Made by a program: the position numbers and the translations under genes. From contig NZ_CP094264.1 of assembly GCF_023614235.1 (NCBI RefSeq), positions 3,348,001 to 3,412,000 on the forward strand: a stretch of 64,000 nucleotides of DNA, in the 5' to 3' direction. A model generated the notes under the pieces. That model was given only the letters and a program-made list of their open reading frames with translations. It was not told where the DNA came from and did no database searches. Source of the stretch: Streptomyces sp. MRC013 (GTDB lineage Bacteria; Actinomycetota; Actinomycetes; Streptomycetales; Streptomycetaceae). Shown in pieces: positions 1 to 64,000 of this stretch; positions within the stretch are counted from its first letter, which is position 1, and each line of letters opens with the position of its first letter.

Positions 1-1
1 C

Positions 2-880
2 GACGCCGAACTGGAGGCGAACCTCACCCGCTACCTGGGCGAGGCGCTCCGCCAGGGCACCACGACCTTCGAGACGAAGTCCGGCTACGGCCTGACCGTC
101 GAGGACGAGGCGCGGGCGCTGCGCATCGCGGCCCGCCACACCGACGAGGTCACCTACCTCGGTGCGCACGTCGTCCCCCGGGACCACGCCGACGACCCGG
201 CCCGGTACGTGGCCCTGGTCACCGGGGAGATGCTCGACGCGTGCGCGCCGCACGCCCGCTGGATCGACGTGTTCTGCGAGAAGGGCGCCTTCGACGGCGA
301 CCAGGCCCGCGCGATCCTCACCGCGGGCAGGGCCCGCGGCCTGCACCCGCGCGTCCACGCCAACCAGCTTTCGTACGGGCCCGGCGTGCAACTGGCGGTG
401 GAGCTGGACGCGGCGAGCGCCGACCACTGCACCCACCTGACGGACGAGGACGTGGACGCCCTCGCCAACGGCTCGACCGTCGCGACGCTGCTGCCCGGCG
501 CCGAGTTCTCCACCCGCGCGCAGTGGCCCGACGCGCGCCGCCTGCTGGACGCGGGCGTGACGGTGGCGCTGTCCACGGACTGCAACCCCGGCTCGTCGTT
601 CACCTCGTCGATGCCGTTCTGCATCGCCCTGGCGGTACGGGACATGGGCATGACGCCCGACGAGGCGGTGTGGTCCGCCACGGCGGGCGGCGCGGCGGCC
701 CTCCGCCGCGGCGACATCGGCCGCCTCACCCCCGGCGCCCGCGCCGACCTGGCGGTCCTGGACGCCCCGTCCCACGTCCACCTGGCCTACCGCCCCGGCG
801 TCCCGCTGGTCACCCGGGTCTGGCGCGCCGGCGTCCGGGTCGCCGGCCGAGCGGCGGCCGGACCGGCGGTGCCCGAGTGA
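2..880 (+). CDS. hutI: Imidazolonepropionase HutI (5' end outside window)
   Basis: C-terminal 292 residues of imidazolonepropionase, the amidohydrolase that opens imidazolone-5-propionate to N-formimino-L-glutamate in histidine degradation. The frame is open from base 2, so the start lies upstream. Visible are a substrate-loop region with TKSGYGL, the metal-ligand histidine context LGAHVVP, the conserved HANQ motif and the late aspartate in STDCNPG, all typical of HutI. The family is about 400 residues, so roughly a quarter is missing. The end reads into ordinary cytosolic C-terminal sequence without a signal peptide. The downstream DUF4287 gene begins 89 bp later. Identity is secure; the missing part is only due to the window edge. 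Confidence 0.95.
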
Positions 881-969
881 CACACGCCACACGCCGCCCC
901 CGACGAGTCCGGGGGCGGCGCCCGGTCCACCCCCACGGCAGCGCACACGGCAGCGGGAGAGGACCGGAG

Positions 970-1182
970 ATGACGCAGCAGGCACGGCCGAAGGGCCCCG
1001 CGAGCTACTTCCCGTCGATAGAGAAGAGGTACGGACGGCCCGTCGCGGAGTGGAGGGACCTGATCCGCTCCTCCCCGCTGACCCGGCACGGGGAGCTCGT
1101 CGCCTGGCTCAAGGACGCGCACGGCCTCGGCCACGGCCATGCGAACGCCCTGGTCGCCCACACCCTCGCCGAGCGGGCCTGA
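970..1182 (+). CDS. Small DUF4287 protein
   Basis: A 70-residue cytosolic protein that matches the DUF4287 family as I know it: a hydrophilic N-terminus, then SYFPSIEKRYGRP, then WLKDAHGLGHGHANALVAH. The start ATG is preceded by GGGAGAGGACCGGAG, a usable ribosome binding site. No catalytic residues can be assigned and the family has no established function. It follows hutI in the same direction with an 89 bp gap, so co-transcription is possible but not shown. Confidence 0.85.
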   Translation: MTQQARPKGPASYFPSIEKRYGRPVAEWRDLIRSSPLTRHGELVAWLKDAHGLGHGHANALVAHTLAERA

Positions 1183-1215
1183 GCCGCCGGCCCGCCGGGG
1201 GAGGGAGAGCCGGGC

Positions 1216-2064
1216 TCAGCCGGCGGCCAGGGCCGTCCGGACGAGGTGCAGGCGCAGGACGCACGGGACGCGCCCGTCCGGGCCGGCGAGCGGGGCGACC
1301 TCCGCGAGGAACGCCCCGCGCAGCGCCGCCGTGTCCGGCCCGGACAGCGGCGCCAGGTCGTACAGGCCCGAGACGGCCCCCCACACCTCCTCCGCGGTCC
1401 CGTCGAGCCGCAGCGGCACGGTCTCCCGGACGACGGGCCCGAAGCCGGCGGCCCGCAGCAGCCCGTCGAGGCCCTCGCGGGTACGGGTCCGGGGGTCGCC
1501 CAGCCTCGGGACGCGCCGCCCGGCGGGCAGGGCCTCCACGGCGGCCCGCAGCAGCGGCTGGAACCGTCCGTACGCGTCGTCGCCGCCGGGGACGGCCCCG
1601 CCGCCCACCACGCACGCGAGGACGCCGCCCGGCGCGAGGACGCGCGCCACCTCGGCGGCGACCCGCTCCACGTCGTCCACCAGCATCAGCACCAGGTGCG
1701 ACACGCAGGCGTCGAAGACCCCGTCCGCGAACGGCAGCCGCTGCCCCCGCCCCTGCACCAGCGCCGCCCCGGCGGGCACCCCGGCCCGCCCGCGCGCCGC
1801 GGCCAGCGCCTCGGCCGACAGGTCCACCCCGGCCAGCACCCGCCCGGCGGGGGCGCCCGCCTCCCGCGCGAGCAGCTCCAGCAGCACCCCGTCGCCGCAC
1901 CCCAGGTCGAGCACCGCGCCCGCCCCGCGGACCAGGTCGCCCAGCATCGCGTAGCTGGACCGCCCGTCGGGCCCGGCGCCCCGCACCAGTGCCTCCCCGG
2001 TGACGCCGGGCCGCTCGGCGTGGAACCGCCGCAGGAACGCCTCTTGCCGCGTGATCGTCGTCAT
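1216..2064 (-). CDS. SAM-dependent class I methyltransferase
   Basis: A 282-residue Rossmann-type methyltransferase. Motif I is VLDLGCGDGVLLELL at about residues 50-65, followed by an acidic motif II (AGVDLSAEALAAARGR) and the post-I segment GVFDACVSHLVLMLVDD, as in the UbiE/COQ5-like Methyltransf_11 group. Two in-frame ATG codons exist (2073 and 2064). I prefer 2064, which gives MTTITRQEAFLRRFHAERPG, a common beginning in such proteins. The substrate cannot be predicted. The gene faces the DUF4287 gene tail to tail and follows the sigma factor gene on the same strand, but a strong hairpin at 2136-2180 separates the two, so it is probably transcribed on its own. Confidence 0.85.
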   Translation of the reverse strand: MTTITRQEAFLRRFHAERPGVTGEALVRGAGPDGRSSYAMLGDLVRGAGAVLDLGCGDGVLLELLAREAGAPAGRVLAGVDLSAEALAAARGRAGVPAGAALVQGRGQRLPFADGVFDACVSHLVLMLVDDVERVAAEVARVLAPGGVLACVVGGGAVPGGDDAYGRFQPLLRAAVEALPAGRRVPRLGDPRTRTREGLDGLLRAAGFGPVVRETVPLRLDGTAEEVWGAVSGLYDLAPLSGPDTAALRGAFLAEVAPLAGPDGRVPCVLRLHLVRTALAAG

Positions 2065-2135
2065 GGCCCCCACCCAACCAGGGGCCGCACCGCCGGGGCG
2101 GCCCGCGGGGGCCGGATCCCGCCACGCACGGGAAA

Positions 2136-2180
2136 CGCCCGCGGGCCCGCTCCCGGGAGGGGGGAGCGGGCCCGCGGGCG
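2136..2180 (-). terminator. Terminator hairpin after the sigma factor gene
   Basis: A perfect 19-bp inverted repeat (arms 2136-2154 and 2162-2180) with a 7-nt loop, all GC-rich, directly behind the stop codon of the sigma factor gene (2191). There is no U tract, which is normal for Streptomyces terminators. Confidence 0.75.
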
Positions 2181-2190
2181 GACGGGCGGG

Positions 2191-3072
2191 TCACTCCTCC
2201 AGGGTCAGGCCCTCGCGGAGCTTCGCCAGCGTGCGCGAGAGCAGCCGGGAGACGTGCATCTGGGAGATGTCCAGCTCCTCGCCGATCTGCGACTGGGTGA
2301 GCCCGGCGACGAACCGCAGCGAGAGGATCTCGCGGTCCCTGGGCGACAGCGACGCGATCAGCGGCTTCAGGGACTCGACGTACTCGACGCCCTCCAGTCC
2401 GTGGTCCTCGTAGCCGATGCGGTCGGCCAGGGCGCCCTCGGAGTCGTCCTCCTCCGGCTGGGCGTCCAGGGAACTGGCGGTGTAGGCGTTGCTCGCCGCC
2501 ATGCCCTCGGCGACCTCGTCCCTGCTGATGCCGAGCCGCTCGGCGAGCTCTCCGACGGTCGGCGAGCGGTCCAGCTCCTGGGCCAGCTCGTCGCCGGCCC
2601 TCGCCAGGTCCAGCCGCAGCTCCTGGAGACGCCGCGGGACCCGCACCGACCAGGACGTGTCGCGGAAGAACCGCTTGATCTCGCCGATGATCGTCGGCAT
2701 GGCGAAGGTGGGGAACTCGACCTCGCGGCTCAGCTCGAAGCGGTCGATCGCCTTGATCAGGCCGATCGTGCCCACCTGGACGATGTCCTCCATCGGCTCG
2801 CTGCGCGTCCGGAACCGGGAGGCGGCGAACTTCACCAGGGCGAGGTTCAGCTCGACCAGCGTGTTGCGGACGTACGCGTGCTCGGGGGTGCCCTCGTCGA
2901 GGGTCTCGAGCCGGGCGAAGAGCGTCTTGGAGAGCGCTCGCGCGTCGAGGGGCCCGACCTCGTCGTACGGGGGGATGGGGGGGAGGTCCGGGAGGCCGGA
3001 CGGGTGGATCCCGCGGGGGGATGTTGCCGACGCCGCGTTCTGGGTACGCGTCTCGTCGAGCCGGGGTGACAT
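2191..3072 (-). CDS. SigB/SigF-family RNA polymerase sigma factor
   Basis: A 293-residue alternative sigma factor of the SigB/SigF/SigG type. Region 2 contains NLALVKFAASRFRTRSEP followed by the core-binding segment DIVQVGTIGLIKAIDRFE and the -10 recognition segment FPTFAMPTIIGEIKRFFRD. Region 3 has PRRLQELRLDL and TVGELAERLGIS. Region 4.2 has a helix-turn-helix in LTQSQIGEELDISQMHVSRL. An N-terminal tail of about 30 residues is disordered. The STAS and HATPase genes that diverge from it make a partner-switching module, so its activity is likely held by the kinase and released by the STAS protein. Location beside hutI suggests the locus known as sigI in S. coelicolor, but I do not assign the symbol. 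Confidence 0.93.
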   Translation of the reverse strand: MSPRLDETRTQNAASATSPRGIHPSGLPDLPPIPPYDEVGPLDARALSKTLFARLETLDEGTPEHAYVRNTLVELNLALVKFAASRFRTRSEPMEDIVQVGTIGLIKAIDRFELSREVEFPTFAMPTIIGEIKRFFRDTSWSVRVPRRLQELRLDLARAGDELAQELDRSPTVGELAERLGISRDEVAEGMAASNAYTASSLDAQPEEDDSEGALADRIGYEDHGLEGVEYVESLKPLIASLSPRDREILSLRFVAGLTQSQIGEELDISQMHVSRLLSRTLAKLREGLTLEE

Positions 3073-3235
3073 GGGTGTCCTCCATCGTTCTCGGCATGCG
3101 GCCGCCGATTGCCGTCTGTCGTCTCTGCGGTGTGCGGCGCCTCCGAAGCCGGCCGTGTAGGGGTTGCCTTACTAGCCCTACCCGCTCCCCGCGTGCCGGT
3201 GCAAGTGGCGGGAGCGAATGTCATTTATCCTTCAT

Positions 3236-3241
3236 ATACCC
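3236..3241 (-). promoter_or_regulatory. Candidate SigB-type -10 element upstream of the sigma factor gene
   Basis: The minus strand reads GGGTAT here, about 165 bp upstream of the sigma factor start. GGGTAT/C is the -10 element of Streptomyces SigB-family promoters, whose consensus is GNNTN, 14-16 nt, GGGTAY. I could not find a convincing -35 half at the right distance, so autoregulation is only a suggestion. Confidence 0.3.
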
Positions 3242-3324
3242 TTTGCGGTGACCTTGGACTACCAGCGAAGACGAATTCGGCGTAGGGTTCTCCCGACCCA
3301 ACGGCATCGGCGAAGAGGGGCGGA

Positions 3325-3693
3325 ATGGGCCGCGAGACGGTCGGCAGCGCGAATCAGGGCCGGCTTCGTGTAGGGGTCCGGACGGAAGGTTCGAGTGAGA
3401 TCCTGACGCCGGTGGGTGAGCTCGATCACCACACTGCGGAGCTGCTGCGCGAGCCTTTGGAGGCGGCGATCACCCAGGGCTGCGCGCGCCTGGTGGTCGA
3501 CTGCTCGGAGTTGGAGTTCTGCGACTCGACGGGGCTGAACGTGCTCCTCGGCGCGCGGCTGAAGGCCGAGGCCGCCGGCGGCGCGGTCCACCTGGTCGCG
3601 ATGCGGCCCGCCGTGGCCCGGGTGTTCGAGATCACGGGGGCCTCCGTGGTCTTCGAGGTCCACGACTCCCTGGAAGCGGCGCTGACCCAGTAG
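3325..3693 (+). CDS. STAS-domain anti-sigma factor antagonist
   Basis: A 122-residue single STAS domain protein of the RsbV/SpoIIAA/BldG type. The motif CDSTGLNVLLGARLKAE contains the serine that the partner kinase phosphorylates, and LVVDCSELEFCDSTG is the classic strand-loop context. In its unphosphorylated form such a protein captures the anti-sigma kinase and frees the sigma factor. Start ATG 3325 follows a purine-rich site (AGAGGGGCGG). It lies between the divergent sigma gene and the HATPase gene, the expected partner set. Confidence 0.92.
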   Translation: MGRETVGSANQGRLRVGVRTEGSSEILTPVGELDHHTAELLREPLEAAITQGCARLVVDCSELEFCDSTGLNVLLGARLKAEAAGGAVHLVAMRPAVARVFEITGASVVFEVHDSLEAALTQ

Positions 3694-3869
3694 AGCGGCG
3701 TACGGGCGCCATGGGCCGGACACGGTCGATCTGATGGGTGTCGTCCGGAAAGGGACGGGCAGAAGAAGCCAGAAGTCCCCGCGGTGGGCTGCGTGGGGGC
3801 ACCACTCCTTGTAAACGATGTCGACGTCGACGCAATGACGACCTGGTGAATCGGTGAGGTGACGCGCTG

Positions 3870-4394
3870 ATGGGTGCCGCCCAGCAGCAACCGCCGAGCG
3901 GCCTCGGCCCCGAGCCGGACCGCCCTGGCACCCCCTCCGTACAGCGCGTGGCCCCTGACGGCGCGTCCGAAGGGCGGCGGTCGCACCACGAGACGCGCCG
4001 TCTCCCGCTGGACGGCGCGAGCGGCATCGTCCCGCTCGCCCGCGACTTCACCCGCCAGGCGCTCTACGACTGGGGCTGGCTCCCCGCCGCCACCGCCGAC
4101 CGCCGTGCCGCCGCCGAGGACGTCCTGCTGGTCGTCTCCGAACTCGTCACCAACGCCTGCCTCCACGCCGACGGCCCCGAGGAACTGCGGGTCTCCCTGC
4201 AGGCGAAGGTGCTGCGCCTGGAGGTCGAGGACCGCAGCGCCGGAGAGCCCGCTCCGCGCACCCCCCACCGCGCGGGCCGGCCCGGCGGGCACGGCATGTT
4301 CATCGTGCAGCGCCTCTGCCTCGACTGGGGGGTCGTGAAGGCCCCCACGGGGCCGGGGAAGACCGTCTGGGCGGAGCTGGCCGCGCCGGCGTGA
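3870..4394 (+). CDS. RsbW-like anti-sigma factor / serine kinase (HATPase_c)
   Basis: A 174-residue GHKL-fold ATPase. The N box is VVSELVTNACLHADGP, the G1 region VEDRSAGEP and the G2 region GRPGGHGMFIVQRL, the compact arrangement of RsbW/SpoIIAB and of the many Streptomyces RsbW-like regulators. About 50 hydrophilic residues precede the domain. Expected roles are to bind and inhibit the sigma factor encoded at 2191-3072 and to phosphorylate the STAS protein 177 bp upstream. There is no second domain, so regulation comes only from partner switching. The pairing is inferred from adjacency; Streptomyces genomes carry dozens of such kinases and cross-talk is possible. Confidence 0.88.
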   Translation: MGAAQQQPPSGLGPEPDRPGTPSVQRVAPDGASEGRRSHHETRRLPLDGASGIVPLARDFTRQALYDWGWLPAATADRRAAAEDVLLVVSELVTNACLHADGPEELRVSLQAKVLRLEVEDRSAGEPAPRTPHRAGRPGGHGMFIVQRLCLDWGVVKAPTGPGKTVWAELAAPA

Positions 4395-4504
4395 GCGGCC
4401 CGCCCGTGTGCGGCGGGCCGCCGGAGGCCCGCCGACGGCCGCTCCCCGCGGCGGTCCCCCGCGGGAGGCCCCGCGCGGGCCGCCGGAGCGCGGACCCGCC
4501 CCGC

Positions 4505-4695
4505 CCTCCGAGGGTGCAGGCACCCCGGGCCTTCCGAGGGGGTGCGCGTCTCCGCTTCCCGAAGGCGTGGGCGCCCGGTTCCCCCGGGGGCGCGCCCCGG
4601 CGCCCCGAGGGCGTGTACACCCCGGTCCTGCGGAAGCGCGCCCCCTGCCTCCCGGAGGCGTACCGGCCCCGGCCCTCCGGAGGCGTACGCGCCGA
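4505..4695. repeat. Degenerate 24-bp tandem repeat array, about eight units
   Basis: In the gene-free stretch 4395-4912 a unit of about 24 bp recurs roughly eight times, beginning near 4506, 4530, 4555, 4579, 4602, 4626, 4648 and 4674. Each unit starts with a small palindrome (for example CTTCCCGAAGG, CCTCCCGGAGG, CCTCCGGAGG) followed by CGTRCGCGCC-like sequence. Read on the plus strand it can encode an eight-residue LPEGVGA-type repeat, but there is no ribosome binding site or clear gene start, so I treat it as a non-coding repeat. Confidence 0.6.
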
Positions 4696-4844
4696 CGGCG
4701 GCGAAGCCCGGCGCCCGCCCGCGGGGCGCCGAGGAGCTGCGGCGGCGCGACCGCGCCCTCGCGGCGGGGGCGTCCCTCTCCGGCCCCGGCCGCCCCGCCG
4801 CAGGCCACGCCCTCCGCCCCGGGGCCGCGGAAGGACCGTGTGGA

Positions 4845-4890
4845 ACGGCGAACGGGCCGGTACGAGGGTTCGTACCGGCCCGTTCGCCGT
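4845..4890. terminator. Perfect 21-bp inverted repeat after the peptide transporter gene
   Basis: Arms 4845-4865 and 4870-4890 are exact reverse complements around a GGGT loop, 23 bp behind the stop codon of the POT transporter (4913). The position between convergent transcription units suggests a bidirectional terminator. Confidence 0.8.
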
Positions 4891-4912
4891 AGGGGGCGCT
4901 CCGGGGAGCGGA

Positions 4913-6415
4913 TTACTTCACGTCGCCCATCAGCTTGGTGATCTTCTTCGACGCGATCATGAACGTGACGCCCGCGGCGGCGGCGATGACCGCCCACATC
5001 GTGTAGTACACGGCGTCGCCCAGCACGCCGTTGAGCTTGGTCACCCAGCCGTTCAGGGCGTTGCCCGTCGCGGTGGCCAGGAACCACAGGCCCATGATCT
5101 GGCCGATGAACAGCTTCGGCGCCAGCTTCGTCGACAGGGACAGGCCCACCGGGGAGAGGCACATCTCGCCGAGGGTCTGGACCAGGTAGACGCTCAGCAG
5201 CCAGAAGACCGTGACCTTGCCGGTCTCGCTGGCCGCCGCGGCGGCGCCGGCCAGGCCCATGATCGCGAAGGAGCCGCCGATGAGCAGCATCGCCAGCGCG
5301 AACTTCATCGGGGTGCCGGGCTCGCGGTTGCGCTGGGCGAGCCGCACCCACACCGTGGCGAAGATCGGGGCCAGGACGATGACCATGGTCGGGTTGACGG
5401 ACTGGTACCAGGAGGCCGGGAACTCCCAGCCGCCGATGACGCGGTCCGTCTTGCTGTCGGCGAAGAGCGTCAGCAGCGAACCGGACTGGTCGTAGATGAC
5501 CCAGAACAGCACGGCCGTGGCGAAGAACCACACGAACGCCTTGATCTTCGGGCGGTCGTCGCTCCCCAGCGCCGGGTTCCGGAAGATCGCCAGGAAGTAG
5601 ACGATCGGCACGACGATGCCCGCGATCGCCAGGACGTTGACGATGTGCTCGATGTCGAACGTGCCGAGCAGGACGTCGGCGAGCAGCGCGGCGACGGCGA
5701 CGGCCGTCCACAGGCCGGCCTTGCGCAGCACGGAGCGCTTCTCCTCCGGCGTGGCCGGGGTGGCGGGCTGCTTGCCGACCTCGCCGAGGTACTTGCCGCC
5801 CAGCACGTACTGGACGACGGCCAGCGTCATGCCGACACCGGCGACGCCGAAGCCCAGGTGCCAGTTGACGTTCTCGCCGAGGTAGCCGACGACCAGCGGC
5901 GCGATCATCGCGCCGACATTGATCGACATGTAGAAGAGCGTGAAGCCGGCGTCGCGGCGGGCGCCGGGCTGGCCCTCGTAGAGGCCGCCGACCATCGCGG
6001 AGATGTTCGGCTTGAGCAGGCCGGTGCCGATCGCGATCAGGCCCAGGCCCAGGAAGAAGGCCACGTCGCCGGGGACGGCCAGCGTGTAGTGGCCCAGGGC
6101 GATGATCACGCCGCCGACGAGGACGGCCTTGCGGGCGCCCCACAGGCGGTCGGCGACCCAGCCGCCGGGCATGGCCGCCATGTAGACGACCGCGTTGTAG
6201 ACGCCGTAGATGGAGGCGGCGAGCGCCTCGCGGCCCTCCAGCGGCCCGTCGAGGACGCCGTGCACCAGGTACAGCACGAGAATGGCGCGCATTCCGTACC
6301 AGGAGAAGCGCTCCCACAACTCCGTCATGAAGAGCGTGGCCATACCGCGGGGGTGGCCGAAGAAGGTCTTCCCGGCGGGTTCGCTCGCCGGGTCCTTCGT
6401 CAGGCTGGACGCCAT
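4913..6415 (-). CDS. POT/PTR2-family proton-coupled oligopeptide transporter
   Basis: A 500-residue integral membrane protein of the proton-dependent oligopeptide transporter family (DtpT type), importing di- and tripeptides. It starts with a short cytoplasmic tail, then FGHPRGMATLFMTELWERFS, whose ELWERFS segment holds the conserved ExxER proton-coupling motif in TM1. The family signature FTLFYMSINVGAMIAPLVVG follows in the middle of the N-half, and about 12-14 hydrophobic segments are visible. A 39-residue upstream extension is open to 6532, but ATG 6415 is preceded by AAGGATCGACC, a good ribosome binding site, and yields the usual family N-terminus. The gene stands alone and ends at a strong hairpin. 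Confidence 0.93.
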   Translation of the reverse strand: MASSLTKDPASEPAGKTFFGHPRGMATLFMTELWERFSWYGMRAILVLYLVHGVLDGPLEGREALAASIYGVYNAVVYMAAMPGGWVADRLWGARKAVLVGGVIIALGHYTLAVPGDVAFFLGLGLIAIGTGLLKPNISAMVGGLYEGQPGARRDAGFTLFYMSINVGAMIAPLVVGYLGENVNWHLGFGVAGVGMTLAVVQYVLGGKYLGEVGKQPATPATPEEKRSVLRKAGLWTAVAVAALLADVLLGTFDIEHIVNVLAIAGIVVPIVYFLAIFRNPALGSDDRPKIKAFVWFFATAVLFWVIYDQSGSLLTLFADSKTDRVIGGWEFPASWYQSVNPTMVIVLAPIFATVWVRLAQRNREPGTPMKFALAMLLIGGSFAIMGLAGAAAAASETGKVTVFWLLSVYLVQTLGEMCLSPVGLSLSTKLAPKLFIGQIMGLWFLATATGNALNGWVTKLNGVLGDAVYYTMWAVIAAAAGVTFMIASKKITKLMGDVK

Positions 6416-6580
6416 GGTCGATCCTTGTTCGTTCGGGACGCGCGCCGCCTCGTGGGCGACCCGCGCCCGCTCCGGGCGGCCGGCACCGGTACGGCGGGTG
6501 CCGCACCGGGATCCACGCCCCGCCGCGCGCATCGGACGTCGCGCCGCGAAGCCGGGCCAGGGGTCATTCGTTCACCGAGT

Positions 6581-6632
6581 GGTGACCGGGGTCTTCGGCG
6601 CGTCGGTGGACGCGCCGAAGACCCCGGTCACC
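6581..6632. repeat. Perfect 24-bp inverted repeat between divergent genes
   Basis: Left arm 6581-6604 and right arm 6609-6632 are exact reverse complements around a GGTG loop. It sits in the 411-bp gap between the divergent peptide transporter (start 6415) and the response regulator (start 6827), 166 bp before the former. A terminator is unexpected between divergent starts, so it may be a leader hairpin, an insulator or the trace of an element. The rest of the gap holds no supportable gene. Confidence 0.7.
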
Positions 6633-6826
6633 ACGTCGAGCGTCTGGCAACCCTACGCCACGACTCCGGGGGAGACGGAAGGGCTTGAGAGATGGATCAC
6701 AGGTTTGACCGGAACCGTACGCATACAATCAAAGGTCGTATTCAGGATGTGGACCGTCACCCCCGCCGTACGGCGGCCGCGGTCCGGCCCCCGCGCCCCG
6801 CGCGCCGCGCGGACTACCATCACTGC

Positions 6827-7504
<678 letters not shown>

Positions 7505-7516
7505 GGCGGACCCTCC

Positions 7517-8788
7517 GTGCGCCGCCGCCTGATCAACTCCACGCTCGCCGTGGTGCTGGTCGTCATCTCCGTCTTCGGGGTCTCCCTCGTCGTCGTCGAG
7601 ACCCGGACGATCACCAGCAGCGCCCAGGAGAGCGTCGACTCCGAGGCGCTGCGGCTCGCCAGCATCGTCGACAGCCGCCTGGTCGACGGCGAGCGCGTCG
7701 ACCCCGACATCCTCTCCGACCGCGGCGGCGCCGAGCGGTACGCCCGGATCGAGATTCCCGGCAGCCCCCGCATCGAGCTCGGCAGCCGCCCGGAGGGCGG
7801 CGTCATCCGCGGCACGGCCACGGGGGAGCACGGCGAGAAGGTCGTCGTCGAGGAGTCCCGCTCGTCCGTCGCCCGGGAGGTCGGCCGGACGATGCTGATC
7901 ATCGGCGCGGTCGCGCTGCTCGCCGTCGTGGCGGCCGTCCTCCTCGCCGTACGACAGGGCAACCGGCTCGCCTCCCCGCTCACCGACCTCGCCGAGACCG
8001 CCGAGCGGCTGGGTTCCGGCGACCCCCGGCCGCGCCACCGGCGCTACGGGGTGCCCGAGCTGGACCGGGTCGCGGACGTGCTGGACGCCTCGGCCGAGCG
8101 GATCGCGCGGATGCTCACCGCCGAGCGGCGGCTCGCCGCGGACGCCTCCCACCAGCTGCGCACCCCGTTGACCGCGCTGTCGATGCGGCTGGAGGAGATC
8201 GCCGTCACCGACGACCTGGACACGGCCCGCGAGGAGGCGACGATCGCGCTCGCGCAGGTCGAACGGCTCACCGACGTCGTCCAGCGGCTGCTCACCAACT
8301 CCCGCGACCCCCGCACGGGATCCGCGGTCGCCTTCGACCTCGACGAGGTCGTCAAGCAGCAGATCGAGGAGTGGCGGCCGGCCTACCGCAGCGCGGGCCG
8401 GGCGATCGTGCGGTCCGGGAAGACCGGCATGCGGGCCGTCGGCACGCCGGGCGCGGTCGCCCAGGTGCTGGCCGCCCTGATCGAGAACTCGCTGATGCAC
8501 GGCGGCGGCACGGTGGCCCTGCGCACCCGCGTCACCGGCAACCAGGCCGTCGTCGAGGTCACCGACGAGGGGCCGGGAGTCTCCGAGGACCTCGGTGCGC
8601 GGATCTTCGAGCGGGCCATCAGCGGCCGCAACTCCACCGGCATCGGCCTGGCCGTGGCCCGCGACCTCGCGGAGGCGGACGGCGGCCGGCTGGAGCTCGT
8701 CCAGCTGAAGCCCGCCGTGTTCGCGCTCTTCCTCAGCCGCGAGACCGTCCGCCGCGACGAATCCCCGGCGTCCCGCACGATCCGGTAG
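7517..8788 (+). CDS. Sensor histidine kinase, partner of the upstream regulator
   Basis: A 423-residue membrane kinase starting at GTG 7517, 12 bp after the response regulator stop. TM1 is about residues 8-28 and TM2 about 125-147, bracketing a roughly 95-residue extracytoplasmic sensor. A HAMP-like linker (LASPLTDLAETAERLGSGD) follows, then a HisKA segment with the phospho-accepting H212 in ADASHQLRTPLTALS, and a HATPase domain with N box LIENSLMHGGG, G1 VTDEGPGVSED and G2 STGIGLAVARDL. The architecture is that of an orthodox EnvZ-type kinase. It ends 13 bp before the convergent lipoprotein gene. Confidence 0.94.
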   Translation: MRRRLINSTLAVVLVVISVFGVSLVVVETRTITSSAQESVDSEALRLASIVDSRLVDGERVDPDILSDRGGAERYARIEIPGSPRIELGSRPEGGVIRGTATGEHGEKVVVEESRSSVAREVGRTMLIIGAVALLAVVAAVLLAVRQGNRLASPLTDLAETAERLGSGDPRPRHRRYGVPELDRVADVLDASAERIARMLTAERRLAADASHQLRTPLTALSMRLEEIAVTDDLDTAREEATIALAQVERLTDVVQRLLTNSRDPRTGSAVAFDLDEVVKQQIEEWRPAYRSAGRAIVRSGKTGMRAVGTPGAVAQVLAALIENSLMHGGGTVALRTRVTGNQAVVEVTDEGPGVSEDLGARIFERAISGRNSTGIGLAVARDLAEADGGRLELVQLKPAVFALFLSRETVRRDESPASRTIR

Positions 8789-8801
8789 ACGGCCGGACGG
8801 C

Positions 8802-9413
8802 CTATCGGCCACCGGCGCCCGCCGGTGCCCGGCCGGTCACCGGGACCACGGTGCCGCGGGGGCCGCAGCGGACGGTCCAGGGCGTCCGGACGGGGGTGAG
8901 GTCCTCGTGGACGCGGATGTCGACGCGGGTCGGTGGGCGGCCGCCGGGCACGCGGGCGTGGGCGGCGGTGCAGGTGATCTGGGTGATCGCGGTGACGTCG
9001 AGGTCGCCGCCGCCCACGGAGCCGGGGACGAGGACGTCGACGGCTCCGTCGGTGGCGGTGGCGGTGAGCCGCCCGTCCGCGGGCGACAGCCGACTGACCA
9101 GGCCGCGTTCGCGTTCGGCGGGGGTGGGGCCCTCCAGGAGCAGGTCGAGGGCCTGCTGGGGGTCGAGCCGCCGGTCCGTGGGGCGGCTGACCGCGCGCGG
9201 ACCGTACGGCCCGGCGAAGTAGAGCCGGACGGTGCGCTCCTCGCCGCCGGGCCGCTGCACGCCCGAGGCGGGGGCCCCGGCGCCGAGGGGGCCGGTGGGG
9301 GTGACGCCGCAGCCGGCGGCGGTCAGGGCGGTGAGCGCGGCGGCCAGGGCGGCGCGGGCGCGGAGCCCGCGCGGGCGGCCGGGGCGGTGGGGGAGGCTGG
9401 GGCGGCGGGTCAT
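8802..9413 (-). CDS. GerMN-domain lipoprotein
   Basis: A 203-residue exported lipoprotein. A basic N-terminus is followed by a hydrophobic stretch and the lipobox LTAAGC (cysteine near residue 35). The mature part contains a GerMN-type domain, with VRLYFAGPYG early and ALDLLLEGPTPAERERGLVS as the typical central motif. The gene overlaps the upstream kinase by 4 bp (ATGA at 9410-9413), so it is the third member of a regulator-kinase-lipoprotein operon. An extracytoplasmic lipoprotein in such an operon often tunes the kinase, as CseA and LpqB do for theirs. That role is inference here. Confidence 0.85.
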   Translation of the reverse strand: MTRRPSLPHRPGRPRGLRARAALAAALTALTAAGCGVTPTGPLGAGAPASGVQRPGGEERTVRLYFAGPYGPRAVSRPTDRRLDPQQALDLLLEGPTPAERERGLVSRLSPADGRLTATATDGAVDVLVPGSVGGGDLDVTAITQITCTAAHARVPGGRPPTRVDIRVHEDLTPVRTPWTVRCGPRGTVVPVTGRAPAGAGGR

Positions 9414-10867
9414 CGCGGTTCCGGCGGGGAGGGGGCGAGGGGGAGGGTGAGGGTGAAGGCGGCCCCGCCCCCGGGGGCGTTGTCCGCGGCCAGGGTGCCT
9501 TCGTGGAGGAGGGCGTTCTCGAGGGCGAGGGCGAGGCCGAGGCCGCTGCCCTGGGAGGGGGAACGGGTGCGGGCCGTGTCGGCCTTGTAGAAGCGTTCGA
9601 AGACGTGCGGCAGGTCGCGGTCGGGTATGCCGGGGCCGCGGTCGGTGACCGTGAGCACGGCCCGGCCGCGGTCGGCCCGCGCGCGGACGGTGACGGGCGG
9701 ACGGCCGTGGCGCAGGGCGTTGCCGACGAGGTTGGCGAGGACGACGTCGATGCGACGGGGGTCGGCGTGCAGCGGCACGGGGCCGGCGAGGTCGGTGGTG
9801 ACGCGTCCGTCGCCGTCCCAGCCGCGCAGCTGGAGGGTCTTGGCGACGAGGGTCCGCAGGTCGACGTGTTCGGCCCGTACCGCCGCCGCCTTGGCGTCGA
9901 AGCGCGAGACCTCCATCAGGTCCTCGACCGTACGGGCGAGGGCGCGGGTCCCCTCGCTGATGAGGCGCACGGCGTCGGCCGTGTCGGGTGGCAGCGTCCC
10001 CGAGGCGACCTCCTCGTCGAGGACCTCGGTGACCGCCGCCATGGCCGCGAGGGGCGTGCGGAGTTCGTGGGCGACGTCGGCGGCGAAGCGGCGGGCTCCC
10101 GCCTCCATGCGGCGCAGCTCGGCGTCGTCCTTCTCCAGGGTGGCGGCCATGGTGTTGAACGTACGGGTGAGGTCGGCCAGTTCGTCGTGGCCGTCCGCCT
10201 CCAGACGGGTGCCGAGCTCCCCGGCGGCGATGCGTTCGGCGCCGTGGTGCAGCCGCCGCACCGGGCGCAGGACGCGGCGGGCGGCGAACAGGGCGGGGAC
10301 CAGGGCGAGCGCGAGGGCGGGCACCGCCCCCGCCTGGGCGGCGGTGGCCAGGGCGGCGATGTCCGCCTGCTCGTCGTCGAGGGGGAAGGAGGCGTAGACC
10401 GTCAGGCCGGAGGGGTCGCCGGAGTCGGCGTGGACGACGGGCATGGCGACGACCGCCCAGGGGCGGCCGCCGTGCTCGACGCGCTGGTACACCGCTCCGC
10501 CGCGCTCGCGTACGGCGTCCCGGAGCGTCCGCGGCACGGGCGGGGTGGCGCGGGAGGCGGGGACGGGGGCGCCGTCCCGGTAGGAGGCGGCGGAGTGCCA
10601 GGTGCGCGCGCCGCCGGCCTGGTCGAGCTGGCGGGCCAGGTCGCGCAGGTCCGCGGCGGCCGGTGGGAACGGCAGGCCGGGGGCGAGGGAACCGAGCTGG
10701 GCGCGCAGGTCGGCGACGGCGCTCCGCTCGGCGCGGTCCAGGATCGCCGAACGCGCCCGCTGGAAGGTGAACCCGGCGGTGAGCAGGGAGCCGAAGGCGG
10801 CGGCGAGGAGGAAGGCGACGACGAGGCGCACCCTCAGGCCGCGGGGGACACGGGGCCGCGCGGTCAC
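9410..10867 (-). CDS. Sensor histidine kinase (HAMP, HisKA, HATPase)
   Basis: A 485-residue membrane kinase. GTG 10867 overlaps the response regulator stop in a GTGA, which fixes the start and translational coupling. TM1 lies near residues 12-33, followed by a roughly 140-residue extracytoplasmic sensor and TM2 near 175-198. A HAMP domain (RVLRPVRRLHHGAERIAAGE) follows, then HisKA with phospho-accepting H267 in FAADVAHELRTPLAAM, and a HATPase domain with NLVGNALRHGRPP and GSGLGLALALE. The GerMN lipoprotein gene overlaps its 3' end by 4 bp. Confidence 0.94.
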   Translation of the reverse strand: MTARPRVPRGLRVRLVVAFLLAAAFGSLLTAGFTFQRARSAILDRAERSAVADLRAQLGSLAPGLPFPPAAADLRDLARQLDQAGGARTWHSAASYRDGAPVPASRATPPVPRTLRDAVRERGGAVYQRVEHGGRPWAVVAMPVVHADSGDPSGLTVYASFPLDDEQADIAALATAAQAGAVPALALALVPALFAARRVLRPVRRLHHGAERIAAGELGTRLEADGHDELADLTRTFNTMAATLEKDDAELRRMEAGARRFAADVAHELRTPLAAMAAVTEVLDEEVASGTLPPDTADAVRLISEGTRALARTVEDLMEVSRFDAKAAAVRAEHVDLRTLVAKTLQLRGWDGDGRVTTDLAGPVPLHADPRRIDVVLANLVGNALRHGRPPVTVRARADRGRAVLTVTDRGPGIPDRDLPHVFERFYKADTARTRSPSQGSGLGLALALENALLHEGTLAADNAPGGGAAFTLTLPLAPSPPEPR

Positions 10868-11568
10868 GGGACGGGTCCGAAGCGGTAGCCGAAGCCGCGC
10901 ACGGTCTGCACGTACACCGGTGCGCGCGGGTCCTCCTCGACCTTGCCCCGCAGCCGCATGACGCACGCGTCGACCAGGCGGGCGTCGCCGTAGAAGGAGT
11001 GCTCCCACACCTGCTCCAGGAGTTGCTGGCGGCTGTAGACCCGGCCCGGCGCGGCGGAGAGGAACAGCAGCAGCTTGAGTTCGGAGGGGGCGAGGGCCAG
11101 TTCCGTGCCGTCGCGGGTCACGATGAGCGCCGTGCGGTCCACGACCAGGGCGCCGTACCGCTCACCGCCCGCCGCCGCGGGCGCGGCGGACCCGCCGTCC
11201 TGGACGGGGGCCACCCGGCGCAGGACCGCCCTGATCCGTGCTTCCAGGACCTCTCCGCCGGCCGGCTTGACGACGTAGTCGTCGGCGCCGGCCTCCAGCC
11301 CCACGACCATGTCGACGTCGTCGCCCCGGGCGGAGAGGATGATGATCGGGACCTGTCTGCTCTCCCGGATGCGACGGCACACCTCCAGCCCGCTCACGCC
11401 CGGCAGCATCAGGTCGAGCAGCACCAGGTCGGGACGGTGGCGGTCCAGGGCGAGGAGGCCGGTCTCGCCGCTGCCCGCGACCTCGACGTCGTGCCCCCGG
11501 CGCCTCAGCGCGAGGGTGACGCCCTTCTGGACCGCGAGGTCGTCTTCGATCAGCAGGACTCGTGCCAT
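10864..11568 (-). CDS. OmpR/PhoB-family response regulator
   Basis: A 234-residue response regulator heading the regulator-kinase-lipoprotein operon. Receiver: EDD at residues 8-10, phospho-acceptor D52 in LVLLDLMLPGVSG, and K101 in VVKPAGG. The winged-helix output domain ends in VQTVRGFGYRFGPVP. The open frame extends to 11940, but ATG 11568 gives a receiver that begins at once (MARVLLIEDD), and GGAGGAGAG lies upstream, although about 15 nt away. A lipoprotein gene is transcribed divergently 140 bp upstream; it could be a target, but nothing in the sequence proves it. Confidence 0.93.
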   Translation of the reverse strand: MARVLLIEDDLAVQKGVTLALRRRGHDVEVAGSGETGLLALDRHRPDLVLLDLMLPGVSGLEVCRRIRESRQVPIIILSARGDDVDMVVGLEAGADDYVVKPAGGEVLEARIRAVLRRVAPVQDGGSAAPAAAGGERYGALVVDRTALIVTRDGTELALAPSELKLLLFLSAAPGRVYSRQQLLEQVWEHSFYGDARLVDACVMRLRGKVEEDPRAPVYVQTVRGFGYRFGPVP

Positions 11569-11710
11569 GGCGGGCGCGCTCTCTCCTCCGGCAGCGGGCT
11601 GCGGTCTTCTGCGACCAGGGTGCTCGAAGCGTATGACGGCTCGTTCCCCCTTTCGTGATGAAGCGATGACAAGGCGCCCACCCGGCCGTTGGAGGGGCTC
11701 CGCTGGAGGC

Positions 11711-12544
11711 ATGGACATCACGCACCGCTTCCGAGCCCCTCGCCGTACCCGTTCCGCCCGCCGCACCGCCGGCCTGGCCCTGGCCTGCGCCGCGGCCGTC
11801 CTCGGCCTCACCGCCTGCCAGGGACCGGGCGCCGGCGCCGACCCCGCCGGCCCCGCCCCGGCCGGAGGGCGGCCCGGGGCGACCGCGACCGGGAAGGAGC
11901 CCGCCGGGCCGCGCAGGCTGCTGTGGATGGGCGACTCCATCGGAGCGGCGCAGGCCCCGGCACTCGGAGCCGCGATGAGGGCCGGCGGGGTGGAGTTCGC
12001 CTCGATGGCCGCCGCCGGAGGCGGTGGCGTGATCGGCGGGACCGCCGCGTCGACCTGGAGGGACCTCCCCGGGAAGCTCAGGTCCTTCGCGCCGGACGTC
12101 GTGGCCTACCAGATCACCACCTACGACTGGGGCACCCCCGCCGAGCAGCGCGCCGGGTACGAGCGCCTGGCCAGGACGGTGAACGACGCGGGCGCCCGCC
12201 TCCTGATCGTGTCCGCCCCGCCGTTCCGGATCGACGACTTCTACCGGCCGCACCGGGCCGCCATCGCCTCCGCCCCCCGGGTCGCCCGGGACGTCGCCGC
12301 CAAGCACCCGGAGACGGTCCGCTTCCTCGACGCGTCCGCGCTGTGGGGCGGTGACAGCGAGGGCGCCGGGGCGCAGCGCAGCAAGGACGGGATCCACTCC
12401 TGCCAGCAGGGGTCGGCCGCCTTCGCCGCGTGGTTCGGCGAGCGGCTCGGCGAGCGGTCCGCCTTCACCCCCGCCGCCCCGGACCGGTGGGCCACCGGCC
12501 CGTGGACCGGCGACGAGGTGTACGGCCGGCTCGGCTGCGACTGA
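11711..12544 (+). CDS. SGNH/GDSL-type hydrolase lipoprotein
   Basis: A 277-residue exported lipoprotein. A twin-arginine-rich tail precedes a hydrophobic segment ending in the lipobox LGLTAC. An Ala/Gly/Pro linker leads to an SGNH-like domain: block I is LLWMGDSIGAAQAP with the nucleophile serine, and the late DGIHSC supplies a candidate Asp-x-x-His pair. The family includes the SGNH partners of OafA-type acyltransferases. An OafA-like acyltransferase lies 205 bp downstream in the same direction, which supports a joint role in O-acylation of surface glycans. ATG 11666 is an alternative in-frame start. Confidence 0.8.
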   Translation: MDITHRFRAPRRTRSARRTAGLALACAAAVLGLTACQGPGAGADPAGPAPAGGRPGATATGKEPAGPRRLLWMGDSIGAAQAPALGAAMRAGGVEFASMAAAGGGGVIGGTAASTWRDLPGKLRSFAPDVVAYQITTYDWGTPAEQRAGYERLARTVNDAGARLLIVSAPPFRIDDFYRPHRAAIASAPRVARDVAAKHPETVRFLDASALWGGDSEGAGAQRSKDGIHSCQQGSAAFAAWFGERLGERSAFTPAAPDRWATGPWTGDEVYGRLGCD

Positions 12545-12636
12545 CCACCGCACCGCTCACCGCGCGCCCCGCGCCGTCCGTCCCGTCCGCGTACGAGACG
12601 GCTCCACCCGCCGGGTCGAGCCGTCTCGCGGTTCGC

Positions 12637-12740
12637 CGTCCCGTTCGCCGTCTCGTGGTTCGCCGTCCCGTCCCGCCGTCCCGCCGTCCCGTCCCGCCGT
12701 CCCGCCGTCCCGCCGTCCCGTTCGCCGTCCCGCCGTCCGA
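12637..12740. repeat. Low-complexity CGCCGTCCCG repeat tract
   Basis: About 100 bp in the gap between the SGNH lipoprotein and the acyltransferase consist almost only of CGCCGTCCC and TTCGCCGTCCCG words in near-tandem order. It immediately precedes the acyltransferase ribosome binding site (GAGGAAG at about 12739-12745). Tracts of this kind expand and contract by slippage. Confidence 0.75.
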
Positions 12741-12749
12741 GGAAGACCC

Positions 12750-14666
12750 ATGGCCGCGCCGCCCACGCCACCCACCCTGCCGCCCGCGCCGACACCGGTT
12801 CCGCGCACCCGCCGTCCCCGCACCGTCCCGTCAGCCGGGACGAAACACCGCGTCGCCGCCCTGGACGGGGTGCGCGGAGCGGCCGTCGCGGGAGTGCTCC
12901 TCTTCCACGCCGACCGGTTCGGCGGAGGCTTCCTCGGCGTCGACCTCTTCTTCGTCCTGTCCGGTTTCCTCATCACCGGCCTGCTGCTGGAGGAGGCCCG
13001 GACGCGCGGCGGCCGTGTCGACCTGCTCGCGTTCTGGGGGCGGCGGGCCCGCCGCCTGCTGCCCGCCCTGGCCGTCATGGTCGCCGGAACCCTCCTCCTG
13101 GCCTGGGCCTTCGGATCGCCGTCGCTCTCCCGCCGGGCCCTCGACGACGCCCCCTGGGTCGTCGCCAACCTGGCGAACTGGCACTTCGTCGCCGAGCAGG
13201 CGGGCTACTGGCAGTCCGCCGGGAACCAGGTCTTCAGCCACCTGTGGAGCATCGCCGTCGAGGAGCAGTTCTACGTCGTGTGGCCGCTGCTCCTGGCCCT
13301 CCCGGCCCGGGGCGGCGACGCCGACCGCCGCATCGCGGTGGTGGCGGCGGCCGGAGCCGTCGCCTCCCTGCTCCTCATGGTCGGTCTGGCCGACCCGGTC
13401 GACACCACCCGCGTCTACGAGGGCACGGACACCCGGGCCTTCTCCCTGCTCCTCGGGGCGCTGGCGGCCACGCGGCCGGTCACCCGGCTCCTAGGCCGCG
13501 TCGGCGAACGCACGGCCGGCCTGTGCGGCCTGGCCCTGGCGGGCGGCCTCGCGGCGTACTGGCTCACCGCCGACGGGCAGCACACCCCCGGGCTGTTCCG
13601 GGGCGGGCTGTTCCTCCACGCGCTGGCCGCCGCCCTGCTCGTCGCCTGCCTCGTCCGGGCCCCCCGCACCGCGGTCGGCCGCGTCCTCGCCGCGCCCCCG
13701 CTGCGCCGGCTGGGCCTGATCTCCTACAGCCTGTACCTGTGGCACTGGCCGGTCTTCCTCCTGCTGGACGAGGACCGGCTCGGCCTGGCGGGCTGGAGTC
13801 GTACCGCCGTCCTGCTCGCCGTCTCCGTCGCCGTCGCCGCGCTCTCCAAGGCGGTGGTGGAGGACCCCGTCCGGTTCCGGGCCGGCTGGGCGCACGGCCG
13901 GGCGGGCGCCGCCGCCGCCCTGGCCGCCCTGGCGGTACTCGCGGTGCTCTGGGCCCTGATACCCCGGCCCCGGATCGGAGCCGGCTCCGTCGACGTCACC
14001 CGCCTCCACGCACCTGCGGGCCCGCGGTACGACACCCGCCTCACCCCGCCCGCCGTCCGGGTCCCCGCCCCGCCCGACGTCCGGCGCCCCGCCGTGCGCC
14101 CGGCTGCCCGCGGCTCTACGGCACCCGGCCGGTCAGCGGCGGCCCGCCGGGAAGGGGGCCTCCTCCGGCCGCCGCTGTTCCAGGATCGCCGCAGCTCCGG
14201 CCTGCTCTCCGGGCACCGCGCCGCCGTCCGCCCCCGTCCCCTCCCGGGCGTCCGGGAGCGCCCGGAAGACCCAGGTGCGGTAGGACCAGAAGCGGAACAG
14301 CGTGCCGACGCCGATGCCGAAGAACTTGAAGAAGTTGTTCTGGAGCGGGCTGTCCCAGCCGAACCCGTAGGTCGCCGCGTACAGGATCCCGTTCTCGATC
14401 ACGACCCCGGCCGCGCTGAACGCGAAGAACAGCGTCGCCTCGCGGGTGCGCCGCGTCTTGTCGCGGTCCCGGTAGGTGTAGTGGCGGTACCCGATGTAGT
14501 TGGAGACGATGGCGATGACCGAGGCCAGCAGGCTGGCGCGGACGACGGGCAGGTCCGTGGCCTGGCGCAGGAGGTTGAAGGCCGCCATGTTGACGAGCAC
14601 GCCGATCCCGCCGACCAGACCGAACTTCGCCACCTCCCGGACGAGCCGTCCCAGCCGCGCCCGTAG
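12750..14666 (+). CDS. OafA/YrhL-type membrane acyltransferase (C-terminus doubtful)
   Basis: An acyltransferase-3 family membrane protein that transfers acyl groups to extracytoplasmic glycans. After a Pro-rich tail come KHRVAALDGVRGAAVAGVLL with R42, then H53 in FHADRFGGG and GVDLFFVLSGFLITGLLLEE, the family signature, and SHLWSIAVEEQFYVVWPLLL further in. About ten TM segments end near residue 410. The start follows GAGGAAG. The frame then stays open through residue 638, but residues from about 462 on are antisense to the whole gtrA gene and look like non-protein sequence. The original stop has probably been lost by an indel near 14100. The catalytic domain itself appears complete. Confidence 0.75.
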   Translation: MAAPPTPPTLPPAPTPVPRTRRPRTVPSAGTKHRVAALDGVRGAAVAGVLLFHADRFGGGFLGVDLFFVLSGFLITGLLLEEARTRGGRVDLLAFWGRRARRLLPALAVMVAGTLLLAWAFGSPSLSRRALDDAPWVVANLANWHFVAEQAGYWQSAGNQVFSHLWSIAVEEQFYVVWPLLLALPARGGDADRRIAVVAAAGAVASLLLMVGLADPVDTTRVYEGTDTRAFSLLLGALAATRPVTRLLGRVGERTAGLCGLALAGGLAAYWLTADGQHTPGLFRGGLFLHALAAALLVACLVRAPRTAVGRVLAAPPLRRLGLISYSLYLWHWPVFLLLDEDRLGLAGWSRTAVLLAVSVAVAALSKAVVEDPVRFRAGWAHGRAGAAAALAALAVLAVLWALIPRPRIGAGSVDVTRLHAPAGPRYDTRLTPPAVRVPAPPDVRRPAVRPAARGSTAPGRSAAARREGGLLRPPLFQDRRSSGLLSGHRAAVRPRPLPGVRERPEDPGAVGPEAEQRADADAEELEEVVLERAVPAEPVGRRVQDPVLDHDPGRAEREEQRRLAGAPRLVAVPVGVVAVPDVVGDDGDDRGQQAGADDGQVRGLAQEVEGRHVDEHADPADQTELRHLPDEPSQPRP

Positions 14667-14684
14667 GGCGCTCTGTTCCGTCAT
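14133..14684 (-). CDS. GtrA-family membrane protein
   Basis: A 183-residue GtrA/DPMS-type protein with four predicted TM segments in the order expected for the family: KFGLVGGIGVLVNMAAFNLL, then SLLASVIAIVSNYIGYRHYT, then FFAFSAAGVVIENGILYA, then NNFFKFFGIGVGTLFRFWSY. GtrA proteins are thought to move polyprenyl-linked sugars or assist glycosyltransferases across the membrane. Here it fits the surface-glycan theme of the neighbouring acyltransferase. The C-terminal 40 residues are hydrophilic. The coding region is overlapped over its full length by the plus-strand acyltransferase frame; codon use favours this strand. Confidence 0.85.
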   Translation of the reverse strand: MTEQSALRARLGRLVREVAKFGLVGGIGVLVNMAAFNLLRQATDLPVVRASLLASVIAIVSNYIGYRHYTYRDRDKTRRTREATLFFAFSAAGVVIENGILYAATYGFGWDSPLQNNFFKFFGIGVGTLFRFWSYRTWVFRALPDAREGTGADGGAVPGEQAGAAAILEQRRPEEAPFPAGRR

Positions 14685-14835
14685 GGTGATCGTCTCAGTC
14701 CCGTCAGCCGGCCGTGTGCGTCAACCCCGCCATGCTAACCACCACCCGGCCGGGACGCGCGGGCGAGCGAACCCGCACGACCCCGTCCGGCGGCCTCCGT
14801 CACGTACCGCGAGGTGCGGCGGATACCCTGGGAGG

Positions 14836-15975
14836 GTGACGTTTCCGGTAGTCGGCATGGTCGGTGGCGGGCAGCTCGCCCGCATGACCCACGAGGCGGG
14901 CATCCCCCTCGGCATCAGGTTCAGGCTTCTCAGTGACACTCCGCAGGACTCCGCGGCACAGGTCGTGAGCGACGTCGTCGTCGGCGACTACCGCGACCTG
15001 GACACGCTGCGTGACTTCGCGCGCGGCTGTGACGTGATCACCTTCGATCACGAGCACGTGCCGACCGAGCACCTGCGGGCCCTGGAGGCGGACGGCGTTC
15101 CCGTCCGCCCGGGCCCCGACGCCCTCGTGCACGCCCAGGACAAGGGCGTGATGCGGGCGAAGCTCGACGCGATCGGCGCGCCCTGCCCCCGCCACCGCAT
15201 CGTGGCGGACCCCGCCGACGCCGCGGCGTTCGCGGCCGGGGGCGGGGGCTTTCCGATCGTCCTGAAGACGGTGCGCGGCGGCTACGACGGCAAGGGCGTG
15301 TGGGTCGTCCGCTCCGAGGAGGACGCCCGCGACCCGTTCCTCGCCGGCGTGCCGGTCCTCGCCGAGGAGAAGGTCGACTTCGCCCGGGAGCTCGCGGCGA
15401 ACGTCGTCCGCTCCCCGCACGGCCAGGCCGTCGCCTACCCGGTCGTGGAGTCGCGGCAGGTCGACGGCGTGTGCGACACGGTGATCGCCCCGGCGCCCGG
15501 CCTGCCCGAGGAGCGGGCCCTGGAGGCCCAGCGCCTCGCCCTGCGCATCGCGGAGGAGCTCGGCGTCGTCGGCCACCTCGCGGTGGAGCTGTTCGAGACC
15601 CGCGACGGCCGCGTCCTCGTCAACGAACTGGCGATGCGCCCGCACAACTCCGGCCACTGGACCCAGGACGGCGCGGTCACCTCCCAGTTCGCCAACCACC
15701 TCCGGGCCGTCCTCGACCTCCCGCTCGGCGACCCGCGCCCGCGCGCCCGCTGGACGGTCATGGCGAACGTCCTCGGCGGCGACTACCCGGACATGTACCA
15801 GGGCTACCTGCACTGCATGGCCCGCGATCCGCAGCTTAAGATCCACATGTACGGCAAGGACGTGAAGCCCGGCCGCAAGGTGGGCCACGTCAACACCCAC
15901 GGCGACGACCTGGACGACGTGCTGGAGCGCGCCCGCCACGCCGCCGACTATCTGCGAGGAACGATCGTTGAGTAA
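14836..15975 (+). CDS. purK: N5-carboxyaminoimidazole ribonucleotide synthase PurK
   Basis: A 379-residue ATP-grasp enzyme that converts AIR, bicarbonate and ATP to N5-CAIR in purine synthesis. The N-terminal biotin-carboxylase-like Rossmann segment is [17 protein letters not shown]. The ATP-grasp core shows [19 protein letters not shown], and the C-terminal part [16 protein letters not shown] is diagnostic of PurK. GTG 14836 is the most plausible start, although GGAG abuts it. The gene overlaps purE by 8 bp. It diverges from gtrA with a 151-bp intergenic region that must hold its promoter. Confidence 0.96.
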
Positions 15976-16501
15976 CGCATCCGCGCCGCTCGTGGGCATC
16001 GTCATGGGCTCCGACTCCGACTGGCCCGTCATGGAGGCCGCCGCGCAGGCCCTCGACGAGTTCGAGATCCCCTACGAGGTCGACGTCGTCTCCGCGCACC
16101 GCATGCCGCGCGAGATGGTCGCGTACGGCGAGCGCGCCGCCGACCGCGGCCTGAAGGCGGTCATCGCCGGGGCCGGCGGCGCCGCGCACCTGCCGGGCAT
16201 GCTCGCCTCCGTCACGCCGCTGCCGGTCATCGGCGTGCCGGTGCCGCTGAAGTACCTCGACGGCATGGACTCGCTGCTCTCGATCGTGCAGATGCCGGCA
16301 GGCGTCCCCGTGGCCACGGTCTCCGTGGCCGGCGCCCGCAACGCCGGGCTGCTCGCGGTGCGGATGCTCGCCGCGCACGACCCGGACCTGCTGGCCCGGA
16401 TGAAGGAGTTCCAGCAGGAGCTGAACGACCAGGCCACGGAGAAGGGCAGGCGCCTGCGGGCGAAGGTCGAGGGTTCCGCGTCGTTCGGCTTCGCCAAGTG
16501 A
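15968..16501 (+). CDS. purE: N5-CAIR mutase PurE
   Basis: A 177-residue class I PurE that moves the carboxylate of N5-CAIR to C4, giving CAIR. GSDSDWP (residues 14-20), SAHRMP (42-47) and the [15 protein letters not shown] loop form the active site. The start is a TTG that overlaps the last 8 bp of purK and is preceded by GAGGAACGATCG, so translation is coupled. The 3' end overlaps the dipeptidase start in a GTGA. The protein is soluble and octameric in known relatives. Confidence 0.96.
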
Positions 16502-17708
16502 CCGGCGGGGGTCCGGTGCCCGGTGGGCGGGACCTCGACGCGGCCCGCGCGCTGCTCGCCGAGTTCCCCGTCGCCGACGGGCACAACGACCTGCCGTGGG
16601 CGCTGCGCGAGCAGGCCGGGTACGACCTGGACCGCCTCGACGTGGCCGCCGACCAGACCGGCCGCCTCCACACCGACCTGCCGCGCCTGCGCGCGGGCGG
16701 CGTGGGCGCCCAGTTCTGGTCGGTGTACGTGCGCAGCGACATGGCGGGCGACGACGCGGTCAGCGCGACGCTGGAGCAGATCGACTGCGTCGACCGGCTG
16801 CTGGCCCGCTACCCGGCGGAGCTGGCCCCCGCGCTGACGGCCGACGACATGGAGGCCGCCCGCGCCCGGGGCCGCATCGCGTCGCTGAAGGGCGCCGAGG
16901 GCGGGCACTCCATCAACGGCTCCCTCGCCACGCTCCGCGCCCTGTACGCGCTGGGCGTGCGCTACATGACGCTCACCCACAACGACAACGTCCCGTGGGC
17001 CGACTCGGCGACGGACGAGCCGGCGGTCGGCGGGCTGTCGGCGTTCGGCCGCGAGGTGGTCCGGGAGATGAACCGCCTGGGCATGCTGGTGGACCTCTCG
17101 CACGTGGCCGCGACGACGATGCGGGACGCCCTGGACACGAGCGAGGCGCCGGTGGTCTTCTCCCACTCGTCCTCCCGCGCCGTCTGCGACCACCCGCGCA
17201 ACGTCCCCGACGACGTGCTGGAGCGGCTGCCCGCCAACGGCGGCGTCGCCATGGTCACGTTCGTACCGAAGTTCATCCTGCCCGCGGCGGTGGAGTGGAC
17301 GGCCCGCGCGGACGAGAACCTGCGGGCGCACGGCTTCCACCCCTGGACTCCACCCCGGAGGCGATGCGCCTGCACGCCGCCTTCGAGGAGGCGAACCCGC
17401 GCCCCGTCGCCACGGTCGCCACGGTCGCCGACCACCTCGACCACATGCGGGAGGCCGCGGGCGTCGACCACGTCGGCATCGGCGGCGACTTCGACGGCAC
17501 GGCCTTCACCCCGGAGGGCCTGGAGGACGTGGCGGGCTACCCGAACCTGGTCGCCGAGCTCCTCGCCCGCGGCTGGTCCCGCACGGACCTGTCCAAGCTG
17601 ACCTGGCGCAACGCGGTGCGCGTCCTGCGCGACGCGGAGGCCGTCGCCCGCGACGCCTCGGCCCGCCGGGGACCGTCCACGGCGACACCGGCGGAACTCG
17701 ACGGCTGA
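16498..17708 (+). pseudogene. M19 membrane dipeptidase gene with a frameshift
   Basis: A renal-dipeptidase family (M19) gene split across two frames. Starting at GTG 16498 (overlapping the purE stop), the first frame carries the metal ligands H29 and D31 in ADGHNDLPW, a glutamate in KGAEGGHS, and histidines in VDLSHVAA and VVFSHSSS. Near 17340 the coding sense jumps to the other frame with [20 protein letters not shown], then VGIGGDFDG, whose aspartate completes the site, and ends at 17708. A single missing base in CACCCCTGG explains it. Without the correction the protein ends in nonsense at 17601. It may be a recent inactivation or a sequence error. The intact enzyme would hydrolyse dipeptides. 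Confidence 0.85.
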
Positions 17709-17739
17709 CCGCCCGCCGTCCGCGGTCCGCCCGCCGTCC

Positions 17740-17787
17740 GCGGGCGGACCGCCGTCCGTGCCCGCGGGCGGACCGCCGTCCGTGCCC
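17740..17787. repeat. Two exact 24-bp tandem repeats
   Basis: GCGGGCGGACCGCCGTCCGT plus CCC recurs in two adjacent 24-bp copies (17740-17763 and 17764-17787) with a partial third, in the gap between the dipeptidase and the CU044_5270-type gene. Each unit contains an internal GGCGGACCGCC palindrome and may act as a terminator hairpin for the convergent genes. Confidence 0.7.
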
Positions 17788-17857
17788 GCGGGCGGGGGCC
17801 CGGGGCGGGGCTCCGTGGCGGTGCCGCCGGTGGGCGGCGCCACCGCACCGGTGGGGA

Positions 17858-18892
17858 TCAGGCCGCGCCGTCGGCGCCGGGGCGCTCCTTCTGGGAGTCG
17901 ACGACGGCGCGTTCGAGGACGGCCGTGCGCTCGATGACGGTGCCGGGCTTGACGGTCCCGGTCTGCTTGACCTGGACGCCCCGGCTGCCCAGGTAGCCGT
18001 AGGTGGTGCGGTCGAAGATCATCTCGGTGCGCTCGCCGGTCTGCTCGTCGAGGCGCGCGAGGGCGATGCCGGTGCGTCCGACGGCGTCCTGGGAACCGTC
18101 GACGACCACCACGCCGGGGATCCTGGCGGCGGCGCGGTAGAGGGTGGCGGCGGTCCGGGGAGGCAGGAGCTGCTCGCCGACGATCGCCTGGATCTCCTCG
18201 AACGCCTGCTGGTGACGGTCGCGCTCGTCGATGCCCACGCCGTAGAGGTGGTCGAGGAGGGCGTCGGGGTCGGCGGGACGGGCCTTGAGCCAGTCGTAGT
18301 CGTCGTGGACGACGCCGCCACCCGTGAGGTCCTCGCCGTCGGGCTTGGAGGCGGGGGCGTCCTCGTCGAGCGTGATGCCTCCCGTGGGCTGGTACCCCGG
18401 CTCGTCGAGCCAGCCCTTGGTTCCGTCGGGAGACTTCCAGACCTCGCGCAGGTGCAGCGGCTGCACCCACGTCTTGCCCTGGTCGGTGTCGGCGTTGACC
18501 TCGGAGGCGAGGTAGGAGACCTTGCTCTTGACGTAGATGTACTGGCCCGGTCCCGGCTCGGGGGTCTTCTGGGCCCCGGCGGCGGCGGCGATCCGCTGGA
18601 CGGTGGAGGCGAGCCGGTCGGTGCTGCCGGCCACCACGCGGACGACGGGTGCCTCCACCTTCGCCGTGTTCGGCGAGCCCCCGGTGACGCCGATCGCCAG
18701 GGCGCGCCGTCGCGGCCGGCGGCCGGACGCGGGGGCGGAGGCGGGGGCGGAGGTGCGGATCTCGTTCAACAGGTGCTCCTCGATCAGCAGCTGGCGGTCG
18801 CGGGGCAGCGGGGAGGCGGGCGGGGCCGGCAGCAGCCGCGCAAGCTGCGCGTGGTCCAGGGGCTCGGCCTGCGTGCGGGGCTTGCGGATCAT
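17858..18892 (-). CDS. CU044_5270-family protein, apparently without its membrane helix
   Basis: A 344-residue protein whose C-terminal two thirds match the actinobacterial CU044_5270 family: YIYVKSKVSYLASEV, LREVWKSPDGTKGWLDEPGY, then ALLDHLYGVGIDERDRHQQ, and a late IDRTTYGYLGSRG-like segment (FDRTTYGYLGSRG here). The family partners ECF-type sigma factors and normally has an N-terminal cytoplasmic part, one TM helix and an outer domain. Here the place for the helix reads RRRALAIGVTGGSPNTAKVE, so the helix seems deleted in frame. The start overlaps the sigma factor stop (ATGA at 18889-18892). It is probably the regulator of that sigma factor, or was before the deletion. Confidence 0.8.
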   Translation of the reverse strand: MIRKPRTQAEPLDHAQLARLLPAPPASPLPRDRQLLIEEHLLNEIRTSAPASAPASGRRPRRRALAIGVTGGSPNTAKVEAPVVRVVAGSTDRLASTVQRIAAAAGAQKTPEPGPGQYIYVKSKVSYLASEVNADTDQGKTWVQPLHLREVWKSPDGTKGWLDEPGYQPTGGITLDEDAPASKPDGEDLTGGGVVHDDYDWLKARPADPDALLDHLYGVGIDERDRHQQAFEEIQAIVGEQLLPPRTAATLYRAAARIPGVVVVDGSQDAVGRTGIALARLDEQTGERTEMIFDRTTYGYLGSRGVQVKQTGTVKPGTVIERTAVLERAVVDSQKERPGADGAA

Positions 18893-19575
18893 CCGTACGT
18901 CTCCTCGTGCATCTCGTACGACCGGGCCGCGAGGGTGCGGCCGCCCTGTACTTGTCCGGGGCCGGTGAGCGGTTCCCGGTTTTCCTTGAGTTCCTGCTCG
19001 GCGAGTTTGCGCAGGCGGCTGCGGGCGCGGGAGAGCCGTGAGCGGACGGTGCCGACCGGGACGCCGAGGGCGTGGGCGGCTTCGGCGTACCCGAGGCCCG
19101 ACCAGACGCACAGGGTGAAGACCTCGCGCTCGGTGCGCCGGAGCCTGGCCAGCGCCCTCTGCGCGGCGGCCAGCTGGTCGGCGTCGGCCAGGCGCCCGAC
19201 GAGTTCGTCGGCGAAGTCCGGGACCGTCTCCCTGGCCGGCAGGCGGCTGAGCGCGGCCCGGTGGCGGCGGGCCGCGCGGTGGGTGTTGCGCAGGACGTTG
19301 ACGGCGATGCCCATGAGCCAGGGGAGGGGGCTGTCGCCGTGGTCGAGGAGCCTTTCGCGCAGCCTCCAGGCCTCCAGGAAGGTCAGCGAGACGACGTCCT
19401 CGGCGGTGCTCCGGTCACCGGTCACGCGGACGGCGTGCCGGTGGACCAGGGGTGCGTGGTCGCGGAAGAGTTCCCGGAACGCTTCGGGGTCTCCCGCACG
19501 TATCCGGGCGTGTAGTGAGTAGTCCACGTCATGCCTTGTCCGCACGGGGCCCGCCGTTCCGGTGACGTACCTCAC
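18889..19575 (-). CDS. ECF-like RNA polymerase sigma factor
   Basis: A 228-residue sigma-70 family member with regions 2 and 4 only. Region 2 is FRELFRDHAPLVHRHAVRVT, then TAEDVVSLTFLEAWRLRER and LPWLMGIAVNVLRNTHRAAR. Region 4 is RALARLRRTEREVFTLCVWS followed by the helix-turn-helix GYAEAAHALGVPVGTVRSRL. It resembles the Streptomyces ECF subgroup that travels with CU044_5270 proteins, and the downstream gene overlaps it by 4 bp. An alternative start is the GTG at about 19545, which would remove ten residues of weak character. Targets cannot be inferred. Confidence 0.9.
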   Translation of the reverse strand: MRYVTGTAGPVRTRHDVDYSLHARIRAGDPEAFRELFRDHAPLVHRHAVRVTGDRSTAEDVVSLTFLEAWRLRERLLDHGDSPLPWLMGIAVNVLRNTHRAARRHRAALSRLPARETVPDFADELVGRLADADQLAAAQRALARLRRTEREVFTLCVWSGLGYAEAAHALGVPVGTVRSRLSRARSRLRKLAEQELKENREPLTGPGQVQGGRTLAARSYEMHEETYG

Positions 19576-19707
19576 ACGGGGGTGGCCCGGACCGCTCCGC
19601 GGACCCGGGCGCCGGCCCGTCGCGGTCGGCCGCCGGGCGGGCGGTCCGCAGGTCCGCGGGGCCCCCGTACCGGTGGTCCGGCGGACGGGCGCTTCGCGGG
19701 GCGGGGC

Positions 19708-21051
19708 CTACGCGCGCGGGCGGCCCATCGCGCGGAACGTCCAGCCCGCCGCGCGCCACAGGTCGGCGTCGAGGGCGTTGCGGCCGTCCAGGACGATCCT
19801 CGCGTTCACGACCCGGCCCAGCTCCTCCGGGTCGACCTCGCGGAACTCGCGCCACTCGGTGAGGTGCAGCACCACGTCCGCGCCGCGCGCGGCCTCCAGG
19901 ACGCTGTCCGCGTAGCCGAGCGTCGGGAAGACGCGGCGGGCGTTGTCCATGCCCTTCGGGTCGTACACGGTGACCTGGCCGCCCTGCAGGTGGATCTGGC
20001 CGGCCACGTTCAGCGCGGGGGAGTCCCGCACGTCGTCGGAGTCGGGCTTGAACGTGGCGCCGAGCACGGCGACCCGCTTGCCGAGGAAGGTGCCGTCGCC
20101 CAGCGCCTCGCGGGCCATGCCGACCATCTGGCCGCGGCGCCGCATGTTGATGGAGTCGATCTCGCGCAGGAACGTCAGCGCCTGGTCGGCGCCGAGCTCG
20201 CCCGCGCGGGCCATGAAGGCCCGGATGTCCTTGGGCAGGCAGCCGCCGCCGAAGCCGATGCCGGCGCGCAGGAACCTGGCGCCGATCCGCTCGTCGTGGC
20301 CGATGGCCTCCGCCAGCTTGACGACGTCGCCGCCCGCCGCCTCGCAGACCTCGGCCATCGCGTTGATGAAGGAGATCTTGGTGGCGAGGAAGGAGTTCGC
20401 GGCGGTCTTCACCAGTTCGGCGGTCGGGAAGTCCGTCACGACGAACGGCGACCCCTCGCCGACCGGCACCTCGTACACCTCGCGCAGGGCCTTCTCCGCG
20501 CGCTCGCTCTCCACGCCGACGACGATCCGGTCCGGATGCAGGGTGTCCTGCACGGCGAAGCCCTCGCGCAGGAACTCCGGGTTCCACGCCAGCTCCACGT
20601 CCGCGCCCGCCGGGGCCCGCTCCGCGAGGAACCGCGACAGCCGCTCCGCGCTGCCGACCGGCACGGTCGACTTGCCCACCACCAGCGACGGCTTCCTCAG
20701 GTGCGGGGCGAGCGAGCCGAACGCGGCGTCGACGTAGGTCATGTCGCAGGCGTAGTCGCCGTGCTTCTGCGGCGTGTTCACGCAGACGAAGTGCACGTCG
20801 CCGAAGTCGCCGACCTCCTCCCAGGAGGTGGTGAAGCGCAGCCGCCCCGTGGACCCCTCGATCCCGGCGACGTGCCGGTGCAGCAGCTCCTCCAGTCCCG
20901 GCTCGTACATGGGGATGCGGCCCCGCGACAGCATCTCGACCTTCTCGGGGACGATGTCGAGCCCGAGCACCTCGAAGCCGAGCTCCGCCATGGCCGCTGC
21001 GTGGGTGGCGCCGAGGTAACCGGTGCCGATCACGGTGATCTTCAGGGCCAT
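19708..21051 (-). CDS. UDP-glucose 6-dehydrogenase
   Basis: A 447-residue NAD-dependent nucleotide-sugar dehydrogenase of the UDP-glucose/GDP-mannose family, oxidising UDP-glucose to UDP-glucuronate. The Rossmann motif is ITVIGTGYLGATHAAAMAEL at the N-terminus. The substrate segment ELAWNPEFLREGFAVQD precedes the catalytic C271 in GIGFGGGCLPKDI, and the C-terminal domain contains VLGATFKPDSDDVRDSPAL. ATG 21051 places the glycine motif at residue 9, as usual; the frame is open upstream without a better start. A plausible role is glucuronate supply for envelope glycopolymers or for a secondary metabolite. Confidence 0.94.
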   Translation of the reverse strand: MALKITVIGTGYLGATHAAAMAELGFEVLGLDIVPEKVEMLSRGRIPMYEPGLEELLHRHVAGIEGSTGRLRFTTSWEEVGDFGDVHFVCVNTPQKHGDYACDMTYVDAAFGSLAPHLRKPSLVVGKSTVPVGSAERLSRFLAERAPAGADVELAWNPEFLREGFAVQDTLHPDRIVVGVESERAEKALREVYEVPVGEGSPFVVTDFPTAELVKTAANSFLATKISFINAMAEVCEAAGGDVVKLAEAIGHDERIGARFLRAGIGFGGGCLPKDIRAFMARAGELGADQALTFLREIDSINMRRRGQMVGMAREALGDGTFLGKRVAVLGATFKPDSDDVRDSPALNVAGQIHLQGGQVTVYDPKGMDNARRVFPTLGYADSVLEAARGADVVLHLTEWREFREVDPEELGRVVNARIVLDGRNALDADLWRAAGWTFRAMGRPRA

Positions 21052-21206
21052 GTGTGCCGCTCCAGTGCTGTACGTGCCGGGAATGCGAGCCCGAGCATAG
21101 TCGGGGGGCGCGCGGGGCATGGATCCGGCGGCGCGCCGACTGTCGGCAAGCTCACGGGGTCCCCGAATGGGCCGCACGGGCGGGCGCCCACTAAAATTGG
21201 GTTACT

Positions 21207-21218
21207 TAACGGTAGTTA
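21207..21218. promoter_or_regulatory. Palindrome TAACGGTAGTTA upstream of acyl-CoA dehydrogenase
   Basis: TAAC-GGTA-GTTA lies 30 bp upstream of the acyl-CoA dehydrogenase start within the only AT-rich patch of the divergent 196-bp gap (ACTAAAATTGGGTTACTTAA). Its size and place suit a TetR/FadR-type operator overlapping a promoter. The regulator is not in the window. Confidence 0.4.
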
Positions 21219-21247
21219 GCATCGCAGTCCTGGGGAGTGAGACAGAC

Positions 21248-22405
21248 ATGGCGGGAACGCCTGACTTCGACCTGTACCGCCCGTCCGAGGAGCACGACAT
21301 GCTCCGGGACACCGTCCGCTCGCTCGCCGAGGCCAAGATCGCGCCGTACGCCGCCGCCGTGGACGAGGAGGCCCGCTTCCCGCAGGAGGCGCTCGACGCC
21401 CTCGTCTCCTCCGACCTGCACGCGGTGCACGTGCCCGAGGTCTACGGCGGCGCGGGCGCCGACGCCCTCGCGACCGTCATCGTCATCGAGGAGGTGGCCC
21501 GCGTCTGCGCCTCGTCCTCCCTGATCCCGGCCGTGAACAAGCTGGGTTCGCTGCCGGTGATCCTGTCCGGCTCCGAGGAGCTGAAGAGGAAGTACCTGGG
21601 CCCGCTCGCCAAGGGCGACGCGATGTTCTCGTACTGCCTGTCCGAGCCGGACGCCGGCTCCGACGCGGCCGGCATGAAGACCAAGGCGGTCCGCGACGGC
21701 GACACCTACGTCCTCAACGGCGTGAAGCGCTGGATCACCAACGCGGGCGTCTCCGAGTACTACACGGTGATGGCGGTCACCGACCCCGAGAAGCGCTCCA
21801 AGGGCATCTCCGCCTTCGTCGTGGAGAAGTCCGACGAGGGCGTCTCCTTCGGCGCCCCGGAGAAGAAGCTCGGCATCAAGGGCTCCCCGACCCGCGAGGT
21901 CTACCTCGACAACGTCCGCATCCCCGCCGACCGCATGATCGGCGCGGAGGGCACCGGCTTCGCCACGGCGATGAAGACCCTGGACCACACCCGCATCACC
22001 ATCGCGGCCCAGGCCCTCGGCATCGCCCAGGGCGCCCTCGACTACGCCAAGGGCTACGTCAAGGAGCGCAAGCAGTTCGGCAAGGCCATCGCCGACTTCC
22101 AGGGCGTGCAGTTCATGCTCGCCGACATGGCGATGAAGCTGGAGGCGGCCCGCCAGCTCACCTACGCGGCGGCGGCCAAGTCCGAGCGCGTCGACGGCGA
22201 CCTGACCTTCTTCGGCGCGGCCGCCAAGTGCTTCGCCTCCGACGTCGCCATGGAGATCACTACGGACGCCGTCCAGCTCCTCGGCGGCTACGGCTACACC
22301 CGCGACTACCCGGTCGAGCGCATGATGCGCGACGCCAAGATCACCCAGATCTACGAAGGCACGAACCAGGTCCAGCGGATCGTGATGGCGAGGAACCTGC
22401 CGTAG
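21248..22405 (+). CDS. Acyl-CoA dehydrogenase
   Basis: A 385-residue FAD-dependent acyl-CoA dehydrogenase for fatty or branched acyl-CoA beta-oxidation. The N-terminal helical domain ends near VYGGAGADALATV. The FAD/substrate segment is YCLSEPDAGSDAAGMKT and then WITNAGVSEYYTVMAVT. The C-terminal helical domain holds YVKERKQFGKAIADFQGVQF and the catalytic base E370 in IYEGTNQVQRIVMARNLP, the position used by short- and medium-chain enzymes. ATG 21248 follows a GGGGAGTGAGA site. It marks the last core gene before the accessory segment begins at about 22.4 kb. Confidence 0.96.
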   Translation: MAGTPDFDLYRPSEEHDMLRDTVRSLAEAKIAPYAAAVDEEARFPQEALDALVSSDLHAVHVPEVYGGAGADALATVIVIEEVARVCASSSLIPAVNKLGSLPVILSGSEELKRKYLGPLAKGDAMFSYCLSEPDAGSDAAGMKTKAVRDGDTYVLNGVKRWITNAGVSEYYTVMAVTDPEKRSKGISAFVVEKSDEGVSFGAPEKKLGIKGSPTREVYLDNVRIPADRMIGAEGTGFATAMKTLDHTRITIAAQALGIAQGALDYAKGYVKERKQFGKAIADFQGVQFMLADMAMKLEAARQLTYAAAAKSERVDGDLTFFGAAAKCFASDVAMEITTDAVQLLGGYGYTRDYPVERMMRDAKITQIYEGTNQVQRIVMARNLP

Positions 22406-22589
22406 CGGGGTTTTCGCAGGTCACTGGCCCTTTGGAGGAGTCCGGGAGCGAGGGTCGGCTTCCAGTCCGTTCGGGCCCGTTCCGGACCTCTCCCGGGCGT
22501 CATGCGGGGGAGTCCTGGGCGGGCACCGGGCGCGGAACAGGTGCCGACCCGCACACCCGCACACACGAGGAGGCCCCCGCCGAAGGGCG

Positions 22590-22920
22590 AATTCGAGGGG
22601 TCGTTGCGGCACCGCTGGTCGGCTGGCTGGGTCCGGCAGCTCAGCGAGGCGCTCGGCTGGGGTTTCCCGGCCGAGCGTTTTGCGTGGGCGGCTGTCGCGT
22701 TCGGCTGCCACGGCTTCCAGGCGCTCGGGTGTGTGGGTGCTCGGGTCGGCGCCCTTGGGGAAGTGCGGCCGCAGCAGACCGTCCGTGTTCTCGTTCGAGC
22801 CGCGCCGTCGGGGACCGGCCGGGTTGCAGAAGCGGACCGGGATGTCCGCGGCGGGGGTGAACACGCGGTGGGCGGCCATCCCCGAGCCCCGGTCCCGCCG
22901 GCCGGGGCCGGACCGACAAC
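22590..22920 (-). pseudogene. Remnant of an IS30-family transposase C-terminus
   Basis: In the otherwise gene-free stretch 22406-23258 the minus strand reads GMAAHRVFTPAADIPVRFCN, then RGSNENTDGLLRPHFPKGAD, then RPRKTLGRETPAERL. This is the end of the catalytic domain of IS30-type transposases, where the last glutamate of the DDE triad sits in the SNENTNGLLR motif (here the glutamate of SNENTDG). Nothing recognisable of the N-terminal two thirds remains and no intact frame covers it. No inverted repeat ends were found. Confidence 0.75.
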
Positions 22921-23258
22921 CCGCCCCCGGAACTCGATCAAGCCCTGCCCCGGACCCGGACGGCCACCGGGTCGGAAGGACACTCGATCCACCCCGCACC
23001 ACGACGTCCACGCACCCCCGCAAGGCAGGCGGCGCCACTTCCCGGAACAAGAGGTCGGCCGACCTGCGAGCCCGCCGCACAGGTTGAAGGTCGAGCTGGT
23101 GGAAGGCGCTCACCACGTGAGACGCGCCATGCATGCACTGAAGGTGTCTTGGAACGATCTCTAAGCACTCGAGGGGATCGCGTTACCCTCGTGGAGTTGC
23201 AGCACCTTGCCCGAGGTCCGGGCGCGTGCAAAGGGGCCGGGGGATCGTCTAGGGCCTT

Positions 23259-23281
23259 GACAGGTGAATCGATCCCTGTCA
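23259..23281 (+). promoter_or_regulatory. Hairpin just upstream of the SdpI-like gene
   Basis: TGACAGG (23259-23265) and CCTGTCA (23275-23281) form a 7-bp inverted repeat ending 20 bp before the SdpI-like start codon. It could be an operator or a leader hairpin. A second inverted repeat, CACTCGAGGG with CCCTCGTGG around 23166-23194, lies upstream. Confidence 0.35.
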
Positions 23282-23300
23282 GCGGGTGAGGTGCCTTCGA

Positions 23301-23726
23301 ATGGAAAATGCTGATGTCCACGTTGTTGGAGGGCAGGTAGCGGATCCGGTGGCGGGATTTATTTTCGGCCTGGGGTTGATGGCGCTGGGTGTGGTGATTC
23401 ATTACGTGAAGAGCAAAGTCGCGAGTGGCGGCATCCAACGTAACTCTGTGATTGGAATCCGGACCAAGGCGACGATGTCTTCCGACAGTGCATGGCAGGC
23501 AGGGCACGCCGCAGCGGCTCCGATGTTGACGGCGACTTTCCTGACGGCCTACGCCATGGGAGTCATTTCGTCGGCACTCGGCTTGACGTCCACACTAGGC
23601 GATGCCGAAAATCCGCCCGTCATGGTCATTGCACCGGGTGGGCTCGTAGTGGTTCTCGCACTTCTCGTCATTGCGGCGATCAAGGCGAATTCGGCTGCAC
23701 GTGCAGTCGGTCGTTCATGCATGTAG
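23301..23726 (+). CDS. SdpI-family membrane protein
   Basis: A 141-residue protein with three predicted TM segments (about residues 16-37, 73-97 and 110-132) and the family motif IGIRTKATMSSDSAWQAGH between the first two. This motif is the hallmark of SdpI-like proteins; in Bacillus SdpI gives immunity to the SdpC toxin and also controls its regulator. ATG 23301 has GAGG about 9 nt upstream; GTG 23286 is an alternative. Codon use is less GC-biased than in neighbours (ATT, GAA, TTG, ATG-rich), which suggests transfer. A small secreted protein is encoded 113 bp downstream. Confidence 0.8.
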   Translation: MENADVHVVGGQVADPVAGFIFGLGLMALGVVIHYVKSKVASGGIQRNSVIGIRTKATMSSDSAWQAGHAAAAPMLTATFLTAYAMGVISSALGLTSTLGDAENPPVMVIAPGGLVVVLALLVIAAIKANSAARAVGRSCM

Positions 23727-23839
23727 TTCAGGTGGCGCTGAACAGTCACCCGATCGCTCAGCTCGCACCCGCCGCTCCCCGTAACGGGACAAACGTCCAC
23801 GGTCGTTGCCGCGACACAACCGAAGAACAGGAATCAGAC

Positions 23840-24142
23840 GTGAACCGATCGATCAAGCTTGCCGTCCACGGTACGGTCCTCGCCGCCACGCTGGTCCTGG
23901 GCGCCCCGCAAGCCTTGGCCGTATCAGTCCCGGAAGGCGCCCGCACCGCACAGGGGTCCGTGGACTCCTCGGCCGCGGCCTGGACGCCTCCCGAGGGCTA
24001 CACCCGCGTGGACACTTTCTACGGGGGCGCGGAGTGCCATGCGGCGGGCAGGAGCGGTGTGGCGGAGGGCAGGTGGAGCGCCTACCTCTGTGTCCAGGAG
24101 TTCCCCTACACTCCCTTCCAGAGCCTCTACGTCAAGAAGTAA
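23840..24142 (+). CDS. Small secreted protein of unknown function
   Basis: A 100-residue protein beginning at GTG 23840 with a clear Sec signal peptide: basic start, hydrophobic core LAVHGTVLAATLVLGAP and cleavage after QALA. The mature chain of about 73 residues has two cysteines (GGAECHAAG and SAYLCVQEF), likely a disulphide, and several aromatics, ending in SLYVKK. I do not recognise a family. The upstream SdpI-like gene in the same direction raises the possibility of a secreted toxin with its immunity protein, but nothing in the chain proves toxicity. Confidence 0.65.
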   Translation: MNRSIKLAVHGTVLAATLVLGAPQALAVSVPEGARTAQGSVDSSAAAWTPPEGYTRVDTFYGGAECHAAGRSGVAEGRWSAYLCVQEFPYTPFQSLYVKK

Positions 24143-24949
24143 CGACCCCTCGCCCATGCGCTTCCCCGCCCCCTCTCCTCGTCCACGCGCTCCACGGCTG
24201 GCGGCGAGGGGATCGCCCGTGGAGTCGTACGGGTCGGCCGGGCTCGGTGACCCTCGCCGTGCGCCGATTCGATCGGCGAACGGCCGAGCGGCAGCCGAGT
24301 CCTCCTCGCCGAAGCCGGCCGAGGCGCATCCGGAATCCGCACTCGCCGTGAATTGAGAGCTGTTCCTGAAGGCCTTGTTGATCCGAATTGACCCGAATTG
24401 ATCCGAAGCGCTCTGGGGTCGGGCTCGTTGGCCGTGTGTCAGCCCTTTCCCACCCGGCCTGTGGGCTCGCAGGTGGGGCTGGTGGACAGGCGGAGCCCCG
24501 GTGGACGCAGGGCCCGATCGATTTCCGGGGGCGGGGTCGCCGGTCTGGTCCTGACCGGTCGGGCGCATAGCGGAGCGGGCACGGGCTTGGTGATCATCGG
24601 GACGTCGAAGCCCGACGACCACGAGGTGACCCGTGCCTGCCGCTGCGTCCTCTCCCATCCCCGCCGTGCTGGTGAGGCCGGGTCCCCCGGTCACCTGACG
24701 AGTCGCTGACCCGCGGCCGTTCCTGGACCCGGTGCCTGACCCGCGTGATCGACGCTCGCCCGCGGGCGAAGACGAAGGGCCGGTACGAGGCTTGCGCCGT
24801 GGCGATCGACAACGGCTTTGCGCCGCGGGACGAAGTCCGCGCTCTGAAGGATCTTCCGTCGCTGCCGGCCGACCGGGGGCGGTATTCGTGAATCCGTCGA
24901 GTGCGGCGCAGATCGGGTGCGCATCTCGCCTGAGACGACCGGGGCCCGT
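24143..24949. other. Gene-poor stretch with a possible ISAs1-type transposase N-terminal trace
   Basis: No convincing gene lies here. At 24630-24700 the plus strand reads PAAASSPIPAVLVRPG from a GTG and then stops, and at 24732 the phrase VPDPRDRR follows. Both resemble the beginning of ISAs1-family transposases, where VPDPRDxRG is conserved near residue 40. Reading frames are broken throughout, so this is at best a decayed remnant. The region has mixed codon bias and several restarts typical of eroding mobile DNA. Confidence 0.35.
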
Positions 24950-25354
24950 TCATGCGCCGGGGGAGCGTAAGACCCGAAGCCCCCGGCGCTCTGTGGGCTC
25001 GCTTCGAAAAGGTGGGCCTGATCTCCCCGCACGGCGCGGACCGGAGTGGACGAACCCGCCGCCGAGCGCGTCGCAGAAGTCGGCGTACGGCTTGGCGTGC
25101 CACGAACGCGTGCAGGACAGGTCCACGCGGAGACCGGGGGTCACCTTCTCCGCGGTGGTCGCGGCCACGGCGAGGAACGCGGCAAGCCGTTCCACGCCCC
25201 GGTCGCCCTGGTCGTCGGTGATCCCCGGTCAGTAGTCCTCGCGGACCATGGCGATGAGGTCGGCCCGCAGGCGGGGGCTGATCGGGTCCGGACCGCTGAC
25301 GTTGTCGTGCGGGGCGATCGTCACCGCGGCGCCTTCCTCGTCGTCGTGGAACAT
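24950..25354 (-). pseudogene. Unknown protein gene with an internal TGA
   Basis: From ATG 25354 the minus strand encodes MFHDDEEGAAVTIAPHDNVS and on to LIAMVREDY, then TGA at 25229-25231. The same frame continues without another stop through ERLAAFLAVAATTAEKVTPG to a Cys-containing tail (SCTRSWHAKPYADFCDALGG). Coding character continues across the stop, so a TGG to TGA change in one gene of about 135 codons is likely. I do not recognise the family. A regular short protein of 42 residues plus a downstream remnant is the alternative. Confidence 0.4.
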
Positions 25355-25560
25355 CGGGGGCACTCGCAGGGGGGCATATGGCGGACGCCATGGCGGTGAG
25401 AGGCTTCCCGGCACTGTCGCTCGGGTGGGTCACCGGGCCTCTCCACGTCCGCCCGGAGCCGCGGGGGACCCGAACCGTGGGGGTCACCGGACGGCCCGGC
25501 ACCGCACCGCTCCCGGAGCGGGTCCTCCTCGGAGCGGGCGGGCCGTCGGGCGGGCGCCCC

Positions 25561-26151
25561 TCAGAGGAGGCGGAACCTCAGGGCCAGGCGGGGGCACGGG
25601 GCGCCGGGCTCGCCCTCCGGCGGCGGACCCCACGCCGCGAGCGCGGCCGACACCGTCCGCGCGCCCGACTCCAGGTAGCAGATCATGTTGACCGGGTAGC
25701 GGGTGTTGTCGAACACGTACCGGTCCATGGGCGTCGGCTCCTCGCTGATGCGGAGACCGCGTTCCCCGGGCGGGCCGATGCGGTGCCAGTCGGGGTGCAG
25801 GTGCAGGGACCCGAGCACCTCCGTCCCCTCGCGCTCCGCCTGCCGGTGGAGGCGCAGCAGGCCACCGGGGGAGCACCAGAAACCGCGTCGCGAGTTTCCG
25901 TAGGCGCTTCCGAAGCACGGCGTCACCGAGCGCGCGAACTCCTCCAGGGCCACCGGGTCGGTGGCGCGGACGTTGGTCGCGAACTCGATCGAGGTGATGT
26001 CCGCCGTGCCGTCGTCCACGGTTCCGAGGAGAACGGCGAAGCAGGACGGCGGTTCGTGCGGTGAGCACGCCGCGTACTCCTCGTGGGCCGCCGTGGTGAA
26101 GGACTTGAGGGAGTCGAAGCCGACCAGGACGGTGTGGGGGTTCGTGGTCAC
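25561..26151 (-). CDS. JAB/MPN (JAMM)-like protein
   Basis: A 196-residue soluble protein starting with GTG 26151, which overlaps the aldo/keto reductase stop (GTGA). Residues 33-43 (EPPSCFAVLLG), 60-66 (NVRATDP), 115-121 (SLHLHPD) and 139-143 (PTPMD) line up with the JAMM metalloprotease pattern: a glutamate before the first strand, HxHP, and Ser/Thr-x-x-Asp. The spacing between the HxH and the aspartate is longer than in classical JAMM enzymes, so the assignment is tentative. Bacterial JAMM proteins cleave isopeptide or Cys-adduct bonds, for example in sulfur-carrier systems. Function here is open. Confidence 0.5.
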   Translation of the reverse strand: MTTNPHTVLVGFDSLKSFTTAAHEEYAACSPHEPPSCFAVLLGTVDDGTADITSIEFATNVRATDPVALEEFARSVTPCFGSAYGNSRRGFWCSPGGLLRLHRQAEREGTEVLGSLHLHPDWHRIGPPGERGLRISEEPTPMDRYVFDNTRYPVNMICYLESGARTVSAALAAWGPPPEGEPGAPCPRLALRFRLL

Positions 26152-27179
26152 GGGTTCCGCCCGGCGGCAGCGGAAGCGGCATCGGCGCCGGTGTCGGCAC
26201 CGGCGTCGGAGACGTGTGCTTCCCGGTCCGCGGGGACGCGGGAGGCGGCGTCCAGGCGTCGGACGTCGGCCTCGGTGAGTTCGAGGGTCGCGCCCGGTAT
26301 GAGCTCGGCCAGCTGCCCGGGTGTCCTGCCGCTGGCCACAGGGGCGATCACGTGGGGTTGTGCGCGGAGCCACGCGAGGGCGACCGCGGCGACGGTGGTG
26401 CCGTACCCGGCGGCGACCTCGTCCAGGGCGCGGAGCACGGCCCGGCCGCGGGCGGTCGAGCCGTACGCGCGCGCGGCGGCGCTCCGGACGCTCTCCGGCA
26501 CGGGCGCGCCCTGGCGGTACTTGCCCGTCAGGAAGCCCTGCGCCAGGGCGGAGTACGGGACGCAGGAGACGCCCTCGCGCTCGCAGACCGGGGCGAGACC
26601 GTCCTCGAACGCCTCGCGCTCCATCAGGTTGTAGGGCGGCTGCACGGCGACGTACGCCGCGAGACCCGACCGCTTCGAGACCGCCAGCGACTCGGCCAGC
26701 CGGGGGCCGCTGATGTTCGAGGCGCCGATGCGGAGCACCTTCCCCTCCGCCACCAGGGCGTCGAGTGCCCCGAGGGTCTCCTCCAGGGGCGTGTGGGGGT
26801 CGTCGGCGTGCGTGTAGTACAGGTCGATGCGATCCGTGCGGAGGCGGCGGAGGGACGCTTCGACGGCCTGCCGGACGACTTTCGGGGAGAGCCCCGTCAG
26901 GCCGTTCCTGCGGCCCACCTTGGTGGCGATCACCAGGCGGTCCCGAACGCCCCGTAAGGCCATCCAGTCGCCCAGGATGGACTCGGACTCCCCGCCGCTG
27001 TTCGAGGGGGCCCACTGGGAGTAGGAGTCGGCCGTGTCGATGAAGTTCCCGCCCGCGTCGACGTAGGCGTCGAGGACGCGGAAGGAGGTCTGCTCGTCGG
27101 CGGTCCAGCCGAACACGCTGCCTCCGAGGCAGAACGGGAAGACGTCCGGGGATGAGTGCGTGATGGCGGTCAAGGGCAC
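26148..27179 (-). CDS. Aldo/keto reductase
   Basis: A 343-residue NADPH-dependent aldo/keto reductase of the YakC/Tas-like group. The TIM-barrel core shows the catalytic aspartate and tyrosine in FIDTADSYSQW, the lysine in VIATKVGRRN, and the histidine in LYYTHADDPHTP. The NADP-binding end has PVASGRTPGQLAELI. GTG 27179 is chosen because the product (VPLTAITHSSPDVFPFCLGG) has the usual beginning; the frame is open further upstream but without family similarity. The C-terminal 30 residues are Ala/Asp-rich, near-repetitive and variable. It is the first gene of an operon with the JAMM-like gene. Confidence 0.9.
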   Translation of the reverse strand: MPLTAITHSSPDVFPFCLGGSVFGWTADEQTSFRVLDAYVDAGGNFIDTADSYSQWAPSNSGGESESILGDWMALRGVRDRLVIATKVGRRNGLTGLSPKVVRQAVEASLRRLRTDRIDLYYTHADDPHTPLEETLGALDALVAEGKVLRIGASNISGPRLAESLAVSKRSGLAAYVAVQPPYNLMEREAFEDGLAPVCEREGVSCVPYSALAQGFLTGKYRQGAPVPESVRSAAARAYGSTARGRAVLRALDEVAAGYGTTVAAVALAWLRAQPHVIAPVASGRTPGQLAELIPGATLELTEADVRRLDAASRVPADREAHVSDAGADTGADAASAAAGRNP

Positions 27180-28038
27180 CTTCTGGGTTCTTCCGGCGCG
27201 GCGGTGCGGGCGAGGCCCTGCCGTCGCGCCGGAGCTGGATGGGGGATCTCCCCGCGGCGCCCTCACACCGTGCCGTCGTACCCCTCCGTAACCCCGGGCC
27301 GTCGGCGTCCGCGACCGTGGCCCGGCGGCGCCGGGGCAGTCCGCGCGCGGCGGGAGGCGACGGGTTCCGTCGGGCCGGGTGCGCACCGGACCGGCCCGCC
27401 GTGACGCGCGGGGCGGCCGGCGGGCGCCGCGGTCCGGCGGCGACGGCGGCGGAGGGGTGCGGCGGACACGGCCGGAGGCGCGTTCGCGGGGGTGTCCGGC
27501 AAGTCGGCGCCGGAGCGCCGACGGTGTACTCGTACGGGGTGGACGACTCCCTGACCGCCCCTGCCCCGGACCGGGGTGCGAGTGTGCCGCGCGGCCGGTC
27601 CGCGGGCGGTTGGACGGCGGAGGAAACCACGTCCCTCTTCCCTGATCGGGTGTGCAGCGGAGGCGGTCGAGTCGTCAGCCGGGACGATCGGGACAGTATC
27701 CGCCCGTCTCACCCGTCTCAATGTGAGGTGTCCCACAGGTGGTGGGCGGCCGTCCGGCTCGGCACGGCCGCCGCCTCCGCCGGGGGCGCCGTGGAGCGGA
27801 CGGGCACGACCGGGCGGAGCGGGCCGTCGTCGACCGGACGGCCCGGTACGAGGAGGTGGTGCCGCACCCCGTCGAGCCGGTACGCGAGGGCGCCGGCCTC
27901 CTCCCCGCCCGGCCGGGGTCCCCGGCGTCCGGTGACGGGGTCCCGTCCCTACCCACGGCCCCGAGGCCCCCGCCGGCCGCCTCCGACCGGCATACTCGCC
28001 CCGCGGCAGCGAAGCCGCACGGCCCCGGAGGATCCCGC
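27180..28038. other. 859-bp intergenic region without a supportable gene
   Basis: The gap between the divergent aldo/keto reductase and the DUF1963-like gene carries only overlapping open frames of uniform Arg/Pro/Gly composition on both strands. I see no domain, no ribosome binding site in front of a plausible start, and no hairpin of note. Two outward promoters must be here. Confidence 0.5.
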
Positions 28039-29121
28039 ATGACCCGCACCACCCCCGCACGCCCCGTCGACGTCGAGGCCCTCTTCCCCGCGCTCGCCGC
28101 GCACCGGCGCACGGCGACGAGGCTGCACCCGCGCCGCGGCGAGCCGGACGTGGCGGGGAGCTCGGTGGGCGGCCCCCTGCTGTGGCCGGCCGACGAGCCG
28201 TGGCCCACCTGCACCCGGGTCCACCCCAGGGGCACCGGCCACCTCCTGTCCGACGTCCGCCTCCGGCGGCGCGTCGAGGACGGGGCGCGGGGCAGGGACC
28301 ACACCGAGGAGGAGCGGAGGCTCCTGGACGCGATGGCCTCCGGCGTCCACCTCCCCGGCCTGCCGGACGACGAGCCGCTGCCGCTGCTGGCGGTGGCCCA
28401 GCTCCACACCCGGGACGTGCCGGACCTCGTCGGTCCGGACGGCGCGGACCTGCTCCAGGTGCTGTGGTGCCCGTTCGAGGCCCACGGCCCGGACGGCACG
28501 GTCGACGTGGTCCTCAGGTGGCGCCGGGCAGCCGACGTCGGGCCCGTACCGGCGCCGCAACCCGAGCCGCCCGTCGTGGGCCGCCCGGAGTGCGTCCCCG
28601 CCCCCTGCGTCGTCCACCCGGAGCGGGTCGTGGAGTACGAGTACCACGGGCTGCTGAGCGAGGCGCTGCAGGAGGAGATCACCGAGTGGGAGGAGGCCCT
28701 CCTCGACGAACGGGGCGGCGACGACGCCCGCGAGCCCTCCGCGGCGGCGGGCTACGCCACGTACGAGGAGTACGAGGCGGCCACGGTCGCCGCCCGCGCC
28801 GGGGAACCGGAGGGGATCGACTACCGGAGCGACCTGTCCGTCGCTCCCGGCTGGAAGGTCGGAGGCTTCGCCTCCTGGCACCTCACCGACCCCGCGCCCG
28901 TCGACTGCTCCGCGTGCGGGGCGCCGATGCCGCCCCTCCTCACCGTCGCCATGTGGGAGTGCGACGGCGCCCCGCGCAGCTGGCTCCCCCTCGAAGACCG
29001 TGCCGCGGGCGACGACCCCCGCGTGATCGACCCCGTCGGCGTGTACCCCGGCCGCGGCCTGATGCGCGTCCACACCTGTCCGGCCGACCCCGCCCACCCG
29101 CACCGCCTCAGCTTCCAGTAG
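28039..29121 (+). CDS. DUF1963-like (YwqG-type) conserved protein
   Basis: A 360-residue soluble protein. The N-terminal part has LHPRRGEPDVAGSSVGGPLL followed by WPADEPWPTC, and the middle has PLLAVAQLHTRDVPDL. The C-terminal part has KVGGFASWHLTDPAPVDCSA then CGAPMPPLLTVAMWE, a pattern of sample-quality strands and a possible zinc-binding cysteine pair. This order resembles the DUF1963/YwqG family, whose function is unknown. ATG 28039 follows GGAGGATCCC. A single gene between two unrelated hypotheticals; accessory in character. Confidence 0.65.
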   Translation: MTRTTPARPVDVEALFPALAAHRRTATRLHPRRGEPDVAGSSVGGPLLWPADEPWPTCTRVHPRGTGHLLSDVRLRRRVEDGARGRDHTEEERRLLDAMASGVHLPGLPDDEPLPLLAVAQLHTRDVPDLVGPDGADLLQVLWCPFEAHGPDGTVDVVLRWRRAADVGPVPAPQPEPPVVGRPECVPAPCVVHPERVVEYEYHGLLSEALQEEITEWEEALLDERGGDDAREPSAAAGYATYEEYEAATVAARAGEPEGIDYRSDLSVAPGWKVGGFASWHLTDPAPVDCSACGAPMPPLLTVAMWECDGAPRSWLPLEDRAAGDDPRVIDPVGVYPGRGLMRVHTCPADPAHPHRLSFQ

Positions 29122-29346
29122 GGGCGGCACGGCGGGCCGGACCGCCGCGCCGCGCCCGGCGGACCGGGACGCGGCGGACGCTCCCCGGCGGCGGCGCCCG
29201 CCGCGGCCGACGGGGGCCGGCGCCGGCCTGCCCCCACCGCGCCCCGGTGATCGGCGGGCGGTGGCACCGTGCATCATGGGGAGGACTTCGGCTGGGGACC
29301 GTCCGCACGGTGGGCGGACCCCGTACACGGAAAGGCGCAGTGCCCC

Positions 29347-29844
29347 TTGGACCTGATCCTGGATCCGCCGCACGGCGTCGGGCCCGTACGCCTGGGGATG
29401 ACCCCCGACGAAGCCCTCGCCGCCGTCGCTCCCTGGGGGGCCTCCCGCGTCGTGCCCGCCGACGGGCACCCGCCGAAGGCGATGTACACGGCGTGCCGGG
29501 AGATCATGGTCAGCGTCTTCCTGGAGGGCTCCGGCGAGGCCGTCACCGCGGTCGAGCTGTGGTGGCCCGGCGAGGGCCGCCGGACCGACGTACGCGTCCT
29601 CCTCGACGGCGACGACGTCTTCACCACGCCGGCCGAGGAGCTCTTCCGCAAGGCGGAGGGGCGCGGCTGGACCGTCGACAGGAGAGAGCCGGAGTACCCC
29701 TTCGTCCCCGGGGTCTCCCTGGGCTTCACCCGCCAGACCTCCCAGAAGGTGCCCCGCGTGCGCGGCGGCCTGCCCGTCCACGTCACCTCCGTCCTCGTCG
29801 GCGGGGAGCACTACTACGACTTCCGGGTCGGCGAAGCGGTCTGA
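29347..29844 (+). CDS. Conserved hypothetical protein (LDLILDPPHGVGPVRLGM type)
   Basis: A soluble protein of 165 residues if started at TTG 29347, which gives the beginning I associate with a widespread actinobacterial family: DLILDPPHGVGPVRLGMTPD. GTG 29269 is an in-frame alternative adding 26 weakly conserved residues; GGAAAGG lies 12 nt before the TTG. The chain alternates beta strands (MVSVFLEGSGEAVTAVELWW) with short helices and has no cysteine cluster or membrane segment. Function unknown; such proteins are often found near polymorphic-toxin immunity genes, but no toxin is adjacent. Confidence 0.65.
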   Translation: MDLILDPPHGVGPVRLGMTPDEALAAVAPWGASRVVPADGHPPKAMYTACREIMVSVFLEGSGEAVTAVELWWPGEGRRTDVRVLLDGDDVFTTPAEELFRKAEGRGWTVDRREPEYPFVPGVSLGFTRQTSQKVPRVRGGLPVHVTSVLVGGEHYYDFRVGEAV

Positions 29845-29911
29845 ACCGGCTCGTCCACCGCCGCGAAAGCACCGGCGGCCGTCCGCGCCCGGACCCCCGC
29901 GGCACGGCGCG

Positions 29912-30315
29912 GTGCCGATCACCGCGATCGGAGCCCTGACGAACGGACGGTTCTTCGCCGCGGGGCTCCTCGCGGCGGCCACCACGGTCGTGCACGTCGT
30001 CGCGGGCGGGCGGTCCGTGGTCCGCCCGCCGCTGGGCGGATCGCTGCCCGACGAGCCCCGGCGCACCCTCCACGCCGTCCGGCACCCGGTCGCCGCCGAC
30101 CTGCTGCTCAGCTCCGTCGTGCTGCTGGCCCTCGCCCTGACGGACGACCCCGCCAGGGCACTGGTGCTGTTCGTCGCCGCCCGGTACACGGCCGTACGCG
30201 GTGGTGTTCCTCGTCGTCGCGCTGACCGCCGGGGGGGCCGAGGCCGCTGCTCCGGCTGCCGCAGTGGACGCTGCTGCTCCCGGTCGGCGTCCTGGCGTTC
30301 CTCGGCGCCGTCTGA
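29912..30315 (+). pseudogene. Broken small membrane protein gene
   Basis: A roughly 135-residue membrane protein appears split by two frameshifts. Frame one begins at GTG 29912 with ITAIGALTNGRFFAAGLLAA and runs to LVLFVAARYTA. Frame two continues with VVFLVVALTAGG near 30201-30235. Frame three completes it with PLLRLPQWTLLLPVGVLAFL and a stop at 30315. One shift lies around 30195 and the other in the G7 run at 30232-30238. Together they give four hydrophobic helices, which no single frame does. A homopolymer error can explain the second shift. Confidence 0.6.
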
Positions 30316-30330
30316 CGCCCGCACGGACGG

Positions 30331-30360
30331 CCCCCGGCGCCGCGGAACGGACGCCGGGGG
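30331..30360. terminator. Bidirectional terminator hairpin
   Basis: CCCCCGGCG (30331-30339) pairs with CGCCGGGGG (30352-30360) around a 12-nt loop between the convergent membrane protein remnant and the Cys-rich gene. Confidence 0.6.
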
Positions 30361-30370
30361 CCACCGGCCC

Positions 30371-30664
30371 TCATCCCGCCGGGTGGCAGACGCAGGCGCA
30401 CCCGGCGGGGCGGGCGGGCTCCCCGCCCGAGCCGGTCACGGTGCCCCCGGCCCCCACCGGGTCGCACCGCGAGTGCGCGCCCTCCTCGCACTCCCGCGTG
30501 CGCTCGGCCCGGCCGCCGCCCAGCAGGTCGAGCACGTCGGGTACCGGCGGGAAGTGCGGGGCGCACGCGGGGCAGGCGTAGACGTTCCACCCGGGCCCCG
30601 AACCCTGGTGCACCTCCGACACGACGACGGGGGAGTCCGTCATCCGGTCGCAGCGCACGCACAT
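30371..30664 (-). CDS. Cysteine-rich small protein
   Basis: A 97-residue protein from ATG 30664: MCVRCDRMTD at the start, VYACPACAPHF in the middle and GCACVCHPAG at the end, with further cysteines at ECEEGAHSRC. The paired CxxC motifs predict one or two zinc-binding knuckles. GTG 30670 is an alternative start two codons earlier. It belongs to a conserved pair with the next gene upstream (start 31026) that, from memory, often sits next to short regulators in Streptomyces genomes. No function is known. Confidence 0.65.
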   Translation of the reverse strand: MCVRCDRMTDSPVVVSEVHQGSGPGWNVYACPACAPHFPPVPDVLDLLGGGRAERTRECEEGAHSRCDPVGAGGTVTGSGGEPARPAGCACVCHPAG

Positions 30665-30687
30665 GCGGACCGGCCGCCGCGTCCCCC

Positions 30688-31026
30688 TCACCGGGCCGCT
30701 CCCGCCGCGTGGAGGTTGCGCACGTCGAGGTCGACGCCGAAGTCGGCGGCGAGCACGAGGGCGGCGCGCCGCCACGCCTGCCGCTGCCGCCCCTCGTACG
30801 CGACCAGGTACGGGCGTACCAGTGCGGTCGCCTCGCCGTCGATGGGCCCGGCCGACCGGTACGGCGACCGGGGCGCGGGCAGCGGGGACGCACCCGGCGC
30901 GCGTCGGGCCCGGCGCGGCGCGGGCGGGGGTGCGGGCGCGACGGGCGGCGCCCCGGCCCGCCGCCTGCCGGTGCCGGGCGCGAACACGCCCAGGACCAGG
31001 CGTACGAACGCGTGGATAATGCTCAT
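30688..31026 (-). CDS. Small conserved actinobacterial protein
   Basis: A 112-residue protein: a short hydrophobic start (MSIIHAFVRLVLGVFAPGTG), a Pro/Arg linker, and a conserved C-terminal helix pair LVRPYLVAYEGRQRQAW and ALVLAADFGVDLDVRNLH. This form recurs in many Streptomyces genomes beside helix-turn-helix regulators. ATG 31026 has AGGAGCTGAC upstream. It diverges from the GntR gene and is followed after 23 bp by the Cys-rich gene. Function unknown. Confidence 0.65.
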   Translation of the reverse strand: MSIIHAFVRLVLGVFAPGTGRRRAGAPPVAPAPPPAPRRARRAPGASPLPAPRSPYRSAGPIDGEATALVRPYLVAYEGRQRQAWRRAALVLAADFGVDLDVRNLHAAGAAR

Positions 31027-31107
31027 GTCGTCAGCTCCTGTGAGGCTGGTGGCCACGCCCCCGGACGGCTCCATCCGTCGCGGGGGTCTTCACGTGCGGC
31101 GAGAATA

Positions 31108-31145
31108 GCGAATCTGTAGATACCTGTCTATGGCTAGCTATTGGT
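31108..31145. promoter_or_regulatory. Palindromic AT-rich operator candidate between divergent genes
   Basis: The stretch reads AATCTGTAGATACCTGTCTA and then TGGCTAGCTATTGGTATG. TAGA-TACCTG-TCTA is an inverted repeat and GCTAGC a second small palindrome. It is the only AT-rich part of the gap between the small-protein gene (start 31026) and the GntR gene (start 31194), so it is the likely site of promoters and of autoregulation by the GntR protein. Confidence 0.4.
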
Positions 31146-31193
31146 ATGAGCTTCTATGTTCGAGTGTCCACTGGTGCATACAGTCCGCTCGTG

Positions 31194-31442
31194 ATGGAGT
31201 TCGATCCGACCCAGCCCAAGTGGGTGCAGATCGCCGACGAGATCCGGAAGCGGATCGAGACAGGCGACCTGCCGCCGCGCACCCTGATCTCCGAAGTGCG
31301 GCTGGAGGAGGAGTTCGGGGTCGCCAGGACGACGGTGCGGAAGGCGACCGCAGCGCTCCGCGAGGAGGGGCTGATCACTACGACGCCTGGCATGGGCTCG
31401 TTCGTGGCGTCCATTCCCGAAGACGGTAGGCGCACCGTCTGA
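31194..31442 (+). CDS. Short GntR-family regulator without effector domain
   Basis: An 82-residue protein consisting only of a winged helix: WVQIADEIRKRIETGDLPPR, then ISEVRLEEEFGVARTTVRKA as the recognition helix region, then LREEGLITTTPGMGSFVAS as the wing. It lacks any ligand-binding domain, unlike full GntR proteins, and so resembles the very short YtrA-like or plasmid-type regulators of Streptomyces. ATG 31194 is preferred to 31146 because the domain begins there. It probably controls itself and the divergent small genes. Confidence 0.85.
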   Translation: MEFDPTQPKWVQIADEIRKRIETGDLPPRTLISEVRLEEEFGVARTTVRKATAALREEGLITTTPGMGSFVASIPEDGRRTV

Positions 31443-31499
31443 CGTGCTCCGGCGAGGTTCGGTCGCGCGCCGGGGCCCGCGCACAGATGCAGGAACTCG

Positions 31500-31617
31500 C
31501 CGCTCGCTGCAACTGCGGGCCCTGGCCGCCTACCGCGACCGCCAGGACTGCGGCGAAGACGTCGGCTTCCCGCACGACGAGGCGTACCGGCGCGTCTTCG
31601 GCGGGGGCGACGCGTGA
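31500..31617 (+). pseudogene. Truncated antitoxin tail upstream of a decayed RelE
   Basis: One plus frame reads RSLQLRALAAYRDRQDCGED and on to HDEAYRRVFGGGDA, ending in TGA 31615-31617, which overlaps the GTG of the decayed toxin (31614). This is the normal antitoxin-toxin spacing and the composition fits a RelB/Phd-like C-terminus. No start or DNA-binding N-terminal part is visible. Confidence 0.45.
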
Positions 31618-31985
31618 CGTCCGAGGTCGTCTGAGAGCCCGAAGCTTTCGCCCGGGCGGAACGGCTTGCCAAGGACGACCCCGCCGGGGTCCGTCAGGTG
31701 TGCACCGCCGTCGACCGCCTCGCCGACAACCCCCGGCCTGACGGCGCCCCCGCAGCCGGTGACGTGCTGCGCGCCCACGTTGGCCGGTGTTGGGTCATGG
31801 TCAGTGACCGGCACATCCGGGACAACGTCATCCACCTCGGCCGCGTGAAGACCCGGCGGCCCGGTGGGAAGCGGACGCCCCCGGCGCCCGCCCCGGCGCC
31901 GGGGGCCTTGCGGACCGCGGGGCGGCGGCTGGCGATGCCTTCCGTGCCAGGGAGTGCGGGCTGGTGAGGAAGCCGTACCCCACGA
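31614..31985 (+). repeat. Left direct repeat: decayed relE copy plus glycosyltransferase 3' fragment
   Basis: This segment is homologous to 37087-37606. It begins with a RelE-type toxin reading VTSEVV, then TGA where the right copy has TGG, then EPEAFARAERLAKDDPAGVR and later DRHIRDNVIHLGRV, with two codons missing inside and no stop of its own. It continues with the terminator palindrome (31877-31906) and an antisense 3' piece of the GT2 glycosyltransferase gene (about 31909-31985, GTGAGGAAGCCGTACCCC). About 109 bp between two CTCGGCCGCGTG words in the right copy are deleted here. The segment marks the left border of the encapsulin island. Confidence 0.8.
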
Positions 31986-32089
31986 CTGACAGCCCCTGCT
32001 GCGAACGCCACTCCCGCAGCTACCTGGCCGTTCTCGGCCTCGCCGCAGCCCTGTGCTGCTACAAGCGGCTCGTCCTCCTCACCCCATAG
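31985..32089 (+). pseudogene. C-terminal remnant of an IS5-like transposase
   Basis: Immediately after the direct repeat ends, the plus strand encodes RHSRSYLAVLGLAAALCCYK followed by RLVLLTP and a stop at 32089. The pattern of an arginine-rich turn, a hydrophobic helix and a terminal CYKRL/CYRRL is that of IS5-type transposase C-termini. No further part survives. It lies exactly at the junction of the repeat and the encapsulin insert. Confidence 0.5.
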
Positions 32090-32441
32090 GACGCCGTCTC
32101 AGTCCCGTGTGCTGCTGCCTACGAGGCGGCCCGCATCACCGGTCTTGTCGTGTTCCTCGTATTGAATGTTTTTCATACTTATCAGGCCGATTGCTTCCGG
32201 CCGATTGTGCAGTCAAAAAATTGCTGTCTGAGGTGACGCTTTTCGTTTTTGAGCACTGCCATATCGGCAGGTCTTTGGGTACGGGTGAGCTTCAAGGACC
32301 GGTGGGCCGCGGGGAGGCATGGGCCGGTGCCCCGTTCGAAGAATTCAGGACTTTCGCTCACACGTTCCTGGTTGTGTGCGGGTGATCACACCGGTGATTG
32401 TGGCGGTGCACGGATCGCCACAGTCCGCCCGGGAGGTCACG
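32090..32441 (+). promoter_or_regulatory. Encapsulin operon leader with palindromes
   Basis: This 352-bp stretch holds no supportable gene. Its AT-rich core (32150-32260, with CATACTTATC and a run of six A) contrasts with the surroundings and probably carries the promoter. CTGCC-ATATC-GGCAG at 32256-32270 is a small hairpin. GTGTGCGGGTGATCACAC at 32374-32391 has 5-bp inverted ends and resembles the Streptomyces Crp site GTG-N6-GNCAC. It lies 50 bp before the shell gene. The ribosome binding site is GGGAGG at 32430-32435. Confidence 0.45.
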
Positions 32442-33827
32442 ATGAACGACTACCAGCAGAGCCTCAGCCCCGATGCCGCACGGCAGTTGGCCAATACCAC
32501 CAAAACCCGGCCGCAGATGCGGGCGATCACCCCCCGTTATCTGCTGCGTGCGCTGCCGTGGGTGGACGTCGAGTCCGGTGTCTACCGTGTCAACCGCCGC
32601 CGTACCTTCCTCCTGGGTGACGACCGCATCAGCAGCTACAACGACAACGGCGCCCATCGCGTCATCGCCGAGGACCTGCGCGAGCTGCCCTACCTACGGG
32701 AAGCCGATTCGGCCCTGCTCACCGAACTGGCCGGTTCGTTCACCACCGTCACCTTCGAGGCGGGGCAGGTCCTGGCCACGGAGGACGAGCCCTGCGGGCA
32801 GCTGTGGGTGCTGGTGCACGGCAAGGCAGAGAAGCGGGTCACGGGCCGCTACGGCGACGAAGCCGTCCTTGAGGTCATCGGTGACGGCCAGTTCTTCGAC
32901 CTCGCATCCTGGACCAGCGGCGCGCCCATGCCCCACTACGTCAAGGCGCTGACCCACGGTGTGGCACTGTGCCTGAACCGCGACGAGCTGACCCGACTGG
33001 CTGACGGCGACGAGCAGCTGCGAGTAGCGCTGGAGGCCTACACCGCGGACGGCGCACCCGAGCCCGGCTCCGAGGTGCCGGTGGAACTGGCCTCGGGCCA
33101 CGTGGGTGAGCCCGACCTGCCGGGAACGTACGTCGAGTACGAGGACACTCCGCGCGAGTACCACATGAGCCTGGCCCAGACCGTGCTGCGCGTGCACAGC
33201 CGCGTCGCCGACCTCTACAACGAGCCCATGGACCAGACCCGGTCCCAAGCCGACCTGACCATCCAGGCCCTGCGCGAGCGCCAGGAAGCGATGATGCTCA
33301 ACCACCCGGAGTACGGCTTGTTCCACAATGTCGCTCCCGGGCAGCGCGTGCAGACGCGTACCGGCGCACCCACCCCGGACGACTTGGACGAGCTGCTGAC
33401 CAGGGTGTGGAAGCACCCGGCGTACTTCCTCGCCCACCCCCGGGCGATTGCCGCCTTCGCGCGGGAATGTACCCGCCGGGGAGTGCCCCCGCTGATGGAC
33501 ACCCGCTTCGGCAGCCCGTTGCTGACCTGGCGAGGTGTGCCGATGCTGCCCTCGGACAAGGTGCGTTTCTCGGGCCGGGCCGGCACAGGCACCACCGAAA
33601 TCCTGCTGATGCGGGTGGGAGAGGCTGAGCAGGGCGTGGTGGGCCTGCGCCCGTCGAAGGTGACCGACGAGGTGGAACCGGGCCTGTCCATGCGGAACAT
33701 GGGCATGGACCAGAAGGGCATCAGCTCGTACCTGATGACGGCCTACTTCAACGCCGCGGTCCTGGTGGAGGACGCCACCGCCGTACTGCAGAACGTTGAG
33801 GTGTCCAAGTACCATGACTACTCCTGA
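32442..33827 (+). CDS. Family 2B encapsulin shell protein (EshA-like) with inserted cNMP-binding-type domain
   Basis: A 461-residue HK97-fold nanocompartment shell protein. Residues 1-54 are the arm typical of family 2 encapsulins (ARQLANTTKTRPQMRAITPR, ALPWVDVESGVYRVNR). Residues about 85-205 form an inserted cyclic-nucleotide-binding-type domain (TFEAGQVLATEDEPCGQLWV, GDGQFFDLASW). The shell fold resumes at LPGTYVEYEDTPREYHMSLA and runs through NHPEYGLFHNV, GAPTPDDLDELLTRVWKHPA, ITWRG-like LTWRGVPMLPSDKV and SMRNMGMDQKGISSYLMTAY to the end. The cyanobacterial SrpI shell of about 310 residues lacks the insert; Streptomyces EshA (about 52 kDa) has it. ATG 32442 follows GGGAGG. The gene overlaps its cargo gene by 14 bp. 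Shell identity is strong; ligand binding is uncertain. Confidence 0.93.
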   Translation: MNDYQQSLSPDAARQLANTTKTRPQMRAITPRYLLRALPWVDVESGVYRVNRRRTFLLGDDRISSYNDNGAHRVIAEDLRELPYLREADSALLTELAGSFTTVTFEAGQVLATEDEPCGQLWVLVHGKAEKRVTGRYGDEAVLEVIGDGQFFDLASWTSGAPMPHYVKALTHGVALCLNRDELTRLADGDEQLRVALEAYTADGAPEPGSEVPVELASGHVGEPDLPGTYVEYEDTPREYHMSLAQTVLRVHSRVADLYNEPMDQTRSQADLTIQALRERQEAMMLNHPEYGLFHNVAPGQRVQTRTGAPTPDDLDELLTRVWKHPAYFLAHPRAIAAFARECTRRGVPPLMDTRFGSPLLTWRGVPMLPSDKVRFSGRAGTGTTEILLMRVGEAEQGVVGLRPSKVTDEVEPGLSMRNMGMDQKGISSYLMTAYFNAAVLVEDATAVLQNVEVSKYHDYS

Positions 33828-35451
33828 GTCCAGGGGCCGCAAAGCCCCCGGAACCCTCCGAGCGCCCACGGTTCCCGCGGCCTCGGCCAAGCATCCGGTT
33901 CGGCCCCGCCCCACGGAACAGGCCGCCACCCCCGGGCTAACGACAGTCGATCCCACGGCTGCGACAGCGCCCGCCGTACTTGCGCAGCAGGCAGTTTCAG
34001 CGGCCCCGGCCGCCCGGCCCGGCCCGGCCATGCCGGAAGACCACCGCCTGCCGACTGCTCCCGCACGGCAGATCACCGTGCCCGATCACACGGCACACAC
34101 CGTCCAGGCTCCCCCCGTACAGACAGCTCCGCCCCCACCCGGCGCACATGCCGCCCCGGCCGCTACGGCAGTTCAGGCGCCTTCGTCCCACGCCTGGGCA
34201 GAACAAACGTACGCAGCCCCTAGCCAGCACGGCGTCTTCTCCCCGGACATGGCGCGCCGAGACATCCCCGTCCTGCAGCGTACGGTCAACGGCCGCCCCC
34301 TTGTCTGGCTGGACAACGGCGCCACCACACAAAAACCGCGCCAGGTCATCGAGGCTCTGAGCGCCTACTACGCCAGCGCCAACTCCAACATTCACCGCGG
34401 TGCGCACACCATGGCCCGGGAAGCCACCGACATCTACGAGGAGGGCCGCGCCGCGGTCGCCGGCCTGCTCGGCGCGCCTACACCGGACAGCGTCGTCTTC
34501 GTCCGCGGCACCACCGAAGCGATCAACCTCGTCGCACAGAGCTGGGGTCGCGACAACCTCGGCCCCGGCGATGAGATTCTCGTCTCGACGATGGAGCACC
34601 ACTCCAACATCGTTCCCTGGCAGCACATCGCCAAGGAACGGCAAGCCCGGGTGGTGCCCATTCCGCTCCTGCCGGACGGGCAGATCGACCAGAACGCCTA
34701 CGCCGACCTTCTCTCTTTCCGCACCCAGCTCGTCGCGCTGAGCCACGCCTCGAACGTCCTGGGCACCGTGCCCCCCGTTCGGGAGATGACGGCACTGGCC
34801 CACCGCTACGGGGCCAAAGTCCTGGTGGACGGTGCCCAGGCCATCGCCCACTTCCCGGTGGACGTCCAAGACCTCGACGCCGACTTCTACACCTTCTCCG
34901 GGCACAAGGTGTTCGCCCCCACCGGGATCGGGGCGCTGTACGCCAAGCCGGAAATCCTGCAGGGCATGCGACCATGGCAGGGCGGCGGCAACATGATCGA
35001 ATCGGTGGACTTCGGGCGGACCACCTACGCGCCCGTCCCGCACCGTTTCGAAGCCGGCACCGGCCACATCGCCGGAGTCGTCGGACTGCTGGCAGCCCTG
35101 AACTGGCTGACCTCCTTCGACCGGGAAGCCGTGGCCACATACGAGGCAAATCTGATCACTTACGCACAGCAGGCTCTCACCACCCTCCCGGGCATGGAGA
35201 TCCTCGGCTCGGCGCCCGGCAGGGTCGCCGTCCTGACCTTCACACTCACCGGGCACGAGCCGGCGGAGATCGCCGACTGGCTCGACCGGGAGGGAATCGC
35301 CATCCGGGCAGGCCACCACTGCGCCCAGCCAGCGCTGCGCCACTACGGCCTGGAAGACGCGGCACGGGCCTCGCTCGCCCTGTACAACACCTCACAGGAG
35401 GTGGACCAGTTGGTCCACTCGCTGCGGCAATTGCAGCAGTCCACCGCCTGA
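33814..35451 (+). CDS. Encapsulated SufS-type cysteine desulfurase with disordered N-terminal extension
   Basis: A 545-residue PLP enzyme of the SufS/CsdA class. The core starts near residue 145 (SPDMARRDIPVLQRTVNG, then VWLDNGATTQKPRQVIEALS). It has EHHSNIVPW (261-269), the PLP-pocket VDGAQ (338-342), the Schiff-base K365 in FSGHKVFAPTGIGALY and the persulfide cysteine C503 in IRAGHHCAQPALRHYG. It would release sulfur from L-cysteine as a persulfide. Residues 1 to about 140 are an Ala/Pro/Thr-rich, disordered extension absent from housekeeping SufS, as in cargo proteins of family 2 encapsulins. ATG 33814 lies inside the shell gene, so translation is coupled. The stop is followed by a hairpin. 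Sulfur acceptors are not encoded nearby. Confidence 0.93.
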   Translation: MTTPESRGRKAPGTLRAPTVPAASAKHPVRPRPTEQAATPGLTTVDPTAATAPAVLAQQAVSAAPAARPGPAMPEDHRLPTAPARQITVPDHTAHTVQAPPVQTAPPPPGAHAAPAATAVQAPSSHAWAEQTYAAPSQHGVFSPDMARRDIPVLQRTVNGRPLVWLDNGATTQKPRQVIEALSAYYASANSNIHRGAHTMAREATDIYEEGRAAVAGLLGAPTPDSVVFVRGTTEAINLVAQSWGRDNLGPGDEILVSTMEHHSNIVPWQHIAKERQARVVPIPLLPDGQIDQNAYADLLSFRTQLVALSHASNVLGTVPPVREMTALAHRYGAKVLVDGAQAIAHFPVDVQDLDADFYTFSGHKVFAPTGIGALYAKPEILQGMRPWQGGGNMIESVDFGRTTYAPVPHRFEAGTGHIAGVVGLLAALNWLTSFDREAVATYEANLITYAQQALTTLPGMEILGSAPGRVAVLTFTLTGHEPAEIADWLDREGIAIRAGHHCAQPALRHYGLEDAARASLALYNTSQEVDQLVHSLRQLQQSTA

Positions 35452-35454
35452 ACC

Positions 35455-35481
35455 ACTGTGGCGCAGTGCCAGCGCCACAGT
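35455..35481 (+). terminator. Terminator of the encapsulin operon
   Basis: ACTGTGGCGC (35455-35464) and GCGCCACAGT (35472-35481) are exact reverse complements around a 7-nt loop, 3 bp after the cysteine desulfurase stop. It closes the two-gene shell-cargo unit. Confidence 0.8.
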
Positions 35482-36060
35482 AACCACTGCGGCCACCCGA
35501 CTGAGTGATCACCGGGTGGCCGCCCCCTCTGCCCCATCACCACCGCTGACAAGTCCCACTGGCAATGCCTCGGCGGCTCGAAACGCCGCGGACGGTGACC
35601 GTCCTGCGCGCTCTGGCTCGTCGCCGGTCGCATGAGTGCGGCTGCCAAGCCGGCCGTGGATGAGAAAAGGGAGCCCCGCCATCCGGTGACAGGACAGCAT
35701 TCCAAGCTGCCGCTGTCGGTTCACCACCGCGGGCCGCCCGAAAAATGGCCTGGCTCGTGAGCTGTCGAGTTGGAGCCCGATGCACGGCAGCAACCCGGCG
35801 TCGTTGTCGCGGAGGACGAGCTGGTCGATGGCGTCGATGAGACCGGCTCGTGGCCGGTCGGCCTACCCGAAGCCGTCCCAAGCCCTGACAAGGCAACAAC
35901 GCCGTGCCGGGCCGACCCGCCCCTTCGCCTTGAAGGTGGACCGCGGCCGAGTTCCCGCCCGAGCCGGGGATGCGGACCTGTACGCATCCCCATGGTGGCT
36001 GTGCCCGCGGGTCTGTCGAACGAACGGTGTATCTGCGGGCGGCCTGACGACTGATCCCCG
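35482..36060. other. Gene-free stretch behind the encapsulin operon
   Basis: Open frames on both strands are short and lack a recognisable domain, ribosome binding site or steady codon bias. One minus-strand segment (LPCIGLQLDSSRARPFFGRP) and one plus-strand segment (RQQPGVVVAEDELVDGVDET) look protein-like for 20-30 residues and may be fragments of lost genes. I find no inverted-repeat ends. Confidence 0.4.
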
Positions 36061-36219
36061 ATGGACCGGCTGCGCACCAGGATCGCCGACGAACTTGGCG
36101 TCGACGCCGACCCGGGAGCCTTCGGACTCTGGGTGGTGATCGGCCTTGAGGAGGTCGACGCCACCATGAAGCAGACGGCCCGTGACTGGGGGAAGGCCCG
36201 AGTCCGGAGTGGCTTCGGG
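36061..36219 (+). other. Short coding-like segment, possibly a gene fragment
   Basis: From ATG 36061 about 50 codons show normal Streptomyces bias: DRLRTRIADELGVDADPGAF, then LWVVIGLEEVDATMKQTARD. The frame then runs antisense to the acyl-CoA oxidase remnant and loses character. I do not recognise it. There is a stop three codons upstream, so either this is a real start of a truncated gene or an internal fragment. Confidence 0.3.
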
Positions 36220-36900
36220 TTGGAAGGCTGTCAGCATCGGGAGGGAGGACAGGTGTTCTTCGGGGATGGAGAAGCCCTCCGTCATCGTGGGCAGGAGGGG
36301 AGGGCGAGGCGGGCGGTCAGAGCGTGGTGTGTGCGGGGCAGTGAGCGGACGTGCTCGCGGCTCAGGACGCGCTCGGCCAGGAGCAGGCCGCTGCGGGAGT
36401 GCACCTGGTTCAGCAGGAACAGGACATGCAGGTCGTCTAGGACTGCCCGGGTGCCGGGGTCGGTGACTCGGGCGAGGGCTGCGGCGAAGGCATCGGCAGC
36501 CTGGCCGACGGTGTGGGCCTCGGCGAGGTTCAGGGCGGCGGCAGAGGCGTTGTTCCAGCGCCCGAGTGCGTCACCTGCTTCACCCCCTCGCAGGTCACGC
36601 CGTGCGGTGTCGTGCCAGTGATGCTCGGTGGCGGTGATGCAGAGGCGAAGGAAGTCGGGGTCTGTCAGGCTTTCTCGGCCGGTCGCCTGCCGGGGTGCGG
36701 GGCGAGCGGGTGACCGAAGACCATCTCGGCGGCGGCCTTGCACCAGATCGCGATGTTGTCTCCTTCCGCGGTGATCGCCCCGTCCGCGTTGGCGGGGTAC
36801 TCAGCCAGTCCGTTGACCGGGACCAGGGCGCGGGCGCCGCAGCGTTCCCGGCTCTCGATCGTGATCTCCCGTGCTTGCCAGGTGATCCAGCCTTTGGCGA
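36220..36900 (-). pseudogene. Acyl-CoA oxidase C-terminal remnant
   Basis: On the minus strand from about 36900 the sequence reads LAKGWITWQAREITIESRER, NGLAEYPANADGAITAEGDN and IAIWCKAAAEMVFGHPLAPH, then hits TGA at 36665-36667. The reading continues in another frame with SLTDPDFLRLCITATEHHWH, NNASAAALNLAEAHTVGQAA and VHSRSGLLLAERVLSREHV, then shifts again near 36290 to MTEGFSIPEEHLSSLPML. These match the FAD-domain end (ITAEGDN) and C-terminal helical domain of actinobacterial acyl-CoA oxidases. The N-terminal two thirds are gone and at least two frameshifts are present, so it is dead. Confidence 0.7.
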
Positions 36901-37086
36901 GGGCCCAGCACCGACATCAGCCCGCGGCGCGCGGATGGGTACCTCCCTTCCTACGTCGCGGACACGTTCATGAAGCGCACGTTCCTGCACGCCGGGAACA
37001 CCGCGCTGCTCGTCTGGTGGCCGCGCTGCGCACTGGGGCCCGAAGCCAGTCCCTGGCAGAGGGGTGCTCCTAGGCGAGAACGACGC

Positions 37087-37332
37087 TTGACGTGCGAGGT
37101 CATCTGGGAGCCCGAGGCCCTCGCCCAGGCGGAACGGCTCGCCAAGGACGACCCCGCCACGGTCCGTCAGGTGTGCACCGCCGTCGACCGCCTCGCCGAC
37201 GACCCCCGGCCTGACGGCGCCTTCGGAGCCGGCGACGTGCTGCGCGTCCACGTCCGTCCGTACCGGGTCGTGTACGAGGACAGCGACCGGCACATCCGCG
37301 TCAACGTCATCCACCTCGGCCGCGTGCGGTGA
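37087..37332 (+). CDS. RelE/ParE-family toxin, apparently without its antitoxin
   Basis: An 81-residue RelE-superfamily protein: CEVIWEPEALAQAERLAKDD at the start, TAVDRLADDPRPDGAFGAGD in the middle, then LRVHVRPYRVVYEDSDRHIR and VNVIHLGRVR at the end. The YRVVYE and HIGRR-like HLGRVR elements are typical of RelE ribosome-dependent nucleases or ParE relatives. The start is TTG 37087, overlapping a TGA that ends GENDA, the last residues of what was an antitoxin. No antitoxin body precedes it. A decayed second copy lies at 31614. Toxicity is unproven. Confidence 0.75.
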   Translation: MTCEVIWEPEALAQAERLAKDDPATVRQVCTAVDRLADDPRPDGAFGAGDVLRVHVRPYRVVYEDSDRHIRVNVIHLGRVR

Positions 37333-37462
37333 CAGCCGAGGCAGCCTGAAGCCGGGTGGCCTCGCGGTTCCGCGAAAGTCACCGGTGCTTGTCCGGCGTT
37401 CGCCCTGTCGCCCGGGGCGACGGCTCGGCCGCGTGAGGACCTGGCGGCCCGGTGGGAAGCGG

Positions 37463-37496
37463 AGGCCCCCGGCGCCGGGGCGGGCGCCGGGGGCCT
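37463..37496 (-). terminator. Terminator hairpin after the glycosyltransferase gene
   Basis: AGGCCCCCGGCGCC (37463-37476) and GGCGCCGGGGGCCT (37483-37496) are exact reverse complements with a 6-nt loop, 18 bp beyond the glycosyltransferase stop. The same hairpin, slightly shortened, is copied in the left direct repeat at 31877-31906. Confidence 0.75.
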
Positions 37497-37514
37497 TGCG
37501 TACCGGAGCGGGGG

Positions 37515-38525
37515 TCAGGCCGCCGTGCGGACCGCGGGGCGGCGGCTGGCGATGACCTTCCTCGCGAGGCTGCGCGGGCTGGTGAGGAAGCCGTACCCCC
37601 ACGACATGTGCATCGTCGCCAGCGCCACCGGGACCTGCAGCCGGGCCTTGGGCGAGAGTCCCCGGCCCGCCGGGACGGAGCCCAGGACGATCGCCGCGAG
37701 GTAGCCGCCCGGGACGGCGAAGCCCAGCGGGGTGAGGGTCGCGCCCACGACGAGGCCGGCCGCGATGGCGCAGACGGCCGCCGGCGGGGCCAGGTAGCGC
37801 AGGTTGATGGAGCCCCGGTGGTAGCGGGCCACCACGTGGCGCCAGCGGCCGTAGTCCTTGTACTGCTTCGCCAGCGCCCGCACCGACGGCCGCGGCCGGT
37901 AGCGCACCTTCAGCTCCGGCGAGAACCAGATCAGCCCGCCCGCCTCGCGGATGCGGAAGTTCAGCTCCCAGTCCTGGGCGCGGACGAACTCCTCGTTGTA
38001 GCCGCCCTGCCGCTCCAGCGCCTCGCGCCGGAACACGCCCAGGTAGACCGTCTCCGCCGGGCCGGCCTCGCCGCCCGTGTGGAACGCGGCGTTGCCCACG
38101 CCGATGCGGGAGGTCATCGCGGCGGCGACGGCCTCCTCCCAGGCGTTCTCGCCCTCGGCGTGCATGATGCCGCCGACGTTCTGCGCGCCGGTCTCCTCCA
38201 GCAGCCGCACCGCCGTCGCGATGTAGTTCGGCGACAGCATGCCGTGCCCGTCGACGCGTACCACGACCGGGTGGCGCGACGCCCTGATCGCCGCGTTCAG
38301 CGCGGCGGGCGTACGGCCCGTCGGGTTGGGCACGGTGTGCACGCGCGGGTCCTCGCGGACCAGCTCGGCGGCGATCTCGTCGGTCCGGTCGGTGGACGGG
38401 CCGAGCGCGATCACCACCTCCATCTCGCCGTCGTACTCCTGGTCGAGGATGTGGCGGACCGCGTCGCGCAGGTACCGCTCCTCGTTGAGGACCGGCATGA
38501 TCACGGAGACCGGGGGCAGGGGCAT
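37515..38525 (-). CDS. GT2-family glycosyltransferase with membrane tail
   Basis: A 336-residue GT-A fold glycosyltransferase. The nucleotide-sugar site begins with VSVIMPVLNEERYLRDAVRH. The metal-binding DxD-like element is VVRVDGHGMLSPNYIATAVR, and the acceptor-side motif is EFVRAQDWELNFRIREAGG. A YRPRPSVRALAKQYKDYGRW segment and three or four hydrophobic segments (about residues 240-310) anchor it at the membrane. ATG 38525 follows TCCGAGGAACC. Its 3' end and terminator are partly duplicated at 31.9 kb. Neighbouring LCP genes suggest work on a wall-linked glycopolymer. Confidence 0.9.
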   Translation of the reverse strand: MPLPPVSVIMPVLNEERYLRDAVRHILDQEYDGEMEVVIALGPSTDRTDEIAAELVREDPRVHTVPNPTGRTPAALNAAIRASRHPVVVRVDGHGMLSPNYIATAVRLLEETGAQNVGGIMHAEGENAWEEAVAAAMTSRIGVGNAAFHTGGEAGPAETVYLGVFRREALERQGGYNEEFVRAQDWELNFRIREAGGLIWFSPELKVRYRPRPSVRALAKQYKDYGRWRHVVARYHRGSINLRYLAPPAAVCAIAAGLVVGATLTPLGFAVPGGYLAAIVLGSVPAGRGLSPKARLQVPVALATMHMSWGYGFLTSPRSLARKVIASRRPAVRTAA

Positions 38526-38730
38526 GGTTCCTCGGAGGTGCGAAGGACGTCCCGGGGCGGCGACGGCCCCGGGGCGCGGGGGTCGGCCCGGGCGGGCGGA
38601 CAGCGGTGACGCCCGCCACGTTACCGCGAACGGGGGACGCCGGTGTGCGCCGCCCGGGGTGGTGCGGCCGGCCGCCGATCGTACGGGCCTACCGTGGCGG
38701 TTCCCCCACCCGCCCGCGGAGGTGTCCTTC

Positions 38731-40227
38731 GTGCCCGTGCCGCCCCGCCCCGCCCGCCCGGTCCCCGGCCCGCCGGTCCGCGGTGCGGGACGCCCGGCGG
38801 CGCCCCGGGCGGCACGGCCGCCGCGCCGGTGGTGGGTCCGGTGGGGGGCGGGGCTGGCGACGACCCTGTCGGTCCTGGTCCTCGTGGTCGGCGGCGTCGG
38901 CCACGCCGTCGTCACCACCCTCGACACGGGGATCGGCCGGGTCGAGGCGTTCGCGGACACGAAGAACCGCCCGGCGGCCGGCCGCGGCACCAACGTCCTG
39001 CTCGTCGGCACGGACGGCCGCGACCGGGTCACCCCCGCGGAGAAGGCCCGGTACCGGCTCGGCGGCGCCCCCTGCAACTGCACGGACACGGTCATGCTGG
39101 CCCACGTCTCGGAGGACCGCCGGCGCGTCAGCGTGGTCTCCCTGCCCCGCGACTCCTACGTCGAGCTGCCCGGACACGCGGACCCGGCCACCGGGGAGCG
39201 CCGCGGCGCCCGCCCGGTCAAGCTGAACGCCGTCCACGCCGAGGGCGGGCCGGGCCTGCTGGTCCGGACCGTCGAGCGGATGACCGGGGTGAAGGTCGAC
39301 CACTACCTGGAGGTCGACTTCACCGGCTTCATGAGCGCCGTCGACGCCCTCGGAGGGGTCCGGATCTGCACCGCCCGCCCCATGAGGGACCCGTACACCG
39401 GCCTCGACCTGCCCGCCGGGACCCACGTCCTCGACGGCGGCGGGGCCCTGCGGTACGTGCGGTCCCGCCACGTCGACGCCACCTCCGACCTGGGGCGGAT
39501 GCGGCGGCAGCAGCGGTTCGTCGCCGCGCTGATCGACCGGGCGACGGGCAGCGGCGTACTGCTCGACCCGCGGCGGTTCCGCGGCGTCCTGGAGGCGGCG
39601 GCCGGATCGGTCCGCGCGGACCGGGGGTTCGGCGCGGAGGAGGTGCTGGAGCTGGCCGGGGGGATGCGCGGCCTCACGGCGGCGTCGTCCGAATTCGCGT
39701 CCGTACCCGTCGAGGCGGAGGGCCCGCGCGTCGACGGGGTGGGGGCGACGGTGCGGTGGGACGCGGCGCGGGCGCGGAAGCTGTTCGCGTCGATCCGCGA
39801 GGACCGGCCCCTGCGCGCCCGCCCCGCCGGGCCGGCGACGCGCCGCGGGGCCGTCGCCGTACCGCCGGGGGACGTCCGCGTCCAGGTGTACAACGGCACC
39901 GGGATCCCGGGGCTGGCCGCCCGGATGGACGCCGGCCTGCGGGCGGCGGGCTTCGACACGACCCGCACCCCGTACGACGCCGGGCGGCGGGACGTCGCCC
40001 GGACCGTCGTCGCGTACGACCCGGTCTGGGACCGCTCGGCGGAGACCCTCGCGGCGGCGCTGCCCGGCGCCCGGCTGCTGGCCGTACCCGGCCAGGGGCC
40101 GTTGATGCGGGTCACGGCCGGGGCGGACCGCACGGCCGTGCGGCCGGTGCGCACCGGGGCCCCGACCCCCGCGCGGGGGTCCGCCGGGGACGAGGCGCTC
40201 ACCGGCGACCAGGTCGTCTGCCCCTGA
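38731..40227 (+). CDS. LCP-family glycopolymer ligase with LytR_C domain (1 of 5)
   Basis: A 498-residue LytR-CpsA-Psr protein. A Pro/Arg cytoplasmic tail precedes one TM helix (LATTLSVLVLVVGGVGHAVV). The LCP domain has NVLLVGTDGRDRVTP, TDTVMLAHVSEDRRRVSVVS followed by LPRDSYVELPG, then DHYLEVDFTGFMSAVDALGG and LRYVRSRHVDATSDLGRMRR. A LytR_C domain (VRVQVYNGTGIPGLAARMDA) follows. LCP enzymes transfer polyprenyl-diphosphate-linked glycopolymers onto peptidoglycan outside the membrane, using the arginines of the listed motifs. GTG 38731 is set by GGAGG nine bases upstream. It is the first of five LCP genes within 9 kb. Confidence 0.92.
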   Translation: MPVPPRPARPVPGPPVRGAGRPAAPRAARPPRRWWVRWGAGLATTLSVLVLVVGGVGHAVVTTLDTGIGRVEAFADTKNRPAAGRGTNVLLVGTDGRDRVTPAEKARYRLGGAPCNCTDTVMLAHVSEDRRRVSVVSLPRDSYVELPGHADPATGERRGARPVKLNAVHAEGGPGLLVRTVERMTGVKVDHYLEVDFTGFMSAVDALGGVRICTARPMRDPYTGLDLPAGTHVLDGGGALRYVRSRHVDATSDLGRMRRQQRFVAALIDRATGSGVLLDPRRFRGVLEAAAGSVRADRGFGAEEVLELAGGMRGLTAASSEFASVPVEAEGPRVDGVGATVRWDAARARKLFASIREDRPLRARPAGPATRRGAVAVPPGDVRVQVYNGTGIPGLAARMDAGLRAAGFDTTRTPYDAGRRDVARTVVAYDPVWDRSAETLAAALPGARLLAVPGQGPLMRVTAGADRTAVRPVRTGAPTPARGSAGDEALTGDQVVCP

Positions 40228-40247
40228 GCCGCCGGGGCGGCGGCTCA
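40225..40247. terminator. Bidirectional terminator built from both stop codons
   Basis: TGAGCCGCCG (40225-40234) and CGGCGGCTCA (40238-40247) are exact reverse complements with a GGG loop. The left end is the stop codon of the LCP gene and the right end the stop codon of the convergent thioesterase gene. Confidence 0.75.
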
Positions 40248-40778
40248 GTCCTCCCTGCCCTCCGCCGCCCGGCGCTCGCGCAGCTCCAGGATGGCGCGGC
40301 GGCGGGCCAGACGGTGGGTGCGGCGGATCTGGGCCTCCTGGTAGCGGCGCTTGTCGCGCTCGGTCTCCGGGATCACCGGCGGCACGGGGCGCGGCCTGCC
40401 GTCCGCGTCGACGGCGGCGAACACCAGGTACGCCGAGCCGACCCGCGTGGCCGGCGTGGACTCGTTCCACCGTTCGGCGAGCACCCGCACGCCGATCTCC
40501 ATGGAGGACCTGCCGGTCCAGTTGACCTGCGCCCTGACGTGGACGAGGTCGCCGACGCGGACGGGCTCCAGGAAGACCATCTCGTCCATGGACGCGGTCA
40601 CCGCGGGCCCGCCGGAGTGCCGTCCCGCGACCGCGCCCGCGGCGTCGTCCACCAGCTTCATGATCACTCCGCCGTGCACCGTACCGAGCAGGTTGGTGTC
40701 GTTGCCCGTCATGATGTGGCTGAGCGTGGTGCGGGAGGCCGAGGTCGGCTTGCCCCCGGGGGCGGCCTGGTCTGTCAT
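40245..40778 (-). CDS. Hotdog-fold acyl-CoA thioesterase
   Basis: A 177-residue acyl-CoA thioesterase of the YciA/BFIT-like hotdog group. The signature is LSHIMTGNDTNLLGTVHGGV followed by IMKLVDDAAGAVAGRHSG, where the asparagine and the HGG loop with the aspartate form the active site. DEMVFLEPVRVGDLVHVRAQ follows. A basic, Arg-rich C-terminal helix ends the chain. ATG 40778 is preferred over 40790 because it gives the common MTDQ beginning. Cytosolic; it stands alone between convergent and divergent LCP genes. It hydrolyses acyl-CoA, probably medium or long chain. Confidence 0.9.
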   Translation of the reverse strand: MTDQAAPGGKPTSASRTTLSHIMTGNDTNLLGTVHGGVIMKLVDDAAGAVAGRHSGGPAVTASMDEMVFLEPVRVGDLVHVRAQVNWTGRSSMEIGVRVLAERWNESTPATRVGSAYLVFAAVDADGRPRPVPPVIPETERDKRRYQEAQIRRTHRLARRRAILELRERRAAEGRED

Positions 40779-40896
40779 GCCCCCCACCATATGCCCCGGG
40801 CCGGAGGGGGCCGCATTGCATCAGCTTGGCTACAGCGGCGCCCCTGTTTCCCCCTGCCCTGTAAGGGGCGCGGGCCCGCACGGCACACTGTTGCGC

Positions 40897-42171
40897 ATGA
40901 ATGACTGGCCTGAAGGATGGTCCGGCGGCCGTGACGCGCGTCACGGCCGCGGCGGCGCCGACGCCCGGCCCGAGGGCGCCCGCGTGATGCCCCGCACGCG
41001 GCCCGGCTCCGTCCCGCCGCAGCAGCGGCAGGGGTACGACGACGCGGCCGGCGGCGCCGCACCGTACGACAGCGGCTACAACACGGGCCAGGTCTACGGC
41101 GTCCCCCGCGGCGGCCACGGCGGGGGACCGGGCGGCGGCGGCCGCGGGACCGGCACGCCGTCCCCGTCGTACGGCCCCGGTGCGCGCCCCGCGCCGGACT
41201 GGAGGCGCCGACTCAAGGTCGGCTCGATCGCGGTCGCGACCGTCCTGGTGGCCACGACGATCGGCACGTACTTCTGGGCCGACGGCAGGATGCGCCGCGA
41301 GGTGGACCTCTCGAAGGTCGTCGAGCGCCCGCAGGAGGGCGACTGCACGACGTACCTCATCGTCGGCTCCGACAGCCGCGAGGGCATGACCGGCGAGGAC
41401 ATGAAGCGCCTGCACACCGGTTTCGCCAAGGGCAAGCGCACCGACTCGATGATGATCCTCGCCGCCTGCGGCAGCGGGAACACGATGATCTCCCTGCCGC
41501 GCGACTCGGACGTGGAGATCCCCACGTTCGTCGGCTCCGAGTCCGGCAGGACGTTCAAGGGCACCGGCCGCCGCGTGAAGCTGAACGCGGCGTACGCCGA
41601 GGACGGCCCCGAACTGCTCGTCCGCACCGTCGAGCACAACACCGGACTGCGCATCGACCACTACGCGGAGATCGGCTTCGCCGGCTTCGCCAACATCGTC
41701 GACGCGCTCGGCGGGGTCGAGCTGACCATCGAGAAGGGCTTCAAGGACAAGAAGTCCGGCGCCGACTTCAAGGCGGGCAAGCAGACCCTCGACGGCGAGC
41801 AGGCGCTCGCCTTCGTCCGGACCCGCTACGCCTTCGCCGAGTCGGACCTGGCGCGGACGAAGAACCAGCAGAAGTTCCTCTCGGCGCTCGCCGGCCAGGC
41901 GGCGACGCCGGGCACGGTCCTCAACCCCTTCAGGCTGTACCCGACGCTCGGCGCCGGCCTCGACACGCTCATCGTCGACCAGGACATGTCGCTGTTCGAC
42001 CTCTCCGAGATGTTCTTCGCGATGAAGAGCGTCAACGGCGGGGACGGGAAATCCATGAACATGCCCGTCTCCGGCAGCCGCGGCGGCAACCTCGTCTGGG
42101 ACAAGGCGAAGGTGGGGGAGCTGGTGCGGCAGATCCAGAACGACGAGAAGGTCACCGTCACCGGCGACTGA
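40897..42171 (+). CDS. LCP-family glycopolymer ligase (2 of 5)
   Basis: A 424-residue LCP protein without the LytR_C domain. A Gly/Pro/Arg-rich cytoplasmic tail of about 110 residues is followed by a TM helix (VGSIAVATVLVATTIGTYFW). The LCP domain shows CTTYLIVGSDSREGMTGEDM, RTDSMMILAACGSGNTMISL, PRDSDVEIPTFVGSESG, RIDHYAEIGFAGFANIVDAL and LAFVRTRYAFAESDLARTKN. The internal segment GFAKGKRTDSM matches the actinobacterial subgroup that attaches arabinogalactan-like or teichoic polymers. It reads divergently from the thioesterase with a 118-bp gap. Confidence 0.92.
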   Translation: MNDWPEGWSGGRDARHGRGGADARPEGARVMPRTRPGSVPPQQRQGYDDAAGGAAPYDSGYNTGQVYGVPRGGHGGGPGGGGRGTGTPSPSYGPGARPAPDWRRRLKVGSIAVATVLVATTIGTYFWADGRMRREVDLSKVVERPQEGDCTTYLIVGSDSREGMTGEDMKRLHTGFAKGKRTDSMMILAACGSGNTMISLPRDSDVEIPTFVGSESGRTFKGTGRRVKLNAAYAEDGPELLVRTVEHNTGLRIDHYAEIGFAGFANIVDALGGVELTIEKGFKDKKSGADFKAGKQTLDGEQALAFVRTRYAFAESDLARTKNQQKFLSALAGQAATPGTVLNPFRLYPTLGAGLDTLIVDQDMSLFDLSEMFFAMKSVNGGDGKSMNMPVSGSRGGNLVWDKAKVGELVRQIQNDEKVTVTGD

Positions 42172-42179
42172 CGGCCGCG

Positions 42180-42219
42180 GGGCGGGGACGGCCACCGGAT
42201 CCGGTGGCCGCCCCCGCCC
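42180..42219. terminator. Bidirectional terminator palindrome
   Basis: GGCCACCGGATCCGGTGGCC (42190-42209) is a perfect 20-bp palindrome, extended by GGGCGGGGAC and GCCCCCGCCC on either side. It lies in the 66-bp gap between two convergent LCP genes. Confidence 0.8.
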
Positions 42220-42237
42220 CGCACGGCGTACCGCCCG

Positions 42238-44061
42238 CTACCACCGGTAGGGCTTGTACACGTCCATGCAGGCGCCGGCGTCGGCGCCGTTGGAGTTCTC
42301 CGCGTCCGGCGGCAGGTCGCCGGCCTCGGGCCGCTTGCGCTCCGGGAACGCGTCGCCCTCGCGCCAGTCCCCGCCGACCGTCAGCCTCAGCCCGTCCACG
42401 TCGCCGGCGGCCCGTACCGCGTCGGCGGGCAGGCCGACCGCCTTCGCCACAGACAGCGCGTCCGCCCTGCCCTGCGCGCCCGACGACTCGGGGTAGGCGA
42501 GGACCGTCTCCGCCGCGGGCGTCATGTCCCGGGACACCACGGCCCCGGTGAAACCCTTGCCGCGCAGCACCTCGGCGATCCCGCCGGCGCGGCCCCGCAC
42601 CACGTACCGCCCGTCCGCGCCGGTGCCGTTGGCGACGGTGACGGTGAGCGAGGACGGCGCGGCGGCGGCCGGCCCGGCCTCCTTCGGCGCGGCGGACGGC
42701 TTCGCCGCCGGGGCGGGCCCGCCGTTGCCGTCGAAGGGGACGTCCTCGCGGAGCATCCGCCACATCTGCTGCGCGGGCTTCTCGACGGGCACCAGGTGGG
42801 CGCGGTTGCGGGGGTCCTCGACCGTCGGCAGCGTCGTCATGGTGATGCGGTTGGTGGGGACGTCCTTCAACTCCATGGCCAGGTCGAAGAGCTTCCTCAC
42901 CGAGCCCAGGCCCTCGGACACCTCCAGCGCCTTGGTCCCGGCCTCGGCGAGGTCCATGACGCGCCCGGTGTCGGTGAACGCGTTCTGCTCCTTGAGCTGG
43001 CGCAGCATCGCGTTCATGTACATGTGCTGGGCCTTGGCGCGCCCCTGGTCGTTGAAGAACGCGTGCCGGGTGCGCAGCCACTGGAGCGCCTGTTCGCCCT
43101 TGACGTACGTCTCGCCGGCCCTCAGCTTCAGCCCGGAGCCGCCCGGGACCTGCGGGGTCGGCCGGTCCCAGACGTTCTGCCTGACGCACACCGGTACGCC
43201 GCCGACCGCGTCGGCCATCCGCACCACGCCGGCGAAGTCGACCATCATCCAGTGGTCGATGTAGACACCGGTGAGCTTCTCCCACGTGGTCAGGGTGCAG
43301 CCGGGCCCGCCGCGCTGCAGGGACTCGGTGATGATCCGCTCGGTCGGCGGGTACTCCTCGCCCGTCGCGGCGTCCCTGCAGGCGGGTATGGGGACACGGG
43401 TGTCGCGCGGGACGCTCACTACGGCGGCGCTCCTGCGGTCGGCGGAGACGTGCAGCAGCATCTGCACGTCACCGCGCGGCTTGTCGCCCACGGTGTCCTT
43501 GGCGCCGCCGAGCGCGAGGTTCTCCTTGGAGTTGCGGCCGTCCGCACCGATCAGCAGGATGTTGAGCGGGGTGTTGCCGGACGCGTCGGGCGCGCCCTTC
43601 TCCACGCCGCTGTCACCGCCGCTGCGGTGACCGCTGCGGATGTTGCCGTTGAGGTGCTCGATGTAGAGGTACCCGGCGCCCGCGGTGGCCAGTATGAGCA
43701 GCGACAGCACCGAGGCGGCCCAGCGGAACACCCGCCGCCTGCCGCCCGCGGCGCGCTGCCGCGCCCTGTGGCCGGCCGCGCGGCGGCCGCCCCCCGCGCC
43801 CCGCGCGCCGGGCTCGGGCCGGCCGTCCGGCCCGCCGCCCTCCTCCCCGTCCGGCCCGTCGTCCGCGCGCCGGGCACCCCCGCGCCCGGCGCCGGGCGTC
43901 GCGCCCGCCCCCGTACCGCCGTCCGCCGCGGTGCCGGCGCCGGTCCGGCCGTCCGCCGGGCCCCGCCCGCCCGGTCCGGCGCTCCGGCCCGGGTCACGGG
44001 CGCTCCGGGCGTGCGGGACGCCGTCTCGCGTCCCCTCCCCACGCACGCTGCTGTGTCCCAC
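42238..44061 (-). CDS. LCP-family glycopolymer ligase with LytR_C domain (3 of 5)
   Basis: A 607-residue LCP protein. About 115 residues of Gly/Ala/Arg-rich cytoplasmic tail lead to a TM helix (AASVLSLLILATAGAGYLYI). The LCP domain contains PLNILLIGADGRNSKENLAL, VQMLLHVSADRRSAAVVSVP, YIDHWMMVDFAGVVRMADAV and QALQWLRTRHAFFNDQGRAK. The LytR_C domain starts at SLTVTVANGTGADGRYVVRG and the chain ends in CMDVYKPYRW. GTG 44061 is preceded by GGGGAG. The gene lies in line with the next two LCP genes upstream, with only 32 bp to the neighbour, so a joint transcript is likely. Confidence 0.92.
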   Translation of the reverse strand: MGHSSVRGEGTRDGVPHARSARDPGRSAGPGGRGPADGRTGAGTAADGGTGAGATPGAGRGGARRADDGPDGEEGGGPDGRPEPGARGAGGGRRAAGHRARQRAAGGRRRVFRWAASVLSLLILATAGAGYLYIEHLNGNIRSGHRSGGDSGVEKGAPDASGNTPLNILLIGADGRNSKENLALGGAKDTVGDKPRGDVQMLLHVSADRRSAAVVSVPRDTRVPIPACRDAATGEEYPPTERIITESLQRGGPGCTLTTWEKLTGVYIDHWMMVDFAGVVRMADAVGGVPVCVRQNVWDRPTPQVPGGSGLKLRAGETYVKGEQALQWLRTRHAFFNDQGRAKAQHMYMNAMLRQLKEQNAFTDTGRVMDLAEAGTKALEVSEGLGSVRKLFDLAMELKDVPTNRITMTTLPTVEDPRNRAHLVPVEKPAQQMWRMLREDVPFDGNGGPAPAAKPSAAPKEAGPAAAAPSSLTVTVANGTGADGRYVVRGRAGGIAEVLRGKGFTGAVVSRDMTPAAETVLAYPESSGAQGRADALSVAKAVGLPADAVRAAGDVDGLRLTVGGDWREGDAFPERKRPEAGDLPPDAENSNGADAGACMDVYKPYRW

Positions 44062-44093
44062 CCACGTCTCCCCTGTCGTCCCTCACGTCCGCG

Positions 44094-45902
44094 TCACTTC
44101 GCGCACACCTGCTTGTCCGCCGCCACCGCGCCCTCCGGCGCCTTCGCCGGGCCGGTGAGGGGGACCCCCGCACCCCTGAAGTCCCGGCCGAGGGTGAGGG
44201 TCATCGGCTCGCGCTCCCCGGCGTCCGCCGTCCCCTGCTTCAGCGCCGACGCGGGCAGCCCCATCAGGTCGGCGAGCGCGCGGGCCTGGTCCGCCTGGTT
44301 CGGCGCGTACTCCAGGGTCGTCCTCGCGATCTCCGCCGGGGCGTTGGCCCTGTTCGTCGACTTCAGGACGCCCGCGGAGTTCTGCAGCCAGTTGATCGTC
44401 GCCTGGGCGCCGCCGCCCACGCCGCTGCCGTTGTACACGTCGACCCGCACGTCGGCGGGCTTGGCGCGGGGGCCCTTGAGGAGCGCGGCCTGCGCCTCCT
44501 TCCGGGCGTTCTGGGCGTCCTTCTCCTTCTTCTCCACCTCGGTGAGCGAGATGTCGTTCTTGATGATCGAGAAGAGCGGCTCGGCCTTCGCCTCGTCGAG
44601 GACGACCGTCGCCTTGACCTGCTCGGCGGGGTTGTCGAGTACCGGGATCGTGGCGAAGGTGATGTTCTTGGGGTCGACCTTGGCGATCTCCATGCCCAGG
44701 TCCTTGAGCTTGTTGACGTCGCCTATGCCGCGGTCGACGGTGAGCGCGTCGGTCGCCGCGTCGGCGAGGGCCAGCAGCTTCGAGGGGCTGGTCAGCGTGT
44801 CGCTCGACTTCATCTTGCGGAACATCGAGCCCATGAACTGCTGCTGCGTCCGGATGCGGCTCAGGTCGCTCTTGTTGCCGAACGCCTGCCGGGTGCGGAC
44901 GAACGCCAGCGCCTGCTCGCCCTCGATGACGCTCGTGCCGGCGGGCAGGTCGAGGCCGGACTTCTTGTCCTTCACGGCCTGCTCGACGCACACCTCGACC
45001 CCGCCGACGGCCGACGACAGCGTCTTCACGGCGTTGAAGTCGACCATCATGAAGTGGTCGATGGGGACGCCGGTCATCTCGTGGACGGTGGCCATGGTGC
45101 AGCCCGGGTCCCGGTCCATCTGGCCGAGGCTGGTGTTGAACCGCACGCCGCTCTGGGCGGGGATCTTCTTCTCCGAGCCGTCCTGGAACCTCGTCGTGCA
45201 CTCGGGGATGTCGGTGATCAGGTCGCGCGGGATGGACAGCGCCGTGGCGTTCGTGCGGTCCTTGGAGACGTGCAGGAGGATCGTGGTGTCGGCGTGGCCG
45301 GGGCTGTCCCTGTCGCCGTAGCCGGAGTTGCCGTCGCCGGTGCGCTTGTCGGTGCCGATGACCAGGATGTTGATGGCCTGGTCCCTCTTGAAGCCGCTGC
45401 CGCCGCCGGCGCCCGCGACGTCGATGGTGCTGAGGTTCCCGTTGAACCGCTCGTACAGGTAGTAGGCGCCGGCGCCGGTGGTGAGGAGGACGAACGCGGT
45501 CACCCCGCCCGTCCACACGAGCGCCTTCTTCGTACGGGTCTTCCTGCCCTTGCCCTTGCCCCGGCGCCGGCCGGCCGCCGGGGCCGCGGCGCGGCGCCCG
45601 CCGCCCTGCGCGGGCGGCTCGGCGGCCCGGCGCCTGCGCTGCCCGGGGACCTCCGCCGCGCGGCGCCGGGACCCCGTCGGCGCCTCCTCGGCCGTGGCGG
45701 CCGGCGCGGCGGCGGACGAGGACGGCCCGTGGGCGGCGCGGCGCTTGCGGGGCGGCGGGGCGGTGGCGCGGGACGGCGCGGAGGACGGGGACCGCTCCGC
45801 GGAGTCGTCCAGTCGCAGTTCGTAGTTACCGGTCTGCGGGTTGAGCACCCACTGGTCGGCGGGGTCGATGCCCTCCGCCCCTCCACGGCTGTGCGCGTCC
45901 AC
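44094..45902 (-). CDS. LCP-family glycopolymer ligase with LytR_C domain (4 of 5)
   Basis: A 602-residue LCP protein. The start GTG 45902 is preceded by GGAGGATTCAGGCGACC and yields VDAHSRGGAEGIDPADQWVL; PQTGNYELRLDDSA is a feature of a conserved Streptomyces LCP group. A basic tail precedes the TM helix (VWTGGVTAFVLLTTGAGAYY). The LCP domain has AINILVIGTDKRTGDGNSGY, HADTTILLHVSKDRTNATAL, SIPRDLITDIPEC, PIDHFMMVDFNAVKTLSSAV and LAFVRTRQAFGNKSDLSRIR. The LytR_C domain is DVRVDVYNGSGVGGGAQATI. It extends to a C-terminal QVCAK. The role is attachment of a glycopolymer to the wall. Confidence 0.93.
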   Translation of the reverse strand: MDAHSRGGAEGIDPADQWVLNPQTGNYELRLDDSAERSPSSAPSRATAPPPRKRRAAHGPSSSAAAPAATAEEAPTGSRRRAAEVPGQRRRRAAEPPAQGGGRRAAAPAAGRRRGKGKGRKTRTKKALVWTGGVTAFVLLTTGAGAYYLYERFNGNLSTIDVAGAGGGSGFKRDQAINILVIGTDKRTGDGNSGYGDRDSPGHADTTILLHVSKDRTNATALSIPRDLITDIPECTTRFQDGSEKKIPAQSGVRFNTSLGQMDRDPGCTMATVHEMTGVPIDHFMMVDFNAVKTLSSAVGGVEVCVEQAVKDKKSGLDLPAGTSVIEGEQALAFVRTRQAFGNKSDLSRIRTQQQFMGSMFRKMKSSDTLTSPSKLLALADAATDALTVDRGIGDVNKLKDLGMEIAKVDPKNITFATIPVLDNPAEQVKATVVLDEAKAEPLFSIIKNDISLTEVEKKEKDAQNARKEAQAALLKGPRAKPADVRVDVYNGSGVGGGAQATINWLQNSAGVLKSTNRANAPAEIARTTLEYAPNQADQARALADLMGLPASALKQGTADAGEREPMTLTLGRDFRGAGVPLTGPAKAPEGAVAADKQVCAK

Positions 45903-46153
45903 GGTCGCCTGAATCCTCCGTCGGTGCCACGCGAGGCGCCCTCCCCCAGCGGGGCGCTCGGTCCTTCGATCCACGGGCGCGGCTCCTGCTCGAAAAGCCC
46001 GCACCGGATCGCGTCACACTATCCGCCCAGTTCAGCGCGGAGCGACGTCCGTGACAAATTCCACGTCCCTTACAAGCGGGCAATCCGCTCAATCGTCATA
46101 CTCCGCCTCCCCGTCGCGGCTCCCCCCGGGGTCTTCCCGCGGGTCCCACGGGC

Positions 46154-47355
46154 TCAGGGGCAGGCGTTCGCGGCCGCGTCGGTCCCGGTGAACGTGGGGA
46201 CCGGGGCGGGCGTGCGGGAGCCGCCCGGCGGGGCCTTCGGGGGGGTGCTCGTCCCGGCCGTCCCCCCGGTGGACGGCGCCGTGGGGACCGCCCCGCCGCC
46301 GTCCCGTCCGGCGGCCGGGGCGACCGCGACCGGCGCGTCCGCGCGCAGCCGCCGGAACAGCCGCCCCGCGTCCGGCTGCACCAGTTCGTCCCGGTTCGGG
46401 TCGGCGTGGTGGGGCCGCCGGGGAACCGTCAGGAAGCGCACCTTCTCGGTGGGGACGTCGCGCAGCCGCCGGGCCAGGTCGTACAGGCCCCTCAGCGAGC
46501 CGAGCCCCGGGTCGGTGGTGACCGACCGGGTGGCCGCGTCCAGGACCGGGTACAGCCGGGCCGGGTTGAGCAGCACGCCGTTGCTCTGCACCTTCGTCAC
46601 CAGCGCGCCGAGGAACTCCTGCTGCCGGTTCATGCGCTCGGTGTCGCTGCCGCCGCCGAGCGACTTGCGGGCCCGTACGTAGCCGAGGGCCTGCTCGCCG
46701 TCGAGCGTCCGCGGCCCGGCCGGCAGCTCCAGCCTGGCGTCCGGGTCGTCGATGGGCTCGCGGACGCACACCCGTACGCCGCCGACGGCGTCCACCATGT
46801 CCTTGAAGCCCCGGAAGTCGACCACCATGTGGTGGTCGACGCGGATGCCGGTCAGCCTCTCGACCGTGCGGACCGTGCACGCCGTCCCGCCCACCTGGAA
46901 GGCCAGGTTGAACTGGGCGAACCGCGGCGCCGACCGGCCGCCCGCCCTCGTGCGGCAGCCCGGTACCCCGACCATCAGGTCGCGCGGGATCGACACGGCG
47001 GTCACGCCGTGGCCGCGCGCCGACAGGTGCAGCAGGATCGTCGTGTCGGACCGCTGGGTGCCCCGGTCCCGCCCGTACTCGGCGTTCTCCCCGGCCCGGG
47101 TGTCGGAGCCGACGAGCAGGACGTTCCGGCCGCCGCGCGGGACGGGGGCGGGGCGCTCCCGCTCGTAGCGCTCCAGTTCGGCCACCGCCGCCGCGTCGGT
47201 GGTGATGTTGCCGTCGAGCTTCCGGTACAGCCACCAGCCGGTGCCGGCCGCCGCGAGGACGACGACGGACGAGCCGAGCGCCGCCCAGCGCGACCAGACC
47301 GGCCGGCGCCCGGCCGGGGCGCCCGGGCCGGGGGAGTGCCGGCGGTGTCCGTCAC
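46154..47355 (-). CDS. LCP-family glycopolymer ligase (5 of 5), N-terminus frameshifted
   Basis: An LCP protein of about 400 residues. The TM helix (WAALGSSVVVLAAAGTGWWL) and LCP domain are intact: NVLLVGSDTRAGENAEYGRD, SDTTILLHLSARGHGVTAVS, IPRDLMVGVPGC, RVDHHMVVDFRGFKDMVDAV and LGYVRARKSLGGGSDTERMN. No LytR_C domain is present; the tail is Pro/Gly/Thr-rich and ends in NACP. In the domain frame no start codon exists before it runs into the upstream gene. In the neighbouring frame GTG 47355 gives VTDTAGTPPARAPRPG behind GAAGGA, a natural N-terminus. One indel in the GC run at about 47300-47340 would join them. Either a sequence error or a recent mutation. Confidence 0.8.
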
Positions 47356-47547
47356 GTCGTCGGTCCGTCCTTCGAAGGCGTCGGCCGCCCCGCGCGGGGG
47401 TCCGCGTCCGGTGAGGCGTACCGCCGATGATGTACCGGGAAGGCTCCCGGTACCCGGCGGACCCGGCACGCGGTCCGCCGGACGGGTGGCCGGCGGCGTA
47501 CCGGGCGGCCCCGGCCCGCGTGCCCGCGCCGGGCGGCCCCGGGCGCG

Positions 47548-48321
47548 TCAGACGGCGTCGGCCCGGTGGGTGGCGCGCTCGCTCCCGACCCGCGCGGCCA
47601 GGTCCTCGGGCGCCAGCCGGTCCAGGTGAGGGCACAGGACGACGGAGCCGCCCGCCGCCAGCGGCGCGTACAGGCCCGCGGCCACGCCGTCCCAGTCGTC
47701 CCAGGCCAGTCCGGACAGCAGCCGCGACCCGGGGCCGAGACCGCGCCGGGCCGCGTCCGCGCGCGCCCGGTCGACCAGCGCGGCGCCGGTCAGTTCCGTG
47801 CGGCCGCCCGCGCGGTCGCGCACGGCGAGGGCGGGGGCGCCGGGCTCGACGGGGGCGTACGGGGCGAACCGGTCGCCCTGGCCCGGCACCTCGACCGCGT
47901 AGTCGTCGTAGCCGGCGGGCGGCGCGGGGAAGCGGCGTCCCAGCGGGGCCAGCGACAGGGCGAGGCGGCCGCCGGCGCAGGCCAGGCCCTCGTCGAGCCG
48001 GTCGGGGCCGGCCACCACGTGGTCCGCGTCCGCGGGGTCCCCGTCCAGGTCGGCGACCACGCCCGCGGACGCGCAGGCGAGCAGCCAGACGGCGGTCTGC
48101 CAGTGCGCGGGCAGCAGCAGCGCGATCCGTTCGCCGGGCTCGGCGCAGAGCCCGTCCTGCAGCAGGTTCGCCGTCTTGGCCACCCAGTTGGCGAAGGTGG
48201 CCACCGAAAGTTCGACGCGCTCACCGGTGGCGTCGTCGTAGTACGTGACCAAGGGGCGGGCCGGGTCCGCGGCGAGCGCGGATCGCAGCAGGTCGGCGGG
48301 GGTGCGGTCGCTGGCGTTCAC
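47548..48321 (-). CDS. TIGR03089-family protein
   Basis: A 257-residue actinobacterial protein of the TIGR03089 family, a relative of the N-terminal part of AMP-forming ligases. It begins MNASDRTPADLLRSALAADP, has the strand-helix run LVTYYDDATGERVELSVATF and NWVAKTANLLQDGLCAEPGE, then RIALLLPAHWQTAVWLLACA. The adenylate-forming P-loop and the C-terminal lysine domain are missing, so it is not a ligase. No function is established. It reads in the same direction as the upstream end of the LCP series and is 193 bp from it. Confidence 0.88.
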   Translation of the reverse strand: MNASDRTPADLLRSALAADPARPLVTYYDDATGERVELSVATFANWVAKTANLLQDGLCAEPGERIALLLPAHWQTAVWLLACASAGVVADLDGDPADADHVVAGPDRLDEGLACAGGRLALSLAPLGRRFPAPPAGYDDYAVEVPGQGDRFAPYAPVEPGAPALAVRDRAGGRTELTGAALVDRARADAARRGLGPGSRLLSGLAWDDWDGVAAGLYAPLAAGGSVVLCPHLDRLAPEDLAARVGSERATHRADAV

Positions 48322-48448
48322 GCGGGAAAGGGTACGCGGGCGCGGCGGGGGCGGCGGGCCGAGCGGGTGATCCCGTACTCCGGACGGGCCGATGGGGCGT
48401 CAGGAAATCCGGGAAGCGCAACTCCGGTGAAATGTCCACTATCTGGCT

Positions 48449-50023
48449 ATGCGTTCCATTCGAGTTCCCTTGATCGGCGTAGCGGTCGCGGTCGCCACCG
48501 CCTCCGGCTCCGCCCTCGCGCTGCCCCTTCCCCTGTCCGCGCCGGCCGTCGCCGCACCCGCGGCGGACGGTGCGCCGGATCCCGGCTCCACCCGCTCCCT
48601 GCCCCTCGCGCCGCTCCCCGGACACGAGCGCAGCGCGGACCCCGGCACCCGCGCCGCCCAGGGCCTGCCGCGCCGGGACGTCGAACCGTTCTCCCTGCTC
48701 GGCGTGGTCTGGGACGAGCCCGACGCCGAACTGCACGGCACCGTCCAGGTGCGCACGCGGTCCACCGCGACCGGCGCCTGGTCGTCCTGGCAGGACCTGG
48801 AGACCCACCAGGGCGACCACGCCGCCGACCCCGGTACGGCCGAGGCCCGTTCCCGGGCGGTGCGCGGCGGGACCGCCCCGCTGTGGGTGGGCGAGTCGGA
48901 CGGCGTCGAGGTGCGCGTACGGCCCGGGGCGCCCGACGGGCGCGGCGCGGCGCCCGCCCTGCCGCGCGGCCTGCGGGTCGACCTGGTCCACCCGGGCGGC
49001 GATCCGGCCGGCGGGGCGGCACCCGCCGCCCCGGGCGCCGCGCCGCAGGACGACCCGGACGTGGAGGAGCCCGCGGAGGAGGACGGGGAGACCGGCACCG
49101 GCGAGGACACCGGCACCGGCGAGGACACCGGCACCGGCGAGGACACGGGCACCGGCGAGGACACGGGTGCGGGCGAGGACACCGGGACCGGCGAGCCCGC
49201 CGACGAGGACACCGGAACCGCCGACCCGGCCGAGGACGAGAGCCCCTTCGAACCCGACGACCCCGGTGAGGACGCCTCCGACGTGCTCACCGCCGAGGAG
49301 TCCGCCGCCTCGGCCGTCAACGCCGACCTCGCCCCCCTGGGCGCCACCGAGATCCCCGAGCTCTCCAAGGCCGAGACCGAGGAGAGCCTCCCGGACACCA
49401 CCGCCGCGAAGCCGTACATCGGCCCGCGCCCGCGCATCGTCACCCGCAAGGGATGGGGCGCCGACGAGAAGCTGCGCGAACCGAACTTCCTGTACACCAA
49501 GTCCGTCCAGGTGGCCTTCGTCCACCACAGCGCCACCGGCAACAACTACACCTGCGCCCAGGCGCCCTCCGTCCTGCGCGGCATCTACCGCTACCACGTG
49601 CAGAGCATGGGGTGGCGGGACCTCGGCTACAACTTCGCCGTCGACAAGTGCGGGACCGTCTACGAGGGCCGCGCCGGCGGCGTGGCCAAGCCCGTCCAGG
49701 GCGCCCACACCCTCGGCTTCAACACCAACACCACCGGTGTCGCGGTGCTCGGCTCGTTCTCCTCCGCCACCCCGCCCGCCAAGGCCGTCACCGCCGTGGC
49801 GAAGCTGACGGCGTGGAAACTGGGCCTCCACGCGAAGGACCCGCGCGCCAGGAGCACCCTGACCTCGGGCGGCGGAAACCGGTACAAGAAGGGCACGAAG
49901 GTCCCGTTCGTCAACGTCTCCGGGCACCGCGACGGCTACGCCACCGCCTGCCCCGGGGCCAAGCTGTACGGCAAGCTCGGAACGGTCCGCTCCGCCGCGG
50001 CCAAGTACCAGGGCAGGCCCTGA
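48449..50023 (+). CDS. Secreted N-acetylmuramoyl-L-alanine amidase (PGRP/Amidase_2)
   Basis: A 524-residue exported peptidoglycan amidase. A Sec signal peptide (VPLIGVAVAVATASGSALAL) is followed by a beta-rich domain with TGAWSSWQDLETHQG, then an acidic linker made of GTGEDT repeats (about residues 214-250). The C-terminal amidase domain contains VAFVHHSATGNNYTCAQAPS with the first zinc histidine, YRYHVQSMGWRDLGYNFAVD, and VSGHRDGYATACPGAKLYG with the second histidine and the cysteine position. It cleaves the bond between muramic acid and the stem peptide. The amidase domain is of the PGRP type common in Streptomyces. It diverges from the TIGR03089 gene. Confidence 0.93.
   Translation: MRSIRVPLIGVAVAVATASGSALALPLPLSAPAVAAPAADGAPDPGSTRSLPLAPLPGHERSADPGTRAAQGLPRRDVEPFSLLGVVWDEPDAELHGTVQVRTRSTATGAWSSWQDLETHQGDHAADPGTAEARSRAVRGGTAPLWVGESDGVEVRVRPGAPDGRGAAPALPRGLRVDLVHPGGDPAGGAAPAAPGAAPQDDPDVEEPAEEDGETGTGEDTGTGEDTGTGEDTGTGEDTGAGEDTGTGEPADEDTGTADPAEDESPFEPDDPGEDASDVLTAEESAASAVNADLAPLGATEIPELSKAETEESLPDTTAAKPYIGPRPRIVTRKGWGADEKLREPNFLYTKSVQVAFVHHSATGNNYTCAQAPSVLRGIYRYHVQSMGWRDLGYNFAVDKCGTVYEGRAGGVAKPVQGAHTLGFNTNTTGVAVLGSFSSATPPAKAVTAVAKLTAWKLGLHAKDPRARSTLTSGGGNRYKKGTKVPFVNVSGHRDGYATACPGAKLYGKLGTVRSAAAKYQGRP
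49091..49197 (+). repeat. 18-bp tandem repeat coding for GTGEDT
   Basis: Inside the amidase gene, GGCACCGGCGAGGACACC recurs about six times with small changes. It encodes the acidic, flexible linker between the N-terminal domain and the amidase domain. Confidence 0.85.
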
Positions 50024-50102
50024 CCGGGGCGCCGCGCCCGGCCGTCCGCCCGGGTCCGCCTAGGATCTGCCTACACTGCCTGGTCGTGCCGATCATATGA
50101 GC

Positions 50103-50126
50103 GCGCTCCGGCCGGGGCCGGAGCGC
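50103..50126 (+). terminator. Terminator hairpin behind the amidase gene
   Basis: GCGCTCCGGCC (50103-50113) and GGCCGGAGCGC (50116-50126) are exact reverse complements with a 2-nt loop, 80 bp after the amidase stop and 50 bp before the nucleotidyltransferase start. Confidence 0.65.
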
Positions 50127-50176
50127 CGGATCGGTCACCTCCCGACGACCGGTCCAGTAGGAAGCAGAGACGACAG

Positions 50177-51259
50177 GTGACAGAAGCGATCCTCCTGGTC
50201 GGCGGCAAGGGGACCAGGCTGCGGCCGATGACGGTGAACACGCCGAAGCCGATGGTCCCCGCGGCGGGTGTGCCGTTCCTCACGCACCAGCTCGCCCGGG
50301 CCCGCGCGGCCGGCGTCGAACACGTCGTGCTGGCGACCTCCTACCTGGCCGAGGTGTTCGAACCGTACTTCGGCGACGGGTCGGCGCTCGGGCTCCACCT
50401 GGAGTACGTCACCGAGGTGGAGCCGCTCGGCACCGGCGGCGCGATACGCAACGTCGCCCCGCGGCTCACGTCGGGGCCGGACGAGCCCGTCCTCATCTTC
50501 AACGGGGACATCCTCACCGGCCTCGACATCCGCGCCCTGGTCGACACCCACGGGGCCTCGGGCGCCGACGTCTCCCTGCACCTGACCCGGGTCGAGGACC
50601 CCCGGGCCTTCGGCCTCGTCCCGACCGACCGCACCGGGCGCGTCACGGCCTTCCTGGAGAAGCCGCAGACCCCCGAGGAGATCGTCACCGACCAGATCAA
50701 CGCCGGCGCGTACGTGTTCCGCCGGTCCGTCATCGACACGATCCCGGCCGGCCGGCCCGTCTCCGTCGAGCGCGAGACGTTCCCCGGCCTCCTCGCCGAC
50801 GGCGCCCACCTGCAGGGCATGGTCGACTCCACGTACTGGCTGGACCTCGGGACCCCGCAGGCGTTCGTCCGCGGCTCCGCCGACCTCGTCCTGGGCCGCG
50901 CCCCCTCCCCGGCCGTGCCGGGCCGCTGCGGCGACCGCCTGGTGGTGGACGGCGCGACCGTGGCCCCGGACGCCAAGCTCACCGGCGGTACGGTCGTCGG
51001 AGCGGGCGCCGAGGTCGGCGGGGGCGCCCGGATCGACGGCAGCGTCGTCATGGCGGGCGCGGTCGTCGAGCCCGGCGCGGTGGTGACCGACTCCCTCGTC
51101 GGCGAGGGCGCCCGGATCGGCGCCCGCACCGTGCTGCACGGCGCGGTGATCGGCGACGGTGCCCGCGTGGGCGCCGACAACGAGCTGCGCGACGGGGTCC
51201 GCGTCTGGTGCGGCGCCCGCCTGCCCGACGCGTCGGTGCGCTTCTCCTCCGACCAGTAG
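50177..51259 (+). CDS. Mannose-1-phosphate guanylyltransferase-like sugar nucleotidyltransferase
   Basis: A 360-residue NTP-transferase. The N-terminal domain begins with the pyrophosphorylase signature AILLVGGKGTRLRPMTVNTP, and has IFNGDILTGLDI with the metal aspartate, ITDQINAGAYVFRRSVID-like VTDQINAGAYVFRRSVID, and VDSTYWLDLGTPQAF. The C-terminal third is a left-handed beta-helix of hexapeptides (GGTVVGAGAEVGGGARIDGS). This is the ManC/RmlA-like type that makes GDP-mannose or a related sugar nucleotide. ManB is encoded at 63.3 kb, which supports GDP-mannose. Start GTG 50177. The product would feed the glycosyltransferases in this window. Confidence 0.88.
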   Translation: MTEAILLVGGKGTRLRPMTVNTPKPMVPAAGVPFLTHQLARARAAGVEHVVLATSYLAEVFEPYFGDGSALGLHLEYVTEVEPLGTGGAIRNVAPRLTSGPDEPVLIFNGDILTGLDIRALVDTHGASGADVSLHLTRVEDPRAFGLVPTDRTGRVTAFLEKPQTPEEIVTDQINAGAYVFRRSVIDTIPAGRPVSVERETFPGLLADGAHLQGMVDSTYWLDLGTPQAFVRGSADLVLGRAPSPAVPGRCGDRLVVDGATVAPDAKLTGGTVVGAGAEVGGGARIDGSVVMAGAVVEPGAVVTDSLVGEGARIGARTVLHGAVIGDGARVGADNELRDGVRVWCGARLPDASVRFSSDQ

Positions 51260-51323
51260 CCGCCCCGGCCGGGGGCTACGCTGTCCGGGACCGAACGCCC
51301 CGCACCGCACCACTGGAGCCCCC

Positions 51324-52310
51324 GTGGCCGGCCGCTACGCCCCCCGCCCCCGACGCGCGGTCCCGGCGCCCGCCCGGGCCGGCGGCGCCCCGGCGGCGGC
51401 GCCCCGGCGGCGCAGCTGGGCGCCGCCGTGGCCGCTGGACCTCGCGCTCACCCTGGCCCCGCTGCGGCGCGGCCCCGCCGACCCCACCTTCCGGGCCACG
51501 CCCGACGGGGCGTTCTGGCGGACCTGCCGCACCCCCCGGGGGCCCGGCACGCTGAGGGTCGCCGCGCACGGCGGCACCGTCGAGGCCGAGGCGTGGGGGA
51601 GCGGCGCGGAGTGGCTCCTCGACCGGCTCCCCGTCCTGCTCGGGGAGGAGGACGACCCGGACGCGTTCACGCCCCGCCACCGGCTCCTGGCCCTGACCCG
51701 GCGGCGCCGCGCGGGGCTGCGGCTGGTGCGCACCGGACTGGTGATGGAGTCGCTGATCCCCTCGATCCTGGAGCAGAAGGTCACCACGGACGAGGCGTAC
51801 CGCGCGTGGCGGCTGCTCGTGCGCGGCTACGGCGACCCCGCGCCCGGCGCCCCCGCCGGGCTCCGCCTCTCCGTGGTGCCGGAGCCCCGCACGTGGGCGC
51901 TGATCCCGTCCTGGGAGTGGCACCGCGCGGGGGTCGACGGCAAGCGCTCGGCGACCGTGCTCCGCGCCGTGCGGGTCGCCCCCCGTCTGGAGGAGGCGGC
52001 CGGCATGGCGCCCGAGGAGGCCCGGCGCCGGCTGGAACTGGTCCCCGGCGTCGGCCCGTGGACGTCCGCCGAGACGGTCCAGCGCAGCAACGGCGCGCCC
52101 GACGCGGTGACCACCGGCGACTACCACCTGCCCGGCATCGTCGGCCACGCCCTGGCCGGCCGCCGCGACGCGGACGACGCGCAGATGCTGGAACTGCTGG
52201 GGCCGTACGCCGGGCAGCGGCACCGCGCGGCCCGGCTGATCCTGCTCAGCGGCCGCGTCCCGCCCCGCCGCGCCCCGCGCATGACGCCGCGCGACATCGC
52301 CGCGCTCTGA
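51324..52310 (+). CDS. HhH-GPD DNA glycosylase (AlkA-like)
   Basis: A 328-residue DNA-3-methyladenine glycosylase-type protein for base excision repair. An Arg/Pro-rich tail leads to an AlkA-like N-terminal beta domain (LDLALTLAPLRRGPADPTFR). The HhH motif is RRLELVPGVGPWTSAETVQR, and the catalytic aspartate lies in AVTTGDYHLPGIVGHAL. SLIPSILEQKVTTDEAYRAW is the helical segment that lines the pocket. GTG 51324 is chosen to follow GGAGCCCCC. It is probably independent of the neighbouring nucleotidyltransferase, although only 64 bp apart. Confidence 0.88.
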   Translation: MAGRYAPRPRRAVPAPARAGGAPAAAPRRRSWAPPWPLDLALTLAPLRRGPADPTFRATPDGAFWRTCRTPRGPGTLRVAAHGGTVEAEAWGSGAEWLLDRLPVLLGEEDDPDAFTPRHRLLALTRRRRAGLRLVRTGLVMESLIPSILEQKVTTDEAYRAWRLLVRGYGDPAPGAPAGLRLSVVPEPRTWALIPSWEWHRAGVDGKRSATVLRAVRVAPRLEEAAGMAPEEARRRLELVPGVGPWTSAETVQRSNGAPDAVTTGDYHLPGIVGHALAGRRDADDAQMLELLGPYAGQRHRAARLILLSGRVPPRRAPRMTPRDIAAL

Positions 52311-52377
52311 CCGCCCCGCCCGCACCGCCCCGCCCTGTCCGGACCGCGGCGGCCGCGCCCCTGTCCCCGCCGCGACG

Positions 52378-52434
52378 GGCGCGCCCCGGCGGGCGGACCG
52401 TGACCGGCGCGCCCCGGCGGGCGGACCGCGGCCG
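52378..52434. repeat. Duplicated 24-bp GC-rich word in a spacer
   Basis: GGCGCGCCCCGGCGGGCGGA followed by CCG occurs twice, about 30 bp apart, in the 190-bp gap between the glycosylase and fbiB genes, which are convergent. The rest of the gap shows nothing else. Confidence 0.5.
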
Positions 52435-52500
52435 CCCGCGCCCCTGTCCCGGCCGCCGCCTCCGGCGCCCGCCGCCCGCCCCGCCGGGGTCCGCGGGGGC

Positions 52501-53805
52501 TCACCGCACGGTGAGGAAGTCCTCCGGGTCCCGCTCCGGCCGGGGCCCCGCCGGCCCGGCGGGCCGTCCGACCGCGACCGCGCCCATCGGGTCCCAGTCG
52601 TCCGGCAGGTCCAGCACCTCCCGCACCACGTCCCGGCAGAACATCGTCGACGACACCCACGCCGAGCCGAGCCGCTCGCCCGCCAGCGCCACCAGGAGGT
52701 TCTGCACCCCGGCGCCCGCCGCGGCCACGAACATCTCCCGCTCGGCGGCGTCCCGACGCGCGTCCCCGTAGCGGTGGGCGCCGTCCGCGACCAGGCACGG
52801 CACCACCAGGTACGGCGCGTTCCGCAGGATGTCGCCGCGGCGGACGCGCCGGGCGACGGCCTCCTCGTCCAGCCCGTCCCGCCGCAGGTCCGCGACCCAC
52901 GCCTCCCGCATGGCGTCCAGGAGCCGGGTCCGCGCCGCGGCGCTCTCCAGCAGCACGAACCGCCACGGCGCCGTGTGGTGCGGCGCGGGCGCCGTCACCG
53001 CCGCGGCCACCGCGCGCCGTACGGCCCCGGGGTCCACCGGGTCCCCGGTGAAGGCCCGCACGGTGCGGCGCCGCGCGACCGCCTCCCGGATCGCCTCCGA
53101 GGTGCCGAGCCGGAACATGTCGTCGTCCGCGCCGCGCACCAGCGCCCGCGCACCCGGGCCGTCCCCGCCGTCCCCGGCCACCAGGTGCGGCAGGCCGCGC
53201 ACGACGGCGACGGGACGCCCCGCCGTTTTGCCCTTGACCAGGTCCGCGGCGGCGGCCAGCTCGTCCGCGCTGGCCACGACCGTCGCGACGAGCGGGTTCC
53301 CGTACGAGTCGGCACCGCCCCGCAGGTCGTCCAGGACGCGCACCCCGGCCGCCCCGATCGCGACGTCCGTCAGTCCGCTGCGCCAGGGCCGGCCGAAGGT
53401 GTCGGTGACGACGACGCCGACGACGACGCCGAGCCGCTCGCGCAGCCCGGTGCGCAGGGCGCGGGCGGACGCGTCCGGGTCCTCGGGCAGCAGCAGGACC
53501 GTCCCGGCGGGCGTGTTGGACGCGTCGACACCGGCCGCGGCCATCACCAGCCCGTTGCGGTTCTCGACGATCCGCAGCGTGCCGCGCCGGGCGACGACGC
53601 GGACGGTCTCCGCGTCGATGGCCGCCTCGCGGTCCGCGGCGGCGACGGCCCGGCCCTCCGCCTTGCTCACGACCTTGGAGGTGACGAGGACGACGTCGCC
53701 GTCGGCGAGGTCCGGCTCGGCGGCGGCGATCAGCGCGGCCAGGTCGTCGCCCTCCGCGACCTCCGGCATCCCCTCCGGCGCCCACACCCGGTACGAGGCG
53801 GTCAT
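52501..53805 (-). CDS. fbiB: Coenzyme F420 biosynthesis protein FbiB (F420-0:gamma-glutamyl ligase with nitroreductase domain)
   Basis: A 434-residue bifunctional protein. Residues 1 to about 240 are the CofE-like ligase: [36 protein letters not shown], and [20 protein letters not shown]. From about 240 a nitroreductase-type FMN domain follows: [40 protein letters not shown] and [20 protein letters not shown]. FbiB adds glutamates to F420-0 and, by its C-terminal domain, reduces dehydro-F420. ATG 53805 overlaps the fbiA stop (ATGA at 53802-53805). The two form an operon. Confidence 0.96.
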
Positions 53806-54758
53806 CCGCGGACCTCCTCGGCGAGGGCCAGCGCCTCGCGCGCCATCGCCGCCGCCGCGTCGACGTCGGTCATCATCAGCGGCACGGCCCGGCAGCGGAT
53901 CCCCGCGGCCTCCACCTCCGCGACCGCGTCCGCGTCGACCGTGTCGACGAGCCAGCCGTCGAGCAGCCCCGAGCCGTAGTGGCGGGCGACCGCGCCGGCC
54001 GTCGCCTCCACGCCCACCGCCGCGAGGACCTTGTCGGCCATGCCGCGCACCGGCGCGTTCCCGACGATCGGCGACAGGCCCACGACGGGGACGCCGGCCG
54101 CCGCGACGGCCTCCCGGACGCCTGGCACGGCGAGGATCGTGCCGATGCTCACCACCGGGTTGGACGGCGGGAACAGCACCACGTCCGCCGCGGCGATCGC
54201 CTCCAGCACCCCGGGCGCGGGCTCGGCCCGCTCGGCGCCGACCGGCACCACCGCCTGCGCCTCGACCGAGGCGCGCAGCCTCACCCAGTACTCCTGGAAG
54301 TGCACCGCCCGCCGCTCGCCGTCGATCTCGACCGCGACGTGCGTCTCGATCCGGTCGTCGGACATCGGCAGCAGCCGCACGCCCGGCCGCCACCGGTCGC
54401 ACAGCGCCTCGGTGACGGCGCTGAGCGGGTAGCCGGCGCCCAGCATCTGGGTCCGGACGATGTGCGTGGCGAAGTCGCGGTCGCCGAGGCCGAACCACTG
54501 CGGCCCGACCCCGTACGCCGCGAGCTCGTCCTTGACGGCGAAGGTCTCGTCCGCGCGGCCCCAGCCCCGCTCCTCGTCGATGCCGCCGCCGAGGGTGTAC
54601 ATCACCGTGTCCAGGTCGGGGCAGACCTTCAGCCCGAAGAGATGGATGTCGTCACCCGTGTTGCCGATGACCGTGATGTCCGCGTCGGGCGCGGCCCGCT
54701 TGAGGCCGCGCAGGAAGCGGGCACCGCCGATGCCACCGGCCAGAACCACCATGCGCAT
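53802..54758 (-). CDS. fbiA: Coenzyme F420 biosynthesis protein FbiA (phospholactyl/PEP transferase, CofD)
   Basis: A 318-residue enzyme that joins the activated three-carbon unit to Fo, giving F420-0 or dehydro-F420-0. [20 protein letters not shown] at the start, [20 protein letters not shown] next, and [20 protein letters not shown] in the middle are diagnostic, as is [18 protein letters not shown]. It lies in front of fbiB with a 4-bp overlap. The cysteine dioxygenase gene ends 12 bp upstream in the same direction and may be part of the same transcript. Confidence 0.96.
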
Positions 54759-54770
54759 GCGGGCAGTCTG

Positions 54771-55298
54771 TCAGGCGGGGGCGGCGCTCCGGGCCTCCGG
54801 GGCGAGGGCGCGGGCGGTCCCGGGCGCGTCGCGCACCGGCATCTCGGTGAGGCCCGGGAAGTAGAGGTGCAGGCTGACGGCCGGTTCGAGCGAGTCGTTG
54901 GCGATCTCGTGGACCCGGCCGGGGGCGACGAACCGGCCCGCCGCGCCCCGGGCGCCCCCGGCGAGCCTTCGCGCGCCTCCGTCCGTACGCTCCGTCAGCC
55001 CGCCCTCCAGCACCGTGAAGTACCCCGAGGACCGACCGTGGTCGTGCGGCCCCGTGCTCTGGCCGGGCAGCCACGACAGCAGCCACACCTCGTAGCCGGG
55101 TCCGGTGCGCAGGCGGTGGTACCAGCGGCTGGTGGCGTCGTACTCGACGAGCGGCGCCCACAGGGCGCGGTCGGCGGCGATGGAGTGGGCGAGGCCGGCG
55201 AACTCGGCCACGGTGGACGGGTGTTCCCCGGCGGGCTGCAGGAGGTGCTGGACGGCGAGGATGTCGCCCGCGACCTGGAGGTCGCTGTCGCTGTTCAC
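54771..55298 (-). CDS. Cysteine dioxygenase
   Basis: A 175-residue cupin enzyme that oxidises L-cysteine to cysteine sulfinate with Fe(II). The iron ligands are H85 and H87 in STGPHDHGRSSGYFTVLEG, and H130 in FVAPGRVHEIANDSLEPA, with the usual cupin spacing. RWYHRLRTGPGYEVWLLSWL precedes them and matches bacterial CDO proteins, which are slightly shorter than mammalian ones. ATG 55298 begins MNSDSDLQVAGDILAV. It is separated by 12 bp from fbiA. The reverse relation to the cysteine desulfurase at 34 kb is only chemical. Confidence 0.92.
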   Translation of the reverse strand: MNSDSDLQVAGDILAVQHLLQPAGEHPSTVAEFAGLAHSIAADRALWAPLVEYDATSRWYHRLRTGPGYEVWLLSWLPGQSTGPHDHGRSSGYFTVLEGGLTERTDGGARRLAGGARGAAGRFVAPGRVHEIANDSLEPAVSLHLYFPGLTEMPVRDAPGTARALAPEARSAAPA

Positions 55299-55985
55299 GG
55301 CGGTGTGTTTCCTCGGTGGAGCGGTTCGGGGAGGGTGCGGCGGGTACGGGTCCGCGCGGTGGCGCCCGGGGGACGGGGCGCGCGCGGATGCGGCGTGGGA
55401 CTCGCCTGGGTGAGGGGCCGGGGCGCTACGGCGTCAACGGCACGAACAGCAACAGCGCGCGTGGACAGCGCGGCGGAACCCACGGGTGGCGTGGGTCGCG
55501 GAGGGCGCTGCGGTCGCTGGCATGCCCCCACGGTGGACCGGCCGGATTCGTTCTGTCAAACCGGTGACCGGTTCGGCGGCGGCGCCTCATCCCATCCGGC
55601 CGGGTCGCGGGCGGGGAGGTTTGCGCCGGCCGGGTCCGGGACACACGGCGCAGGAACCGCCCGTGCGCGCCTCTCCGGGGCCGCGCTCCGACTGTGATCC
55701 GGGCCGCTTCGCCGGCCCGGACGCAACAGGACCGCGGACCCGGTCGTCCCCCCTCGGGGGGAGGCGTCCGGCGGCGGGGTACGGGACGGAGAACGGGCGG
55801 TGCCTTTTTTACCGATTTCAACACTTTCTGCTTCACTTTGGTTCCGCAGAGTGAATACCGGGGCCGATAGCAGATCCCCGCTTGACTGCCCCGGAGATAC
55901 ACACTTGTAATTTCGCTCGTGTCGTTCGGCTGGGAACGGGAAGCGGCGGCATCACGGGGACGTGACAGACAGACGAGGGGCACAG
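55299..55985. promoter_or_regulatory. Long leader region between cysteine dioxygenase and whiB
   Basis: A 687-bp divergent gap without a supportable gene. Its AT-rich core (55800-55860, with CTTTTTTACCGATTTCAAC and AGAGTGAATACCG) is likely the promoter region of whiB, about 130-180 bp before its start. The whiB gene in S. coelicolor is known to have more than one promoter and a long leader. Overlapping long frames here are uniform Arg/Pro sequence. Confidence 0.5.
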
Positions 55986-56249
55986 ATGACCGAGTTGTTC
56001 CAGGAGCTGCTGGTCGAGGACGCGGAGGAGGAAATCGGCTGGCAGGATCGCGCGTTGTGCGCCCAGACCGACCCCGAGTCCTTCTTCCCCGAGAAGGGCG
56101 GGTCCACCCGTGAGGCCAAGAAGGTCTGCCTCGCCTGCGAGGTCCGCTCGGAGTGCCTCGAATACGCACTCGCCAACGACGAGAGGTTCGGCATCTGGGG
56201 CGGTCTGTCCGAGCGTGAGCGCCGCCGCCTGAAGAAGGCCGCCGTCTGA
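55986..56249 (+). CDS. whiB: Sporulation regulator WhiB (Wbl family)
   Basis: An 87-residue iron-sulfur protein. Four cysteines at 25, 48, 51 and 57 (RALCAQTDP, VCLACEVRSEC) ligate a 4Fe-4S cluster, and GIWGGLSERERRRLKKAA carries the G[I/V]WGG turn and basic tail. The sequence MTELFQELLVEDAEEEIGWQ is that of WhiB itself rather than another Wbl protein. WhiB works with WhiA to stop aerial growth and start sporulation septation. ATG 55986 follows GACGAGGGGCACAG. A hairpin follows the gene. It sits upstream of a large envelope glycosyltransferase gene, the usual order. Confidence 0.95.
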   Translation: MTELFQELLVEDAEEEIGWQDRALCAQTDPESFFPEKGGSTREAKKVCLACEVRSECLEYALANDERFGIWGGLSERERRRLKKAAV

Positions 56250-56331
56250 CCCCTCCCCGGGGCCGTCCCGCGGCCCGGGACCCCGGCGGCGGCCGCCGCC
56301 CGATCGCGGACACCACCCGTACGCCCCCGCC

Positions 56332-56376
56332 CAGCGGTCCGCCGCCTGTGCCCTGTCCACAGGCGGCGGACCGCTG
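56332..56376 (+). terminator. Terminator hairpin behind whiB
   Basis: CAGCGGTCCGCCGCCTGTG (56332-56350) and CACAGGCGGCGGACCGCTG (56358-56376) are exact reverse complements with a 7-nt loop, 83 bp after the whiB stop. Confidence 0.75.
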
Positions 56377-56464
56377 TCGTGCCAGCCATTAGTGTGGAGC
56401 CCCGTCAGAGACGCTCCGACGCCCCGCGACGCGGGCGACCCCCGGCCGGAGGGCCCGTACCTCG

Positions 56465-59400
56465 ATGTCCGCCACCACAGCCGCGTTTTCCGCCGCCTCC
56501 CCGACGCAGCAGCCCGAGTTCCCGCGGCACGTCGTCACCGCCGTGCTCGTCTCGCACGACGGGGCGCGCTGGCTGCCGGACGCCCTCGCCGGACTCCTCG
56601 GCCAGGAGCGCCCCGTGCAGTACGTCGTCGCCGCCGACACGGGCAGCGCCGACGAGTCCGCCCGGCTCGTCGCGGAGGCCGTCGGCGACGAGCGGGTACT
56701 GCACCTCGCCCGCCGCACCGGCTTCGGCGCCGCCGTCGACGAGGCCGCCCGCACCGCGCCCGTCCTCGGCCCCGACGAACTGCCCTACCTGAGGCGGCCC
56801 AGCGGCTGGGACCCCGTCGGCAGGACCTGGCGCGACGACGTCCACGAGATGCCCGAGCTGCCGCACGGCGAACCGGTCCAGTGGCTGTGGCTCCTCCACG
56901 ACGACTGCGCGCCCGCCCCCGACGCCCTCGCCGAGCTGCTCCGCGTCGCCGACTCCGACGAGCACGCCGCGATCATCGGCCCCAAGCTCCTCGGCTGGTA
57001 CGACCGCAAGCAGCTCCTCGAGGTCGGCGTCACCATCGCCCACAGCGGCCGCCGCTGGACCGGCCTCGACCGCCGCGAACAGGACCAGGGACAGCACGAC
57101 CAGATCCGCCCCGTCCTGGCCGTCTCCAGCGCCGGCATGCTCGTCCGCCGCGACGTCTTCGAGGAACTCGGCGGCTTCGACCGCCGCCTGCCCCTCATGC
57201 GGGACGACGTCGACCTGTGCTGGCGCGCCCACGCCGCCGGCCACCGCGTCCTCGTCGCCCCCGACGCCGTCCTCCGCCACGCCGAGGCGGCCTCCCGCGA
57301 GCGCCGCACCGTCGACTGCGCCGGCCGCTCCGTCGCCAACCCGCACCGCGTCGACAAGGCCGGCGCCGTCTACACCCTCCTCGCCAACGCGCGCGCGGCC
57401 GCCCTCCCGTACCTCCTCGTCCGCCTCCTCGTCGGCACCCTCCTGCGCACCCTCGCCTACCTCGTCGGCAAGGCCCCCGTCCAGGCCGTCGACGAGGTCA
57501 TGGGCCTGTGCGGCGTCCTCCTCCGCCCCGAGCGGATCGTCGCCGCCCGCCGCCGGCGCGCCTCCCGCGCCGGCGACCCCGCCGAGCTCCGGCCCCTCTT
57601 CCCGCCGCCCGGCGCCACCGTCCGCGCCGCGGTCGAACAGGTCGCCTCCAACTTCGGCGGCGCCGACGCCGACTCCGGCGGCTCGCGGCACGGCGCCGTC
57701 GAGTCCGGCCCCGGCGGCGACGACGCCGACTACCTGGAGGTCGAGCAGTTCGCGCGGCTCAAGAAGATCGCCCGCCGACCGGGCCCGCTCCTCTTCGCGC
57801 TGCTCCTGTTCGTCTCCCTGATCGCCTGCCGGGGCCTCTTCGGCGGCGGCTCCCTCGCCGGCGGCGCACTGCTGCCCGTCGCCGACGACGTCGGCGGCCT
57901 GTGGAGCCGGTACGCCGACGCCTGGCACCCCCTCGGCACCGGCGGCACCCAGAGCGCCCCGCCCTACCTCGCCCTGCTCGCCGCGCTGTCCGGCCTGTTC
58001 CTCGGCTCCACCGGCCTCGCGCTCGCCGTGCTGCTGGTCTGCTCCGTACCGCTCGCCGGCTTCACCGCGTACTTCGCCTCCCGCTCCCTCGTCGAGTCGC
58101 GGCTCCTGCGCGCGTGGGCCGCCGTCGCCTACGCCTTCCTGCCCGCCGCGACCGGCGCCCTCGCCACCGGCCGCCTCGGCACGGCGGTCCTCGCGGTCCT
58201 GCTGCCCCTCACGGCCCGCGCCGCCGTCGCCGCGTACGGGCTGCGCGGCGGCGGGCCCGGCGCCCCGCGCGGCAGCTGGCGCGCCACCTGGGCGTACACC
58301 CTCCTCCTGACGTTCACGACGGCCTTCACCCCCGTCGTCTGGCCGCTCGCCGTCGTCCTCGGCGCCGCCGCCCTCGTCCTGCGCCGCGACGACATCACCG
58401 CGTACGGGCTGCGCCTCCTCGCCGTCGCCGGCACGCCGCTGCTCGTCCTCGCCCCCTGGTCGCTGTCCCTGCTGACCGACCCGGCCGCCTTCCTGAAGGA
58501 GGCCGGCACGCAGATCCGCACGGGCCCGGCGTCCGCGCTCGACCTGCTCGGCGCCAGTCCGGGCGGCCCCCGCACGGTCGGCGGCCTCGTCCTGCTCGGC
58601 CTCGTCCTGGCCGCCCTCGCCGCCCTGCTGCGCGCGGAGCGCCGGTTCGCCGTCCGCAGCGCCTGGGCCGTCGCCCTCGTCGCCCTCCTCTTCGCCGTCC
58701 TCACCAACGGCGCCGGCGAGCACGCCACCGGCTGGGCCGGCCCCGCCACGCTCGTCTACGGCCTCGCCCTCCTCGCCGCCGGCGTGATCGGCGCCGAGGG
58801 CGGCCGCACCCGCGTCGCCGCGCAGAGCTTCGGCTGGCGCCAGCCCGTCGCCGCCCTCGTCGCCCTCGCGGCCGCCGCCGGCCCCCTCGTCTCCGCCGCC
58901 AACTGGATGATCGGCGGCGCCGCGGGCCCCCTGGAGCGCCGCGACCCCACCCAGGTGCCCGCGTTCGTCGCCGAGGAGAGCGTCACCCGCGACCAGCCCC
59001 GCACCCTCGTTCTCGACGGCCCGTCACCCGCCAAGGTCTCCTACGCCCTCGTCCGCGGTTCCGGCGCCCGCCTCGGCGACGCCGAACTGACCGCCGCGGG
59101 CGGCGGCGACCCGCGCCTCGACAAGGTCGTCGCGCACCTCGTCGCCGGTTCCGGGGCCGACCAGACCGCCGAGCTCAGCGGCTTCGCCATCCGCTACGTC
59201 CTGGTACGCGACGGCGCGCCCCGCGAGATGGGCCGCGTTCTCGACGCCACGCCCGGCCTCAGCCGGCTCAGCCAGCGCGACGGCAGCGCCCTGTGGCGCG
59301 TCGACCGCCAGGTCGCCCGCGCCGTCGTCGTCCCCGCCGCCGGCACCGCCGGAGGCGCCGGGGCGGGCGGCGAACCCCTCCCCGTCGGCTCCGGCCCCGT

Positions 59401-60361
59401 CGAGGCGCACAGCGACATCCCCGCCGGCGGAGAGGGCCGAATCCTGCGCATCGCCGACCGCGCCGACGAGGGCTGGCACGCCACCCTCGACGGCAGGCCC
59501 CTGGAGAGGACCACCGTCGACGGCTGGGCGCAGGGCTTCAAGCTGCCCGCCCAGGGCGGCCGCCTCGACCTGACCCACGACGCCCCGCTCACCCGCACCG
59601 CGTGGATCTGGACCCAGTGCGCCCTCGCCGTCGTCCTGGTCGTCCTCGCCCTGCCGGGCCGCCGGCGCGACGTCGACGACGACCTGCCCGAGGAGGCCCC
59701 GGCCACCGTCCCCGGCCAGGACGCCACGGGCGACGGGCGCCGCGCGCGCAGGCTCCGCGCCGCGGCCGCCGAGCCCGGCGCGGACACCGCGCCCGCGCCC
59801 GCACCCGTACCGGACCGGGCGGACGACCCGTACGCCGACCCGTACGCCGTACCCGGCCCGCAGGACCCGCCCGGCACCACGCCGGACCTCACCGCCGCGC
59901 AGGGGTACGGCGAGCAGGATCCGTACGCACGGCGGTCGTACGGCGTCCAGGGCCACGAACAGCAGACGGCGTACGAGGAGCAGCCCCACGCCGGGCCCCA
60001 CGCCGGCACCCCGTACCGGCAGGATCCGTACCGGCAGGACGCCTACCAGCAGGATCCGCACCAGCGGGACGCCTACCAGCAGGATCCGTACGAGCAGGAT
60101 CCGTACCGGCAGGACGCCTATCAGCAGGATCCGTACGAGCAGGATCTGTACCGGCAGGACGCCTATCAGCAGGATCCGTACCAGCAGGATCCGTACCGGC
60201 AGGATTCTCACCGGCAGGACCTGTACGACCCGGCCGCGCCCACCGGGACCGGGCAGCAGTACGACCGGCAGCCGCACCCGTACCCCTACCAGCAGCAGGG
60301 CCCGTACGACCCGTACGGCTACGAGAACGAGCAGCGTCCCGACGGGAGCAGCCACCAGTGA
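56465..60361 (+). CDS. Large membrane glycosyltransferase (GT2) with C-terminal repeats
   Basis: A 1298-residue membrane protein. Residues 20 to about 400 are a GT-A domain: VTAVLVSHDGARWLPDALAG, WLLHDDCAPAPDALAELLRV as the DxD region, SAGMLVRRDVFEELGGFDRR and LMRDDVDLCWRAHAAGHRVL. From about residue 440 to 820 there are ten or more TM helices, then an outer domain with HATLDGRPLERTTVDGWAQG near 1015. A final TM segment is near 1055. The 240-residue cytoplasmic tail ends in fourteen five-residue repeats of the QDPYR/QDAYQ type. This type occurs next to whiB in actinomycetes and matches mycobacterial galactan/arabinan-related glycosyltransferases. The DUF5719 gene is coupled by GTGA. Confidence 0.88.
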   Translation: MSATTAAFSAASPTQQPEFPRHVVTAVLVSHDGARWLPDALAGLLGQERPVQYVVAADTGSADESARLVAEAVGDERVLHLARRTGFGAAVDEAARTAPVLGPDELPYLRRPSGWDPVGRTWRDDVHEMPELPHGEPVQWLWLLHDDCAPAPDALAELLRVADSDEHAAIIGPKLLGWYDRKQLLEVGVTIAHSGRRWTGLDRREQDQGQHDQIRPVLAVSSAGMLVRRDVFEELGGFDRRLPLMRDDVDLCWRAHAAGHRVLVAPDAVLRHAEAASRERRTVDCAGRSVANPHRVDKAGAVYTLLANARAAALPYLLVRLLVGTLLRTLAYLVGKAPVQAVDEVMGLCGVLLRPERIVAARRRRASRAGDPAELRPLFPPPGATVRAAVEQVASNFGGADADSGGSRHGAVESGPGGDDADYLEVEQFARLKKIARRPGPLLFALLLFVSLIACRGLFGGGSLAGGALLPVADDVGGLWSRYADAWHPLGTGGTQSAPPYLALLAALSGLFLGSTGLALAVLLVCSVPLAGFTAYFASRSLVESRLLRAWAAVAYAFLPAATGALATGRLGTAVLAVLLPLTARAAVAAYGLRGGGPGAPRGSWRATWAYTLLLTFTTAFTPVVWPLAVVLGAAALVLRRDDITAYGLRLLAVAGTPLLVLAPWSLSLLTDPAAFLKEAGTQIRTGPASALDLLGASPGGPRTVGGLVLLGLVLAALAALLRAERRFAVRSAWAVALVALLFAVLTNGAGEHATGWAGPATLVYGLALLAAGVIGAEGGRTRVAAQSFGWRQPVAALVALAAAAGPLVSAANWMIGGAAGPLERRDPTQVPAFVAEESVTRDQPRTLVLDGPSPAKVSYALVRGSGARLGDAELTAAGGGDPRLDKVVAHLVAGSGADQTAELSGFAIRYVLVRDGAPREMGRVLDATPGLSRLSQRDGSALWRVDRQVARAVVVPAAGTAGGAGAGGEPLPVGSGPVEAHSDIPAGGEGRILRIADRADEGWHATLDGRPLERTTVDGWAQGFKLPAQGGRLDLTHDAPLTRTAWIWTQCALAVVLVVLALPGRRRDVDDDLPEEAPATVPGQDATGDGRRARRLRAAAAEPGADTAPAPAPVPDRADDPYADPYAVPGPQDPPGTTPDLTAAQGYGEQDPYARRSYGVQGHEQQTAYEEQPHAGPHAGTPYRQDPYRQDAYQQDPHQRDAYQQDPYEQDPYRQDAYQQDPYEQDLYRQDAYQQDPYQQDPYRQDSHRQDLYDPAAPTGTGQQYDRQPHPYPYQQQGPYDPYGYENEQRPDGSSHQ
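60011..60229 (+). repeat. 15-bp tandem repeat coding for QDPYR/QDAYQ
   Basis: Within the 3' end of the glycosyltransferase gene a 15-bp unit (CAGGATCCGTACCGG, CAGGACGCCTACCAG) recurs about fourteen times. It encodes a hydrophilic Tyr/Gln/Asp-rich cytoplasmic tail of variable length. The alternation of two unit types implies a 30-bp super-unit. Confidence 0.85.
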
Positions 60362-61962
60362 ACCGCAGCACCCTCTCCCTCCTCGCGGTCTCGACCGCCC
60401 TCGCCGCCCTCACCGGCCTCGCCTCCCTGACGGCCCCCGGCACGGACGGCTCCGTCCGGGCGGCCGACGCGGCCCCCGCCGAGCTGCCGGTCGAGCGCAG
60501 CAGCGTCCTGTGCCCGGCACCGAGTTCCTCCGAGGTCGCCGAGACGGCGTACACCTCGTTCACCCCCGCCGCCGACGGGCCCGGGTCCGGTGCCCCGGCC
60601 GGTGGGGGAGTACTGCCGGACAGGGCCGAGCTGAAGCCGGCCGCCGCCCTCCGGGACGCGCCGCCCACCGCCCCGGAGGACGGCGACGGCGAGGACGGCG
60701 ACGGGAAGAAGGACGGCGGCGGGAAGAAGGACGGGGCGGCCGCGGGGAAGCCGGCCGCGGACAAGGCCGTCGTCACCGCCACCGCCCCCGGGACGCCCGT
60801 GACGGCGGAGGCGGACGGCGCCGAGGCCCCCGCCCTCATCGGCGTCGCCTCCGGCCGGCTCGCCCCCGGCTGGACCACCCAGCAGACCACCGTCGTCCCC
60901 GCCGGGGGAGCCCGCGGCCTCCTCGGCGTCACCTGCACGCCCCCCGACACGGACTTCTGGTTCCCCGGCACCTCCACCGCCGAGAACCGCCGCGACTACG
61001 TCCACCTCACCAACCCCGACGACACCGCCGCCGTCGTCGACGTCGAGCTGTACGGTCCCGAGGGCGCCCTGGAGTCGCAGCTCACCGACGGCATCCCGGT
61101 CCCCGCCCGGTCCAGCGTCCCCGTACTGCTGTCCACCCTCACCGCGAAGCCGGCCACCTCCGACGTCACCGCCCACGTCACCGTCCGCAGCGGCCGCGTC
61201 GGCGCGGTCATCCGCTCCGCCGTCGACCAGCTCGGCAGCGACTGGCTGCCGGCCTCCGCCGACCCCGCCCCCTCACTGGTCCTCCCCGGCATCCCCGCGG
61301 ACGCCACGTCCGTGCAGCTCATGGCGTACACGCCCGGCGAGGACGACGCCGAGCTGAAGATCCAGCTCGCCGGGGCCACGGGCACCATCACCCCCGCCGT
61401 CCAGCAGACGATCCGCGTGAAGTCCGGGATGACGGCCTCCGCCGACCTGAGGGACCTCACCAACGGCGAGGCCGGCGCCCTGCTGCTGTCCCCCGCCCGG
61501 GCGGGGCGGGCCGCCCCCGTCGTCGCCGCGCTGCGCGTGGTGCGCGGCTCCGGCGAGAAGCAGGAGGTCGCCTTCGTCCCGGCCGCCGGCCCGGTGGGGG
61601 AGCGGGCGACCGTCGCCGACAACCGCGCCGGGGGCACCACCCTGTCGCTGACCGCGCCCGGCGAGACCGCCGAGGTCCGCGTCACCGCCTCCCCGGGCAC
61701 CGGGGGCGGCACCCCCGCCACCAAGACGTACACCGTCAAGGCCGGCACGACCCTGGCGGTCGCCCCGCCCGTGCCCTCCGGGCTCAAGGGCTCCTACGCC
61801 CTGACGGTCGAGACCCTGTCCGGCGGCCCCGTCCACGCGGCGCGCATGCTGGCCCTGCCGCAGGACGGCATCGCGATGTTCACCCTGCAGACCTTCGCCG
61901 ACGACCGCGCGAAGGTCGCCGTACCGGAGGCGGAGCAGGACCTGGCCGTCCTGGACGACTGA
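60358..61962 (+). CDS. DUF5719 secreted/anchored protein
   Basis: A 534-residue exported protein. GTG 60358 overlaps the glycosyltransferase stop (GTGA). An N-terminal hydrophobic segment (LSLLAVSTALAALTGLASLT) is a signal peptide or anchor. SSVLCPAPSSSEVAETAYTS with a cysteine follows, then a Gly/Asp/Lys-rich linker near residue 120. The main part is repeated beta-sandwich (LLGVTCTPPDTDFWFPGTST, VHLTNPDDTAAVVDVELYGP, WLPASADPAPSLVLPGIPAD), the DUF5719 family. Coupling to the glycosyltransferase suggests a joint role at the outer face of the membrane. Its function is not established. Confidence 0.88.
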   Translation: MNRSTLSLLAVSTALAALTGLASLTAPGTDGSVRAADAAPAELPVERSSVLCPAPSSSEVAETAYTSFTPAADGPGSGAPAGGGVLPDRAELKPAAALRDAPPTAPEDGDGEDGDGKKDGGGKKDGAAAGKPAADKAVVTATAPGTPVTAEADGAEAPALIGVASGRLAPGWTTQQTTVVPAGGARGLLGVTCTPPDTDFWFPGTSTAENRRDYVHLTNPDDTAAVVDVELYGPEGALESQLTDGIPVPARSSVPVLLSTLTAKPATSDVTAHVTVRSGRVGAVIRSAVDQLGSDWLPASADPAPSLVLPGIPADATSVQLMAYTPGEDDAELKIQLAGATGTITPAVQQTIRVKSGMTASADLRDLTNGEAGALLLSPARAGRAAPVVAALRVVRGSGEKQEVAFVPAAGPVGERATVADNRAGGTTLSLTAPGETAEVRVTASPGTGGGTPATKTYTVKAGTTLAVAPPVPSGLKGSYALTVETLSGGPVHAARMLALPQDGIAMFTLQTFADDRAKVAVPEAEQDLAVLDD

Positions 61963-61997
61963 GACCCGGCCGCCCCGATGGCCGGGGCCCGGCCGTC

Positions 61998-62039
61998 CGG
62001 GCCGGTGCACCGTGCGGAGGGCGCGGGCGCACCGGCCCG
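61998..62039. terminator. Bidirectional terminator hairpin
   Basis: CGGGCCGGTGC (61998-62008) and GCACCGGCCCG (62029-62039) are exact reverse complements between the convergent DUF5719 and zincin-like genes. Confidence 0.65.
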
Positions 62040-62045
62040 CGCCGG

Positions 62046-62474
62046 TCAGTCCTGCCCGTAGCGCGGGTCCACCGACTCGGGCGCCAGGCCCAGCAGCTCG
62101 GCGACCTGCTCCACCACGACCTCGTGCACCAGCAGCGCCCGCTCGTCCCGGCCCTTGGCCCGCAGCTCCACGGGCCGCCGGTACACGATCACGCGCGCGT
62201 GCCGGTCGCGCGTCGCCGGTGCCGAGCTGCCCAGCGGCACGGAGTCGTCCTGAGCCGCCGGCACCTCCAGCACCATGAAGTCGACCTCGCCGAGCTGGGG
62301 CCAGAGCCGTTCCAGCCGTTCGACGGAGTCCTGCACCAGGTCGCGGAAGGTGTCCGCCCGCGTGGCGGACAGGGGGACCTGGGGCGGTGCCACGGGGCCG
62401 CGCATCCCCCGGCCGTGGCGATCACGGCGGCGCGGTCGCGGCTCGGTCGGGCGGGGTGGGCCTGCGCTGTCCAT
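62046..62474 (-). CDS. Zincin-like metallopeptidase-family protein
   Basis: A 142-residue protein of the actinobacterial metallopeptidase/DUF1025 type. RADTFRDLVQDSVERLERLW, then LGEVDFMVLEVPAAQDDSVP and VIVYRRPVELRAKGRDERAL precede the family end LLVHEVVVEQVAELLGLAPE. HExxxEQ takes the place of the classical HExxH, so hydrolytic activity is not certain. ATG 62474 is preferred to 62573 because residues before it have no family character. It faces the DUF5719 gene and diverges from the DUF3499 gene. Confidence 0.8.
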   Translation of the reverse strand: MDSAGPPRPTEPRPRRRDRHGRGMRGPVAPPQVPLSATRADTFRDLVQDSVERLERLWPQLGEVDFMVLEVPAAQDDSVPLGSSAPATRDRHARVIVYRRPVELRAKGRDERALLVHEVVVEQVAELLGLAPESVDPRYGQD

Positions 62475-62805
62475 CACCTGACGCAGCGTAGCCTTCCGGG
62501 ACGTGTGGCGTTCCCCTCTCCGCCCGCGCCCCCGGCATGTCGCCGTATGAGCGTTCCAGCCAACCGAGGGCAAAATTCGCCGTCCTCAAGCGATCGAACC
62601 ACGTATGGAAATGACCGGATTCTTTCCGAGGGCTCTCCGGCCGGGTGTCCGTACCGCCCTCTCCCCGGCATCCGCCCCGTCCTCTCCCGCAGGTCGGAAC
62701 GGCCCTCCGGAACCCTCCTGTGCCCGACGTCACACCGCGACACGGGCGGGTGACCCGGTGGAGAGTCGTCGCGGCCCGCTCAAGAGTGCGGTACCGTCCA
62801 ACGTC

Positions 62806-63186
62806 GTGAGCCCTGTACGTCGCTGTTCGCGCACCGCGTGCGGCCGCCCTGCCGTCGCGACACTGACGTACGTCTATGCCGACTCGACCGCGGTCCTCGG
62901 CCCGCTCGCCACCTACGCGGAACCCCACTGCTACGACCTGTGCGCCGAGCACAGCGAGCGCCTCACCGCGCCCCGGGGCTGGGAGGTCGTCCGGCTGTCC
63001 GACGCCTCCGGCCCCGCCCGCCCCAGCGGCGACGACCTGGAGGCCCTCGCCAACGCCGTGCGCGAGGCGGCCCGCCCCCAGGAGCGCCGGGCCCGGGCCG
63101 ACGGCAAGGGCGGCCCCCGCGGCGGCGACCCCGTCGAGGTCGGCCGCCGCGGCCACCTCCGCGTGCTGCGCTCCCCCGACCCCTGA
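62806..63186 (+). CDS. DUF3499 family protein
   Basis: A 126-residue actinobacterial protein. SPVRRCSRTACGRPAVATLT with its CxxxxC start and YAEPHCYDLCAEHSERLTAP with CxxxC form a probable zinc knuckle; the C-terminal part is charged. GTG 62806 is placed by the conserved beginning MSPVRRCSR; the frame is open upstream to 62605 without similarity. Function unknown. Its position before manB is conserved in Streptomyces, as far as I remember. Confidence 0.88.
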   Translation: MSPVRRCSRTACGRPAVATLTYVYADSTAVLGPLATYAEPHCYDLCAEHSERLTAPRGWEVVRLSDASGPARPSGDDLEALANAVREAARPQERRARADGKGGPRGGDPVEVGRRGHLRVLRSPDP

Positions 63187-63342
63187 CGCCGGCGCACCGG
63201 CCCGGCGCCCGGTGACGCCGCCCCGGTGCGTAAGCCCCCGACGCGTAAGCCCCCGGTTCGGTCCCGTAGGTCCCCTCCATACGTATCCGTCACCTCTGCG
63301 GGTAGCTTGTGTACCCCACACAGGCTCGCAGGAGGTTGGTCA

Positions 63343-64000
63343 GTGACTGCTGATCTGTCGCAGATCGTCAAGGCGTACGACGTCCGCGGAGTGGTGCCGG
63401 ATCAGTGGGACGAGGCGCTCGCCGAGCTGTTCGGCGCGGCCTTCGTCCAGGTGACCCGGGCCGACGCGATCGTCGTCGGCCACGACATGCGCCCGTCGTC
63501 CCCCGGCCTGTCGGGCGCCTTCGCGCGCGGGGCCGCCGCCCGGGGCGCCGACGTCACCCTCATCGGCCTGTGCTCCACCGACCAGCTGTACTTCGCCTCC
63601 GGCCACCTCGACCTGCCCGGCGCCATGTTCACCGCGTCGCACAACCCGGCCCGGTACAACGGCATCAAGATGTGCCGCGCCGGCGCCGCCCCCGTCGGCC
63701 GGGACAGCGGCCTCGCCGACATCCGCGCCCTCGTCGAGACGTGGCGGGACTCCGGGGCCCCCGCCCCGGTCGCCACCCCCGGCGAGATCACCGAGACGGA
63801 CACCCTGGCCGCCTACGCGCAGCACCTGAGGTCCCTGGTCGACCTCTCCGCCGTCCGCCCCCTGAAGGTCGTCGTCGACGCGGGCAACGGCATGGGCGGC
63901 CACACGGTCCCCACCGTCTTCGAGGGCCTGCCCCTGACGCTGGTCCCGATGTACTTCGAACTGGACGGCACGTTCCCCAACCACGAGGCCAACCCGCTCG
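63343..64000 (+). CDS. manB: Phosphomannomutase/phosphoglucomutase ManB (3' end outside window)
   Basis: The first 219 residues of an alpha-D-phosphohexomutase. GTG 63343 follows GGAGG. KAYDVRGVVPDQWDEALAEL opens the protein; the active-site serine S99 lies in GAMFTASHNPARYNGIKMCR. The second domain begins with VVVDAGNGMGGHTVPTVFEG. The enzyme interconverts mannose 6- and 1-phosphate (or the glucose forms). With the ManC-like gene at 50.2 kb it supplies GDP-mannose for envelope glycans and protein mannosylation. The rest of the gene is cut off by the window edge. Confidence 0.95.
   Translation, partial: MTADLSQIVKAYDVRGVVPDQWDEALAELFGAAFVQVTRADAIVVGHDMRPSSPGLSGAFARGAAARGADVTLIGLCSTDQLYFASGHLDLPGAMFTASHNPARYNGIKMCRAGAAPVGRDSGLADIRALVETWRDSGAPAPVATPGEITETDTLAAYAQHLRSLVDLSAVRPLKVVVDAGNGMGGHTVPTVFEGLPLTLVPMYFELDGTFPNHEANPL

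Follow-up and report, generated by a model that had tools for sequence, protein, structure and literature searches.

A Streptomyces operon pairing a family 2B encapsulin shell with a SufS-type cysteine desulfurase that lacks the published loading motifs

Introduction

Streptomyces EshA is a 2B-like encapsulin shell that bears an insert. A shell paired with a cysteine desulfurase is described for the SrpI-CyD system of Synechococcus elongatus (family 2A; Nichols et al. 2021, PMC8049743). According to the accessible part of that paper, CyD carries a 225-aa loading domain, the motifs of the family are given as LARLANEFFS and AASPYYFLDG, and the desulfurase without its N-terminal domain shows no measurable loading; such domains are described as retaining their bulk chemistry despite sequence divergence. 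Desulfurase operons with 2B shells are a published type as well. The accessible text of PMC8346489 (Andreas and Giessen 2021) counts 199 of them, spanning 9 phyla, versus 1281 operons of the 2A type, and names terpene, prenyl and xylulose-kinase cargo types for the 2B shells without a desulfurase.

Here we analyse a two-gene operon in a stretch of 64,000 nucleotides of Streptomyces sp. MRC013 (the window; all coordinates refer to its forward strand, +). The combination of a 2B shell with a desulfurase is uncommon overall and not new. The unusual part is the Streptomycetaceae branch of these operons, which may be among the 199 counted in PMC8346489.

Results

The first gene of the operon (32442–33827) encodes a family 2B encapsulin shell of 461 aa. 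The protein matches the NCBIfam model NF041163 for such shells with 632.7 bits (cut-off 400) over residues 7–455, and its architecture is that of family 2B: a domain with a cyclic-nucleotide-binding fold (PF00027, 53.4 bits; residues 103–188, 32748–33005) sits between the N-arm and the C-terminal HK97-fold part (PF19307, 358.6 bits; residues 210–455, 33069–33806). Of the solved chains, 9bix, 9bhu and 9bje score best (420, 400 and 398 bits, respectively) and align over its entire length, insert included; their entries are labelled as Crp/Fnr-family or nucleotide-binding proteins, and we take them to be 2B encapsulins. The shell is the single one above the cut-off in the whole genome, and no second shell gene, as for a two-component 2B encapsulin, is found in the stretches at 72 loci of the window's clade, many of them with about 1.5 kb per side.

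The second gene (33814–35451) encodes a SufS-type cysteine desulfurase of 545 aa, which scores 517 bits against TIGR01979 (cut-off 475.1). These matches bear out the pair of a 2B shell and a SufS-type desulfurase that a sequence-only reading had proposed. With NF041166, the model for the family 2A-type desulfurase cargo, the match reaches 643 bits and stays below the curated cut-off of 800. Lys365 (34906–34908), presumably the PLP lysine, lies in an SGHK motif present in 65 of 65 relatives; Cys503 (35320–35322), which we assume to be the catalytic cysteine, lies in a GHHC motif present in 63 of 65 and in all 56 complete proteins, the other 9 clade desulfurases running into the end of their own locus. 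A C-terminal loading tag was considered and rejected: an extra tail is absent in 54 of the 56 complete clade proteins, and two are about 25 residues longer. The genome also harbours a separate SufS (G000:C1:4319042-4320262), which scores better (615 vs 518 bits). Changes on the desulfurase surface were considered as a candidate new contact: of 109 conserved columns, 6 have a different fixed residue in the crown group, and at three of these six (203, 264 and 285) this residue is that of the genome's ordinary SufS.

Both reading frames overlap by exactly 14 nt (33814–33827, ATGACTACTCCTGA), as had been read from the sequence, and the offset of −14 recurs in 64 of the 65 distinct relatives; in the remaining one the count starts from an upstream ATG. 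Inside the shell gene, GAGGTG (33798–33803) ends 10 nt 5′ of the desulfurase ATG and may serve this gene as ribosome-binding site. The first residues of the desulfurase, MTTP(D/E), are dictated by the overlapping shell frame and are uninformative on loading. The perfect hairpin described after the operon is present with a stem of 10 bp (35455–35481), and a second hairpin with an outer stem of 11 bp adds to it (35489–35523); the region 35440–35545 folds with −46 kcal/mol (z = −4.8, equalled by 0 of 200 shuffles). A role of the hairpins as terminator is only plausible, because both are devoid of a T tract and the terminator scan called no terminator at either. The region upstream of the operon (32101–32441), common to Streptomyces candidus with 78.6% over 346 alignment columns, forms the left limit of the shared cassette.

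Among the 392 genomes drawn from the genus, a 2B desulfurase-type shell occurs in 50 and a 2A shell in 6. The shell gene is followed by the desulfurase gene in 48 of those 50; in the other two the contig ends 2 and 171 bases downstream, and the pairing is therefore not a matter of chance. Within the genus, the usual desulfurase shell is 2B and not 2A. The suggestion that the pairing is less usual than that with 2A shells consequently holds for the overall counts of PMC8346489, as far as its accessible text goes, and fails within the genus. The sequence-only reading had also raised the case that close homologues of the shell might accompany another cargo; none was seen, the partner being a desulfurase in 21 of 22 loci with shells of 64–98% identity and the last locus being stopped by a contig end.

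The comparisons below draw on 155 desulfurase loci, 135 of them distinct (65 of this clade, 33 of 2A and 37 of other 2B type, with two identical Azospirillum shells remaining among the 135), and on 95 2B shells without a desulfurase, 93 of them distinct; typing of the shells by insert excluded six loci without a readable N-arm.

The desulfurase of the window begins with an extension of 140 aa (33814–34233) that is free of the SrpI loading motifs. Motifs resembling LARLANEFFS are found in 25 of 33 2A and 32 of 37 other 2B desulfurases but in 0 of 65 distinct clade operons, and those resembling AASPYYFLDG in 22 of 33, 29 of 37 and again 0 of 65. A looser amphipathic pattern, which has a real background (shuffle expectation 6.9 of 33, 9.8 of 37 and 1.1 of 65), occurs in 30, 34 and 1 of these proteins, respectively; all patterns (tight, wider and loosest) were defined after the sequences had been read. 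An RYW stretch occurs in 4 of the 65 clade desulfurases and also in the Catenulispora member. Given a start codon at the overlap, which all these lengths presuppose, the clade extensions span 7 to 193 residues, with a median of 60 aa for the low-complexity tail, and 11 of 65 are no longer than 20 aa, versus 0 of 70 elsewhere. In composition, the tails do not differ greatly from those of 2A desulfurases, although Thr is more frequent and Phe, Tyr and Leu are scarcer. Substitutes for the motifs were sought and rejected. The terpene-cyclase tag GPTGLGT(SAAR) is matched at p < 0.05 by 3 of 64 tails with 3.2 expected (one tail was too short, and L198 is the single striking case), and no new word is common to the tails: among the 53 of 61 crown tails long enough for the count, 4- and 5-residue words rise no higher than the largest of 20 shuffles (14 vs 14 and 6 vs 6).

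In the shell, Pro349 (33486–33488), the equivalent of the SrpI pore residue Pro196, marks desulfurase shells. It is present in all 135 distinct desulfurase shells and in none of the 93 distinct 2B shells lacking a desulfurase, which have Tyr (64), Val (27), Leu (1) or Asn (1) at this position. The clade retains the equivalents of both Pro196 (65 of 65) and Tyr273 (63 of 65). Asn419 (33696–33698) aligns with SrpI Phe262, a three-fold residue reported near cargo density, the docking site being a weak cryo-EM density described in a single paper. This position holds Phe in 33 of 33 2A shells and Asn, Ala, Pro or Asp in the clade. Of the 68 columns conserved across 2A shells and 2B shells lacking a desulfurase, only 4, including this one, are changed in this way. 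The residue does not act as a strict key, because Bacteroidota 2B shells have Leu at the site with the motifs mostly retained, and both motifs are missing from nine further operons whose residue there is hydrophobic. Loss of the motifs and the change at the Phe262 site are confined to one clade and therefore represent one linked history rather than repeated events; the motifs could have been absent from the Streptomycetaceae branch from the start. The description of the shell as loaded with the desulfurase should therefore read as putatively loaded, because the N-terminal loading signals proven for SrpI and its three-fold residue are both missing.

A Glu and an Arg are residues of the phosphate-binding cassette in cyclic-nucleotide-binding proteins. 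Aligned without gaps to the Crp-like protein of the same genome, the insert has Leu154 and Met163 at their positions, and Glu at 154 and Arg at 163 are absent in 65 of 65 relatives. Gating of the compartment by a cyclic nucleotide, one form of the ligand control envisaged in the sequence-only reading, is unlikely because both signature residues are gone.

Trees were built on chosen subsets of 75 shells and 42 desulfurases, and their main splits agree; the row of the L174 paralogue in the desulfurase tree (branch 5.9) was disregarded as probably a wrong-frame protein. In the shell tree, the window's clade and the 2B shells without a desulfurase are sister groups (99/89); the alternative topology, with a single clade of all 2B desulfurase shells, is not rejected (AU p = 0.059). 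Homologues of serine acetyltransferase, cysteine synthase and rhodanese are found at 0 of 29 clade loci (27 different, L033/L046 and L034/L056 being duplicate contigs), whereas such a sulfur accessory gene lies nearby at 10 of the 14 loci with other 2B desulfurases and at 7 of the 10 2A loci; four of these ten 2A loci provided the query genes, and 3 of the remaining 6 are positive.

Discussion

We favour, with a probability of about 60%, a stand-alone sulfur compartment in which a 2B shell works with a dedicated SufS-type desulfurase, the enzyme being retained by a contact unlike that of SrpI. The strict pairing, the constant overlap, the largely congruent trees and the retained catalytic and pore residues speak for it. 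The shell would assemble into a small icosahedral cage that displays the insert on its outer surface. Cysteine would enter via the proline-lined five-fold pore common to all sampled desulfurase shells, and the enzyme would produce persulfide or sulfane sulfur in the lumen, where it may be stored. Instead of the SrpI-type N-terminal domain and the three-fold Phe262 site, the contact holding the Streptomycetaceae enzyme might be the folded enzyme itself, or the enzyme might be captured while the two overlapping genes are translated in a coupled manner. A more specific history, tentative and in our estimate somewhat short of even odds, is that the Streptomycetaceae lineage gave up the key (the N-terminal loading domain), changed the lock (the three-fold hydrophobic residue) and loads by one of these two routes. 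If true, this would amount to encapsulin loading independent of any targeting peptide or domain, located on the branch leading to terpenoid shells.

The same observations can be read as signs that the desulfurase is no longer encapsulated, but is cytosolic or docked outside, with the cage empty or filled from elsewhere and the operon providing shared expression. The published motifs are absent in 65 of 65 operons, the three-fold residue is altered and 54 of 56 complete proteins have no added C-terminal tail; moreover, according to the accessible text of PMC8049743, absence of the N-terminal domain leaves the SrpI desulfurase without measurable loading, and the clade proteins might therefore by analogy stay outside. 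Strict pairing, matching trees and the kept pore proline are, however, hard to explain if the enzyme stays out, and we consider a free enzyme unlikely, albeit worth taking seriously. That a stray shell gene merely neighbours a housekeeping SufS draws on the SufS-like score and nothing else. The pairing across the genus and the separate, better-scoring SufS refute it, and the sampled encapsulin desulfurases group together against that SufS (81/80, modest); the window's enzyme is ruled out as the housekeeping SufS, and we give chance neighbourhood practically no weight.

The compartment could also be a ligand-gated persulfide factory, opened or closed by a small molecule that binds the outward-facing insert, a view compatible with the other readings. 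An insert-length gap in all 65 clade shells and a stretch around GDGQFFD..W that is conserved specifically in the clade point this way. Yet conservation is lower in the insert than in the HK97 part (0.76 vs 0.88), the Glu and Arg of the cyclic-nucleotide cassette are missing in all 65, and the accessible part of PMC12407261, citing another paper, mentions a 2B insert reported not to bind cyclic nucleotides; such gating seems distinctly unlikely. Still a little less probable is loading by the bulk composition of the Pro/Ala/Thr-rich tail, through weak, multivalent contacts and not through a motif. Most members do have a low-complexity tail whose composition is not far from that of 2A tails, in line with the bulk chemistry noted for SrpI in the accessible text of PMC8049743, but tails of 20 residues or fewer in 11 of 65 members, one of only 7, and the lack of any enriched word in the 53 crown tails speak against it.

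The lineage matters since dedicated targeting sequences are treated as belonging to the definition of encapsulin cargo, and a gene-coupled, widespread group of desulfurases here goes without the published ones. The lineage bears on whether gene pairing alone suffices to call a cargo, and its natural tails of 7 to 193 residues are a ready series for asking what loading requires.

Like the 2B desulfurase operons in the accessible text of PMC8346489, the window has an insert-bearing shell gene beside a SufS-type desulfurase gene. That text takes the N-terminal domain of the desulfurase as loading element, whereas the clade has no published motif and a tail of down to 7 residues; its three-fold residue is changed, and a sulfur accessory gene is not found near the 29 loci compared. 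With SrpI-CyD, as far as the accessible text of PMC8049743 goes, the window shares an HK97-fold shell and a SufS-type desulfurase, but SrpI is without the insert, and its operon includes cysK, epsC and a gene for a rhodanese, homologues of which are not found at the 29 clade loci. The 2B shells without a desulfurase have the same architecture as the window's shell, but mostly Tyr or Val replacing the pore proline, and Phe or Tyr at the three-fold site where the window has Asn. Among desulfurase shells, those of the clade are the nearest to this group.

Distribution of the operon

The shell gene (32442-33827, forward strand, 461 aa), the desulfurase gene (33814-35451, forward strand, 545 aa), their 14-bp overlap and the closing hairpin, all claimed by the sequence-only reading, were each borne out by sequence and profile checks. 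NCBI's own model places the shell in family 2B, whose members bear an insert with a cyclic-nucleotide-binding fold; the desulfurase is of the SufS type, and its best-scoring model is the NCBI model for family 2A cargo, yet at 643 bits with a cut-off of 800. The genome is a single contig of 5.33 Mb, in which the window spans 3348001-3412000, with one shell of such type over the cut-off, and its nearest named relative by this locus is Streptomyces candidus (98% shell identity).

The operon type is already known. Published counts of desulfurase operons are 1281 for family 2A and 199 for family 2B (PMC8346489), and one Kitasatospora plasmid has previously been annotated with a 2B shell adjoining a SufS-family desulfurase. 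Among the best 80 shell relatives from a scan of GTDB genomes, which is no census, 22 share 64-98% shell identity: 20 are named Streptomyces, one is a Kitasatospora and one is Streptosporangium nondiastaticum. The desulfurase lies directly 3' of the shell in 21 of these 22; the remaining contig stops 171 bases past the shell. In a draw of 392 genomes from the genus, a threshold of E <= 1e-160 finds the shell in 50, all but one of them at 72-100% identity and the last at 61%, with the desulfurase visible in 48 and the other two contigs stopping too early. Family 2A shells exceed the cut-off in 6 of the 392, all of which lie outside the set of 50 with a 2B shell.

We collected 155 desulfurase-encapsulin loci, of which 135 are distinct: 33 of family 2A, 65 Streptomycetaceae 2B operons that include the present one (hereafter the window's clade), and 37 other 2B operons. 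The offset between the two reading frames is -14 in 64 of the 65 clade operons; in the sole exception the start was counted at an upstream ATG, and a later in-frame ATG arithmetically also gives -14. One Streptomyces locus, L040 (G036:C2:829000-838500), contains a further shell gene split into two frames.

Loading motifs of the desulfurase

The N-terminal domain of the desulfurase is stated to mediate loading (PMC8346489). For SrpI, PMC8049743 describes this domain as necessary and sufficient, with no measurable loading in its absence, and names two motifs, LARLANEFFS and AASPYYFLDG, the latter insufficient by itself. The corresponding extension has a median length of 207 residues in family 2A (62-323, n = 33), 236 in the other 2B desulfurases (45-406, n = 37) and 60 in the window's clade (7-193, n = 65); extensions of at most 20 residues occur in 11 of the 65 clade members versus none of the 70 operons outside. 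The first motif is found in 25/33, 32/37 and 0/65 operons of these groups, respectively, and the second in 22/33, 29/37 and 0/65, where shuffled extensions give at most 0.8 matches per group for either motif. A looser amphipathic pattern is present in 30/33, 34/37 and 1/65 (shuffle expectation 6.9, 9.8 and 1.1). The absence of both motifs is not confined to the window's clade, as it extends to six 2A operons, three Bacteroidota 2B operons and the Catenulispora operon. The latter shares with four clade members (three Kitasatospora-like, and Streptomyces clavuligerus) the tripeptide RYW, which may be left over from the second motif.

We note two further elements. The extension of one Streptomyces desulfurase (L198) contains GPTALATSAA, resembling the GPTGLGTSAAR tag of a geosmin-synthase-like cyclase (PMC8346489) with a score reached by none of 300 shuffles; across the extensions of the window's clade, likeness to this tag shows no excess. 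Five Bacteroidales 2B desulfurases (L085, L089, L097, L108, L118) share a conserved FGIGIPET..V.NL.Y(E/D)E(A/V)D just N-terminal to the enzyme, which might be a loading element of another kind.

The three-fold shell residue

In SrpI, weak cargo density is described at the three-fold axis, close to Phe262 and Tyr273 (PMC8049743). The Phe262 position is Phe in all 33 family 2A shells and in 91 of 93 2B shells without desulfurase (Tyr in two). The 37 other 2B desulfurase shells have Leu (29), Phe (4), Tyr (3) or His (1), whereas the window's clade (65 shells) has Asn (60), Ala (2), Pro (2) or Asp (1). As a control, 68 columns with at least 90% agreement between 2A and non-desulfurase 2B shells were considered; only four carry a different fixed residue in the clade (Met for Leu at 242 and for Val at 417, Asn for Phe at 419 and for Ser at 437). 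Over all 135 operons, at least one motif occurs in 60 of 69 with a hydrophobic residue at the Phe262 position and in 0 of 66 with any other. This association amounts to one linked history, since the window's clade and Catenulispora form one clade (99/96). Nor is the residue alone decisive, because Bacteroidota have Leu there yet mostly intact motifs.

The Bacteroidota loci L233-L256 stem from a search in which 26 of 198 genomes match at E <= 1e-100, with 2B shells dominant here as well and 2A shells in just two. Most extensions of their readable desulfurases (up to 346 aa) contain both motifs, and the three-fold site is Leu.

Conserved pore and catalytic residues; the insert

At the five-fold pore, the proline known as Pro196 in SrpI (Pro349 in the window's shell) occurs in 135/135 distinct desulfurase shells and in 0/93 other 2B shells. 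The catalytic motifs of the desulfurase are retained in the window's clade, and the main groups of the shell and desulfurase trees are concordant. Together with the -14 overlap, these features argue that both proteins still cooperate and that the compartment would still serve a cysteine-using enzyme.

In an alignment to the Crp-like protein of the same genome, the insert has Leu154 and Met163 at the signature Glu and Arg positions, and neither signature residue is present there in any of 65 relatives. A 2B insert is reported not to bind cyclic nucleotides, in a statement that itself cites another paper (PMC12407261). Another ligand is possible, as the stretch GDGQFFD..W is well conserved; overall conservation is 0.76 for the insert versus 0.88 for the HK97 part.

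Genomic surroundings

Homology with S. candidus is limited, within the flanks compared, to 32101-35556. The outer flanks of 24 related loci have little in common, the best-connected matching three others. Serine acetyltransferase, cysteine synthase and rhodanese homologues were not found by tblastn (E 1e-6) in 29 clade loci (27 different, mean 10.7 kb), nor across the whole window at E 1e-4. A cysteine-synthesis or rhodanese homologue lies nearby in 10 of 14 other 2B desulfurase loci and in 7 of 10 family 2A loci (3 of 6 once the four 2A sources of query genes are set aside). The operon therefore resembles a portable cassette of two genes that lacks a cysteine supply of its own.

A direct repeat (31595-31981 and 37068-37599, blocks 85-97% identical) flanks the operon and may be a trace of the acquisition or duplication of this segment. 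In the right copy lie a ParE-type toxin gene (36970-37332, PF05016) and the 3' end of a gene for a glycosyltransferase (37515-39095, reverse strand); the left copy is decayed (74% amino acid identity over 86 residues, including a stop). A short ORF (36282-36743, reverse strand) that matches acyl-CoA oxidase (PF01756) in its C-terminal part is perhaps a gene remnant.

Upstream of the shell gene, the 8-mer ACGATCGG occurs in 34 of 65 clade regions (top word of five crude shuffles, 17), in several of them within the nearly palindromic GGACGATCGGTCC, and may serve as an operator or promoter element; visual inspection did not reveal it upstream of the window's shell gene. At about 32256-32270, in alignment with L041, a small inverted repeat reads CTGTCATATTGACAG in S. 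candidus versus CTGCCATATCGGCAG in the window and keeps its pairing despite two-sided changes; the pairing is not kept in L199, the comparison covering three sequences only.

Evolution and comparison with known systems

The shell tree places the window's clade next to the 2B shells that lack a desulfurase, as their sister group (99/89); the other 2B desulfurase shells cluster with 2A. The alternative topology uniting all 2B desulfurase shells is not rejected (AU p 0.059). As the tree is without a known root, the motifs may have been lost in the window's clade or never gained. A literature search, judged by title and start of abstract apart from the three papers cited here and with the majority of subscription journals and every bioRxiv preprint outside its scope, returned no description of a desulfurase encapsulin that lacks the loading domain. 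At better than even odds, the desulfurase would still be cargo of the shell, held through another contact. The Streptomycetaceae form of this known operon type is a variant in its own right, which does not follow the loading model in the literature.
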